Shown here: piece after piece, positions 1 to 64,000 of the stretch
Layout: every line of letters begins with the position of its first letter
Numbering within the stretch: position 1 is the stretch's first letter
Source of the DNA: Emydura subglobosa
Taxonomy: Eukaryota > Chordata > Testudines > Chelidae
DNA: 64,000 nucleotides
Direction: 5' to 3'
Assembly (NCBI GenBank): GCA_007922225.1
Contig: ML680053.1
Location: 10,192,870 to 10,256,869, forward strand
Position numbers and translations under genes: made by a program
The notes under the pieces: generated by a model
Told to the model about the DNA's origin: nothing
Seen by the model: the letters and a program-made list of their open reading frames with translations, nothing else
The model's database searches: none

Positions 1-62
1 TTATACAGGAAGTCAGACTATATGAGTGCAATGGTCCCTTAGGGCATTGGAATCTATGAACA
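1..62 (+). repeat. CR1 LINE 3' end, cut by the window edge
   Basis: The stretch reads like the conserved CR1 3' terminus: a 'tacaggaagtcagacta' block, a 'caatggtccct' block and a terminal 'ggaatctatga' unit. The same ordered blocks recur at 22480-22551, 43270-43345 and 47690-47735. It is non-coding 3' UTR. The rest of the copy lies left of the window. Confidence 0.8.
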
Positions 63-1174
63 TATGGGAGTATGGTCCACACAGATCAGCAGTTCCCAAA
101 GTCTACCACACTGCATGCCACCAACATAAACCGCCACCCCCTGTAGTACCACCACCAAGAAGAAGTGACAGGCCGAGAATCACTAAGCTGCCTGATGCTC
201 TAGTTGCCAAAGTAGCTTAAGCGGAGCGCCAGTTCTGCTGCTGCCTTGGCAACTGGAGCATCAGGCAGCTTACACACGTATCATTGGGAGGTGGCCTCCG
301 TACCACTGGTGGTACGCATACCACGGATTGGGAACCCCCGACATAGATAATATTCTTATTTTTCAAGTGAGAATGAAGATAATGTCCCATTAAATAGTCC
401 AATGCTAATCCACGGCCAGCCAGGAAAGGGTTGCCAGGATGTCAACTGAGAGAAAATATTTTAGTGGGGAAAGAAATACATGTACAGATAAATAATTTGG
501 AAACTGTGAAAAGACTAAAGCTCTAATCAAAATGCCCTCTCCCCCATCTCAGCGGGGGATGTATGAATGGATGAGAAGGTAAAAGGCAACCCCTTAGGTC
601 CTTAGAGGAGGGAGAACTAGGTGTAGGGTTAGCAACCCTTGGGCTTTCTCCCCTCCCTCTGTCCAGAACACTCATAGAGGTCATGCCTGGGTGGGGAAGC
701 TGAGAAAAAGAGAAGAGAATTATCTGCCTTTCTCTACCACCATTGGCCAGGCTGGAGTTGGAGTGGGGGAAAGAGCTGATTGTCTCTTGCACCTCTTCTC
801 GTCTGTAAGTGAAGCCCTAATGGCATGCAGCAGCTAGTCTGCTGTGTTTGCTTCTCTGCCCTATGATGGAGGTACAACATGAACTGTGTTCCTAAATGCT
901 GTGGGTCTGACCAGATCACTGGCTTTTGGGAACAGGAAAGAATTTTCTCCTTGAAGCAAGACTGACAAGACATCCAGTGTGTTGTTCACCTTCCTCACAG
1001 CATCCTGGAGGCCTGGCTTTAGCATAATACAGAGTAATGACAGGAATCAAAAGTTGTTAGTGAGTTTGTAATTTCATTAAAATTGCCCCAGTGTCCAGCA
1101 CAGGTGAGAGGCTCAAAGGGACCAGCTCCTAAAAGGTGAACATGAGACTACAAGAGAACTAGCAGACCCTATTA
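63..1174. other. Unassigned intronic sequence
   Basis: I see no gene or recognisable repeat family. A short inverted pair lies at about 190-270, where 'gcctgatgctc' and 'gagcatcaggc' face each other over about 50 bases. It could be a local foldback or a MITE remnant. Short open frames here have no recognisable protein similarity. Confidence 0.4.
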
Positions 1175-1535
1175 ACCTAGAGCAGTGTTTCTCAATTAAA
1201 TTTGGCCACGGAACCCTTTTGAACTCGATAAATAATTGCGGAACCCCCCAAACTCTTAACAGTATTTTTGCATATGGGGCCAAAAAAAATGTCGAAATAA
1301 GCAAATTATATACAAACAACTAGGTCAGTGTTTCTCAATTAAATTTCCCAGCGGAACCCTTTAGGCTCCGCGGAGAAATTACACTCATACTCGATACCCT
1401 CCGCCGAAAAATCCGGGACATCTTCCCTTTTTCGGCAGCGCGGAGAACAGCTGCTCTCGGCGGCGCGGTGTCACTTTCTCACGGAACCCTAACAGTGTTC
1501 CTGCGGAACCCCAATTGAGAATCACTGACCTAGAG
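1175..1535. mobile_element. hAT-type MITE with perfect 8-bp target duplication and a duplicated left end
   Basis: The element (1183-1527) starts CAGTGTTTCTCAATT and ends with the inverse, AATTGAGAATCACTG. ACCTAGAG flanks both sides (1175-1182 and 1528-1535). CAGTG termini with an 8-bp duplication are the signature of hAT transposons. A second copy of the left terminus begins at 1326, so the left end is present twice. The interior is CpG-rich with GCCGAAAA-type motifs. There is no transposase, so it is non-autonomous. Confidence 0.85.
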
Positions 1536-1845
1536 GGAGAAGGGAAGACTAAGTCTTCATAGACTGAGGTACGTTTCATGAGCACTCTTATTCCCCCTCA
1601 CACGAGGGCTGAATCCTAGAGGTTAGTCTGAACTGGGACAGCTTTGAATATTGGTTATTTGGCATGGAGGCCTTTTAACATCACACTGGACCCAAATTAG
1701 TGCCTACTCTTTGATTTTTATTCCCTGCTCCATTCAAATTGAAAGTTAATAAAGTTGCACCCTTCAATTTAAAAATCTATACCATGTCTGTGTTCCATTC
1801 TCCTACCAAACCTGATCACCTGATTCTGGGACTAGAACAACATAT
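1536..1845. other. Unassigned intronic sequence
   Basis: AT-rich sequence between two MITEs. I see no gene, RNA or repeat family. Confidence 0.4.
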
Positions 1846-1919
1846 GGGCCAGATCCTCAACTTGCTAAAGTGAAGTCAATGGAGCTATGATAATTGACAT
1901 CACCTGAAGATTTGGCCCA
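1846..1919. mobile_element. Short foldback MITE ('gggccagatcc' type)
   Basis: The unit starts GGGCCAGATCCTCA and ends TGAAGATTTGGCCCA, which are near-perfect inverted ends. The middle holds 'gtcaatggagctatg', a core typical of palindromic MITEs abundant in turtle genomes. Related foldback units occur at 9812, 20308, 21096, 44573 and 50834. Confidence 0.65.
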
Positions 1920-4154
1920 TAATATTCTCCCATCCTCCAATAATACAGTAGTAGCCCCATCTGCTATGCTGTGCATATTGGTATCCCAGTATACTGATCA
2001 GCACCTTCAAACCATATCACAGTATTAAAAGGTTGTTTTCCACCTTCTCTATGTTCACCTCCAGTTAGCTACTCAAAGTAGTTCTGGAACTGAAGTGCCA
2101 TTCTCCTTCATCCTGCTCCTCACCTTATCAGTTCCACTTTTACCATGGTATGTTCTCCAGCTAATTAAACTTACTGCTGGGTTCAGCTTGTGCTCTATGA
2201 AAGCTGTTAGCTTCAGAAAGTATTTTAACTCATGTTGTAATATAGAAATGTTCACACACAGAGTGTTTGATTAAAATATGAGATGAAAGGAACAGCACAA
2301 AATAAAAGGGTGGGAGAACAGGAAATTTACTAAGAAGAATCCTATGAACCTCTGATGCAAACTGCAGTAGCAATGCAGTTTTCCCATTTAATTAAATATG
2401 AAAGCTGTGGGAATCATGGTTACCACCATGTGATTACAGGATTACTCTGTGGACAGAACAACACATTAGCTAGATATCTTGCCAAACTATGTACACTTCT
2501 GTTGTAATTCCTTGAGCTTCATAGGCTTCTTAAAGTTTATCCAGTCAAAAAGGATGGTTTCCAATTAAAAATTGGAACAAGATTCTTTTCTTTGGTAGCT
2601 GCAGGTGGAAAGCCTTGATCATCAGTGATCTTAATGTCGATATCAACCCAAATCCTCTCCTGTCTATAACCAAGCTCACACTCTTCTTACTAATTTGCAG
2701 GATGATTTCAAGATATGCACTGCTCAAGAACAAGTTGAGTGTTCAAACAACAGCAAGCCCAAAAGTTAAACATGTGTTGTTGGTTCAAGATGCTTTGTTC
2801 AGGCTCCTAAGCAGAGAAAAGCCTCCTTAGCTTTTGTTTGAAAGCACACAGACTACCACCCCAAATCAGAATACCATTAACAGACAGATGTTTGCATTCG
2901 TGCTGGAAGATCAGGATTGCAACAGATTTATTCAAAAATTGTTCTATGATGGATGTTCCACATAATGTTTTCCAATTTTTTTCTATGAAATTAAAATTTT
3001 CCATGAAATTTCTCAAATCCACATAATGTTCTGAAATGCTAATATTTTAATCTGCAGACATTCATGTGTATACAGAGATACAGCCATCTTCCTAGAGGCT
3101 TCACTTTTGAGGAGGCTGCTACACATTAGTTACTCCACCTAAAGTTTGGAGTAATTTTTTCACCTGTTTTTACCCAGTATCCGATTGGCAGAAGCTGTCT
3201 TCATAGTCCATTCTACTAAAAAAATCTCTACCCTTTACTGGCAAACCCATTACCCCCACTTTCAACCTACTAGCCTTAGAATGTGCCACCTGTGGCCACT
3301 GAGGCTCTAAACTGTGACCCTCCAGGATAACTTGTTAGAAAACGTGTATTTGATTATGAACTGAACATGTGCTCCCTGCAAGTTTTAAACAGAATTGTTT
3401 GAATCAGCCCATCGCGGCAGGAAGCAGGAAAATGCCTCCTATGCAACCCTAGAATCTGCATGGATGTGAGCTGGAAATGCTCTGAATAGCTGCTGTCCCT
3501 TCCCTGCGAGCTCCTCAGTCTGTCTAATGTAAAGGGAGCAGAAAAAAGCAGAGACTCTGTCCCAAAGCATTTACTTGACCTTTTTGAAAGAATCTGGTTG
3601 GCTCTCAAGTGGAAAAGTTTGGACCTCCTCTATCTTGGGGCTAATACAGTGGGAAGCAGCACAGTTTTGGTTGAACCACTGTTTGGCATATGGAAGAGTC
3701 TGTGGATCCCTAATTACACACTTTACCCAAAAGAAGCCTTCAGGTAAGCTGCTTATCTGAAGTCCATGCTTGTGGACCTGATGGCAGATTATGGCTTTTA
3801 TAATGCATCAAAAATGTTCAAGTGCAAATCCCTTCTATTAATCCTCTTTGTCAACATGACCAGCACCCTGAGAACGCACCTCATGAGAAATATACCACAT
3901 CATTTACTATGCCTTATAAATGCATTTCATTTAACTGTTGGCTCTTTAGAGGGGAAGGAACAGAACTGTTTTCCCACTAAACTGATTATCTGACCATGAT
4001 AACTGTGTGACCACTGTACTACTGAAGCCATGATCCAATTTTAATGCTGATGATAAAAATCCAATCTCAGGAATGCTCTCCTCCTTCCATACAGCTGTAT
4101 TGGAAATCCATTTATGCCCTGCATCTAACAACTGCTATACAAAAAATAAAATTC
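1920..4154. other. Unassigned intronic sequence
   Basis: No protein family is recognisable on either strand. The stretch around 2960-3020 is AT-rich with 'aaattttccatgaaatttc' motifs like the AT-rich MITE family at 40551 and 43445. The frame at 3354-3608 looks like chance. Confidence 0.4.
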
Positions 4155-5640
4155 TTCTCTTCATCTTTTCTTTTATACCGCTTTTCCTGGTGAGGGTCGT
4201 GGTGGTAGCATGGAGAGAAGGGAGGACCAGACCTCCCTTTCTTCCACAACTGCTTCCAGCTCATCCTGGGGGATTCCCAGGCATTCCCAAGCCAGCCAAG
4301 AGATATAATCCCACCAGGATGTCCTGGGTCAGCCTCGGAGCTTTTTCCCAGTGGAACCTGCCCGGAATAGTTCCAAAGGGGCATCCTTATCAGGTGACCA
4401 AACCACTCTCAAATGACTCCTCTTAATCTGGAGGAGTAGCAGCTCTACTCCAAGGCTCTCCTGAATAGCTGAGCCCCTCACTCTATCTTGGAGAGTCAGC
4501 CCAGCCACCCTGCAGAAAAAACCTCATTTCCACCACTTGTACCCGCAATCTCATCCTTTTGGTTGTTACCCAAAGTTTATGACCATAGGTGACGATGGGG
4601 ATGTAGATTGACCTGTAAACTGAGAGCTTCATCTGAAAACTTAGCTCCCGCTTTACCACCACGGATTGGTTCAGCACCCACATCACTGCTGCTGCCACAC
4701 TAATCCGCCAGTCACTCTCATGCTCCTGTTTACCATCACTCATGAACAAGACCCCCAGATACTTGAACTCTTCCATTAAGGGCAGCTGCTCCCCCTTCAC
4801 CTGAGGAGATCACTCCTTTTTCTTCCAGGAAAGAATCATGACCTCCAATTTGGAGGTGCTGATTCTCATCCCAGCCACTTCACATTTGGCAGTGATGCGT
4901 TCGAGTGCATGTTGGTGATCACAGTCTGAAGAAACAAGAAGGACAATATCATCTGCAAACGGCAGAGATGCCACCTCAAAGTCTCCATACTGGAAATACT
5001 CCCCAACTCGGCTGCACCTTGATATCCTGTCCATGAAGCTCATGAACAGGAGTAGGGACAGGATGCATCCTTGGCAGAGTCCAACGCCCACCTTGAATGA
5101 ACTTGACAATGCCAAGAATGCGGACAACTCTCACTCTGGGAATAGAGGAATTGGATAGCATGCAGCAGCGTCACTGGCACCTCATACTCCCACAGCACTT
5201 CCCACAGGACATCTTGGGGAACGTGGTCATAAGCCTTCTCCAGGTCTACAAAACAAAAGTAGACCAGGTTAGCAAATTCCCATGATCCCTTGAGTATCTT
5301 TGCAAAAGCAAAGAGCTGGTCCGTTGTTTTATGTCCAGGACAGAAACCACATTGTTCCTCCTGAATCCAAGGTTTAACTAATGGGCATAGCCTCTTTTTC
5401 AACACTCTGCCAAAGGCTTTGCCAGGGAGGCTGAGAAGTGCGATCCCCCTGTAGCTGGAACACACCCTCTGGTTTCCTTAAAGATTGGCAAACCAGGACC
5501 ACTACCCTGGTTTGCCAAAACCCAAAGTATTGCGCCCGCCTTCCATGCAACATTGAAGAGGCACGCTAACCACAACACCCTGAATTTGTCCAGAGATTTC
5601 AACATCACATCCACCACTGATGCCCTACCACTGTGAATGC
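4155..5640 (-). pseudogene. Rex3/RTE-like non-LTR retrotransposon, reverse transcriptase remnant
   Basis: Read right to left, broken frames give reverse transcriptase motifs in order: SSYRGIALLSLPGK, motif A with FVDLEKAYD (about 5250), motif B GLCQGCILS (about 5080), the catalytic FADD box followed by IVLL (about 4960), then EEFKYLGVLF and YRSIYIPIVTYGH (about 4600-4760). The tail segment at 4160-4384 resembles the region after the RT in Rex3-type elements. The family is known from fish and other vertebrates; RTE-clade elements copy by target-primed reverse transcription. This copy is 5'-truncated: the endonuclease is absent, and at least three frame breaks separate the RT blocks. The clade name comes from motif memory; that it is a LINE RT is near certain. 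Confidence 0.8.
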
Positions 5641-7109
5641 TATTTACTCCTGCAGCAACCTCGTCAATTTAATTCAAAAATTAAAAACCACCCTGGAAAA
5701 TAAGATCACATTTTAAATGGGCTACTTGCTGCTGCTAAGCAGACAGAGCACTAGTAGTCAGTGCAGTGCAGTCTTTACAGTCATTGCTCCCTTACTTTGC
5801 CTCTATCATCCTGTTGCTGTGTCCTCTTTTATTTTTAAATCTATTTTCCCAGCTACTCAACACCAAGGCCCAGAAAGGCACCAAATGAAAGTAGCTATAT
5901 TTCCACTAAAATAGAGGAGTCAGGTAGTTTTTGTCTGCTAAGTGTTTGCGCGTGTCTTTCTCTTGTACATATACTCCAATTTAAATGGCAACCAGCATTA
6001 AGTTCAGACTCTTTTAACCTTGCTCCCACTGACAGTTTGCCCAAAGTCATCCTGTGTTAATCTTTATCATTCACATCCATCCATTTCCAGATTTGTATAA
6101 TAATAAATCACTATGATATTCTTGTTCTGAAGCAAAGTTCAGGTTACCAAACTATTCATAAGTCATTATTTGTATTCACATGCATACCTAATATATGCAG
6201 ACACAAGGAAGCATCCTAAAATCTTATAATAGTCATACTAATGAGAAGCCAATTAAGAGTAGCACTACCTAAATGTCAGTCTTAAAATATTGCTTTCCAT
6301 TTTCCATCACTGAGTGACTTTTGCTAAAAGATCAAACTGATTAAAGAATGTGTTTGATTGCTGAAATGTTATAGATTTTTCAAATTTTATTAAATTTCAA
6401 TAATTTGTAGAAATTAGGCCTTTTTCAGTGTGTGAAGATCTCTTCTGTGTCCAAAACAAAGAAGAAGAAAAGCGACATCTATAGCCTTTAACAGTCAGGA
6501 ATGCAATCTACTAGCTCTCCTGCTTAACAAACTTATTTAAGAGAACACATAGCTAATTTATTCTCAAACTATCTGCAAGGAACTTACTGTAGGCAGAGAG
6601 AATGCATCCTTGTTCCGCTTTTTTAAGGATGTAACATGCTACACTTCTGTGGAAATGTGAAGAGGCAGGAATAGTCATTTAACTGTTCTTACTTGTACTG
6701 AACTAAATTTTTTTTAAACCATTCTGCTTTAATAAATAAATAATGTTTTAGATTTGGTCTGTGGTAGCAAATACCACATAGAATAGAAGGGAAAGTTACT
6801 CACCTTGTCATTCTGCTTCTCTGAAGAGATCATCTCAAGATTCTCATTTGTGGCTCATCATCTTAACCCTTTGACACATGGTAGGGAATGCAGGTTGAGG
6901 CTCCATCCTTTCATGAAACAACAACCCAGGAAGTTGGAGGCACCAGTGGGCCAATTCACTGATTCTGTACGGCAGAACGTACAACCTGCTGATTTGTGTA
7001 GGGACACAAACCCTCCACATTTTTTAACTATGGGAGTTCCTGACTTTGCCTCACTCTGAAGGCATGAGACCAAGGAGTGAGAATATTATATCTTCCAGTA
7101 AATATATAT
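5641..7109. other. Unassigned intronic sequence
   Basis: AT-rich, without recognisable genes. At 6795-6840 the words 'gttactcaccttgt' and 'tctgaagagatcatctca' loosely resemble the terminal repeat of turtle DIRS elements, but the match is too diverged to call. Confidence 0.35.
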
Positions 7110-7623
7110 TGTGGCAAACGGCCAGCTTCACCCTAGTGGGTCTCACGCTTTTGCCTCTCATAGTGGGCCAGGGCATCACCAGTTACCTCATCGCCCCAGG
7201 GAGGGGGGTAGGGACCCAGGCCCGCCCACTCCTCCGGGTCCCAGCCCAGGGACCCTATGAGTAGCACCTATGTGAGCTGGCACCTTACCACAGCTGCAGT
7301 CTTTTCCCCTGGGCTACTTTCCCCCCTCTGTCCTTCTGGCTTCTTGAGCCCAGTGCCTTCCTCAGCGCTCCTTTCTGCTCCTCCATGCACTCTGCACTCC
7401 TTCACACAGCACGGCACTCCTACTCCTCCAGCTCACACCCTGTTTGATAAAAACCCTCTGCTCCAGACAATCACCTGGCTGGGCCTTAATTGGCTTCAGC
7501 TGCTCCTAAATGCCCCCTCATGACTTCTAGCTAGTTTGCAGGGAACAGAGCCCTGAGCATTCTGGGCCTTCCAGACCTCCCAACGAGCACTCTCCTACTG
7601 CCCTCTGCCCTTGCTATATCACA
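7110..7623 (+). mobile_element. Solo LTR-like element, family A, copy 1
   Basis: A GC-richer block starting TGTGGCAAACGG and ending TATATCACA (TG...CA ends, 514 bp) interrupts an AT-rich tract. Its flanks are ATATAT on both sides, compatible with a short target duplication although the low-complexity site weakens this. Its interior is collinear with the element at 51194-52072: both have 'accctatgagtag/accctacaagcag', a 'gggctact/gggttact' block and 'gggccttaattggct'. No coding region is attached, so this is probably a solo LTR left by recombination. The exact LTR class (ERV or Gypsy) is not determined. Confidence 0.65.
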
Positions 7624-8899
7624 ATATATATGCTGAAATTTATGAGTTACACAGTGTAAGCAAGCTAAGCCTATTCTGAACACTAACATTTTCTATAGAA
7701 TTTCAAAAACAGTAAGAGACTAAATACAAGTTCTGTGTTTAGGTGGAAAGTGCAGTGCAGGTAATATAAAAAAGTTGATTATGTGATGATAGCACATTCT
7801 TATCGACAGATCTGCTTGAAGTTCAACATTCTGACTTGATTGACTAATGCTAAATTTTTGCTCTTCTTTGCACTCCAGAGTCCACTATCTGTGGGAGAAT
7901 TAGCTGGATTTTCTTTTGTCTTACATCTCATCAACAGGAATTATTAACTATGTAGATTACATATGAAAAATCTTTTTTTCCTCGGTAATGCACAAGACAG
8001 AAACAACTCAACCTGGCTTTCAGATTCCAAGCCAAGTTTGCAAGTTCGTTGGTTGTTAGACAAATTATCTTTTAACCTGTAAAGTGAGTAACTATAATAT
8101 GGAGACTCACAGAGAGAAGAGACACTGAATCCCATGATGAAATGATTATAGTTCTCGATATAAATTGCATTTTAAACTAAACTTGAGGCGGAGGTGCTGA
8201 TTCCATCACCCTCAGGTCAAGTAGTGCCTTATTCTATGAATAGCCCCTCTGAGTTTAATGGGACTTGTTACAGTGTCAGATTTCTCAGTATGAATTGGGT
8301 GGCAGAATTTGTCTATTAGTGAACTATCTGTTTTCAATATATCTGTATTTCATGGTGTACAAATTTCAACCAAAGTTAGGAAACAAAAGAGAGGGCATGT
8401 TACAATAACATCCTCAGCTGTTAAAATACCCAGTCCTTGGGTCTGTCTGACATTGTGTGTGAGAGAATGTGAGGCAGAGACCTGCTGAAAAGTATTACAA
8501 ATTATGCAATAATACGGTTGTATTGGCAATTCATTACCAATAATAGTAATATTCTATGTAATGCAGCACAGAACTTGATGCCCAGGACAGTGGGAGACTT
8601 AAGGTGGCATCAAAATATCTTTGTGCCCTTCTAATCCTGAGCTACTACGGAGTTTGGAGAGACCATGGTGTGCCTTAGCCATGGGGACTTGTCTAACTTT
8701 TGGCAGACTCCCAGGTCTGTTTGGAATCTCTGCAACGCTGTGTGCTATAGACCTACCCACAGCCCCCCCTTCCATCCTCAGCTCTTGCCCCTTTTATGTG
8801 ACACATAGGGGCCAGAGCTGGGACAAGGATCTCGCTCAGTGTGTTCACTGTAAGCTGTTCACGTTCTACATTAAAGTATTTTTAACTGTCACTTTTAGA
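7624..8899. other. Unassigned intronic sequence
   Basis: AT-rich. A weak 'gagtttaatgggactt' core near 8250 suggests a decayed foldback MITE. No gene is visible. Confidence 0.35.
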
Positions 8900-9021
8900 C
8901 AGTAGTTTTCAACCTCTTTTCATTTGCAGACCGATAAAAAATTTCAAATGGACGCCTTAGAAATCTTAGACATAGCCTGCAGAACCCCAGGGGTCCATGG
9001 ACCACAAGTTGAAAACCATTG
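8900..9021. mobile_element. hAT-type MITE, about 120 bp
   Basis: Starts CAGTAGTTTTCAAC and ends GTTGAAAACCATTG, inverted ends with the hAT 'CAGTG-like' terminus. The flanks are CTTTTAGA on the left and CTTTAGA on the right, an 8-bp duplication that has lost one T. The interior includes 'aaccccaggggtccatgg'. It is non-coding. Confidence 0.75.
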
Positions 9022-9811
9022 CTTTAGATAAATATAAGTCTTGAAAGATCTAGTTAATATTTATTTGCATGGTAACTTCCTTTCTGTAGTATGACAATTT
9101 AGGGCACAGCCCTGAGAAGCATCATTTCTACTGAACATCATGTTGTCTCCAACCTGTAAGGTCCACAGGCTTTTTCTATTAGAGGCCCCCTCAATGTATT
9201 GGTGCTTGCTTTGAAGCCAGCTAGATATCTCTCACTGCAGGCCGTGAATATCACTAGAGTTGTTCTGTGTGCCTGCATCATCCACCATAACAGTTTAGGT
9301 TCTACATTGTGGTCAAGTTGTTTCTGCCTTTTCATGAAGAACTGTAAGCACTTCCTAATACAGCTATTTTTCACATTGAATGAATTAATGCATTTCTTGG
9401 CCCCCGTCTCAACCATCTGTATGGATAGACTCTGTCTCCAAATAAACTCCTCGACTGAAAAAATTTGCAGCTGCTGTCTGTATTCACCACTCAGGTTGTT
9501 TTTTTACATAGTATATTCTTTCGGGTTGGCTACCATTTGAAAGGACGTTCGCTGATAAAACGTGATTTAAGGTGTCTTGGGATTTGGTTATCATAGAATA
9601 AAAGAAATAATCACTAATGGGCTATGTAAGGATACTAGCCCAGGGAATCAGTTCCTGGGCGGATGACAGAAGACCAATAAAGTGCATCTAATCGCTGGTA
9701 GGAAGATTTCTGTTTATCCAAAATCTCTACAGTACAAGTGCTTGATTATGACCTTTTTTTGTTGATGGAAATACCATTACAGCAGCTACCATCTATATTT
9801 AGTTAAGAACT
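9022..9811. other. Unassigned sequence with overlapping open frames
   Basis: Open frames of 92 codons (minus, 9138-9416) and 113 codons (plus, 9199-9540) overlap here. Neither resembles a family I recognise. They may be a decayed transposase fragment or chance. Confidence 0.3.
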
Positions 9812-9892
9812 AGGGCCCAGATCCACAAAGATACTTAGATGCCTAACTCCCACTGAAGTCAATGGAGTAAATACTTTTGCAGATCCAGGCCT
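9812..9892. mobile_element. Short foldback MITE
   Basis: Starts GGGCCCAGATCCACAAAG and ends TTTTGCAGATCCAGGCCT, imperfect inverted ends. The core 'cactgaagtcaatggagta' is shared with related turtle MITEs. Confidence 0.65.
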
Positions 9893-9989
9893 AGCGCTCT
9901 TATTTTTGTTGAAGATTTTGTTGTTTTTATTAAAGATTTTGGAGGATTTATAGGACTCTCTTCTCCCTTCTGCTCAAATAAAAGACATT

Positions 9990-10130
9990 TAAAGATGTAG
10001 AAATTAAGGCATAGAAACCTTACATCACTTTCCTAAGGATACACAACGAATCAGTGACATCATGGGAATAGATCTCCTGAGCCCCAGTCCGATATTTCAG
10101 CCACAACACCATCACAGGCTTTTTGTATGT
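9990..10130 (-). repeat. MIR-type SINE fragment
   Basis: Contains decayed forms of the MIR core read in reverse: 'ttaaggcatagaaacc', 'actttcctaaggatacacaac', then 'tcctgagccccagtc'. MIR is an ancient tRNA-derived amniote SINE. Low identity is expected at this age. Confidence 0.55.
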
Positions 10131-10179
10131 GTTTGTGTGTGCATGCACACATGTTACAGCTTTGGAATAAAGATGCTGA

Positions 10180-11520
10180 GTTGCCAAAGATCCAGCATGG
10201 GTCTCTACCCTCCATCTTTTTTGGGGAGTAGAACTATCCCCTCTGGTATTGAGGCAGGATGTGTTCTATTGTCCCCCGGTTGAAGAATCACTTGATGAGA
10301 GTGGTCCCCAGAGGGAGATGAGGGAGGTGGTTTGTGAGGAGGGAAGGAAAGAAACTCTAGAGAGTATCCCTGATGGATAATCTCTAGGATCCTACTGTCC
10401 ATGGTGATCTTGTGCCAGGTGTGGGCAAAGAGTAAGATGGCCTCCAAAGGTGACTGTGGAAGACATATGTAGCATCAGTGATGGTGCACAGGTCTCAACC
10501 TCCATGTCAAAAATGGTCCTTGGCCTGCTGTTGGGAGTAAGCAGAGGTTGCAGCAGTAGAGGGAGCTGAGAAACAGGACCTCTGACTCCTCTGTCGATTA
10601 TGTAGTGGCTCAGGTGGACACTGGTAATATGGACGGTGAAGTGGGTGGCTGTGGTCTAAAGAGCTGTCTCCTCCTCGGGGCTCGAATGTAAATCCCCAGG
10701 GATTGCACAGTGGTTCTTAAGTTCTTCAGAGAGTGAAGGGACTCATCTGCCTTTTTATTAAAAAGGTGGGGCTCGTCAAAGGGAAAGTCTTGAATGGTAT
10801 TTTGGATCTCTCTAGAAAAGCCTGACAGCTGGCGCCATAAGTCCCTTCACATGACTAGTCCTGTGGTCCAATCTCTGGACGCGGTATCTGAGGTGTCTAC
10901 TGCAGCCTGGAGAGCTGCCTTCAGTACTAATTTTACCTCATCCAGGAAAGATTGGAATTGGGCTCGGTCTTTGATGAGGAGTTTGTCTCTGAAGTCTGAA
11001 ACCAGGTATAGGTACTGAAATTATACTTAGCTCATAGAGCCTGGTAATTAACTATATGAAAATGGAGACCTGCCGAAGAGACGACCTTACTACTAAGGAG
11101 TCCAATCTCTTTGAAACCTTTTCTGCTGGGGTAGATTTTTGGTGGTGCGACCAAGTTGTTTCTGTAGCCACCAGTATCACCGAGTAAGGAGCAGGGTGGG
11201 AAAATAATAAGTCAACCCTTTTGGCAGGAACAAAGTAATGCTTCTTGGTTCTCTTTAGGGTAGGGGCACTAAGATGCTGGTGCATGCCAAACTGATCTGG
11301 CCAGTTCCAATATAGCTTCATTAATCAGAAGGGGCTATTTTGGTCGGTCCTTGTGGCTATAAAATGTCCAACAGCTGATGTTAAGGGTCCTGAACCTCTT
11401 TTAGTCAATCTATAGATCATTAGCGACCCTTTGCAACAGCTCTCAGAAGTCTCTGTAGCTTTGCATAGGTCCCAAAGCTTGCAGACGACTAAGAATTAGT
11501 CTGGGGATGTTAGTGCACTC
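10180..11520 (-). pseudogene. DIRS-type retrotransposon remnant: gag region and gag-pol junction
   Basis: Read right to left the frames give 'LLDIL', then 'KHYFVPAKRVDLLFSHPAP' (11150-11260), 'TPAEKVSKRLDSL', then 'IQDFPFDEPHLF' and 'SLHSLKNLR' (10680-10800). Next come 'ITMDSRILEIIHQGYSLEF' (about 10330-10410) and 'PKKDGG', the stretch just before the reverse transcriptase. This order matches gag-to-pol of vertebrate DIRS elements, which integrate with a tyrosine recombinase, not a DDE integrase. Frameshifts and stops break it, and the catalytic RT domain is absent. It cannot be the 5' part of the DIRS piece at 18.7-20.1 kb, because on the minus strand its gag would have to lie to the right of that piece. 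It is therefore a separate insertion. Confidence 0.72.
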
Positions 11521-12744
11521 TGACAAATTTTTTTCTTCTGGCTTTCAGCACTTGCCTGTTTGATGTTATACAGGCCTCACCCCCCTCAAAACAAAGCCAG
11601 ATGAACTCTGTGTTCCTAAAATTTGATCTAAAATTACTTTTAAAAGGATAAAAATAGAATAAGCCAATTAAAGGACATAAACTGTTGGGTCAATTCATCA
11701 GCTGTGGAAGGAGAAAATATGCCACAAATAACAGCTCAGTTCCAATTCCTCATTGCAAGGGCTTTTTAGTTGGAGAAGCAAAGATTAAAAAACAAACCAG
11801 AATAAAGAAACCCAGTCCCACAGCCCACCAAGGTCTTATCTAGGCCTGTCTCCAGGTTTCAGTCTTTCCAGCTTTTCTTCCACGGCTTCATAGCTCTCCC
11901 AGATGAACCTTCCCCCCAGCTATCACCAGCCCCCTTCTGGTTTGTCCTTCTTAGTCCTTCCCTGACCCTAAATACCTCGTAACTGTTCTCCTACTGAAGA
12001 GGCAGGAAGCCTTATGTGCAATTTCCTGTAGGCTATATGATTAGAAGCAGGCATGTGACCTACAGCTTCCAGTTTTAAATGGCCCAAGGACCATAACAGA
12101 TGCACTGGGATATGCACATGCACTCAGGGCTGTTAAAAAGATTTTTACCGTAACAAATTAATAATTCCAAAAAAGGTATTGGAGGAAGAGTATCACATTT
12201 TGAAAGTGCTGATGAGACCCTCTAATTCCTTAACAAGGACTCAGTTTTCCTGTCTTACTATGCTTACAGTAAAAAATTCCACTTCCAAAGGATTTACTGT
12301 GTCGTTCCTAACACAGTGAAATAATCTGATTTTATTTTTATTAGAATTAGTTTTCATAGTTTGTCTGTTCAGCTTTCTGCTTTAACTGGCAATTTCCCAT
12401 TTTGCCTTAATAGGAACAAATTTTCAAAAGAGGTCACAGACAGATTTTAAGTGTTCCATATCTCAAATGGGACTAGGTTTTCAGAAGAGCTCAGCACCAG
12501 CAGCTCCCACTGGGAAATGTATAGACATATTTTCAAAAAAAGATCATCATCCAACATGCTGCATACTTCTAAAAATCTAGCCACTTATTTTTGTGCCTAA
12601 ATATGAACTGAGCTCATTTGAAAATCTAAACTAAATTAGGCCTGCTGAACATTTTTGAAAACCCGGCACATAATGTCTGTCAATAAATGTGACATGATAT
12701 TTTTCCCCATCCTTCCTAGAAGTTAGAAAAAAGTGTTTATCTTT
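11521..12744. other. Unassigned sequence with a MITE remnant
   Basis: At 12470-12665 the words 'ttttcagaagagctcagcacc' and 'catttgaaaatcta' resemble the ends of another foldback MITE. At 11740-12000 a C/T-rich block could be an LTR fragment, but I cannot place its ends. No gene is visible. Confidence 0.35.
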
Positions 12745-13380
12745 TATTTTTTAACCTTCTGTTGTCTGGCTGGTCCCTCCGGGATTCGCCACTGGGTGCA
12801 TAAACAGTGCAGCCAATGATGCAACGGTGAGTGACAGGCACCAGTCAATATACCTGTCTCTACTTGGGAAGTACCCCAGGGTGGGGTAGTGGGACCCCCT
12901 GGGTGAAGAAAATGTCCCCAGAAAAGCAGATGAACCAGAATCTTGTTGGCCAATTGTACCCACACTATTGGGACCACATACATTTAGAAAAGGTTCAATT
13001 GCAGACACGATAAGGTGGGCGCTCCTTCAACTCGGAATGGTGTTCCAGCTAGAAGCTGCAGCAGCTTATACCAATTGTCTTGACCTTCACCTTGCCATTG
13101 GAGTTCTATAGTCCCTGGCAAGAGCGAAGGTGGATGGCCTATAGCAACCTCTTCCTTCTTTGTTTTGCCTAGGAATACACGTCGAAGGTCTGTGCTCGAT
13201 GGTCCCTCGTCCTGGTGGGGAAGGACCCAGTCAGCAGCAGCAGCTCAGATGTTCAGAATAGGTTCAGAATAGATGTTCAGAATAGGTTCACCTATTCAGA
13301 GGTGGCCTGCTTGCCCCAATTCGAGGAAAGACCTAGAAAAGGTGGGCTAAAAAAGCCTTCCAACGTTTTCCTTCCTGGTT
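12745..13380 (+). repeat. Probable 5' untranslated region of the LINE that follows
   Basis: This GC-richer stretch leads directly into the endonuclease start at about 13385 and contrasts with the AT-rich flank before 12745. It contains a short tandem duplication at 13244-13290, where 'agatgttcagaataggttc' is repeated. The left boundary is a composition change, not a proven element end. Confidence 0.45.
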
Positions 13381-14260
13381 CTAAATTAATCATTGCTTGT
13401 TGGAATGTTCATACTGTATTAACCAGACTTGAACTGAAAGACCATGAACTTCAGAAACAGCCATAATTGATAGGGAACTACATCAGCAACATATTGCAGC
13501 CCTCAGTGAGACAAGACTTTCAGAAACTGGATCACTAGATGAAATAAACTACCACTTCTGCTGGTCTGGGAAACCTGAAAATGAACCAAAAACATAGAGT
13601 GTCGGATTTGTTGTCAAGAAGTCTGTCCTTAGTGAATGTACCCATCTGGTATTTATTAATGAGAGGATCATACGGCTAGATGTGAATACAAACTCGGGAA
13701 CCCTGACTTTTCTGTCCATCTACAGACCAACACTTGACTACTTTAAACAGCAGAAAGATGAGTTCTAGTCTCAACTGGAACAAATCAAGCATGTTCCCGT
13801 AAGGAACAGACTCATTGTTCTCAGTGACTGCAATACCTATGGGGACACATTATTGGCCAACATGGCACAGGTAGCCTTAATGAAAAAGGCCAGCGTGTCC
13901 TTGAGCTTTGCACCTCTTGTTAGCTGATAGTCTCGAATATCTATTTTGCTGGAGGCAGCAGCAGCAAGGGCACATGGAGGCACTCCCACTCTGTATACTG
14001 GCATCAGCTTAACCTCATCCTGACCTGTCACAGAAACATTCACAATGTATTGCATGCTTGATCAATGCATAGTGCTGATTGCGACACTGACCATGCCCTT
14101 GTCAGGGCCAAGCTCCAATTACATCTTAAAAATATCCATCATGCAAAATCAAAAGGCAAATTTCTCCTCAATATTACTAACATGAAGGACTCTGACACTT
14201 GTGAAAAATTTCAACATGCATTTGAGCATGTTTCTGAAAATGATTGACCTGATTCCTCTG
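13381..14260 (+). pseudogene. LINE endonuclease (APE-type) domain, broken
   Basis: Frames give 'LIIACWNVHTVL' at 13385, the usual start of an APE endonuclease in non-LTR elements ('..TWNVRTL..'). Further on come a decayed 'ALSETRL' equivalent (about 13500), 'VGFVVKKSVL' (about 13600), 'SIYRPT' (about 13720) and a 'DCDTDHALVRAKL' segment (14070) carrying the family's final D-H pair. The enzyme would nick target DNA for target-primed insertion. Several stops and frameshifts interrupt it, so it is not functional. Confidence 0.75.
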
Positions 14261-16430
14261 ATTCTGACACCTTATGGGACAATTTTAAGAATAAGACACT
14301 GGCTATTGCCAAGGATGTCTTTGGAACAACAAAGGAAAAACAAGCTGGCTGGTTCACAGCATCTGCTGCTCCCACGCATAGAAAAGAAAAAGCAAGTTCA
14401 CCTACCTTTACTTGAACAACCAGCTAAATCCAGAACTCTTAAATTCAGAGGCTAAGGCTGTGGTCCAGAAAGCCAGTAGAGAATGAGCCCAGAAGTACTA
14501 GCAAGACTTGTGCAGAAGATTCAAACCTGCTTTGAAAGAGGGGACCTTCATGATACCTATGATGGCACTTAGTCCAATTTGTAAAAAGAATAAAAAACCT
14601 GAAAGTGAAGATGGTACCATCCTGACTGACAGGCAAAAACAACTTGACCAATGGACAGAGCATTACAAAGAACTCTACTCAAAGGATGCCATTATCTGTG
14701 ATATGCCTTCGCTGCCATTCCCCAGCTTCCAAAGATGCAGGAGCTAGACCAAATACCAACTCTTGAAGATGTAAAGAAAGCTATCAAAGTGATTGCACCT
14801 GGGAAAGCGGCAGGCAATGATCTCCTAATGAGCTCCTAATGGCAGGAAGAAGAAAGCTTGTGAGTGACAGCCATGCACTTCTCTGTGCCTGCTGGGACGA
14901 TAGCCACATGCCCCAGAATCTGAAAGATGCAAACATAATTACTTTATACAAAAATAAAGGGGACAGAGCAGAATGCAACAACTACCGAGGGATTTCTCTA
15001 CTCAGTGTGGTTGGAAAGGGTCCTGCCGAAATGACTCCAAGTCCTTGCTGAGTGAGTTTATCCTGAAAGTCAGTGCAGATTCAGAGATGGATGCTCCACA
15101 ACTAACATGTCCTTCACAATGAACTTGTTGCAAGAAAAAAGCCATGAACAACAACTACTTCTTTATGTAGCATTCATCGACCTACAAAAGGCCTTCAACA
15201 TGGTTAGCAGGAATGGCATATACAAGATCCTGTTGAAAACTGGCTGTCCACAAAATGTGCTCTCCCTATTTAAGGAGTTCCACGAGGGAATGAAGGCAAC
15301 TATCCAGTATGAAAATGAATTCATTGTCTGAGTTTAGCATTGACACTGGCATAAAGCAAGGCTGCATCTTAGCTTCTACCGGCTTTGGCATCCTCTTCTC
15401 TATTCTTCTTAAGTATGCTTTTGGAAATCATCAATCCGGCGTACTAACTGAGTTGAGAATGGACGGCAGCTTGTTTAAAATCAGGCGATTTCAGAGCAAA
15501 AGGCATGTCACCCAGCTCACTATTCAGGATCTGCTCTTCACAGATGCTGCTGCATTCATTTCAAATTCATCTGATGAATTGCAAATCATGGTGAATAAGT
15601 TCTCTGATGCATGTATGAAGTTCGGAGGGTAATTGGTATTAAGAAAACAGTTGTCACAGGGCACAAATATCCTACCTAAAGTTTACATCCATAATGAAGC
15701 TCTGGACAACATGTATCAAGTCTGCTATCTTGGCTCAACTTTAACCAGTTCACTTAGCCTGGATACAGAATTTAAGGTGACAATCAGCAAAGCCTCTGTC
15801 ACCTTTGGCAAATTTATCTCATGTGTCTGGAACAAGCTGCTAACCCTCAATACAAAGATGTCCATTTATCAGGCTTGTGTCCTCAGTACCCTCCTTTACA
15901 GCTGTGAAAGATGAGTCATGTACTCCAAGCAGGAGTGGAGACTGAACAGCTTCCACCTTCACCATCTCAGAAGAATCCTTGGAGTCACTTGGGAGCAACG
16001 GATCACTAAAAACGAGATCTTTGAGAAAACTGGCCTACAGTCTATGCAGACTATGCTGGATGGTCACAGACTTCACTGTCTGGGACACATGGAGCTCATG
16101 CCGCAAGATCATCTGCCGAAGGTTGTGCTCATACAGCGACAAGTCAAGAAGGGTTTCAAGAAATTCAGTATTTCCACTGACAACTGGGAAAACCCTGCCC
16201 ATGACTGCTCAGTCTGGAGAAATTGGGTCAAGGCTGGTGCAGTCATTGCAGAGAGTCATCAGAGAGCCCAAGCAGGGGCCCATAGGTGAGCCAGGAAGCA
16301 GAGTGTGCTCCAGTCTCCATCTGGCGAGTGGACCTGTAGCCACTATGGGAAGATCTGCCGCTCGCATATTGGGCTCTTCTCCCACACTACTCCCAAGCAC
16401 CATTGACTGACTGACTGACTTTGTTGTGTT
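14261..16430 (+). pseudogene. LINE reverse transcriptase and C-terminal zinc-knuckle, broken
   Basis: RT motifs run in order over shifted frames: '[16 protein letters not shown]' (14965), 'FIDLQKAFNMV' motif A (15175), 'GIKQGCILA' motif B (15350), 'DLLFTDAAAFIS' at the catalytic box (15530), and 'VCYLGSTL' (15720). Then follow 'YQACVLSTLLYSC' (15870) and 'LHHLRRILGVTWEQRIT' (15960). The final codons at 16335-16406 keep a C-x6-C...H zinc-knuckle-like tail ending in RSHIGLFSH, then a TGA stop. The stop runs straight into a (TGAC)n tail, so there is almost no 3' UTR. The catalytic F/YADD is changed to FTDA. Together with 12745-14260 this is a nearly full-length but dead copy of about 3.7 kb. Its clade is uncertain. 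Confidence 0.82.
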
Positions 16431-18299
16431 TCCTTTCTTCTGTCAAGATGTTGGATGGCCATATGACATATCCTTCTGTTGTAGGGTTTTAATTATCCTC
16501 TTAACCATATTGTCATATTATTCCCCAAGACTAAAGCTTTTCCTAGGTCTCTTCAGAGACTTCCAATTTGGAATCAGAGATCTTTACTTATTCTGTGAAA
16601 GAGAGACTAAGAAGAAGAATGCTTGTGCCTAGGTTTCTTTGATTTGATTTTATAAGATTTGGATATTTTTTTCTTTCACCTTTCTAGAAGGGCTGTGCAT
16701 CTTACAGGAGGATTTATAGTATTTCTCATGCTCAAATCTCTCTCTGGATATAGAAAGGGCAAAATTAACTTTCTCTTCCTCCAAAAAGAAAATAAAGGTG
16801 ATGACTAAGATTTAGATCATAATTCTGGATTGTTCACAAATTTGTGTCCATGAATCAAAACCCTGTCCATAGCAGTGCAGTATCCTTTCATTCCCAAGGA
16901 TAATATATGTTGGGTTTAATACCTCATTATGTAAAGCATTAAGAACCTAAGCCAGCTCCCACACACAGGTGCAAAAATCCCATTGAATTCCATAGGAGCA
17001 AGAGCAAAACCTTCTTTGAATAGTTTGAACAATGTTTTCATTTACCTCTGAAGTTCATACTGATGATCCTTTGTTATCCAGTTAAAACCTGAGACTGTAC
17101 TTCGCTCTTTTAGATAAAATCCTTACTAATATACATCCACCTCAGTTAGCATTATCAGTTCTCTGGTGCTGAGGGCAATCTAACCTCATGCTGCAAATCC
17201 AAAATGACTCAGTTAATTAGTTGCTCCATTATCTATATACAAAACAGACAGTGATTCCCTTTAACACATGGTCACAATGTGATATTATCAAATCTTCGTT
17301 TGTTTTTTCTGCTTCTTAATGCCACTTTTCTTGAACTTCGCTGCCTATAAGGAGATCACCATTTGTTCCATAACAAAACAGAGTGTAAGCAATCTGGAGC
17401 AGGGACTGTCATGTATTGCATGTTTGCACAGAGCCAGGCACAATGGAGCCCTGATATGATGGAGGCTTTTAGATGCTACCATAATATGAATGATTAATGA
17501 AAACATGTCTGATGAAGCACATAGGAAAAGTCTCCCTGGAATATGCAACAGTCCACCAGATTATAGATATAGATCATTTGGATCAAATTTAACCTAGGCA
17601 ATTTCAAAGTACTGCTGGTGAGAAGAGAGAAACAAGTTATAGAATTAGCCAGGACAGGCAAAACAAAATTTTATTGGAAACGGCTAAACTGGTTTTGCTG
17701 AGAATTCCCCTCCTCCACAAAAACACCCTGAGGCAGACACCTGACATGGAAAATTTCAGCCCATATGGTTAAAGTTTGGCAGTTATAAGCAATGGAAAAG
17801 GGTCTTATAATGGAACATGCTATCAGCTTTAATTAGCGATAGGATCTCTACCAGCTTAATATATAACACGCATAGTGTAGTTCATGGAGAATATGCTCTT
17901 CTCCCTTTCCTGGTTATAGGAAGCTGTCCTTGGAAGGGCCAAGAGCAGAAGAACACTAAGGATCTTGCTATGGTTATCTAACTTACCTGTGCAATGTTCA
18001 GATACAAGGGTCACAAGTGCTATAGAAAACCCCAAAATAGACAAATTTTAACAAAACCTTTAATTTTTCTTCTCTAAAGTTTCAAGCAATATGCACCTTG
18101 GTGAGTACTTATTCATATGAATAGTCTCAGTGAAGAAATTAACAGATCAGGAATGCCGATTGCTATAGTTTTGAAATCTGTGGAACTACTCAAGGGTTGC
18201 AGAATCTAGCCCTAATTCCATAGATGAAGTACTGGAAACTACAGTTGGAAGAAGTGATGTTTTCAGCAGGTGGGCACCATGATTTGGAAAACAGCATGA
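16431..18299. other. Unassigned intronic sequence
   Basis: AT-rich with no recognisable gene. A weak MITE-like core 'atcccattgaattccatagg' lies near 16977. Short frames look like chance. Confidence 0.4.
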
Positions 18300-18385
18300 T
18301 CTGGAGCAATGGGAACAGTGTTGGGAATTAGAATGCCCTGTGCTTTCATGCCACTGCCTCACTGTGTGATCCTGAGCAAGTCAGA
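18300..18385 (+). repeat. MIR-type SINE fragment
   Basis: 'cctcactgtgtgatcctgagcaagtca' matches the MIR core ('..gtgaccttgggcaagt..'). It is cut at about 18386, where a CR1 end begins. A possible continuation ('aaatgctatttattattata') follows the CR1 at 18668, which suggests CR1 inserted into this SINE. Confidence 0.55.
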
Positions 18386-18655
18386 ACATATCCTGACAGA
18401 ACAAGGAGCAACGGTCTCAAGTTGCAGTGGGGGAGGTCTAGATTGGACATCAGGAAAAAGTTTTTCACTAGGAGGGTGGTGAAGCACTGGAATGGGTTAC
18501 CTAGGGAGGTGGTGGAATCTCCATCTTTAGAGATTTTTAAGCTGAGGCTTGACAAAACCCTCGCTGGGATTATTTAGCTGAGGTTAGTCCGGCTTTGAGC
18601 AGGGGGTTGGACTACATGACCTCCTGAGGTCCCTTCCAACTCTATGATTCTAAGT
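18386..18655 (+). repeat. CR1 LINE 3' end, young-looking subfamily
   Basis: Encodes the last RT residues in frame ('[18 protein letters not shown]'-like), then a short 3' UTR ending 'caactctatgattcta'. It is very close to 58860-59125, with long runs identical, so both belong to one recent subfamily. It is heavily 5'-truncated. Confidence 0.88.
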
Positions 18656-18728
18656 CCTATGCAGTATAAATGCTATTTATTATTATAATGCTAAGGCATT
18701 CCCTCAGCTGGCAGATAAAACGGTTACT

Positions 18729-19075
18729 AGCTTTTCTAACTGTTGCTCTGTGAGATGTGTTGCTAATGTCCATTCCAATGTAGGGGTGTGCTCACCCCAA
18801 GCACCACCGCCAGAAAGTTTTCCTTCAGTGATATCCGTCAGGTTGGCTCTAGTGCCCCCTGGATTTGCACACTCATAGCGATGATATAAAGGACCATGCC
18901 ACCCCGCTGCCCACTCAGTTCTGTCTTGCTGACTAACTCCAACAGAGAGGCAGGCGGGGGGGATTGGAATGGACATGAGCAACACATCTCAAAGAACAAC
19001 AGTTATGGAAGAGTAGTAAGCATTTTTTCTTCGAGTGCTTGCTCACGTCCATTCCAATGTAGGTGACTCCCAAGC
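18729..19075. repeat. DIRS terminal repeat with inverted arms
   Basis: The arm at 18729-18780 and the arm at 18961-19015 are inverted copies: 'tgagatgtgttgct.atgtccattccaa' in one, its complement in the other. A further direct partial copy of the arm core follows at 19025-19066. A 'gatataaagg' TATA-like word at 18872 could mark the terminal-repeat promoter. This sequence type is a common turtle DIRS terminus. It sits directly after the recombinase gene read from the minus strand, as expected for a DIRS 3' end. Confidence 0.7.
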
Positions 19076-20060
19076 AATTGCACAGATGGAGGGTTCAGAG
19101 TTCATTGGCATGCTGATTATAATACCTCTCGGCCAAAAACTGCATCATCTCCAGCATGCTGAGTGATGGCGTAGGGGCACATGAAATTGTGAATAACCAC
19201 ACATTGCTGCTCTACAGATATCCTGCATAGGAAATTGGGCTACAAATGCTGCTGAGGATGCTTGAACCATCATAGAATGTGCTGTCAGGGCAGGAAGAGC
19301 AGGGACCTTTGCTAGGTCGTAGCATGTGCGAAAACAGAAAGTGATCCACAGTGAAATTTTCTGGGCCAAGACTGGAAAGCCTTTCATCCTGTCTTCAATG
19401 GCTACAAAAAGCTGGGTAGATTTTTGAAACGATTCAGTCCTTTCTATGTAGAAGGCTAGTGCACACCTAACATCCAGCGAGTGGAGTCTATGTTCCTCCC
19501 TGTTAGCATGCGGATTTGGATAGAAGACCAGTAGGAAGATGTCCTGGTTACTATGGAATTGCGAGACCACCTTTGGCAGGAAGGTCGAGTGTGGCCACAG
19601 TTGAACCTTGTCCTTGAAGAAGACCATGTAAGGGGTTCCGAAGTAAGGGCTCAGATCCCTGAGACACTTCTAACAGAAGTAATGGCCATTAGTAAGGCCA
19701 CGTTCTAGGATAAGAAGAGCAAAGAGCACATTGCCAGCAGTTCAAATGGAGGTCCTATAGCCTTGCTAGCACTAAGTTAAGGTCCCAAAGAGGGAGTAGC
19801 TTTTGACCAGTGTAAGACCAGTTCTCGGGTGCAAGGCTGGGGAGCTGGGGGCAAAATTCCTGGAGCTTCCCTATTGATAGTTCTTGAGTGCCTGGGAGAT
19901 CATTCATGTAACTCAGTTGGGTGTGTCCCTGCCGGTGGATGTTTGTGTAAGTGCAATACCTGCCAGAGGTTTCTGGCTTGACATAGCATCACAGAGTGAG
20001 AAGGAGCCCAGGTTGGTGGGACAAAGGGCTCAGCGGTCTCACAATCCAGGTTACATCCCA
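19076..20060 (-). pseudogene. DIRS tyrosine recombinase, inactivated
   Basis: An open frame of 160 codons (19627 down to 19145) carries tyrosine recombinase features: 'LHSLDVRCALAFYIERT' with the first Arg (residue 54), 'QLFVAIEDRMKG', then 'LTAHSMM' where the family has H-S-T-R, then 'QDICRAA'. The second catalytic Arg (position 120) is Met. The downstream Trp-Ser-Ser and Arg-His-Tyr segments are altered, so the nucleophile Tyr is missing. In DIRS elements this enzyme inserts a circular cDNA without target duplication. The stretch above 19627 continues the upstream pol region in broken form. The frame length is good, but the active site is lost. Confidence 0.72.
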
Positions 20061-20307
20061 GGGATCCCAGGTGACTCTCAAAAATTAGCTAATTGTCTTA
20101 GATAATCAAATATGCATATGTGGTTAGATAACCACTGTATTCACTCTAGAAGGTACAAGAAAGTATAAAGGAGTACTGCAAATACAGAGGCAAACATATC
20201 TATTCATCTTAGGCAAAGCCTGCAAGAGTTTTAAAACCAACACTGTAAAATCTGGCTGACTGACAATTTATTTCTTTAAAAAAAAAACCCCAAGGTTTCT
20301 AGACAAA

Positions 20308-20461
20308 GGGTCAGATTTACAAAGGTATTGTAATGATGATTATTACAATATTTAAGTGCCTAGATCTGGAGTTAGGAGCCTAGCTTGTTTACATACTTTT
20401 GAAAACCCTACTAGCCAGGTATCTGCATTTTTAGGTGCCTAAATACCTTTGCATCTGGCCC
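20308..20461. mobile_element. Foldback MITE, about 150 bp
   Basis: Starts GGGTCAGATTTACAAAGGTAT and ends AAATACCTTTGCATCTGGCC, inverted ends of over 18 bases with few mismatches. The middle holds 'aagtgcctagatctggagtta' facing 'ttttaggtgcct'. A nearly perfect local palindrome, TGTAATGATGATTATTACA, lies at 20328-20346. Confidence 0.7.
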
Positions 20462-20623
20462 AAAACTTCAGCACAACAAGGAAGCCCTGCAGACTCAATG
20501 CCAAGTTTTGGCTAACACCTTACAAAATAGAATAGCTACAAATCTTTACATGGCAAATAATTTAACTGGTATTAGGTATGGATTCTAATACCCAATACTT
20601 ATGTTGAATGGTAGTACCTTAGA

Positions 20624-20946
20624 CCTGGATGCACTAGAGGATTTATGCCCCTAAGTCCCAGTTTTAGGCTCCACTGCAATGAAAATAACTCCACTGAAGC
20701 CTGTAGGCACCTAAAAATCACAGAGCACCTACATTAACTGGGCACCTAATGTTTCTGCCTCTGAGCATGCGCACTACTGTCTTCCTCCAGGTGTCCAGAA
20801 ACCTATCTCCCACCTAAGCCCTAGGACGATACACAAGTCAGAAGAGATAGGCGTTCGGTTGCCTAAAGTTGTGTGTGAGGCTGGGGCTCAATCCAGCAGG
20901 TGGCCTCTGATTCTCAGTGTCATAACACCTAACTCCTGCATCCAGG
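20624..20946. mobile_element. Foldback MITE, about 320 bp
   Basis: Begins CCTGGATGCA and ends TGCATCCAGG, exact inverted ends of 10 bases. 'ggcacctaa' and 'cctaagtccc' words typical of the turtle 'lagged palindrome' MITEs fill the interior. No clear target duplication was found. Confidence 0.55.
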
Positions 20947-21095
20947 CTTCTATTACATGTGTAACACCACTGAAGCGAACAGGACCACTTATGGAATAAA
21001 GTGCTACGCAATGACATGGATGTCAGAATCTGATTTTTCACTTGTTCCAATACCTAATTGTTTCAAATGGGACATTTAACTGTACTTACAACTAT

Positions 21096-21247
21096 GGGCC
21101 AGTCCTGCAAACATTAAAAACCAAATTCTGCAAACATTTACATAACGTGAGTAGCTTTTTGCATGTGAGTAGTCATACTGATTTCAACTGGAACTACTCA
21201 CGTTCATAAAGTTACTCATGCATGGAAGTGTTTGCAGTATTTGGTCT
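21096..21247. mobile_element. Foldback MITE, 'gtgagtagt' type
   Basis: Starts GGGCCAGTCCTGCAAAC and ends GTTTGCAGTATTTGGTC. Inside, 'catgtgagtagtcatactgatttc' faces 'gaactactcacgttcat', so the whole unit can fold on itself. It is related to the unit at 50834-50957. Confidence 0.7.
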
Positions 21248-21769
21248 TTAAAGTGCTCAATATTTACAGCATCAGATTCAAAAGTATGTGCTATGGATAT
21301 TTAAATAAAAATAGTTAATTTACCAAACAAAGTGGATGTTATTCCACACTGTATGAAGTAGTTATCAACACTGTTGATCTATTGATTTCCTTTACAGTAT
21401 GAGAAGAGTAAAGATAACACAAAAGTAATCGTATCTCCTAAATATATTCATAAAACCTATAAATATATTTAGTGAATTAACAATACTTTACCTTTCATCA
21501 TTTTTGTGTAAACACAATATACATAAGCTGTACAGTAAATATGTGATACTATATCTTAGTTACTCACATATATTAAAAAATCCTATTAATTTAAATACTT
21601 TTTAAATCTCAGATCTTTTTAATTTTCCTCTTGCAAAAAGGCCAATTTGTATCTCTGATAAGAAGAGCACATCAGATAAGCTCTAATGAGTCCATATTAA
21701 ATCAGGAGATACAAAATAGAACTGAAATACTGGTATTGTTCTGGTTATTAGCTTCCTATCCAGAAAATA

Positions 21770-22551
21770 CTGAATGGAGAAAAAGTGTTTTAATATGGCT
21801 AATTGTAAATGTATACATCTAGGAACAAATAAGGTAGGCCATACTTACAGAACTCTATCCTGGAAAGCAGTGACTTGAAAAAGATTTGGGGGTCATAGTG
21901 GATAATCAGCTAAAAATGAGCTTCCAGCACGATCTGTAGTCAAAAGGGCTAATGTAAGCCTTGGATACAGAGGAAGAGGAATAAAGAAGTTATTTTATCT
22001 CTGTATTTACCAATTGTGCCACCACTGCTGGAGTAGTTCTGGTGTCCACAACTTAAGAATGATGTTAATAAATTTGAGAGGGTTCACAGAAGAGCCACAA
22101 GAATGATTAAAAGATTAGAAAACATGTCTTAGAATGACAGATTCAAAGAGCTCAAACTAGTTATCTTAACAAAGAGAAGGTTAAAGGGTGACTTGATTAG
22201 AGTCTGTAAGTACCTACACTGGGAACAAATATTTATTAATGAGTTCTTCAATCCAGCAGAGAAAGGTATATTACAATCCAATGACTAGAAGTTGAAGCTA
22301 GACAAATTCAGCAAGGAAATAAGGCATACATTTTTAATGGTGAGAGTAATGAACAACTGGAACAATTTACTAAGTGTTGTGGTGGATCCTCGATCACTGA
22401 CAATTTTTTAATTAAGATTGGATGTATTCTAAAAGATATGCCCTAGGAATTATTTTGGAGAAGTTCTATGGTGTGTGTTATACAGGGGGTCAGACTAGAT
22501 GATCACAATGGTTCCCTTTGGCACTGGAATCTATGATTCTATAATCTATAA
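21770..22551 (+). repeat. CR1 LINE 3' fragment, older copy
   Basis: Translated pieces read 'VDNQLKMSFQ', 'RVHRRATRMIK', 'EFKELKLVILTKRRLKGDLIRVCKYL' and 'LKLDKFSKEIRHTF' in broken frames, the C-terminal CR1 RT tail. The copy ends with 'gtcagactagatgatcacaatgg' and 'atctatgattctat'. Stops are frequent, so it is old. Confidence 0.85.
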
Positions 22552-24098
22552 ACCGTCATTAAAATTAAGGCCCTATTTAGTTCACAATTCAGGCAATCCA
22601 TTTTAAAACAAAATACAAGTTTCTGAGAAATACTAATGGATGTTTACAATGTATATACAGTGTTATACCTCTCCTCCCAAGGTCTTGATGTGGAAGCCTC
22701 AGATTAATTTTCTTAATCTGGATATCCAGTAACCACCCACATTATCTCGTAATGTAATACAGTGCTAATGTAATAGTATTTTGGCCTGCCATTTACATTA
22801 TAGAAACGATTGACGTAATAGTTACTACCTCATAGTCACTAGAATGACAAAAACTAAAGTGCTTGGATGAAAAAATATCCAATAGTACAGTATTCTTATA
22901 TCCTATTCTTAGTTGCACATTTGAGAGCAAACTAACTGAAAGCTACCAGTCTATTTTCTATTTTTACCCTATTTTTTGTCTTTTTATTTTGAAGATCCAC
23001 AAGTGAGAGTTCTGAATTATTACCCTTTTCTATCATATAGGCTATTCTCTTTATTCTATTGTACTCTCATCCCTGCACAAAGGTATAATTGGGTTACTCC
23101 TTAAGCATTAATGATTTCATGAAATTAAAATTAAAAGAATTAAACACCTATGCCCTACTGGGCCATCTAATCTATTTCCCTGCAACATTTGGTGGAAAGA
23201 GATATGCTGCAGTATGCCATGTTTTGGGTAGGATGAAACTTGTATTCTGTTTTACAAATCAGGGAGTAAGACTGGAATTTTTATGGGCTCTGGAGCCTAT
23301 CTCCCATTGGCTCATTTAAAAATCCCAGGCTTAATCCCTAATTCCTGTCACAGATTGTTTAGTGATCAGCCTACAGGAAAGAGAGTCCAAGGTACGTGAA
23401 CATGTAATTAAATTTCATGGATGCTATCACCATACATTTGTGGGAGGGGTTAGGTGCGCGCGCGCGCACACACGCGCACACACACACACACACACACGCC
23501 CCAAGTGGTGATTCACATGAATTTTATACTGACTGATGTTATATGGCTGTTGGCAATAAAGAAATATTGTTGTGTTTATTATATTAATTGTATTGATCAT
23601 ATTACCTTACCCACTATGTGCTTAGATTGCAAATTGGTATATTAAATTAGTAAATTATATTTTTTTTTAAAAAGTGCAATGGGAGGGAGAGGAAAGCAGC
23701 AAAATAGTTAAAGTACACCAGCTTTTAGCAGCCTCCTGCTCCTGCCATGGGGGCTAGGAACTTATACCCGGCCAGGGATTCCTTTATATTGGAAGACTCT
23801 CCAGCTGCCCATTTAGAACAATTTTATAGACCCTTAGCACCACTGAAGCAGCTCGGAAGTGCCATACCACAGTCAGAATGTGACCCATAAATTACATCAG
23901 CCAGTGTCAAGTGGTTACACTAAGTAATGATTCCATACCAGAAGCCAATAGGCCTAGGTAATCAAATATTAAAAATGAAAAATAGCTATCATCACCATCC
24001 ATGTTAACCCATAAACAAAGAAAATACACAGTAAACCAAAAAGATCAATCAAGACCCAGTCCTACCACCCCCTAGCACCTCCAGTAAGATGCTGAGTG
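22552..24098. other. Unassigned sequence with a (GC)n(CA)n microsatellite
   Basis: AT-rich with no gene. The tract at 23455-23498 runs from alternating GC into alternating CA, a purine-pyrimidine alternation able to form Z-DNA. Confidence 0.5.
23455..23498. repeat. (GC)n(CA)n microsatellite
   Basis: About 44 bases of alternating purine and pyrimidine, first GC then mixed, then CA repeats. Confidence 0.95.
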
Positions 24099-25695
24099 CC
24101 CTCTGTGATACTTTGGGATTCAGCCCAGACCAGTGAGGGTTATGTCGCCATCTTTCCTCCAATGCTGAGTGCCTTCGATGCTATGTTGCTGTGACTCACA
24201 GCCCTCACACCAGCAGTCAGCCTACAACCATGCAGGTTACACCCTGGCTTCCACCACCCAGTTACTTTTTGCAGGGTGATCCCAACACCTTCCCAGTCCT
24301 GAATTTCCCCCAAACCATCCTTCAATGTGACAATCAGCTGAGGTTCCCAGAATTGTGAATTACTGTGTTACCCCTCTCAACCTCATAAAGTCAGAGTTTT
24401 GCTACTGCTATACTATGAGACATCCTCCTGACACAGCAGCTTGTCTGCCTTGCCAGCAAACTCTTCAGGACTCTGCCAGTCCAAACCTTGCCTGGCAGAT
24501 AATCAACAGTGAACCCCAACTCCTGAGTTCCCCAGAGCCATTTCCCTCCAACTCCCTTATTGAACACTGACAGATGTTATTAAATTCGTTGCTCCTTTAA
24601 AGAGACAATATATTGCAACCTGTTAGATTAACTGGGTTTAATACATTCTTCCCTTCAATCAAGGCACTGAATTGGCTTATAGAGAAAGTATAACAAATGT
24701 ATTTAACAAGAGGATGTAGGATTAAATGATACCAAGTATAAGGAATAAAGACAGAAAGGGTTACAAAACAAACAAGTAAAAATGTGCTTCTAAAACAAAC
24801 TTTATTTCAGCAAGTTACAATCTTTGCCTAAGCGGGTTTCTCACATAAACTCTAGTTCCAGAGACTTCAACTCTTTTAGTTGAAGGATCCAATGTTCTGT
24901 GATTTCAAGAACTCCAGCCCCTTAAATTTCCTAAGTGATGGGCAACTAGGGGTCTCTCCCCTTTCCTTTTATAGTCCAATAAACTTCTGAAATGTATTTT
25001 TTGAAGTTAGCCCAGACAAAACTTCTCTTTGTTGCTGGGTTTGTAGATAACATGCTGTCTAACCAAAGTTCATTGACTCTGCTTTAAGAAACCTGTTTCT
25101 TCTTGTGCTTGGTCACAGACTTTAAAGCATAAGATCAGTGAGTATCCATAATTCCTCATACAGAGTAATGCATACATTTCACAATGACATTTTAATCGGT
25201 GTCTCATAGGCTTTTGTAAGATCTTATTCAATTCACTTTTATAATACAGTAGTATTGTATGAATCAGTTGTTTCAATTACTTACCATTTGAAGTTCAGAT
25301 TCCTATGTTTACAGTTAAGTTGCTATCTCCCCCGCTCATTAGGTTGATATTTTGTTTACTTTTCATGTAAACATACCTTCATTGTCTCTGCCTGACAAAC
25401 AGGCCGATCAGACAAGCAAATACACATTCCTTTGTCTAAGACAGTATTATGCATTGCTTATCAAACACACCTTAAGAATATAATTCTAGCATATATTTAT
25501 AACTCTTTGTACTCATCCCATACATGTACCATAGAATGATATTAATGATCAGTGAGTTAGTACTTTTCCAATTACATATTACATACCACTTTTTGGGTAT
25601 GTATCATGCCTACACTGCATTAGATGTAGCATGTCAGCCCTGATGAGTTGCTGACACAGAGGAGTGAATCACCAGCAGGCCTCTGTCACACCCTC
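24099..25695 (-). mobile_element. Solo LTR with 5-bp target duplication
   Basis: The element spans 24104-25690 (1587 bp). It begins TGTGATAC and ends CTGTCACA, short inverted TG...CA ends. CCCTC flanks it on both sides (24099-24103 and 25691-25695). Promoter and polyadenylation signals fit the minus strand: TATAAAA on minus at 24973-24967 and AATAAA on minus at 24806-24801, about 165 bases apart. U3 would be about 750 bases and U5 about 690. It has no coding region, which fits a solo LTR left by LTR-LTR recombination. A 5-bp duplication occurs in Gypsy and some ERV groups. Confidence 0.82.
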
Positions 25696-26152
25696 AATTC
25701 TCAGTTAGGTCAGTGGGAGTGAAGGGCATTCAACATCTTAAGAGGTACTTGCTACCTTGGAGGATGTGGCTCTGAATGCATAACAAAATTATGTGCCTTT
25801 CATCATGTCCTGAAACTCAAGTCATGGCTCAAGACTGTGATAAGTGAATTCTGAATGTGATGTGCTTCAACTGGAGAAAGTTGTGTTGATGCCCCCTGCA
25901 CATATGGGTGATAGGGGTACAAATGGATGAAGATACCATGGACCTCTCTTGTTACCTGAGAGGCCAAAAACAGCCATGCCTCTGACAAGATCCCCAAACT
26001 GTGAGCCAGAAATACCAATCCCCATCAAAGTAAAATATGTTAATACTTAGAACTCCTAAGATGAAATCTTGGCCCCACTGAAGGCAAAATGATCCTGCTA
26101 TTGTGAGGTACTTTCCTGGCTTCTATACTATCCTAGTGGCATCAAATAGCGA
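25696..26152. other. Unassigned intronic sequence
   Basis: AT-rich. It contains 'cttggccccactgaaggcaaaat' near 26070, a possible MITE remnant. No gene is visible. Confidence 0.35.
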
Positions 26153-26839
26153 AAGGATCTGAGTCCCCACCCCAACTCCCTTTACCTGGGTGCCTTTCTG
26201 ATCTCGAGGACTCCTCTTCCACTCCTCTGTGTGGCAGAGTCCTCATAATCCCAATAAGGCTGGGCCCAGAATCCCTGAAGTGTTTAATTCCCAGTCTCAT
26301 TATGGGGCACTCAGGACAGGGGCTAGAGTGTCCCTACTCAGGGGTACACTCTCTTCATCGGTCACTTCCCTGACCCAATGATCACTACATTGAGTTTAAA
26401 ACAAATGTAATATATTGGGGAAATGAAAAAGGCTAAAGGAACAAGGAATCCTGCACTATGGACATGGAGAACACAACAAACAGAAGTCTCTGGAATTTAC
26501 AAAAAATTCACAGTCTATTCCTTACACATCCCAGGCTTCCTTCTCAGGACCTGGATGTGCTACAGTGATACTGTGGAGCTACACATCCTCAGGCTCTAGG
26601 TGGCGGGACCCTTCTCCCCAATATAAGCCGTTGGTTCACTTCTCCCCTCCAAGATTGGCCTTCAAAGTCCCTCCTGTCTGGTAATGGCTCCCTCCACTGG
26701 GCTCTCTGCCCAGGGTCCTTACCTTGCTCTCTGCAGCTGCTCACCGCTCTGGCCCCACAGCTCCCTGTTGCAGCTCAGCCCTGGCTCACCGTCAGTGCAG
26801 ATGATCTCTGCTGCTCCTGTTACCTGGCTCCAGGCAGCT

Positions 26840-29800
26840 GCTCTGCTTCCATAGACCCATGGACTTTAAGGCCAGAAGGGACCATCATGATCATCTAGCC
26901 TGACCTCCTGCACATTGCAGGCCACAGAACCTCGCCCACGCCTTCCTTTAATGGACCTATAACCTCTGGCTGAGTTACTGAAGTCCTCAAATCATGATTT
27001 AAAGACTTTGAGTTACAGAGAACCCACCATTTACAGTAGTATAAACCTGACCCAGCCCCATGCTGCAGAGGAAGGTGAAAAAAACCCCAGGGTCTCTGCC
27101 AATCTGACCCAGGGGAAAATTCCTTCCTGACTCCATATATGATGGTCAGTTGGACCCTGAGCATTTTAGCAAGCCCCAACAGCCAGACAGTCTTTTCTGT
27201 AGTAACACAGAGCCCACCCCATCTAGTGTCCCATCACTGGCCATTAGGGATTTGCCTTTAGGAGTCACAGATCAACTCCATGTCATTTTAGGCAGTTTCA
27301 TCATAAAATCCCCTCCATAAATTTATCAAGCTGTCTTGAAGACAGTTAGGTTTTTTGCCCCTACTGCTCCCCTTGGAAGGCTGTTCCATAATTTCACTCC
27401 TCTAATGGTTAGAAACCTTTATCTAATTTCAAGCCTAAACTTGTTGATAGCCACTTTGTATCCATTTGTTCTTTGTCAACATTGGTGCTTAACTTAAGTA
27501 ACTCTTCTCCATCGCTAGTATTTATTTTTCTGATGTATTTATAGAGAGCCATCATATCTCCCCTCAGCCTGTTTTGTGAAGCTAAACTAGCCAAGCTCTT
27601 TGAATCTCATCTCATAAGGTAGATTTTCCATTCCTCTGATCTGTTCTTGTTCAAATTAATCTTTTTTAAACATGGGAGACCAGAACTGCACACAATATTC
27701 CAGCTGAGGTTTCACCAGTGCCTTGTATAACAGTACTAACACTTCCCTATATCTACTGGAAATACCTTGCCTGATGCATCCTAGGATTGCATTAGCCTTT
27801 TTCATGGCCACATCACATTGCTGGCTCATAGCCATCCTGTGATCAACCAATACATCCAGGTCTTTCTCCTCCTCTGTCGCTTCCAACTGATACATCCCTG
27901 GCTTATAGCAAATAGTCTTGTTGTTAGTCCCTAAGTGCATGAACTTGGCACTATTAAATTTCATCCCACTTCTATTACTTCAGTTTTCAAGACTCCAGAT
28001 TTTCCTGTATGATATTCTGGTCCTCCTCCATATTGGTAATACCTCTCAATTTTGTTGCAAATTTTATTAGGAATTTCCCACTTTTTGTGTCAATATCATT
28101 AATAAAAATGTTAAATAATATTGGTCCCAAAACCAATCCCCAAGGAACTACACTAGTAACTGATACAAGAGATTTTTAAGATGCTCTAGTCCATATAAGG
28201 AGATCAGCACCAGAGACAGTATTTAGCCACACAGCTGAAAACATGTGGAGTTTATTTGTTCCAAATTAAATAATAAAGATGGTGACAGTATCATAATGAT
28301 TAGGTATGAATAGAAATATAGTCAGTTTTAAGTTTAAGGCTTTTGGTAAGTAGTAAAGAATGATCGTTTAGAGCAAGTTTTAACTACATATATAAAATGA
28401 TGGCCAAGATTATGCCATGCTAAGAGAGAGAGAAACAAAATGGAGGTATTAAAAAACTGACCAAGAGTAGAAAGGTAGACTGGGGTGAAATAAAGTTCAG
28501 TCTTAATACCTGCAGGGGGGGGTCAGTTAGGTAGGAAGGAGGATCGCCAGGAGTTCCAAGTCTGAGTAAACAAGTGAAACTAATTGGGATATTGAACATC
28601 TAACTAGTCAAAAATGATATTTACCCCTGGGAGGGGAAGATGCGGTTGACTGACATTAAGAAAGCAACCAATCAGGAAAGGGCAGAAAATCATATATAAA
28701 GCAGAGAGCTGACAGGTTTAAGTGTGGGTGATGGGAGGAGCAGGACAGGACATCTAGAGTAACATCAGCAAAGCTTCACAGAATAGAAGGACGAGACAGA
28801 GGGATTTGACTAAGAAGGAGAGTAAGTATGACTCTTCTAAATATAAGGAATGTATGGTTATGACTGTAAATAAAGCTAGATGCTTGTGTTTGAATGACCT
28901 CCTATCCCACCCATTCTATGTTTGCTTGAACACTCATAGAATGTTAGTTGGCAGCAGTATTGTGTGTTATTGTAATGTCACTGTATGCATATGTATAAGG
29001 GAACTTTATGTTATGTTGTAATAAGTTTGGTATTCTAATACAACTTTGTATTAAGGTTTTATACATAGGAATGCACGGTCTTTATCTCCCTCTATGTTAT
29101 GGTATATGTTGCAACATTGTACATTTGCCATGCCTCACTCCAATTAAGTATTCATAACATTGTAAAATGGGTTAAGGAAATATTATATTGTGTTATGAGT
29201 ACTGTATTGCAATTATAGAGTTTACGTTATATTTGATGGTGCACCGCATTAGATTATATAGTTTATGCTGTCTTGTATTGTCCCAAGCTGCTTATTTCAT
29301 TTGTGACGTTGATTTTCAATTTAATTTGTATTAAAATTAGCATTTAATAAAGAGACATTTTGTTTTTGAAGAAATTACTGTCTAAGCGTCAATCCTTTGA
29401 GAGGAGGGCTGTATCCATGTCTTCCCAAGGGTAAACCCCGAGGCAGGCGGGTCTACGGAGATTCCCAATGATTTAAATGGAAACCCCTGGTAAACCCTTG
29501 TAAATGCCCTCAGTGGACCACTTCCCATTACCTACTTTTAGAATTAAAGCTTGGGATTGGTTCATTAGTATACCTGAACCACTATGGGATCACTTGGGTC
29601 CAAATTTTGGGGTAACATAACCTCCTTCTGATCTGACTGTTCAGATGACCCATTGTAGTAGTCTCCCCTTAAACTAATTCCTTACCCACCTTTCAATTTT
29701 CGTATTAATCCCCATCTTCTGAATGTAACTAATAATTTCCCATGTGGAACTGTATCAAATGCCTTACTGAAATCCAGGTAGATTAGATCTACTGCATTTC

Positions 29801-29869
29801 CTTTGTCTAAAAATTAGCTATCTTCTCAGAGAAGGATATCAGGTTGGCCTCCAACTCAGCTCTGCTTCC
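26840..29869 (-). repeat. CR1 LINE inserted in the outer LTR and itself split (layer 2)
   Basis: Read from the right, the frames give 'VDLIYLDFSKAFDTVPHG' (29812-29730) and then, beyond an inserted LTR, 'KFNSAKFMHLGTNN' (27964 down), 'DLDVLVDHRMAMSQQCDVA', 'VKPQLEYCVQFWSP' and 'NRLRGDMMALYKYIRKIN'. A long 3' UTR runs down to 26851. The 11-bp sequence GCTCTGCTTCC lies at both ends (26840-26850 and 29859-29869), a target duplication. The CR1 proper is 26851-29858. It is 5'-truncated with broken frames. Without the inner LTR it would be about 1.55 kb. It shares its long 3' UTR with the copy at 38387-39220. Confidence 0.88.
28157..29621 (+). mobile_element. Solo LTR inside the CR1 (layer 3), 4-bp target duplication
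   Basis: The element spans 28161-29617 (1457 bp), beginning TGATAC and ending GTAACA, inverted ends with one mismatch. TAAC flanks it (28157-28160 and 29618-29621). Removing it rejoins the CR1 sequence cleanly ('cactagtaac' + 'ctccttctg'). Plus-strand signals: TATATAAA at 28693-28700 and AATAAA at 29346-29351. It contains no protein-coding region, hence a solo LTR. A 4-bp duplication is common in gamma-like ERV groups, but the class is an inference. Confidence 0.82.
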
Positions 29870-30180
29870 TCTGGCTCTGGGCTGCTGCTCCAGCTCCTCT
29901 GCTCATCTTGAGGCTGCTGCACTCTCCCAGGTTCTGCCTTACCGTCCCCTGGTAGTCCAAAATCACACAGAGGTCAGGCCCTGGGCTATTGACCCCCCTC
30001 ACTGGTCTACCCGCCCTGTCAATCCAACTGACTTGCAGTGCTGGCCTCTTTCCATTGGCCCTGGGGACCTGTCAGTCTCAGGATACTGACTCTTTTTCGG
30101 CCCTTCCCCTTTTTCCTGGAATTGGGAAAGGGCCAACCGAAAAAAAACAAAACAAAAACACTAAGTTTCAGCAAAGGATC

Positions 30181-33100
30181 AAGAGTCCCTTACAAAAACT
30201 CTCACTGACTTCAATAGGGCCAGGATTTAGACCCAAACTTCAAAAAAATAACTTAAGACATTGACAGATATCACCTATAAAAACTTTTCAGTCTTGCCGT
30301 ATACAAAGTGACCTTAATATCCGCAACAGCTCCCTACAGTTATATAAGAAATACTGCAAATACTGAAGGAATGTACACTAGTTATCTACATCAAGAATCA
30401 AAAGATTTTAAGGTTGACCATTATACAATGGACACAATTGTAACCATAACCATTTATGATCAGGCAACACTTGGTGTTCATTCTGCTGTATTTTTATGGA
30501 AAATTTGTAATTACCATGGCAAATGTAATTACTACATATGGTAAATATACAGCCTTTTTATGATGATCACTATAATTTCTATATTTGAAGATATTGTTCC
30601 TAAACTTTAATTCACTGTCCTATACAGCCTCCTATAACTTCTCCTGCTGAGGTGCAAAATATCTTAAGCTATATACACAAAACTACAAGAGTTTATATTT
30701 TAATAACACAACGTTTAAATTCATCAACATAATTTTGCTGTTTCTTGCCACTTTAAAATTCAGACTATCTGAAGCTTGCTATGTTTTTACCTGCAGTAAA
30801 GTTTTCCTGAAAATTTTCTTAAAGGAAAGACTTTTTGCTCACAGCTTGTCACGCATCTTTCTCCCATCTACATTAACCACTGCCGCTCCACTACCGCACA
30901 AGCAAAACACAAACAAAAAAATAGCTATCCACACAAGAAGATAGATGTTCATAGTCAATACTATTTCTTAGTCAACTGCAAAAATGTGTTTTGAATGACA
31001 ATGCCAAGGGGAGCCTACTTTTCCTTTTACTAGTTTACATATGTCAAATAAGTTCATTCTGGCAGTCTCAGCCAGACTTGCAATAAAGAACCATGAGTCC
31101 CACCTTGAACTTGAAAAACCTGATACGTCTAGCACCATAAACTGCATCTGCCACCAGAAACAGACCCAACCTCTTTTCTTTCTCATTTTCTAGTGCAAGC
31201 TAGTCTATTTGCTGTAACAGTCTGTACTTAGGATTTAATTCTATATTGTGACTTAAAGACTAAAATATTTGAGAACCACTAGAATTTTTTCCATCCTTTA
31301 AAAAGAGGAAAAAATGCAAAACCAGAAACAGATGTTTTATAATCTATTGCATTTATATTGGCTACCTATAAAGCTGTGGATCATGTTAGTGCCAACCAAA
31401 TTAATAATACCAAAATTCTGCAGAAACTCTGTATAATATATTTTAGAAGGATTGGTGGTGGTGATGGTGGGGTGCCTTTCACTAAAACCCTATTTAATAA
31501 GTAATTGCTATGTCAGGAGAATAAAATAGGAATTATTGCACACGTAAGTGGTAATCACTGCCACTTGATCAGCTATCCCAGTGATATGCAAACTTTATGC
31601 GGCTTTTTATACTGCTATTCCCATGAATGGATAGCTTGAAAATTGATGTGTTAGATGAAAAATAAAAACATCTGATGTAAATCCATTCAGAATAATATCA
31701 TGTACATAATATTCAGTATATTAGTATTGTATAGCATTTGATTAAACCTAGCTATTTAGCGGCTAAAAAAGTTTCAACAAGTTAAGCATTACTTATTCAA
31801 ACATACATCAGGATTTGGTCAGGATTTTTGTGTAGTAACCCTTCATTTTCCTCTGTCTTTGTATTCAAGCAAAGGTATTTCTCAAGTGAAACCCATGAGG
31901 CCAACAGTTATCGTAATACATACTTATAGGGTACCTCATGAAACTTACAGTGAAAGAGTCTTACTGTGACTTCTCCTGTATCTATTGTTTAGACTGAAAA
32001 GTCATTTCTCAATATTAGTACCATTTTAGCAGAACATTTTCAATACAGTTCTACACAGTTAGAGAAATATGATGATCTTAACAATACAGAATAGTTGGTC
32101 TGTGAACATTTTTATTATTTATTGACAATTTGCTGCCTGGAATACAAACATTTTCAGAAAAACCATGATAAAAAAGTAACTATATTTTAATAAGATTAAA
32201 CAGTGGCAACCAAAGTTATTAGCTGTACATTTTGGCTTCCTGTCTAAGTAGCCAAAGATAATTTGTATTTTTTCACCTTCCCTGTCAAAAGTAGGAAGAA
32301 AGTGAATTACGAAAGTTAATTAAAAAGTAATAAAAAGTGAAGTCTTGACAATTAATTAAAACCATTTGCAGCACACACTTTGATTACGTTTACAAGTCTA
32401 TGTTCTCAGAATGGAAGTTGTTGACGAAACAATACCTTTTTAAAAAAAAATATAATGACCAAAAATTCCTTTTGACTTAATAAACAATACCAAGATCATC
32501 ATTCCACTATCAAGTCTGTTGTTCATACCAAGCCTACATACAGAAAGCTTACTTTTGTTCACAGGGATGTTAAAAAAACAGTCGAAAACGCAAACATTCT
32601 TTACAATTATTGATCCAGTTAAATATTTTGATTATTTTTCTTTTACAATGTTTTTCTTCCCAGACAGAAACACTCCACTGTGCCTGACACAACCAGAATG
32701 CCAATAGTACCTCCCCAATATGCTGATAGAAGACTGTAATTCATTTAAATTATGCAATTGGATTCTCACAGCTGGCCCACTTGCTTGGCTCAGAGCTGAA
32801 TAGAATATCAGTGATCCTTTCTACTAATATTGTCCTAGTTGCTGACAAGGGTATAAATGTAGTAACTTACATTGAAGTTTTATGTCTAATTAACAGAACA
32901 AGAAAATGTTAACTTGAATGACGAAAGCTGGTTAACAGTGACTATGAGACTGATGCTGCCAACAGACTATTTTCCTTAGCATTTTGCAGAGTTATAATAT
33001 ATTTTTTAATTCTCCAGACATTTCTTATAATTTGTTTGCATGCATTTGGTGATAAATTAAAAACAAAGCTGGATGAAAATCCAGCTACAAGACTCCTGGC

Positions 33101-33500
33101 TTTCAGAAAAGAAATCAACAAGAAAACATCCAGATTTATCACTTTGAGGGTAAGAGTAAGGGATGGGGGGAGAAGGGAGAGTATTTGAATTCTATGTAGC
33201 TTGCACAAACAGCCTCTGGATTCTTGTTTCTGGCCTACCTGGACATTACCAAAACATTTTGATCATATCAGACAAAGGCAGGACCTGAACTGCAAACAGT
33301 TAAAACTGAAGGTCAGTATACTGCAAAATTAAAACACGCTTCTCTAGTTAAGCTACACAGACACAATAAAACAAAGCCTTCACAACCACCTGTAATAATA
33401 TGCCTGTTCAGCCAGCAATTCCAAAGTACTGAGCAACACACGGTAGACATTTTCAGCAGCTGGTTTTACATGTACATTTCTGCCAAATTGTTGTCTCATC
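30181..33500. other. Repeat-poor intronic DNA following the DLG2 first exon
   Basis: In contrast to the rest of the window I recognise almost no interspersed repeat here apart from a MITE scrap at 30200-30230. On the minus strand this is the start of the intron after the DLG2 exon. Low repeat density next to a neuronal promoter often goes with conserved regulatory DNA; whether it is conserved cannot be seen from one sequence. Confidence 0.5.
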
Positions 33501-33509
33501 TCTTCTTAC

Positions 33510-33551
33510 CTTCACGTTAGTCCGGAGTGCACAGTAACATGCAAAAAACAT
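33510..33551 (-). CDS. DLG2: DLG2 (PSD-93) alternative first coding exon, 14 codons
   Basis: The minus strand encodes MFFACYCALRTNVK and then a splice donor: exon ...GTGAAG, intron GTAAGAAGAG (33509 downward). This is the N-terminus of the DLG2 isoform (PSD-93 alpha type) that continues with KYRYQDED in the next exon. Cys5 and Cys7 are the palmitoylation sites that anchor this postsynaptic MAGUK scaffold at the membrane; its PDZ, SH3 and guanylate kinase-like domains lie in later exons outside the window. The exon ends in phase 0. The start context has G at -3. An in-frame upstream ATG at 33629 would add 26 residues, but it has C at -3 and would move the cysteines away from the N-terminus, so I chose 33551. 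An in-frame TAG at 33635-33633 closes the frame. No further DLG2 exon was recognised here. Confidence 0.87.
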
Positions 33552-33728
33552 TGCAGTAAACAAGGAGCATATGGACCCGTATTCAGCTTCTCTGCTCTGT
33601 ACAAACGGTATACACACGATCCTGAGCATGTGCTACTAAGGAGCATCCGTTCTCTCTGTCAGTTTGAAAATGCATCGATCTCTGTTTTTCTGACTACAAA
33701 AAGACATGTCTTGAAGGCACTGAGTGAA
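33552..33728 (-). other. DLG2: Putative DLG2 5' leader with upstream ORFs
   Basis: If transcription starts about 25-30 bases after the TATA-like word, the leader is about 175 bases. It holds ATGs at 33675 (31 codons including stop, ending 33583) and 33646 (45 codons including stop). The second runs through the whole coding exon in another frame and stops at TGA 33514-33512, two bases before the donor. Such an overlapping upstream ORF would lower translation of the main start. The transcript start is inferred. Confidence 0.55.
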
Positions 33729-33750
33729 AACTGTATATCTCTTCATCGGC

Positions 33751-33758
33751 TATATATA
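33751..33758 (-). promoter_or_regulatory. TATA-like box upstream of the DLG2 exon
   Basis: TATATATA lies 200 bases upstream of the proposed start codon, with 'gctatatatagccg' around it. The position suits a TATA box for a start site near 33725. The word is self-complementary, so strand is assigned from context only, and chance is possible in AT-rich DNA. Confidence 0.45.
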
Positions 33759-36700
33759 GCATTATTCCCAGCAATTTCAATTAGCAGACAATTCTGCATC
33801 TGAAACTTAGACCTCAGTTGCTTTTCCTTCCAGCATTTTAAATTTGGGGGGAATGTAAAAGAGGGGAGGGGGCAAAGACTCAACCAGAGGGGAAAGGTGA
33901 GGAATTAAAATTTAACCAGTAACTAGTATTTCCGTATAGCTTTGATGTTTTCTTTTAAATATTTTACAAATGGAATACATTTTACATGTGGGAAATGAAG
34001 ACAAGAGTCTCTTCTGTTCTGATATTTACTGTAGACTCTGCATTGTTTCTGTCTGGTCCTGTTAAAAATGCAGCATCCCTTTTAACAAAGACAACGTCAT
34101 CAACCATTACAGATTCAACATGTTCTACTTACAAATACAGTCTCTCATTAGAGACAATGGCTGGCTGGCTGGCTTATTAACGTTTCCTCAAATGCAAGTT
34201 CAGTCCACTGTGCTAATCTATTTTTAAACGGCTAAAAAGTCCCACCTACTCCTTCACCCTCATTTATTAAAAATGCAGTGAACTAGTTATAAAAATCATG
34301 AATCTCCTTGTGCTCCTAGCTAAGAATACTGACCATCGGCTTTAAAAGCTATGTTTTCTTATATGACTGGAATTACAAACAGAGAAAAATTAAAATGAAA
34401 GCAGAGAATCCTAGGGAAGATTGTACCCTCACATTTTGCGACTACTAACTCTGAATGTATAATGTTCAAATATCTTCCAGAAAGATGAAACCCATAACCT
34501 AGCCAGAAAGCAAAACCTTAATTCACAAGCACAAAAATAAGATAAAATCACTCCTGTCAACCACAGGATGCTACAAGTTAACTGATTGTTTACTGGGCTG
34601 AAGAGACATGAAGTCCAAAGCAAGGATCTAAGTCTTCATTTCCAGCACTAGAAACCACTAACATTCACACTGGATTTAGAAGCTGACTTCAGAAATAAAA
34701 CCTGAAAGACTCTCCCCCACCCCCACTGCAGCAGATAACTGTAGGAGGAAAAGAGTGGTAGAGGCTTTACTACCACCTTCCCTATCAGCGCAGAGCAATT
34801 TGTGTAGGATAAGCATAACTTAATAGAAAAATCTTCAGTGACTTTTAGGATTTTTAAAAATAATGCTTTACATAAACCTCCCAGAAGTCTGCAGAGATGT
34901 TAAACCCTGCCAAAGTCAGGGAGTATTTTTTGTGGGCAATGAGGTGAAGAAGCTTAAATGGAAAGACATGCATTTAAAGAAGAACAATTAGAGGAAAGGA
35001 AAAGACAGCAGGTTTTTCAACTTCTCCATAATGACAGGCACTAGGAAACTGTCGTCAATACCAAGTGAACAGCTATATTTAGTCTGTCATTGTTTGTGCC
35101 TTTTATTAGGAATGAAAAAGACAATGGTGTTTAAAGCTAGATATTGCTCAATAATGTATCCTAAAACAGCTACTTAATTTGATTCCCATTTCCGTCTGTC
35201 ATACAAATCTAGGTAATTACTAATCACAACCTCTTATAGCATAAGCAATGACTTCCGGAACAAAAGAGATTAACTATGTTCTTAACTCTTATACTACAAC
35301 TTTTACTAGTACTTAAACAGGAGTCTAGCAGCCCTAGTCAATAACTCTATCACACCCCAAAGTTATGCTCACAGACTTCTGCGGCAGCAGTTCCCAATAA
35401 ATGAGCCACAACATAGTAACATTTGCTCAGCAAAAAATATGAGAGGTTTAATTGATGCTTTTCTCCTTCACTTTTCAAGTGAATAAAAAGCGAAAGAAAT
35501 CACGGTTTATTTCTCAGTACAATACATTAACAATTACAATTAAGCACCTAATCCATTGAAAAAAATTCACAGATCTTGGGGAATTGTGATCCACTAGAGG
35601 AATGTGATTCAAAAAAGCAAAGATGATACATGCACAGACTTGAAGCTGCTTCTAAGCAAGGATCAGGCAAGCATGTAGATATATATGAAAATCAAGTTTA
35701 GGCCAGGTCAGATGCCTGCTTTCTGCCGAATGGATTACTAAAGACTTAGTTCAGGAAAGTCTCTGAAGTATTCTTATACCGCATAGTCTTAAAACGTTAC
35801 CGTTTCAAAATTAACAACAGGAAAATGGGAATCTTACAAAAAGAAAACAGAACAGTGTAGACATAAAAATGCATCTTATATGACTCCCATGTGATCACTT
35901 GCATAAGAGAGATTTAGGGCAATGGAAAATAATACAAAGTCCAGCCCCTAAGTCTTTATAAAAGGAAAGCTTCCATTGCCTTCAGATGTTTGGGGAGGGG
36001 AAATCTTCCAGGAAATGGCAAGACCCTGACCTTTATACATAGCAGTCTCCTGCTCTTGTGATAGCCAGCTGATACATGAAGATTGGGGCATCTGACTGGT
36101 AGTGAGAGAAGCAAAACCTCTACGCAAACCAACACAAGGTTAGTCTGGCAGGGGCTGGATCATGTAACCTACATAAACTAATCCCAGTAGCATTTTTGCA
36201 CCATGGCCTGCACATTTCTTAGTCCAATAATCTATTTTTTAGGCATTCCTCTCTTCAAGAAATGAACCATATTTTATAATGACTATTAACCACAAGAAGG
36301 AAGAGTTCCCTATCCAAAGCATCTAATGATGGTTATGACGACTGCCCTTGGTACAAAGCTGACAATAGTAAGTCCACAACAGGGGAAAAATCTCTACATT
36401 CAGAAGTACTGCCAGAGCTGCAAACTTCAGTTGAAGCCTTCAGGGCTTCTTTAAACACAAGACCACAGGAAAGAACCCCACTGGAAGTTGGGAGTCCACA
36501 AACCCACAGAAGTATCTGTATCGGATAGTTATAGCCCCTTTTAAACAAAGGCACAACATGCAGGACCCTGCATATTCTGAGGCTATGAAGGAACCATCTT
36601 TGGCTGTGGAATGTTGCCACTGCTTTATGAACATACACCTCTCAGAAGGGAAAAAGTAGGAACTCTGATTAACACTGTACTTGCTCTGTGTGGGCTCAGG

Positions 36701-36942
36701 CAGAAGGAGCAAAATGCCCTTTGAGTGAGTGCTCGATCCTCTGAGGTTCTGAGCATGCTCCACTCCCATTAGATGATTTGGAGGTAACTCTGCTGTAATA
36801 GGTGCTCTGTCTCTTCTACTTAGGAACAGGCAGACTGAATTATATAGTAATGCAGTATAATAATAGTACAGGAGGAACATGGCAATGACAGCAGCATTCC
36901 CCAACAAGAAAAAAAGGGTGAACCCTACTACAGGAAGCCCCT
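33759..36942. other. Repeat-poor DNA upstream of the DLG2 exon
   Basis: Proximal promoter and upstream intronic DNA of longer DLG2 isoforms if the exon call is right. I see almost no interspersed repeats. A 173-codon minus-strand frame at 36440-36961 has no recognisable similarity, and its first codons lie in the inverted repeat that follows, so I treat it as chance. Confidence 0.45.
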
Positions 36943-37035
36943 GCAATGCCCTCCACACCATTTAAGCACCAGTCCCTCGTTTAAGCATCATGAAGGGCCT
37001 TCAGAAGAGTTTGCTGGCATAACGGTGACCCACAC

Positions 37036-37652
37036 ACAGGCATTGGCAGCGGGGACCAGACCTGGGACCTCTGTAGCTTAAAACATGAGCTTGTACTGCA
37101 TCAGCTAAAAGACGTCTCTTTGTTAGCCAAGGTAGTAGCAGGCTCATCATTCTCTAAGGCAGGGGTGTCAAACATACAGCCCGCGGGCCGCATTTGGCCC
37201 ACGAACTTTTTTTATGTGGCCCGCGAACCTCTTTGATCCCGGCCGCTGAAAGTAAGTAGTGGTGCCGCCAAAAGTCTGCATTGCCACTTTAAGAGATTTG
37301 TCTAGAGTCTTAAAGCGGCAACACCTTCCCCTCCAGTACACTGCCGCCGAAAAGGGAAAGTCGTCCTCAGTTTTTCGGCGGCAGGTATCCCTCCTAGAAA
37401 TCTCTTAAAGTGGCAATGTCAGTGTCCCCACAGCGAAACGGTAGTGTCGAAAACTACTGATGCTGCGCCGCCGAAAATGGGCAGAGTGCCTGAAATATTC
37501 GGCGGAGAGCATTGTATGGCCCCTTCAAAGTACAGGTTCTGTGATTTCGGCCCATCACCTCGAGCGAGTTTGACACCCCTGCTCTAAGGGGCCTAGTCAC
37601 CACTAGAAGGTGACAGAGCGCCACTCTGAGCAAGCAGGGGTTACACTGGAAT
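37036..37652 (-). repeat. tRNA-like (SINE-type) repeat in the left arm, split by a hAT MITE
   Basis: This block is absent from the opposite arm, so it is an insertion. On the minus strand at 37110-37043 it shows a tRNA-like order: an A-box-like 'tagctgatgcagta' and, 34 bases later, a B-box-like 'ggtctggtccc'. A SINE head or tRNA pseudogene is possible. The remainder (37036-37159 plus 37582-37652) has no known similarity to me. The spacing fits a pol III promoter, but the B box departs from consensus. Confidence 0.45.
37152..37589. mobile_element. hAT MITE with perfect 14-bp ends and 8-bp target duplication
   Basis: The element (37160-37581, 422 bp) starts CAGGGGTGTCAAAC and ends GTTTGACACCCCTG, perfectly inverted. 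CTCTAAGG flanks it (37152-37159 and 37582-37589). The termini are hAT-like (Charlie group). The interior is CpG-rich with repeated 'gccgccgaaaa' and 'ttcggcgg' words and no open transposase. Confidence 0.92.
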
Positions 37653-38224
37653 GGGGTGAATTTCACCCAAGATTTGGAACATCGTCAAATAGACACAAGC
37701 AGTTTGGGAGCTACTAGGTCCAAGAAAAAGCCACATGGAAACCCAGGTGAGAGACCGAGAGAAGGAAACTGAAAAGAGATGTCCCTTGCCCTCTTCATAA
37801 CAACAGGAGAGGAAAAGTAGTAATGCCCTTCCCCAAAAGGAGCAGAGCATGGGCAAGGAGATGCCCTCTGCGATGATGTAAGCAGACAGACATAATTGTG
37901 GAGACTTTTCAACATCAACCAGGAGATTTAGCTACACAACTACTATGAGTATCAGTAATGACAATTGAAATCATTATACGTGTGCATGTGCCAATCACCC
38001 TTCCCCATGCTCCCCTCCTTCTGGGGAAGGGTGCTACTACTTTCTCTCTCCTGTTGTTGATGAGGAGGGTAAGGAACATCTCTTTTCAGTTTTCTTTACT
38101 CTTTTTCTCATCCAAGTTTCCATGTGGCTGTTTCTTGGATCTGGTAGCTCATAAACTACTTGTGTCTATTTGACGGTGTTCCCAAATCTTGGGTGAAATT
38201 CACCTCATGCCAGCAAACTCTTTT

Positions 38225-38333
38225 GAAGGCCCATAGAATCATACGATATTAGGGTAGGAAGGGACCTCAGAAGGACATCCAGTCCAACCCCCAGGTCATC
38301 TAGTCCAACCATTCATGATGCTTAAACTAGGGA
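38225..38333 (-). repeat. CR1 LINE 3' end inserted in the right arm of the inverted repeat
   Basis: 'agaatcatacgatattaggg', 'gaagggacctcagaagg' and 'catccagtccaaccccc' are the reverse of a CR1 3' UTR end. It breaks the arm sequence that continues at 38334 ('catgatgctt'), matching 36984-36990 on the other side. Confidence 0.8.
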
Positions 38334-38386
38334 TTGGTGTGTAAGTGGTGTGGAGGGTACATTTTTAATGTTTTCTGTCTTTTAGA

Positions 38387-39220
38387 CTTATAGAATGATT
38401 GACTTCAAGGTCAGAAGCAACCATCGTAATCATCTAGTCTGACCTCCTTCACATTGCAGGCCACAGAATCTCATCTACCCACTCTTGTGATAGACCCCAA
38501 ACCACCAGCTGAGTTACTGAAGTCCTCAAATCATGGTTTAAAGATTCAAGTTTCAGAGAATTCACCATTCACATTAGCTTAAACCAGCACATGACCTGTT
38601 CACCCTGCTGCAGAGGAAGGTGAAAGAAACCCAGATTTTCTGCCAATCTCTGCTGATGTGTCCTAGAGTGGGAGGAATTCCTTCCTGCCCCCAAATATGG
38701 CAATCAGTTAGACCCTGAGCATGTGGGCAAGACTCACCAGGCACATACCAGAGAATTCTCTCTCAGTAGTAACTCAGAGCCCTCCCCATCTAGGCTCCCA
38801 CCTTCGGCTGTTGGGGATTTTTGCTACTGGCAGTGGCCAATGGGCCAATGCCATTGTAGGCAGTCTCATCATACCATCCCTTCCATAAACTTATTAAGCT
38901 CAGTGTTGAAGCCAGTTAGGTTTTTTGCCCCCACTGCTCCCCTTGGCAGGCTGTTCCAGAACTTCACTCCTTTGATGGTTAGAAAACTTTGCCTAATTTC
39001 AAGCCTTAACTTGGTAATGGCCAATTTATATCCATTTGTTCCTGTGTCGACATTGGTGCTTAACTTAAATAACTCCTTTCCCTCCCTGGCATTTATCCCT
39101 CTGATGTATTTATAGAGAGCAATCATATCTCCCCTCAGCCTTCTTTTGGTTAGGCCAAACAAGCCAAGCTCATTGGGTCCCCTCTCATAAGGCAGGTTTT
39201 CCACTCCTCAGATCAACTCC
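38387..39220 (-). repeat. CR1 LINE 3' part with long 3' UTR
   Basis: A 111-codon frame (39204 down to 38869) holds the RT C-terminal tail: 'LFGLTKRRLRGDMIALYKYI', 'LFKLSTNVDTGTNGYKLA', 'LRLEIRQSFLTIKGVKFWN'. It is followed by a 3' UTR of about 480 bases ending at 38387. The frame is intact across the fragment, suggesting a moderate age. It is the same subfamily as the 26.9-kb copy. Confidence 0.9.
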
Positions 39221-40550
39221 ATTTTCAGAGCACTGCTTCACCCTATGTCACTCCAGTTTCAAACTAATGTATCAATTCTACTGCAACATACCTATTTTAT
39301 AGTAATGTAACAACTTCCCTGCCTAACTAGTTTTATACCAGTGCAACAGCATAAATTTCAATGGAAGCACACCCACGTAAAACTGGAGTAACTCAGCAGG
39401 GAAACAGGCTCTATGTTAATATTTTAGAGATATGATGGTGCAAGACCACATGCTGGCTGTGACCGAACTGGTAAAGCATACAATTGATTCAAAACCTAAA
39501 GAGGTTTATATAATTCATACAGTATACATTTTAATTTCTTTGATTATTTTTCTATTTTTACATTGTTTTGCCAGAAACTTCAACATGCTGAAATTATCAG
39601 CATCAAGGGGCAGGTGTTGTAGAAAACATAGTGTTTTGCTACGGATTTCAGGTCTAGCATGTGTTCACAGGGCCTTTATGGAAAAACATATCTTGCTGCA
39701 GGAATTACTAGCTTGGGGCCTCATTCTATATAAACTTGCTACGGAGCACTTGGAATTACTTGTGGTAGTGACAGTAAGTGTTTGCAGGACAGGGCTCTTA
39801 GATTCTCTGTTAAAAATCCAATAGTGAAGCAAGGGAAACTATGACAAGCAGAGGTGCTAAAAGAGTGTTTTGAATTGAGTGGATCTTGAAATTTCCAGAG
39901 AGAGAGAGAGGGCGTGAGAGTGAGGCTGAATAAATTATTCACGGGTTATCCCTCTTCAGTAATATAAAGGCATCCCTGACACTCTGGCATTATTATGTAA
40001 AGGTTGCTATGGCAAATATCTTCTTGCATTTCAGGCCCGTAAATAATGAAGACTTTCCCCTGGGCAGGTTTAACGTAAGCAACAGCCTCCCCTGATAGTG
40101 CTTCGTTCTGTTTTCCCTCTGGAATCTGACAAATACACACTTGTATTCTTGATCAGATTACCGTTTACTGTTTCTGTTGTTGTGTCAAGGAAAGGGTTTG
40201 ACTGGATATTGGAAAAAACGATATAATTTCCTTGGAAGTAGTTTCTTCTCGATGTTAGGTATTTTTTGATAAACCATCCCTTTGTGGTTAGTATTTCAAA
40301 ACAATACCACAAATCCATTTATAGGCAGATCTCAGGAAAGCAAATGGCAGCAAAAATAAAGTTTTAAATAAACAATGGTCCTGGTCCTGTGTCTTCAACT
40401 ATCCTTCTCCTTCTGTCAGCTGGCTATAAATTTAACAGTGAAAAAGAAGGAACAGAGACCCAGATTGAAGGGGTAGCAGAAGACTTCAAAAGACTCGTTA
40501 GGCTTCTACAACTAACTTAAAGCCCCATTTGGCCCTCAATGTGTACCAGT
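39221..40550. other. Unassigned sequence with a MITE remnant
   Basis: At 39320-39405 'tttataccagtgcaacagc', 'aatttcaatgga' and 'gtaaaactggagtaactcagcag' resemble a foldback MITE half. A (GA)n run lies at 39899-39912. The 130-codon plus frame at 39432 has no recognisable similarity. Confidence 0.4.
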
Positions 40551-40864
40551 AACTAGAGCTGAACAAATACTGGGTTTTTCGGTTTGCTGGCAATTCAAAA
40601 TAATAATAATAAAAAAAATTAGTTTTGGGTAAAACTGAAAATAAATTTTTTCAAAGTGTTCAGTAAATCAAGAACTCAAAAAAATTGTTTTGTTTCTGTT
40701 TTGATTTTGACTATTTAAAAACATTTCTGATTGTGTTTTAAATAAAATTAAAGGACATTTTTAATAAAAAGTTATTTTGAACAAAAACATGAAAATGTTT
40801 CATTTAAAAAATGTTGAAACAAAACATTGTTTTCAGATTTTTTTTTAAATTTATTTTCTTCTTT

Positions 40865-40901
<37 letters not shown>

Positions 40902-41022
40902 ACACACACAGCAAAACAATCTGCCATAATCAACCCGAAATCATGAAATGTTTCAGCATTGAAAAATCTACATTTTCACCAAGCAAAAATTTTGGTTGAA
41001 AACTTTTAGCCAGCTGTATCTG
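40551..41022. mobile_element. AT-rich MITE containing a (CA)n microsatellite
   Basis: The left end 'agagctgaacaaata' and right end 'aacttttagccagctg' are partly inverted. The interior is AT-rich with 'gaaaatgtttc' and 'aaaaattttggttgaaaac' words. The relative at 43445-43832 ends 'gtttttgaccagctcta'. A CA tract (40867-40910) has expanded inside. The ends are approximate. Confidence 0.5.
40867..40910. repeat. (CA)n microsatellite
   Basis: About 22 CA units with one T interruption. Confidence 0.97.
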
Positions 41023-42644
41023 TAATCCACTGGTCAGCATGTATTTGTAAAGCCTGGCTCTTTAGTTCACACGATAGTGACTCCTGTTTCTCGCTTTGGA
41101 GGTCATCCATTTAATCCCTATTACGGCAGCCATCACATGTCCATATTATATTCAGTGACTAAGAGATAACAGCAACCTCCTCACTAAATTTATGATCTGA
41201 CAACATCCTTCTAAAAGGGATGTATCCCTAGATTCACAGTTAAGGTCAATGTCAATGCCATATAATACTCTTGCTTTTGAATTTCCTGTTCTCAATAATG
41301 AAAGTCATTGTGCAGGTCAATTACACATTACCAGAAATTTAGCAGTTTTTGACACAATTCAGGTGAATTCAGCAAAGCATTAACATTCTTGATAATACTT
41401 TCAACTTTCCTAACTGATTTCCAACCTCTACTACAATATGGTGCCATAACCATAAGGAAGTCCAGGATAAAGATTCAAAGCCCAACATCCTAAAACATTT
41501 GAAACCTCAAGGGCCATCATAAACTCCATCAGCACAACTTCCAAAAGTTACAAGTTTCTCCGTCCAGCTTGGTGTATAGAGGGGCTGTTCCTTTCCTGAA
41601 CACAGAAGAATTTGCAAGCTCTAGTTGCATAACTCAATATAATGAGAGAGATTCTGATCTTTATATTGTGCACTCTCTGACAACAACAAACAACAACAAT
41701 AAAAACAGGAAAGGGAATAACTTTAATATGAATGTCTGCTTAGTTGTAGAATTTGGCTCTTAAGGAGTTCAGGCCTACTGTGAGTCAGTCCAATGAACAA
41801 GATAGAGACATCAAAAAACCTTATGGGAAGTCTATGAAGTGAGAATTGTGAGAAGTCTATGATTTATTTAGCCAAAAATAAAATTTGGACTTTTCATGGA
41901 TATTTCAAAACCCTGGAGAAAATTTTGTAGAATTTTTTTATGATTTGCCATTGATACAATTGTGAATTAACATTTTACTCATTTAGTTTATGAACTATTG
42001 CTAAGCATAAAATCCATATTTCCATGGTAACAGTGTGAGTGAAAAAGGACCTCCAGTGTTCTATTTCATGGATTTTTTAATTACAAAAAACCCTTCACAA
42101 TTCAATTTTAAGAATTACTGTATTTTTTCCTACAATAATTTAAAAAAAAAAATAAAAGCATTGTTATCCTAAAGCTGCATAAAGAATCTCTTTTACTTTG
42201 TACTGCACTTGATAAAAGACTATATGTCAAAGAGTTAGGATTTTATTCCTTCTACAATAATTTTAGAGAAGGAAACCATTAAAAAGGAGTTTCTGTCAAA
42301 GTGAAAAACAGGAGATAAAGTTGTGTAACAGCTGTATTAATTTGTGCACTATACTTGCACGTACACACAAGGTCATGTTTTTTAATAGTGTACCCGATAC
42401 TTTCCCCCTAAGAAGCAAAGCTGTGGCCGACTGTATAAGACGTGGAGAGCTCAATGGATGAACATCCATGAGCCAAGATGTACTTTGTCCCAGTTTCTAT
42501 TTTGGATTCATTGGACACCAATTATCAGCCTTAAATATCAGTGAATACCAACTACAAATGAATGTAGCAAGACATGTAACAAATTATTCTGAAAAAACAG
42601 TCTTCTAAATTTTATTGGTATTTGAAAAATAAATCAAATCTACA
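41023..42644. other. Unassigned intronic sequence
   Basis: AT-rich. No gene, RNA or repeat family recognised. Confidence 0.4.
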
Positions 42645-42872
42645 CAACATTTTAACGTTGGGGTGATTAACGACTGGAACAAACGACAAAGGGAAGTGAT
42701 GGATTTTCCATCTCTTGAAGTCCTCAAGTCAAGATTGGATACCTTTCTGGACCTTTAGTCGAACACAAGTTATTGGCTCAATACAAGGGTAACTGGGTGA
42801 AATTTATTGGCCTGTGATACAAAGGAGATCAAACTAAATGATCTAATGGGCCTTCTGGCCTTAAACCTATTA
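42645..42872 (+). repeat. CR1 LINE 3' end
   Basis: 'ggggtgattaacgactggaac' and 'tcaagtcaagattggatacc' give the end of the RT frame. 'gatctaatgggccttctggcctt' is the terminal UTR. Confidence 0.8.
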
Positions 42873-42924
42873 AACTTAGGTAAATTTTGTTTAATTTTTT
42901 TAAATTCTCAGTATAGATATATTA

Positions 42925-43345
42925 AGAAAGTGGCCTATAGTGTTAGACATGAGGAGCTTAATGTATTTAACTGAACAAAGAGAAGGTTAAGGAATGACTT
43001 GATTACAGTTTATAAGTACCTACAGGAGGAACAAATAATTAATAATGGGCTTTTCAATCTAGCAGAAAAAGGTATAACATGATCAAATGGCTGGAAGCTA
43101 AAGCTAGACAAATTCAGACTGGAAATAAGGTGTACATTTGTAGCAGTGAGTAATTAATCACTGAAAACAGTTTACCAAGGGTCATTGTGGATTCTCCATC
43201 ATTGATAATTTAAAAAACAAGATTGGATGTTTTTCTAAAAAGTTTGCACTAGGAATTACTTTGGGGAAGTTCTATGGCTGTGATATACAGGAAGTCAGAC
43301 TAAATTATCACAATGGTCCCTTCTGGCCTTCAAATCTATGAAGCA
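42925..43345 (+). repeat. CR1 LINE 3' fragment next to the previous one
   Basis: Translated remnants include 'LNVFNxTKRRLRNDLITVYKYLQEEQIINN' and 'LKLDKFRLEIRCTFVA', then 'cagactaaattatcacaatgg' and 'caaatctatgaa'. It repeats the order of the preceding fragment, so two separate copies lie head to tail. It is closest to the 21.8-kb copy. Confidence 0.83.
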
Positions 43346-43444
43346 CCTCACCACAATCTGTTACTCTTCTTACCAGGACCAAGGAGATCAGTTGAGGAAT
43401 TTGAAAAGTTCAGTAGAACATTATAGTCACTTTAAGCTATTAAT

Positions 43445-43832
43445 ATGCTAGCAAAATGGGATTTTTTTCAAAAACTGTCTGTCCAGAAATATCCAAATTG
43501 CAGAAAGAAATCTAGGCCAAGACATTACATTAAAATATTAAATATAAGATATACAATTTATATAAATATAATATATTAAAGTATTAATATAATATAAAAG
43601 TCCAAATGAAATTATTCAAAACAAAGTCAAAATGAAACATTTTTACTTTATCAAAACAAAGTATTTCAACGTTATTGAAAAGAAACAAGAAAGTTGAAAT
43701 AATTCATTTTGATATTTTCACATCTAAAATTTTGTCGAAATTGGCATATTTCTGTGAAACATTTTGATTTAGAATTAACTTCATTTTCCATTGGAAATTT
43801 GTTCTATCCAAATGTTTTTGACCAGCTCTAAC
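43445..43832. mobile_element. AT-rich MITE, second copy
   Basis: Dense in 'caaaatgaaacattttt', 'ttttgtcgaaatt' and 'gaaacattttga' words and ends 'gaccagctcta'. It resembles the unit at 40551-41022. The left boundary is uncertain. Confidence 0.45.
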
Positions 43833-44859
43833 AACCAGCCCCTAGCAGCAGGTTAAAATGGTCTCTTCTTAAATATCAAGCACAGCAGTGTTAACTTCTG
43901 GTAGCAATAAATGGCCTGCATGCTTACCCTCAAAGTTGCCCTCTTTCCCCTTCAGTATTCCCCAGAGTTAAATGGAATGAGGACCAGACAATATCAAGGA
44001 ACACCTGCAATTAAAATGGTCTCTAAACTGCAAATTATTGCTATACCCTAATGACATTTTGCTCTAGCTTTAATAACTTTCTATCTTGCTAATCTCCAGC
44101 AAATCCTCGATACATTTGGTAACTTATTTGATTATAAGATGACCTGTGAATAGTTTATTACCCCTGTGGGCAAAATTCTTCTCTGAGATCTATATTGTAG
44201 TACTCAGGTTTTGTATTCTACTCTCCCTACATGCAAGACAAGTTTGGGGGATGCATGTATGCAGAGAGCAGAATACAAACATTGACTACAGCCCTACTTA
44301 TCTGAGAGGAAAATGTTCCCATTCCTTTAATGCTTTATTTAAGACTTGCTGGTAACACTCTCTTTTACAGAAAGAAGTAATGGCATACCCATTTCATACA
44401 GTAGCAAAAAAAAGAAAAAGCCCAGGAAAACTGGGCCAAAATCCTTTCTCAGTCACAACATGAGTAACTGTTTTGACTTCAGTGGAGTTACTAGAGTTCT
44501 ACAGCAGTGTTAAGAGATCACAATCTGGCCTACAGTATTCAGCACACTAAAAATAGAATACTATATATTTAGTGAAATCCTGGCTCCCTTGGAGTCGATG
44601 ATAAAAGAACCCCATTCACTTCAATAGGGCCAGGATTTCAGCCATTTTCTGTACTGTAAAAAATGGATTTTTTAAACAAATTTCTGTGATAATGTGTATG
44701 TTTGGGGTTGGATTACTATTTAAAAAAAACAGTGCTCCCGGATAATCTTCTGGAGATTATCTTGATGAGATTTAGGGTGTCTAATTTCCACTTGCTTTCT
44801 CATGGTAGATGTGGAGTAACCAGTCATTGTTCTTTGCACAATTTGCCATCAGCTTTCAC
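43833..44859. other. Unassigned sequence with two foldback MITE scraps
   Basis: At 44431-44530 'gggccaaaatcctttctca' faces 'agatcacaatctggcct'. At 44573-44640 'gaaatcctggct' faces 'gccaggatttca', with the core 'cattcacttcaatagg'. No gene is visible. Confidence 0.5.
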
Positions 44860-46532
44860 TACAACACGCACATGTAGGGACAAAATTAGAAGGGACAAAG
44901 CACAAAACAAAATTAAGCTACTAGGGACATAAAGAGTAATAAGAAAACATTTTGCAAATATATTAGAAATAAGAGGAAGCCCAAGGACAGAGAATGAGCC
45001 CATTACTAAATGGGCAAGGAAAGACAGTAACAGAAAATGCACCAATGGCTGAAGTGTTAAATGCCTTTTTTGTTTCAGTTTTCACCAGAAAGGTTAGCAG
45101 TGGTTGGACAAATGACATAGTGGACATCAGTGTAAACTGGATAGAAGCTGAGGCTAAAATAGGGAAAGAACAAGTTAAGAATTACTTAGACAAGTTAGAT
45201 GTCTTCAAGTTGGCAGAGCCTGATGAAATACACCTAGAATACTTAAGGAACTTGCTGAATAGATCTCTGAGCCATTAGCGATCATCTTTGAGAACTCATG
45301 GAGGACAAGAGAGGCAACTATCTCTAAAAAGGGAAATAAAGACAATCCAGGGAATTATAGACAACTCATGTTAACTTCGGTACCCAGAAAGATATTGGAG
45401 CAAATAATCAATCAATCAATTTGTAAGCAAAGCAACTAGAAGATAACGAGGTGATTAGTAACAGTCAGCATGGATTTGTTAAGAACAAATCATGTCAAAC
45501 TAACTTAATATCCTTCTTTGACATGTAACAAGCCTCGTGGATGGGGGGAAGCAGTAGATATGATATATTTTGATTTTAGTGAGGGTTTTGATATTGTCTC
45601 ATATGACCTTCTCATAAACCAACCAGGGAAATAAAGCCTAGATGAACCTACTAGAAGGTAGATGCACAAGTGGTTGGAAAACCATGCTCATAGAGTAGTT
45701 ATCAACGGCTCATAATCAAGCTGGAAGGGCATATCAAATGGGGTCCCATAGAGATCTGTCCTGGATCCAGTTCTATTCAATAACTTCATAAATGATTTGG
45801 ATAATGTCATAATGTTATAATGTTTGCAGATGGTACAGGCTGGGAGTGATTGCATGCGCTTTGGTGGATAGAATTATAATTCAAAATGATCTTGACAAAC
45901 TGGAGAAGTGATCTGAAATAAATAGGATGAAATTCAATAAGGATGAATGCAAAGTACTACACTTAGGAATAATCAATTCCACAAATAGAAAATGGGAAAT
46001 GGCCATCTAGGAAGGAGTACTGTAGAGAAAGATATGGAGATAATAGTGGATCAAATGTGGACAAGTAGGAGAAAGTCCAGAGAAGAGCAACAAAACGATT
46101 AAAGGTCTAGACAACACAACCTATGAGGAAAGGTTGAAAAAAAATTGGGTAACTTTAGTCTAGAGAAAAAAACGACTGAAAGGGATATGAAAGAAGTCTT
46201 CAAGTACATAAAAGATTGTTATGAAGAGGAGAATGATAAATTGTTCTCCTTAGCCACTGAGGACAGGACAAGAAGTAATGGGCTCAAATTGCAGCAAGGG
46301 AGATTTAGGTTAGACATTAGGAGAAACTTCCTAATTGTCAGGGGTGGTTAAGCACTGGCACACTTTACCTAGGGAGGTTTTGGAATCTCGGTCATTGGAG
46401 GTTTTTAAGAACAGCTTAGACAAACACCTGTCAGGGATTGTCTAGATAATACTTAGTCCTGCCTCTGTGCAAGGACTGGATTGGAAGACCTATCAACGTC
46501 CCTTCCACCCCTACATTTCTATGATTCTAGCC
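44860..46532 (+). pseudogene. CR1 LINE, reverse transcriptase domain to 3' end
   Basis: The longest CR1 stretch here. Broken frames give 'AEVLNAFFVSVFTRKVSSG' (45045), 'DKLDVFKLAEPDEIHLEYLR' (45190), motif A 'IYFDFSEGFDIVS' (45565), 'VPxRSVLDPVLFNNFINDL' (about 45745), and the catalytic box as FADGT not FADDT (45828). The tail 'DMKEVFKYIKDCYEEENDK' (46185) and 'RFRLDIRRNFLIVRGG' (46310) follows. It ends 'tttctatgattct'. The altered second Asp of the catalytic pair and many stops make it dead. Confidence 0.9.
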
Positions 46533-47584
46533 TCTGCTTTTTATCACTCATTACTTCACAAACTGATTCAAACTGGGATCCACATGTCAAAATATGCCTT
46601 GCTAGCTGCTTGTGAATGATGATTGTTCAATGAAAGAACCAGACTCATTGGACGTGTTATTTCATAAGTGCATCACATAATTATCAGATGATGGTATTTT
46701 TTTCAGAACACTATCTGAATGATTCCAATTGTACTCAATATGGATTCCTCTACAAATCTAATCCAACTCAGAGATTCATCTTATCCCTGATTTCTATACA
46801 TGAGCTTAATATACAGGCTTCTGGTGGTTGCCCAGAAAACCAGCTTCTCCTCCCAGAGAGTTGGATCCTGATCTAGATGATAGCTAGATTGCATGGGTCT
46901 CTGGTAGAGGAACAGCTGAAGAGCTGGTGGGCAGGAGACCTTCCCACTTATGATTATCTAGAAGAATTGGGAAAAGGACACTGAGAATTGTTTGTTAGTG
47001 ACTCAGCAAGCCAGGCCCATTTGGACTATAAAAAGGTTTCTTTACTTTCATAAAGGGGAAGGATGGGAGGCTCTGTTATGAGAGATGACTCATGTCTAGA
47101 AAGCAGAGTAAATTTGTGTTAGCCTCTCTCTAAGCTGGAAGAGATAGAATACAGCTGGTAATTCTGAACCTCTCTCATTTTGATTCTGAGTCACAAGAGA
47201 CCAAAATAAATAAAATAAATAATACACCTCCTGGGAAAATTTTCCACATAACCAAGACTGCTGTGGAGTTCATCTTCCTACTTTTGACCCTTGGCCTTCC
47301 ACAAAAACACATGATGTAGCAAAGTATTTAATTAAATGGTTAATGGAGATTATTTGTATATGCATCACACACTCCCCTTTTTAATGATTATAAGAATACG
47401 TTTCCCTAAATTATGGTTCCAAAATGCACTTGTTAATAAATACTGTTATATACAATGCTCCCAAAAATGTAGGATTAGGACCCAGGCTGTGATCCTTATT
47501 CACTAAATGCAACCACTGTTTCTTATCCATAAAGAAAATTATATGGCACGGATCACCTCTTAGTGTTGTATCCACCACAGGTCA
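46533..47584. other. Unassigned intronic sequence
   Basis: No gene or clear repeat. Confidence 0.4.
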
Positions 47585-47735
47585 ATAGTCCTTAAATCAA
47601 GACTTTCTAAAGGGATACGGTTTCGTTTGACCAGAAGTTATTGGGCTACACATAGAAATCAGATTCTATGGCTTCTGTTGTGCGGGAGTTCAGATTAGAT
47701 GATCAGATGGTCCCTTCTGCCTTGTAGCCCCCAGA
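47585..47735 (+). repeat. CR1 LINE 3' end
   Basis: 'ccttaaatcaagactttct', 'accagaagttattgggct' and 'cagattagatgatcagatggtc' follow the CR1 tail order. Confidence 0.78.
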
Positions 47736-47769
47736 TCTAGATTTAGCATTTTACTTTACTTTACTTAGC

Positions 47770-48480
47770 GATAACATGAGGAACCTACAGATCTGTATCC
47801 TGTGTAAGGCATTAGCTTAAGTAGTTAGCATAAGGCTTTAAGTCCCATGAACTTTGACATAGGTAAGTGACCCAACAGTTATCCTAAATTTTGTGGAACT
47901 GGGAGTAGTATACAGTAGTGTACACTAGGGGGAGTCTGTACAAAATAATCTCAGGTAAGGGCAGGAACATTGAATTCATCCTAGGCTTGGATATTTTAGA
48001 TAAAATGTTGGGAGATGCTTAGCCACAAGCTTGCCTTGGCAACATATTAATGTATATGGTAATAAGCTAAAATCATGAATATACTAATCTATACAATAAG
48101 GACACCCTTAGTTAGATATGGGCAGGGGAGGCTGGGCACTTGTATGAATATTCATGACAGTCCCTAGGTCCTATAATAGGTCAGACCACCATGTAAAGAA
48201 TATTCTGGGCCATCGGGCTCACTTGGCATGCCAGGGACACATCAGGACCATTATCTCTTTCCACTAGATCCTCAAGAAAGGGTAAGAGTATATATGAGGA
48301 AGGGTACAAGATACTACTTTAACTCAATATCTTTGCTATCTTTTTATGTGTTTTGGAGCTTTTGTATCTTTACCAATTGTGCTAATAAAATTGAATATTG
48401 AACTTGATAATCTTGTTTCTGTTGTGCCTGATTCTGGTACTAGAACCCTATCGTCCCCAGCTCTTTAAATTGGTAATTAA
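47770..48480 (+). mobile_element. Probable solo LTR, ends not resolved
   Basis: A TATA-like TATATATGA (48289-48297) is followed 95 bases later by AATAAA (48384-48389), then a U5-like segment with 'cctgattctggtactagaacc', the arrangement of an LTR. The upstream words 'aaggcattagcttaagtagttagcat' look like a turtle ERV U3. I found no convincing target duplication. Confidence 0.5.
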
Positions 48481-49444
48481 CCAATAATAGAATCAGTGAT
48501 TACTACAAAATTGGGCAACAGCCCTGAAAAATATATACGAGCCTTCTGCCAAACCAAATGACAAATCACAGCAGTGAAATATGCTGGATATGCCTGCAAT
48601 TCCTTAGCTGTTACTAGCTTTTATAGAAAACCACCACTACATAAATCCTGATTTGTGTTATTATCTACTTCTTGCTCTATGTTTCTCTATAAATAGAGGA
48701 ATTTGATGCCAACTTTTGCTAAATATAGAAATTCTGCAAATTATAACTGAAGTTGCTAAAATTCAAAAGTAGATAAGTAATGACTAGAAATGTTAGCTAT
48801 CTGCTAAAATTAAGATTTTTTTTAAATTGCTCATCTCTCTGATGACTGACTCATAAATAATTTTTTCTTTACCTTCGGATAGTCCTCAGCACTAAATCAT
48901 TCCTATAATGTTCCAAATGTTTTAAAATCAACATCATGGGACCACTTGCTAATTTGTAATTAACTTTTCACAATAGGATAATCTAAGGCCTTGGTGAATA
49001 CAACTTAACTGAGGTTCTTCAACATTACGCAATAATGTTCTGCTGGCATACTTCAAAAATGTGTCTATGGCAACATATTCCTATTATTGGGAACCTCTAA
49101 CACCCACGCTCATATCTGAACATTTAGTCACAAAACCAACAAAAAAAAGTCAGTGCTTTATTTTAAAATTAGAACAAAGATTGAAGCTCTTGTAAACTGC
49201 ATGTTGTGCCTACACACTGCAGTATACAGTTCAGGTATGTACAATTATTCCTTATTACAGGAACCATGAAACACTTGAGACAAAGAGAGATTGGCAATGA
49301 AGAGAGTTGCATTTTATTTTTCATTTCCAGGTTTTTGTTACAACGAGGAAGACCCTTTAAATCATTTTAATGCAGCTTTTGTGTGTAAATTAGAATGCTA
49401 TTCCTATAATAGTGGGAGTATCCTTGGTAGTAGCTAAAGGTGGG
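48481..49444. other. Unassigned intronic sequence
   Basis: AT-rich without recognisable features. Confidence 0.4.
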
Positions 49445-49600
49445 GACTGGGAGCCAAGACTACTGGATTATTTTTCCCAGAGTCTGCCTTTTCACTTGCT
49501 CTGTGATCGAAAGTAATTCACAATTTCTCTGTGACTCAGCTTACCCATATGGAAATTGTGTACAATTATAATAACTAACTATCCCCTGTAGTCACCACTT
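49445..49600 (+). repeat. MIR-type SINE fragment
   Basis: 'cttttcacttgctctgtgat', 'gtaattcacaatttctctgtgactcag' and 'cttacccatatggaaattgt' follow the order of the MIR core. Confidence 0.65.
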
Positions 49601-49669
49601 AAAAGTCAATAGTCATTCCTATTGTAAGTCACAGCCATGCTATACTCCCTTATACTCTAGTTCAGTGAG

Positions 49670-50470
49670 AGGTAAGACAACAAGGGAGACGGATGCACCC
49701 TGCTGACCTTGCTGCTACACCCAGAGATGACCTGCCTGCTGGGGAGCCATTGGGACTGCTGCTGGCTGCCTGCTCTGGCAAGACCAAGGATGCCCCATGG
49801 ATCCAGGTACACCTTCAGGGGAGGGCAGGAAGTAGCCCAGGGACAGCCAATTCCAGTCAGTCTGCAGTACTGCAGGAGGCATGGTCAGCATGTTGTGGCT
49901 GGACTCCCCATTGACTAAGTGGTGGGATGCTCCCCCCCCCTCACTGCTAGGGCTCTGGACTGGGACGCGGTGGAGTGGGGCAGGCTCATATCCCCGTAGC
50001 CCCTCCACCACCTTCCCTGGGGTGGCAGGAACACCCTACCTGAGCCCTAGATTGCAGAGCTCCTCAAATCTCTACCTAAGCCCTAGACTGCAGAGGTGCT
50101 CGAACCCCTGCCAGGTTCTATGGACTGCTTGCTTGCCCTGCCCCTCCCTGCCGGAGGACTGGGGACATTAGACTGCTTGCCTGCCGCGCCCTTCCCTGCC
50201 TGAGGACCAGAGCTTCCTAGACTGTTGCTGCTCTATCCTGCCGGAGCGCCAGAATTTCCAAGACTGCGTGCTTACCCTGCCCGAGGCCCTATGCTGTGTG
50301 TACTTGCCCTGCCCTGTGTGAGAGCCAGGGACTATAGGCTGCTTAGCTGCTCGGCCCTGCCTGAGGGCCAGACCCACCCCCCCAACTGCCTATTGGCTCA
50401 CTCCCTGTCAGTAGGTGGTGATCAAGCGAGGCAGTGTGGCCTCCCTCCAACCCAGAGTGGTAGGAGCAAC
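49670..50470. repeat. GC-rich block with degenerate minisatellite units
   Basis: An abruptly GC-rich segment. Units beginning 'agactgcttgc...ccctgcc...gaggac' recur near 50130, 50170, 50218, 50264 and 50335, with spacing of about 40-70 bases. Shorter units 'gagccctagattgcagag' and 'aagccctagactgcagag' recur at 50042 and 50078. Open frames on both strands come from base composition. Its origin is unknown; it may be an internal piece of a larger element. Confidence 0.5.
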
Positions 50471-50833
50471 TGACTCTTCTACAATGGCTTACTCTGAATA
50501 AGGGGTGGTGCAGAGTTGCCATAATAATTCTTTCCAAAGGTTGATTGCTAAAGAACTGAAAACCCCATAATGGAAAAAACTTGGACATAAAAGGTAGAGG
50601 TCAGAATACTTTACACAGAGCTGGAGACTGTTCAGAGGTTTTTGTGGCAGATCCAGAGGGATCATAGAAATTCAATCTCCTAATGATTTTGGTATAGTAC
50701 TAAGATGATAGCAACGTTAAATTCCAGAAGGGGGGGGAGGGTTGCACAAATTCAAGGGTGGTATACATTTGCACCTTAGTCAAACACATTTGCTTTGTGA
50801 CAATGCTGAAGAAGTGATTTAATGTAGAGTATA
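50471..50833. other. Unassigned sequence
   Basis: Contains a G-run at 50730-50737. No gene is visible. Confidence 0.35.
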
Positions 50834-50957
50834 AGGCTTCAGTCCTGTAAAGATTTATGCATATGCTTAACTTTATGTTCTGTGAGTAATCCCACAGTGG
50901 CGCTAGCTAACAAGTGCATAGTTAAGCACGTGCTTACCTCTTTGCAAGACTGGGGCC
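50834..50957. mobile_element. Foldback MITE, related to the 21.1-kb unit
   Basis: 'ggcttcagtcctgtaaag' at the left faces 'tttgcaagactggggcc' at the right. 'catatgcttaact' faces 'agttaagcacgtg' inside. Confidence 0.7.
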
Positions 50958-51177
50958 TAAATATTTCTTTTATAGTTAGAATGTGCGACAGTTCATCAGG
51001 CCTCAATATCTGCCATGCATTTCTGTGTTTTTTTTCAGGAAACATGACTTAACTTAGGGCAGAGGGCCCTGAATCAGTGCTGTGCGGTTTTAAACATTTT
51101 TTTTTAAATTAAAAGTATTGGTTCTCATAAATTTATCTTCTGGCTTCTCACATGGTTGATAACCACATTCAGAATTG

Positions 51178-51191
51178 GTGTGTGTGTGTGT
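51178..51191. repeat. (TG)n microsatellite at an LTR insertion site
   Basis: A short TG run directly before the LTR at 51194. Confidence 0.9.
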
Positions 51192-51193
51192 AT

Positions 51194-52072
51194 TGTGACA
51201 AAGCTCTTCCTCTACCTTGGTGGGTCCAGTGCTTCCTTCTAGAGGTAGATCAGGGAATTGCTTCACCCCTTAGTGTTTCTTCCACCCTCTAGTGGTGGAT
51301 GAGGGTAATGCAGCTGCTCTAAGATGGCCGCTCCCTGCTGGCTCCCAGTCCTGCCTCTGGTTCTCTTAGGCCCTTGCCTCTTCGGTGGGGCTCTTGCCCC
51401 TCCAGTAAACAGCCAGTGGGGAATTGGGGGGGGGGGGCAGTCCCACCCTAGACTCCGGGCCCCAACCTAGGAACCCTACAAGCAGCAGCCTCACGCTGTG
51501 GCTTCAGGAAAGCTGCTAGCTTCCCTGGGTTACTTCCCCATGCCCCTTGACTTAAGGTCCATACCCTGCTCGGACAGGGACCCTTCCTGGCCTGCTTGCC
51601 AGGTAAGGTTCTTGACCTCTGACAGCTCCAGAGGCGTGGTAGTGCCCAAACCAAATGTCCAGTTCAATCTTTCCCTTCTGGCCCATCTCTTCCCTTAGGG
51701 TTCCAGGCCTGGGAAAGGTCCTTTGCCCTCTTTGGGCAGGGTTTTTCCCTTCCCCAGTCTTTGTACCTCAGAGTCCTCTCTTGCCAGCGTTCTGCTCCTT
51801 CTCCTAAACCCTCCTGGCTTGTGACAGCATCTTGCCTGCTCAAACACTCTCTGGGTAGCTTGCCTCACTCCCATAACTCAAGCCATACCCTTTCTCTGGA
51901 GGGGAGGCTTTTTAACAAGTCTTGGGCGGGGCCTTAATTGGCTCTAGGTGAATTAGTTAACCCTGGAGTAAACCCTGCTCAGCTACCAGGGGAAAAGGGA
52001 CTTATTGATCCTAGGGCTGATATGTCGGCCTTCTAACACACTCCGGTAGCCATATAGTCTGACCCTGTCACA
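51194..52072 (+). mobile_element. Solo LTR-like element, family A, copy 2
   Basis: Starts TGTGACAAAGCTC and ends CCCTGTCACA (879 bp). The interior is collinear with 7110-7623: a 'tggtgggtcc' start block, 'ctccgggccccaacctagg', 'accctacaagcag' and 'ggccttaattggct'. Copy 1 is shorter by internal deletions. A run of 12 G lies at 51426-51437. Flanks are 'gtat' and 'atat', so a target duplication is not proven. The same family appears to favour TA-rich simple sequence. Confidence 0.68.
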
Positions 52073-52540
52073 ATATATATAAAGCAAGTAGATACAGTAA
52101 AGCAAAAAATACTAATCCACAGCACAATATAAACAAAAACAAACCCAAAAATAAAAAATCAATCTACAGCCATGTCTTAAAATTCAAGAGCAACATTTGA
52201 AATCAACATTTCATAAAATATGTTAAAAGCATTGGAAAAGTCGGTTTTTTTCTTTCTAGTTTTTCATAGCCAAGTATGCAAAAGTTCTTAGAACAATTAT
52301 TAAATCTTTTCACACCAAGATAAGCCAAAGGTTCTAGGTCTTCACCCGTCAACCTCTTAAATAAAATAATAAATAAAAAATTTTAAAAAATTAAAAATAA
52401 AAATAGGCTGAACCAATTTTTCCCTGTGTAGTTTATTAGATTTTAATGTAGCATCTATGGGACAGATAATGTTAGGCTACTTTTCACTTTAACAATAGAC
52501 AATGATCCTCCAGGATAATGTAAAATAAAAGATGGATTAT
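52073..52540. other. Unassigned AT-rich sequence
   Basis: No recognisable feature. Confidence 0.35.
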
Positions 52541-52670
52541 TCAGAACATTAGAACAGATATACTGAGTCAGACCAATAGTCCATCTAGACCAGAATCCTG
52601 TCTACCAACAGTGGCCAATGCCAGGTGCTTTAGTGGGAATGAACAGAACAGGCATCACATCGTAGTGATG
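52541..52670 (+). repeat. Interspersed repeat common in turtles, class uncertain
   Basis: 'agaacagatatactgagtcag', 'accaatagtccatctagacc' and 'acagtggccaatgccaggtgc' form an order I know from many turtle sequences. I cannot assign it to a class with certainty. Confidence 0.6.
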
Positions 52671-52817
52671 ATATCAAAAGAATAGGAACAAAATAAGCAG
52701 GAAACAAAAGATGCTCAAAAAATGAGGTGGATGGGCTTTATGTCTGCTCAATTGCAAGACTAGGGTAGATAGAGAGGTTTCCTTCTATGAAAATTCTCTC
52801 AGGGCTAAGTGCAGATT

Positions 52818-52960
52818 ATTCAGAGTCATAGGTTTAAGACCAGAAGGGACCCACTGTGATCATCTAATCTGACCTCCTGAATAACACAGGCCATAAAGTT
52901 TCCCTGAAATAATTTGCTGTTTGAACCATAGCATATCTTTGAGATGTGAAAAGCATAGGG
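52818..52960 (-). repeat. CR1 LINE 3' end
   Basis: 'gtcataggtttaagaccag', 'aagggacccactgtgatca' and 'tctgacctcctgaataac' are the reverse of the CR1 3' terminus. Confidence 0.85.
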
Positions 52961-53739
52961 CCCACCTTGACCATTAAATGATGGAGGGATGCACAACAAG
53001 CAGTTGATTTAATAAGCCCTCCTTGGGGGGAGAGGGGGAAAGAAGAGAAACATGGTGTTGTTTACTGGGGATTTGTACCCGAAAGAAGAAAAATTCAGGG
53101 TATAAGTGAGATGGGCGTGAAGGTAAGCCCCGAGATTTTCAAGAAGGAAAGAAAGTGTAGAATCAGAGACTGGTTCACATGCTTCTTCCGCTGATGATAC
53201 CCTGTCCAAAAAGAAGAGTAAGAAGGTGGATCTTTGTGTCAGAAGGAAAAGGAGAGATCCCTGGAAATGATGGAACGAACAGCCAAGGAAAGGAGAGGTG
53301 AAAGAATTTTCCCCCAACAAGAAAAGCAGAGGCCACAAACACTCACTCAGTTTGATCCAGAGTTGAGGGCATCCCCAGCTGAGAAGGCAAGAAGAAATTG
53401 GATGTTCTACCTCCACCATAGGGCTCACCTTAAACCTAATGGGTCTTCCCAGATGTCTTGTTCCTCCAGGGCTCGTCCCCTCCAATTTCCAATAATAGTG
53501 AGGGTCTGCCAAAGCATGGTGCAAGCACCTGATCTGCCACTGCTTCTGGTGCTCATTCTGCCCCGTTTAGCTAAGACAGTAGGGGAAACACTCCATACCA
53601 CACAGAATGTGCCAAAGATGGAGGGCAAAAGGAGAGAGGGGACATAAGGAGAATTTTGTGCCCTTCCTCTTCAATTTCCTAAAGAAGTCTTTGCGTGTCA
53701 TCTGCTCCAATAATAATAAATAATAAATAATAATTATAC
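52961..53739. other. Unassigned sequence with a charged open frame and (TAA)n
   Basis: A plus frame (53234-53647) starts with a Lys/Glu/Arg-rich stretch (EKERSLEMMERTAKERRGER) that looks helical. It might be the remnant of a transposon accessory protein, but nothing else supports this. A 171-codon minus frame overlaps. A (TAA)n run lies at 53710-53735. Confidence 0.3.
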
Positions 53740-54817
53740 TGACACACTGGCTGAATTGGGTGGGGGGAGATTTATTATATATTTATGTCAAAATCATAAT
53801 AATTCATATGAAATATGCCATGTCAGGTACCGTTAGAAAGGCTATAATGTGCTAAATAAGATGATAATGTTTATGTTCATGTGTTATATGTGTAATGGAA
53901 GTTATGGATAAGTTTGATATATCTGTATTTCAACTTGTGCTGTGTTTCTGGGCGACTCCCCAGACAGGATGGCTGCAGCACTAGCCTGCTTAATGGCCCA
54001 TTAAGGAAACTCACAGGTATAATGGGCCCAGGGGGAGAAGCCAGGGATATACCTGATGAGTCACCAGGACTTACTCATGTGACCCTGGATTCCATCTTAT
54101 TCCTGTAAATTTCCACAAGCAGCATGGCAAAGGCAAAAAGACATAAAAGGCAGCTGCACCACATCCATTTTGTCTTCAGACGTCAGTCTCCAGTCAGTCT
54201 TTACCCTTCACCTACCTCTGGATCAACTCATCTACAACTGAAGCTGTGAAACAAAGGACTGAGACCCATCCATCTGGATGTACTTGATGTACAGGAGGGA
54301 CTATACAAGTCTGCAAACTCCACAATTCTACTAGAAACCTGATAGATATGAACTTTCAAATCAATTGTATGTTTCTGATTGCTTTAATCATTTAACATTT
54401 CTCTCATAGTTTGTTTCTTTCCTTTTATAATAAACCTTTAGTTTTATTACTAAAGGATTGGCTGGCAGCGTGGTATTTTGGGTAAGATCCAAACTTATAT
54501 TGATCTGGTAATGTGGCTGACCCTTTGGGATCAGGAGAACCTTTTTTGGTAAAGAGCATAGAGTTTTAAATAACCTCTCTTTACTGGACCTAGTGGCTGA
54601 TTGGGAGCCAGAGACTGAAATGCAGTAAAGGGGGCTGTGTATATTTTTATTTTAGCTTCTTGATAACCAGTGTGGGGAATCAGAAGCACTGTTTGTAGCT
54701 GTTTGGGAAGTCTGACTTCAGTGTCACCCACCAGTGTTGGGAGAATCTGCTCTCCTTTTGCAGTCTGCCCTGACCTTGGCATTTTCAGGTGGCTATCCTA
54801 GGCACAGACGGGTCACA
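53740..54817 (+). mobile_element. Solo LTR with TATA box and poly(A) signal
   Basis: Starts TGACACACTGG and ends GGTCACA (1078 bp). Flanks are TATAC (53735-53739) and AATAC (54818-54822), a 5-bp duplication with one mismatch. CATAAAAG lies at 54142-54149 and AATAAA at 54429-54434, the expected order for a plus-strand LTR. No internal coding region. Confidence 0.72.
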
Positions 54818-55084
54818 AATACCTAGCTCTTTTACCTAGTACTTTTCATCAGTAGATCTCAAAAGGCTTTACAAGATATTCCAAGAGGACTCCAGAGCTG
54901 TGTGAGGCCTGGGGAAGAAGATATCATCTAAAAAAGATGTTGGCTGGTACAACTGCTGCAGTGAGACAAAGAAACAACTGGAGAAAGATTCCTTGCCTGC
55001 AGGAAGAGGAGGAGGATTTGGGTAGGAAAAATCCTTGCCCAGGTTTAGTTGCCACCCACCTGTCTGATATGCCAAAGAGGAAGG
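54818..55084. other. Short unassigned stretch with a SINE-like scrap
   Basis: 'tagtacttttcatcagtagatctcaaaaggctttaca' at 54837 resembles the words at 63940-63990 ('ctcttttcatcttgaaagtgcttta'). Both may be 3' parts of an ancient SINE. Confidence 0.4.
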
Positions 55085-55285
55085 ATGGTCCAGTGCTCAA
55101 GAGCACAGGCTTGAGACTTTTCAGACCAGTGTTCAATTCCCTGCTCTGCCACAGGTTTCCTGTGAGACCTGGAGCAAGTCAATTAATCTACTGTGTGCCT
55201 CAGTACCCACATGTAAAACAGAGATAACAGCACTTCCTCACAGTGGTGTTTTGATAGTGAATACATTAAAGATTATGAGGCACTC
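55085..55285 (+). repeat. MIR-type SINE, nearly full length
   Basis: The tRNA-like head 'agtgctcaagagcacaggc...gttcaattccctgctctgccac' is followed by the core 'gagcaagtcaattaatctactgtgtgcctcag' and 'tgtaaaacagagataacagcac'. It is the best-preserved MIR in the window. Confidence 0.82.
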
Positions 55286-56779
55286 AAGTTGGCACCAGTC
55301 AATCTATGTTATGGAATTATTGTTTCATATTTATTTATATGGTATAAACCACAGACAACTGAATTACTCAGTTAATATGTATATGGATTGCAAACCTAAA
55401 TGTCTTTGGGTAGTATGAAGAAAGCAGCTCAGTAAAACTCCTTCAAAAGAACTAGACAAATACAGTCTGTATGTGAAGCCACAGTTCCTGTTGTATGACT
55501 CCAAAAAACCAGGACTCATATGTGCACAGGAAGGGTCAATAAGCCCTACACTCCATTTGTACAAATGCTGTTTGTTATCTTTGCATTTATCTGTAAAAGC
55601 AAGAAAATGGATGGATGATTTAAGGAAGTCCTTCATACCCACAATCCAGAAGCTGAGTCACCTCTTGATAGTCTGTAATCTAAAATAGCCTAACCTTGAA
55701 AGGAAATAACTAAGATAGATAGATAGGGCAGGTGAGGGGAAAAGACCAGCAGGGAAATCAATCTGTATATAGCAAAGTCTGAAACTGGGGAACCTTACAA
55801 TCAACTGCCAAAGCTTAGAATTCAGGGACTCTCCACAAAAGAACTGATAGCCAAGACAAGAATTTTAACAGACTTTTGTGAATGGACTTGAATAAAGGGA
55901 TGTTAAGCACTAAAATGAAAACCTGATCATCTGGCAGCTTTTAGATCATCATAAACTCTTGGAAGGACAAACAGAAAGAGAACAATCATGGGTTTGTGAA
56001 AGACTGAAATAGTTGCCACTTGAACTCTGACTGACATGAACTGCAGGTAGGTGAAAGCAACACTCCTCAAAAGAGGAAGGCAAGCTGGGAATTTCTAGCA
56101 GTCTCAGCCTTGTCTACCTTCCCAGCACCAGAAATGCTCTGTCCCCTTTGGTAGGGCAATATCCCAGTGATAACACCCAATGCCTGGAAATTAGTCTGTA
56201 GTTATCCACCTGTGGAACTCTCCTAAATGAGATTTCACAGCATATCATTCAAATGTCGGTTGACTTTATATTTTTCCAATGTCTAGTTTTTATAGCATAT
56301 GTCAAAAGCAGAAAGGAAACATCATTCATCTGTGCTGAATAATCTTCCATGTAATCTTCTTTTCCGGAACTGGGAGGTTTTTAAAATAATGTGCATATTG
56401 TCTGAAATTAATGTATAACACAGCAATTTTTCAATTGTTTAACAATATTACTGTTCATGTCAGCTGAAGTGCATTTTAGACAAGATTACTGTAATGCTCT
56501 CTACTTAGCGTTGCTGAGGGCAAACTTCTGAAAATTTCAAAGTGCAGAACACAGCAGCTCACTTCCCAATACTTAGATAAAATGACAGGGCAAAATACTA
56601 TCGTGATAGCTGAATGTTAAGTAGGGCACATTAGATCTGTTTCTCCACTGCTCTTTTCAGTTCCAGGCCTTAATTTGCATCACTTTAATTTTTAGTGCAA
56701 ACTGAGGTGTCATTGGTAATTTTTAAAGCTCTCGATACAATAGAAATACTGGGCATTTATACACCACTTCTTTTCTGCC
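55286..56779. other. Unassigned intronic sequence
   Basis: A small (GATA)n run at 55713-55727. No gene is visible. Confidence 0.4.
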
Positions 56780-56945
56780 AATCTCAAAGCAGATCACAAA
56801 GGTGGGAGAGTATTCTTATCCACACTTTACAGACGGGGAAACTGAGGCACCAGATAGTTAAGCGATTTGCTCAAGGAAATACAGCTAGAATTCAGGACTC
56901 CTAACACCCAGTTCTGAATTCTAAGCACTAGATCACTCTTCCTCA
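56780..56945 (-). repeat. MIR-type SINE fragment
   Basis: 'ccacactttacagacggggaaactgaggcac' and 'agttaagcgatttgctcaagg' are the reversed MIR core, well preserved. Confidence 0.82.
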
Positions 56946-57445
56946 GACCTAGGGCTTAGTTACCCAAGAGATCATCCCTCTCTATATGTTCCATAGTGAT
57001 AGGACTATGCATGTTGTTTGTCCAAGGTGTTCTCAACCAAAGGCCCATCAGAAACCTCGATTCTTGAGTCTGACCAATTTGTACCCAGTGCAAGTCTGGA
57101 GGGAAGAGCAAAGAAGACTTTACACCACCTTTGTGGCTCCCTGAATATGAGGCTGTCCAGGGGCTCGGTTAACCTCCAGCAGAAAAGGTGCCTAAAAATA
57201 GTCAGAGAACATAGTCACTCTGGTCATAGCCACTTTCACCAGCCATGCTCCCTGTGGGGCCTGGAGATGGCATTTTGTAAAGCCACTACACCCACTCCAC
57301 ATCACCCAGGTGAACTCTCCTCACCAGACCTGCCCCTCAGAGCAGACCAAGAATCCTGCTCAGAGTGTTTATGACAAGTATGCTCTCTAGGCTGGATGGA
57401 CTACTGACAGCTCATTGAGGCCACAGCTGATGATTCCAGGAATAG

Positions 57446-59165
57446 GGTGACCAGATGACCCGATTTTATAGGGACAGTCCCGAAATTAAGGGCTTTGTCT
57501 TGTAAAGGCACCTATTAGCTATTCTTTTGGCACATCACATCCCAATGTGCAGAAAGAATAGCAAATATGGCAGATGACTAGATTGGCTTAACAAAGACGT
57601 TTTCCGCGAGTTTAAACACAAGAAGTGGAAGCCTGGTCGACAACTAGGGAGGAGTATAAAAGTACTGCTTGAACATGCAGGAGTGAAACCAGGAAGGCCA
57701 AAGCACAACTGGAGTTGCAGCTAGCAAGGGACATGAATGGTAACAAGAAGTGTTTCTACAGATATGTTAGTAAAAAGAAGGTCAGGGAAAGTCTGGGCCC
57801 TTTACTAAATGTGGGAGGCAACCTAGTGACAGATGATGTGGAAAAGCTGAGGTACTCAAGGCATTTTTTGTCTTTGCCTTCACAGACAAGGTCAGCTCCC
57901 AGACTACTGCAGTGGGCAGCACAGAATGGGAAGGAGGTGAGCAGCCATCCGTGCTGAAAGAACAGGTTCAGGACTATTTAGAAAGGCTGGACATGCACAA
58001 GTCCACGGGACTGGATGCAATGCATCTGAGGGTTCTGAGGGAGTTGGCTGATAAGATGGATAGATAGCTTGCTAGATAATCGAGCAAAACGGGTAGTGAT
58101 CAACGGCTCAATGTCTAGTTGGCAGCCAGTAACAAACAGAATGTCCCAGGGGTAAGTGCTCGGGCTAGTTTTGTTCAACATCTTCATTAATAATCTGGAG
58201 GATGAGGTGGATTGCACCCTCAGCAAGTTTGCAGATGACACTAACCTGGGAGGAATGGGAGACACGCTGAAGAGCAGGGATAAGATACAGAGTGACCTAA
58301 ACAAATTAGACGATTGGGCCAAAAGAAATCTGATGAGGTTCAACAAGGACAAGTGCAGAGTCCTGCACTTAAAATGGAAGAATCCTATGCACGGCTACAG
58401 ACTGGGTACCAACTGGCTAGGCAGCAGTTCTGCAGAAAAGGACCTGGGGGTTACAGTGGACAAGAAGCGGGATATGAGTCAACAGTGTGCCCTTATTGCC
58501 AAGAAGGCTAACAACAAGTTGGTATGCATTAGTGGAAGCACTACCAGCAGATAGAGGGAAGTGATTATTCCCCTCTATTCGACACTAGAGAGGCCACATT
58601 TGGAGTGCTGTGTCCAGTTTTGAGCCCCCCTCTACAGAGAGGATGTGGATAAACTGGAAAGAGTCCAGTGGAGGGCAACAAAAATGATTAGATGGCTGGA
58701 GCACATGACTTATGAGGAGAGGCTGAGGAAACTAAGCTTGTTTAGTCTTCAGAAGAGAAGAATGAGAGGAGGATTTGTTAGCAGCCTTTAATTACCTGAA
58801 AGGAGGTTCCAGGGAGGATGGTGCTAGGCTATTCTCAGTGGTAGTAGATGACAGAATTAGGAGCAATGCTCTCAAGTTGCAGTGGGGGAGGTCTAGGTTG
58901 GATATTAGACAAAACTTTTTCACTAGGAGGGTGGTGAAGCACTGGAATGGGTTACCTAGGGAGGTGGTGGAATCTCCATTCTTAGAGGTTTTTAAGGTGT
59001 GGCTTGACAAAGCCCTGGCTGGGATGATTTAGTTGTGGTTGGTCCTGCTTTGAGCAGGGGGTTGGACTAGATGACCTCCTGAGGTCCCTTCCAACCTTAA
59101 TCTTCTATGATTTTATGATTATCCGCTACCCCATCATGATTTTTCACACTTGCTGTCTGATCACT
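57446..59165. mobile_element. TIR-type MITE split by a CR1
   Basis: The left part (57446-57507) begins AGGGTGACCAGATGACCCG and continues 'attttatagggacagtcccga'. The right part (59126-59165) reads 'atttttcacacttgctgtctgatcactcc', whose complement matches the left end. Together they form a known turtle MITE of about 100 bases, interrupted by the CR1 at 57508-59125. Confidence 0.7.
57508..59125 (+). pseudogene. CR1 LINE, internally deleted
   Basis: Frames give 'NKKCFYRYVSKKK' and 'GPLLNVGGNLVTDD' (57745-57830) and then 'MHKSTGLDAMHLRVLRELAD' (57995-58050). At about 58070 the sequence jumps to 'RVVINGSMSSWQPV' (58098), so the segment with RT motif A is missing. Downstream a 132-codon frame holds '[15 protein letters not shown]' and the intact catalytic box FADDTNLGG (58228), then '[19 protein letters not shown]'. 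A further frame (58775-59032) ends the protein. The 3' end is almost the same as at 18.4 kb, so the copy is relatively young but dead. Confidence 0.9.
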
Positions 59166-60032
59166 CCACCTAGGAACAAGTCAGACATTTAATGCAAAGC
59201 ACTTAACTACAATTGCAATAGATGTTCTGTAAACCAATGAATAAATTAAAATATATAAATAAATCAAATCTCCAATTTAATATTTGATGTCTATTCTTAA
59301 TGTATAAAACTTAAATAGGTTCATCCAATTTCTAAGGTTTATCTGAGTATATAATTTTCAGCAAGGTAGTCTAGTCAAAGGCACCACAGACATGCTTTAA
59401 ACTAGACATGTGCTTAAGTACTTTGTAATCAGGGGCTATAAAAAGAAAAGTCTTGGCACAAGTGAACAAAATTACTGCACTTTTTAAAAACAAGATACAT
59501 CAGTCTGTTATGAGCCTACTAGTGTTTTTATAACTACCGAGGAAAAAAAGGGAATCCAAAAGACCATTTTTAGCTCTAACAAAATTAAGCCTTTCTTTTG
59601 ATGGAGTTCAGAATAAAATTAAGTCTTTCATCATCCAGGGAGAAAACAAACAAAACAGTTCCTGCATCTCAGAGTCAAACAATGCAGGAAATAAAAGATC
59701 TGAGTGGTTTGATTTTCTCAAGTTCCCAACACATTATCTTGTCTTTCTCTGTCTCCTCAAGTTCATAATACCAGACTCAAAGGGAACCAGTTGCTTGCTT
59801 CCAATTATGCTTGATATGCCAAAGGTTTCTTAGAATACTGACAAGCTCAACTGAAGGCAACATCTACCTGCATGGAAAAGGTGTCTTATGGCCTGATTCA
59901 CTGACTTTGACTTGGGTTACTTTGGGCCAGGTTCCCAGCCGTTGTGCACAATTTCTCCCTCTGTTGATACATCCACTTCCAGAAAAATGTCCCCCAAAAA
60001 ATCTTCACTCACACAAATACAGTAACATATAT
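59166..60032. other. Unassigned intronic sequence
   Basis: AT-rich with no gene. Confidence 0.4.
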
Positions 60033-60625
60033 TGGCCCTGATTCTCCATGACACACAAGCTGGACTCAGGTATAGTTGCGTGTGGTGGCTAGAGGAGGCA
60101 GGTCAGAGCTCCCTGATTCAGAGCCACCCAGTCCCAGTGTAAATAGAGCAGAAGGGGTCCTTGCTGGAGTACCTATCTGGGCCCCATTACTACAGCAGCT
60201 GAGCACCTCATAATTTTTAATGTAGTTCTCCTTTACAAACCTCCTGTGAAGCAGAGCAGTGCTATTATCTCATTTTACAAATGAGACAGATGGACAAAGT
60301 GACTAGACCAGGGTCATATATAAGGTCAGTGGTAGACCAGGGATTTGAATGAAGGTCTCCAGCATCCCAGGTGAGGGCCCTAACTATAGACCCTCCTTCC
60401 TCTCTAAATACTTTCTGCCCTAAATTATGATCCTGGTGCTGCTGGCTGCACCCCCACCTGACAGGCCCCCATGAGAGGTGGGAAGCAGCAGCTGGAGAGT
60501 TCTAGTCTATTTGAGATTCCCCTTACACACAAGGGGAATTCTTCCATGGAGAATCTCGGGGCAGTATAAGGCCACTTTACCCAGCAAAAGCAGCGCAAAG
60601 AGGCCTTAGAAGACTGGAGAATCCA
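60033..60625. mobile_element. Possible foldback MITE containing a MIR
   Basis: 'ggccctgattctccatga' at the left faces 'ctggagaatccagccca' at the right (60612-60630). Between them, 60200-60400 is a reversed MIR ('cattttacaaatgagacagatgg'). The ends are short and the match could be coincidence. Confidence 0.4.
60200..60400 (-). repeat. MIR-type SINE fragment
   Basis: 'tgctattatctcattttacaaatgag', 'gtgactagaccagggtcatat' and 'ggatttgaatgaaggtctcc' follow the reversed MIR order. Confidence 0.72.
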
Positions 60626-60630
60626 GCCCA

Positions 60631-62049
60631 TTATGTTTAATCAAATGTTATGAGTAAGTTGTTTTGAACATTTTTGCCCTGTACAACATGCAACAATTAA
60701 GAAAAAATTTACACATGTTTCATCTACGTCTTATCTTTTACAAACCATTCATAGCTACACTGGGAAAATTTGCCACTATCACTTCTGTGATGGGAGAGAA
60801 ATTAACTTTGGACCTGGCCAGATATGGCAAATATTGCAATTATTAAAAAGCTTCTCACTTCCTAAAACCATCACCTGGGAGATGGAGTTAGAGGTGAAAA
60901 TTAAAACGTAGGGTGAAATCCTCAAGCCACTGAAGTCACTGGCAAAACTCCAATAGTTTATGCACTACATCTTACAATCTGTTACCCATGATATCATTAG
61001 AATTCCCCACAATAAGAGAAAAATCTTGACAGATAGAAGCAGATCATAAGGCATTACTACAGCTGAAAGGCCAATTCATAGCAAATAACTCATTTGATTC
61101 ATTAGTCTTTTTTTTTTTTTTTGCAGTTGAAAACTGTCCACTAGCAGCTGATATACTTCTATGATTTATTTGTTATGAATTTTTTTCCCCAACGTACACA
61201 TAGTACTGATAATTCTTGGTCTACAGAGAGTTATGAGCAGTTCACTGCTAATGCTCAATATTCAAAATTTGAGAAGCATTGGGTAGTTGTGGTTGAACGA
61301 ACAGCTTATATGGTATAGTTTCTGTTTAATGATTGGATGAGTATAATTCTTAGACTCAGCTGTCTATTATGAGCCCTATTAATAGTCTCTTAATATGTGT
61401 GGGTTTCCCCAAAGATTTCTGATTGAATGTAGAATGGTGTGTTGGAGGGTGGACAGAAATATTTGGTTTCTTTAAGTCTAAGGGACCATTTCTGTCTCTG
61501 GGCATGCACAGCCGCCACCTATCAGGCAGAATTTGGTTCTTTACCACTCACATACTGTAAAAATTGAAGACAAGAGTATACTTTTGGATCTACGTGACAT
61601 CAATCTGCTCCAGTATTCTGCTGTACTTGTATGCATGGAACTTCTGATAGAGAAAGAGCGCATTACAGGAGGCTGTACCCACTACGAAAGTCTAAGAACA
61701 GAATTTGATTCTTAATTTTTACATTGTTGCTAAAGGAATTTTTTAGCTGCATAATTCCCTGTCATCTCCTCTGTGAGTGAAGGTTGACCTGTTACCATGG
61801 CCACCAGCTAAGGGACACAGAACCTGGGAGGGGTACCTACTCAAAATGCTGCCCCTGACTCTATGGGATTCAGGCTTTGAAGATTTGGAGTGGGTGGGTG
61901 AAGGGGATTAATGGGTCATTACCAGATTCTCACCCAGACACACTAAATTATGGACCAAAGCAGCACAAGACTGTGTAGTACCTTATCCTGCTTCTCCCTG
62001 TTCTGTAGCGGGCGAGGCTCCAAGGGGAGTTCTAATGGCAGTTGCCCAT
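60631..62049. other. Unassigned intronic sequence
   Basis: AT-rich. A run of 15 T at 61108-61122 is followed by 'gcag' and looks like a splice acceptor on plus, but no exon follows and the host gene lies on minus. Confidence 0.4.
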
Positions 62050-62830
62050 TCTGGCAGACAATGACCTGCTCTCAGTTATCCAGGCTTTTGTCACCTCGTC
62101 TGGACTACAGCAATGAAGCATACCTCAGCATGAAGCCATCAGCGCTCAGGAAACTCTAATACAAAGCATTGCAGCATATGTCTTTGGCGTACATGGGCTA
62201 CCACAAGCACCTCAAACCCATCCTCCACTTTCTACATGGTTTCCCATAGAACATCGAATCAAGTTCAAGATCTCGGTCCGTATCTTCAGGCACACAAAGT
62301 ACATCTACACAATAATTAACAGAAACGGCTGGCCCGGGTCAGCTGACTTCAGTTTGAGGGGCTCAGGCTGCAGGCCTGTAAAATTACTGTGTAGACATCT
62401 GGGCTGAGGCTGGAGTCTGAGCTCTAAGACCTCATGAGAGGGGACGGTCCCAGAGCCCTGGCTCCAGCCTATGCCGGAAAGTTTACACAGCAATTTTTAC
62501 CCCCTCAGCCTGAGCCGCACGAGCTTGAGCCAGCTGATCCAGGCCTGCCGTAGCCATGCCATGAGTCTTTTATTCCAGTGTAGATGTAGCCTCAGTGCTC
62601 TGGGCCCAAACTGGCTAAAACACCTACTAACACTCCAGGATGAGGACCATGGTTAACTATTCTGCTACTCAGGCCCACTGGAACTTTCTACACAAGGTAA
62701 AACTCATCTGTACAGGAGACAGAGCTTTCTTAATGGCTAGCCCCATACTCTGGAAAGAATGCCCCCAGAAACCTCATCACCTTCTGTTACAAAAGCAAGG
62801 TGAACTTCTTCGACCTGTTTTCTCTCATAT
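62050..62830 (+). pseudogene. L2-like LINE reverse transcriptase C-terminus, split by a MITE
   Basis: Broken frames give 'SPRLDYSNEAYLSM...LRKL' (about 62090-62155) and 'WFPIEHRIKFKISVRIFR' (62237-62290), matching the L2 'LDYCNxLY' and 'LHWLPIxxRIxFKI' segments. After the inserted MITE, 'GDRAFLMASPILWKECP' (62720-62770) matches the 'GDRAFSVAAPRLWNSLP' end of L2 proteins. Only the C-terminal part is left, with stops. Confidence 0.78.
62300..62588. mobile_element. Full-length foldback MITE inserted in the L2-like LINE
   Basis: The 289-base unit starts TACATCTACAC and ends GTGTAGATGTA, exact inverted ends. Inside, 'gggtcagctgact', 'ggggctcaggctg' and 'ggctggagtctgagctc' face 'gagccctggctccagcc', 'cctcagcctgagcc' and 'agccagctgatcc'. 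Almost the whole element can form one hairpin. Confidence 0.85.
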
Positions 62831-64000
62831 AAACAAATAGCAATGTGCACTTAAAAAATATCTAACCAAACAAAACACGACACTACACACAATTCTGGAG
62901 GACAATGAAAGGAAGAATGAATCACATATGACAGATGTTAATCATGTTACTTAATGCACTGCTGGAAGCCAGGCTACCAAATAGGGGAGAAAAAGGGTAC
63001 ACTTTACCGGGGCCCGGAGGCCCTGGGCCCCAGAGAGCTCAGCCCAGGCTGCAACCCCCATTACCATGAGGAACATATTGAGGCTAAATTGTAGTTCATG
63101 CCTAAGGATATTTATAGAAATGTATTTCCCTGTATCTATGTATCTATTGTCCAGATCTTGTGAGATTTGCAAATCTTGGAGATTTGTAACACGGGGGGGG
63201 GCGGCGGTGGCGGCCATGTTATAAATTTGTACTGGGCCCAAAAAAATTATGCTTGGGCCCTGGCTGGAAGGTGCTCAGATACTACAGTGAGCCTAAGAAC
63301 CAATGTACAACAGAATAGACTCCTCATGGATTCACAACTTTGGATGAGACTAAACCCATGTTGTTTCTGCTAGGAGGCAAAGTACAACCCCCTGACTCCA
63401 CATCCCCAACAGCAGAATGCAAAAGTAACTCTGTGATGAAATTCATTGAGATTCCTTATCATTACCAGGGACAATGGAGACCTAACATTTTTAACATTGG
63501 TCTGCTGTACCCAATTCAAGAAAAGGACATTTTTCAAAATTTTCCCACCAGTTCTGGAATCAGAATATGGCCACTGGTGATAGCTATTGCAGTTATACCT
63601 CACTACTTCTATCATTTATGCTCTTCACTACGTTATATGGAAATATTACTTATGCTATACAAAGTGTATCTAGATACCATGATGATGACCATCCTATACA
63701 TTCTAAAAAGTTATCATGGAAGTATACTTATTTTACAGGAGTTTCACTTCCAACTGGCAATGCTGAAACTTCCAGGAAATTCATCTGATTTTTTTTTTTT
63801 GGTGAAAATTTGGCAAAGTAAATTCATTAATACAATAAAATAACAACAACAATAAAGCCTCATTTATGTACATGAGCAATTGAACTAGTTTCAACACTTT
63901 AATTTCTGATCTAATATTAATATCAATAAATAATACATGGCACTTACATAACTCTTTTCATCTTGAAAGTGCTTTAGAAACATTATCTAATTAAACAGCC
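62831..64000. other. Unassigned sequence to the window end
   Basis: A G/C-rich patch at 63194-63213 ('gggggggggcggcggtggcg') stands out. A 167-codon plus frame (63340-63843) is hydrophobic and has no recognisable similarity. The last bases (63940-63995) look like an ancient SINE end. Confidence 0.35.

Follow-up and report, generated by a model that had tools for sequence, protein, structure and literature searches.

Translation of the 64,000-nucleotide stretch of Emydura subglobosa DNA analysed here (the window) revealed a 14-codon reading frame on the minus strand, 33551-33510, which encodes MFFACYCALRTNVK and is directly followed by the splice donor GTAAGA, as the preliminary description of this DNA had claimed. 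The two cysteines singled out there, Cys5 and Cys7, are both present, numbered from the MFF start. The same frame also continues beyond the exon described earlier: an upstream ATG at 33629, which that description had missed, places MLRIVCIPFVQSREAEYGSICSLFTA before MFFACYC and gives 40 open codons. The features of the locus and of its surroundings are collected in Table 1.

Table 1. Features located in the window, with coordinates, strand and basis of assignment.
Feature	Coordinates	Strand	Basis or remark
DLG2 (PSD-93) palmitoylated-isoform first exon, coding part	33510..33551	minus	MFFACYCALRTNVK, Cys5 and Cys7; 14-mer exact in 97 of the best 120 records
Splice donor GTAAGA, phase 0, right after codon 14	33504..33509	minus	sequence and record joins
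26-codon in-frame extension MLRIVCIPFVQSREAEYGSICSLFTA from ATG 33629; either an alternative N-terminus or a conserved 5' leader	33552..33629	minus	open frame, gene models
In-frame TAG stop bounding the extended frame	33633..33635	minus	sequence
Upstream ORF in another frame, from ATG 33646 (45 codons including the stop), overlapping the MFF start	33512..33646	minus	end computed from ORF length
TATATATA, possible TATA box some 200 bases 5' of the MFF start; palindromic, present twice in the window	33751..33758	minus	putative function
Reverse-transcriptase (RVT_1) fragment	5040-5462	minus	Pfam E 3.3e-13
Reverse-transcriptase (RVT_1) fragment	58156-58551	plus	Pfam E 3.2e-7
160-codon ORF	19148-19627	minus	Pfam: no match at E 0.1
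Dispersed repeat pair	18394-18652 / 58849-59107		89% identical
Dispersed repeat pair	27333-27471 / 38903-39041		88% identical
Dispersed repeat pair	27471-27575 / 39042-39146		86% identical

A protein collection was searched with a DLG2 query, of which only residues 1-60 were scored. This search returned 3105 proteins at E <= 1, and the best 120 were examined. Among these, 71 begin exactly with MFFACYCALRTNVK, 26 contain it at an internal position, and 23 have other N-termini that lack it. The 97 records with the 14-mer are not independent observations, since gene models make up most of them and single species contribute several isoforms; the collection is moreover clustered at 90% identity, so that relatives inside one cluster are hidden. 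The carriers include human, macaque, mouse, rat (one named chapsyn-110), opossum, chicken and zebra finch, together with Zootoca, Podarcis, Chelonia mydas, Hyla and Anomaloglossus. The identity given in the preliminary description, the palmitoylated isoform of PSD-93, is thus borne out by database records. We take the Greek label of the isoform starting MFFACYC to be alpha or alpha1. The first exon is already known biology that had been correctly identified. It can be called hidden, as it had been, for ordinary ORF calling only, since many vertebrate gene models already hold this N-terminus. The identity of the window is fixed from 42 bases, an example of how reading can pick out even a very short first exon.

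The way in which the records continue after the 14-mer agrees with the donor. KYRYQDED follows directly in 65 of the 97, which implies that the KYRYQDED exon begins on a codon boundary, and five others continue with YRYQDED, one lysine fewer. The remaining 27 (P0066-P0073, P0075-P0078, P0080-P0083, P0087 and P0088-P0097) carry a further cassette between the MFF exon and KYRYQDED, of the form KGQEEEN...Q in birds, with others in the armadillo, Hyla, Psammomys and Hyperolius models. Pfam returned no family for the 22-mer and none for 39 residues of the extended frame, and Rfam gave no match. A degenerate pattern of the exon had no match in either viral or prokaryote contigs, as expected, and a text search of the literature for MFFACYCALRTNVK and MFFACYC as strings of letters gave no match.

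Two readings would deny that the exon is functional. The first, a chance short ORF beside a donor-like GTAAG, draws on the frequency of such sites: the exon's donor, AAG/GTAAGA, fits the consensus MAG/GTRAG, of which the two strands of the window have 15 occurrences; the full nonamer AAGGTAAGA is present once, at this exon. By itself the donor is weak evidence; its combination with the 14-mer, in register with the codons, is not due to chance. From base composition, the number of exact copies of the 14-mer expected in the window, on both strands, is about 1e-14 (log10 = -13.8), and Chelonia matches 38 of the 40 residues of the extended frame, against best values of 10, 11 and 10 in three mononucleotide-shuffled windows. 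Database records and chance expectation together refute this reading, whose probability we regard as negligible. The second, a duplicated or retrocopied DLG2 pseudo-exon, would account for the finding of just one DLG2 exon in the window. Against it, the 14 residues carry no substitution, and the donor that follows is intact, with no cDNA-like continuation past the exon edge. When Chelonia mydas DLG2 isoform X8 (P0062) was compared with the window alone by tblastn, the match spanned 33629-33501 (E 9.9e-19); the flank upstream of MFF also matches the turtle and bird gene models, and for this reason the locus, rather than just the peptide, looks orthologous. We consider a pseudo-exon very improbable. 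There is little doubt in our assessment that the exon is the orthologue of the alternative DLG2 first exon encoding the palmitoylated PSD-93 N-terminus, and it most likely works as proposed below.

The surrounding DNA is consistent with intronic DLG2 sequence. In mouse, according to PMC6389146, the gene begins at its extreme 5' end with the beta exons, and splicing joins the palmitoylated alpha1 and alpha2 exons straight to exon 5, so a position of the exon inside a large gene is expected. Neither tblastn with the 120 listed proteins nor six-frame scans located another DLG2 exon in the 64 kb, the KYRYQDED exon included. With tblastn (E up to 10, top 25 merged places), the best place outside the exon has an E of 0.16 and holds a stop. 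Seven other DLG2 peptides were scanned without gaps in six frames, with three mononucleotide-shuffled windows for comparison, and five did not rise above the best shuffle; the KGQEEEN bird cassette (9/27 against a best shuffle of 8, with two stops inside) and the Nothoprocta start (8/20 against 7) were taken as background. Nine of the 16 ORFs of at least 110 codons were searched against Pfam, and two match reverse transcriptase above the cutoff while none matches another family above it. These two fragments are probably LINE remains. The 160-codon ORF may resemble the terminal part of a tyrosine recombinase of the DIRS-like kind.

The 26-codon extension was followed in the same collection. Searching with the extended head retrieved 26 records, the same 26 that hold the 14-mer internally: 24 from birds, one from Chelonia mydas and one from the frog Hyperolius riggenbachi. 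A search from the Hyperolius head gave those 26 again among 83 candidates, with no new group. Chelonia mydas is the nearest record and the sole turtle among them, and no crocodilian is included. Identity to the window over the extension is 24/26 for Chelonia, 22/26 for 23 bird records, 21/26 for one hummingbird record and 15/26 for Hyperolius. The 23 bird records, with Rhea, Dromaius, Gallus, Anas and passerines among them, are letter-identical to each other in this segment. An open frame is in effect the criterion by which the species with an extension were selected. Among the matches listed in a literature search, there was no paper on an upstream extension of DLG2, although this does not prove the extension unpublished.

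The extension in the bird, turtle and single frog models can be read in two ways: as a real alternative N-terminus, or as the outcome of a longest-frame annotation habit applied to a conserved 5' leader, in which case the bird records that have it carry the wrong start. Under the former, one exon would make two proteins, from the MFF start and from ATG 33629, and in the longer form the cysteines would become internal (residues 31 and 33), where they would probably escape lipidation. The openness of the frame over 40 codons, the similarity to Chelonia and the birds, the invariance of the extension from Rhea to passerines, and the equal length, frame and starting methionine in Hyperolius all speak for translation. 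However, a stop-free stretch of 26 codons is not improbable by itself, and the extension is far less conserved than the 14-mer, with 15/26 against 14/14 in the frog. The 71 other listed 14-mer records, which include mammals, two lizards and two other frogs, begin at MFF. Gene-model software tends toward the longest frame, so agreement among gene models is no evidence of translation. The start context points the same way: ATG 33629 is weak, with C at -3 and C at +4, compared with the better ATG 33551, which has G at -3. The out-of-frame ORF from ATG 33646, which overlaps the MFF start, also counts against the longer form and is relevant if the transcript begins upstream of 33646. We therefore think, from the contexts of the two start codons, that the extension is mostly a conserved leader, and consider a second protein from this exon unlikely. 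A bolder version, in which leaky scanning in birds, turtles and the window species would yield both the lipidated MFFACYC form and a 26-residue longer form burying the cysteine pair, is doubtful in our estimation. Such an exon would have a built-in means of switching PSD-93 between a membrane-bound and a free state; mammals would lack it, and it might be ancestral to tetrapods, as Hyperolius hints.

A candidate promoter lies upstream of the extension. The TATA-like TATATATA at 33758-33751 may be due to chance. The CpG ratio of 33552-33760 is 0.65, compared with 0.19 for the whole window, but the window has 11 clusters that reach this CpG count, the present one included. Both observations fit a predicted promoter or a conserved leader. 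No RE1 or CRE pattern was found within 33300-34300.

Sequence, donor, frame and peptide orthology are directly established here, and a route from them to a membrane-bound scaffold can be proposed. DLG2 N-termini arise from alternative promoters (PMC6389146), and in the window species an internal promoter upstream of the exon would start minus-strand transcription. Ribosomes would mostly bypass the upstream ATGs, which are weak, and initiate at 33551. A phase-0 splice would then join the exon to a KYRYQDED exon beyond the window, and palmitoylation of Cys5 and Cys7 in the product would tether the scaffold to the membrane. A tagged alpha isoform is mainly at the plasma membrane (PMC6389146). In PMC6365469, PSD-93 is described as having two palmitoylated N-terminal variants; according to that paper, very little is known of the effect of this palmitoylation, which might be dispensable for synaptic targeting.

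Among known systems, the closest is the palmitoylated isoform of DLG2/PSD-93/chapsyn-110 itself. Rat chapsyn-110 (P0055) and human DLG2 (P0035) share with the window all 14 residues, the Cys5/Cys7 pair and the join to KYRYQDED; they start at MFF, whereas the window frame is additionally open for 26 codons upstream. The same 40-residue frame, with 14/14 in the exon, is found in Chelonia mydas X8 and in bird models such as Gallus P0013. Within the extension, residue 7 is Ile in the window and Val in Chelonia, residue 18 is Gly in the window and Trp in Chelonia, and the birds differ from the window at residues 3 and 14 too; the bird value of 22/26 holds for 23 of the 24. The N-terminus of DLG4/PSD-95 (PDB 2mes_B) has a similar layout, short and with a C-x-C pair joined to KKYRYQDED, and its match is weak (E 0.18) because the query has 22 residues. 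Two human DLG2 models, P0108 and P0111, begin with MDCLCIVTTKKYRYQDED, like the PSD-95 start in 2mes_B so far as that match shows. According to PMC6365469, the cysteines of DLG4/PSD-95 are Cys3 and Cys5, and its other residues differ from those of the window, this being a paralogue and another gene. By analogy with these systems, the window exon most likely works like the known palmitoylated PSD-93 N-terminus.
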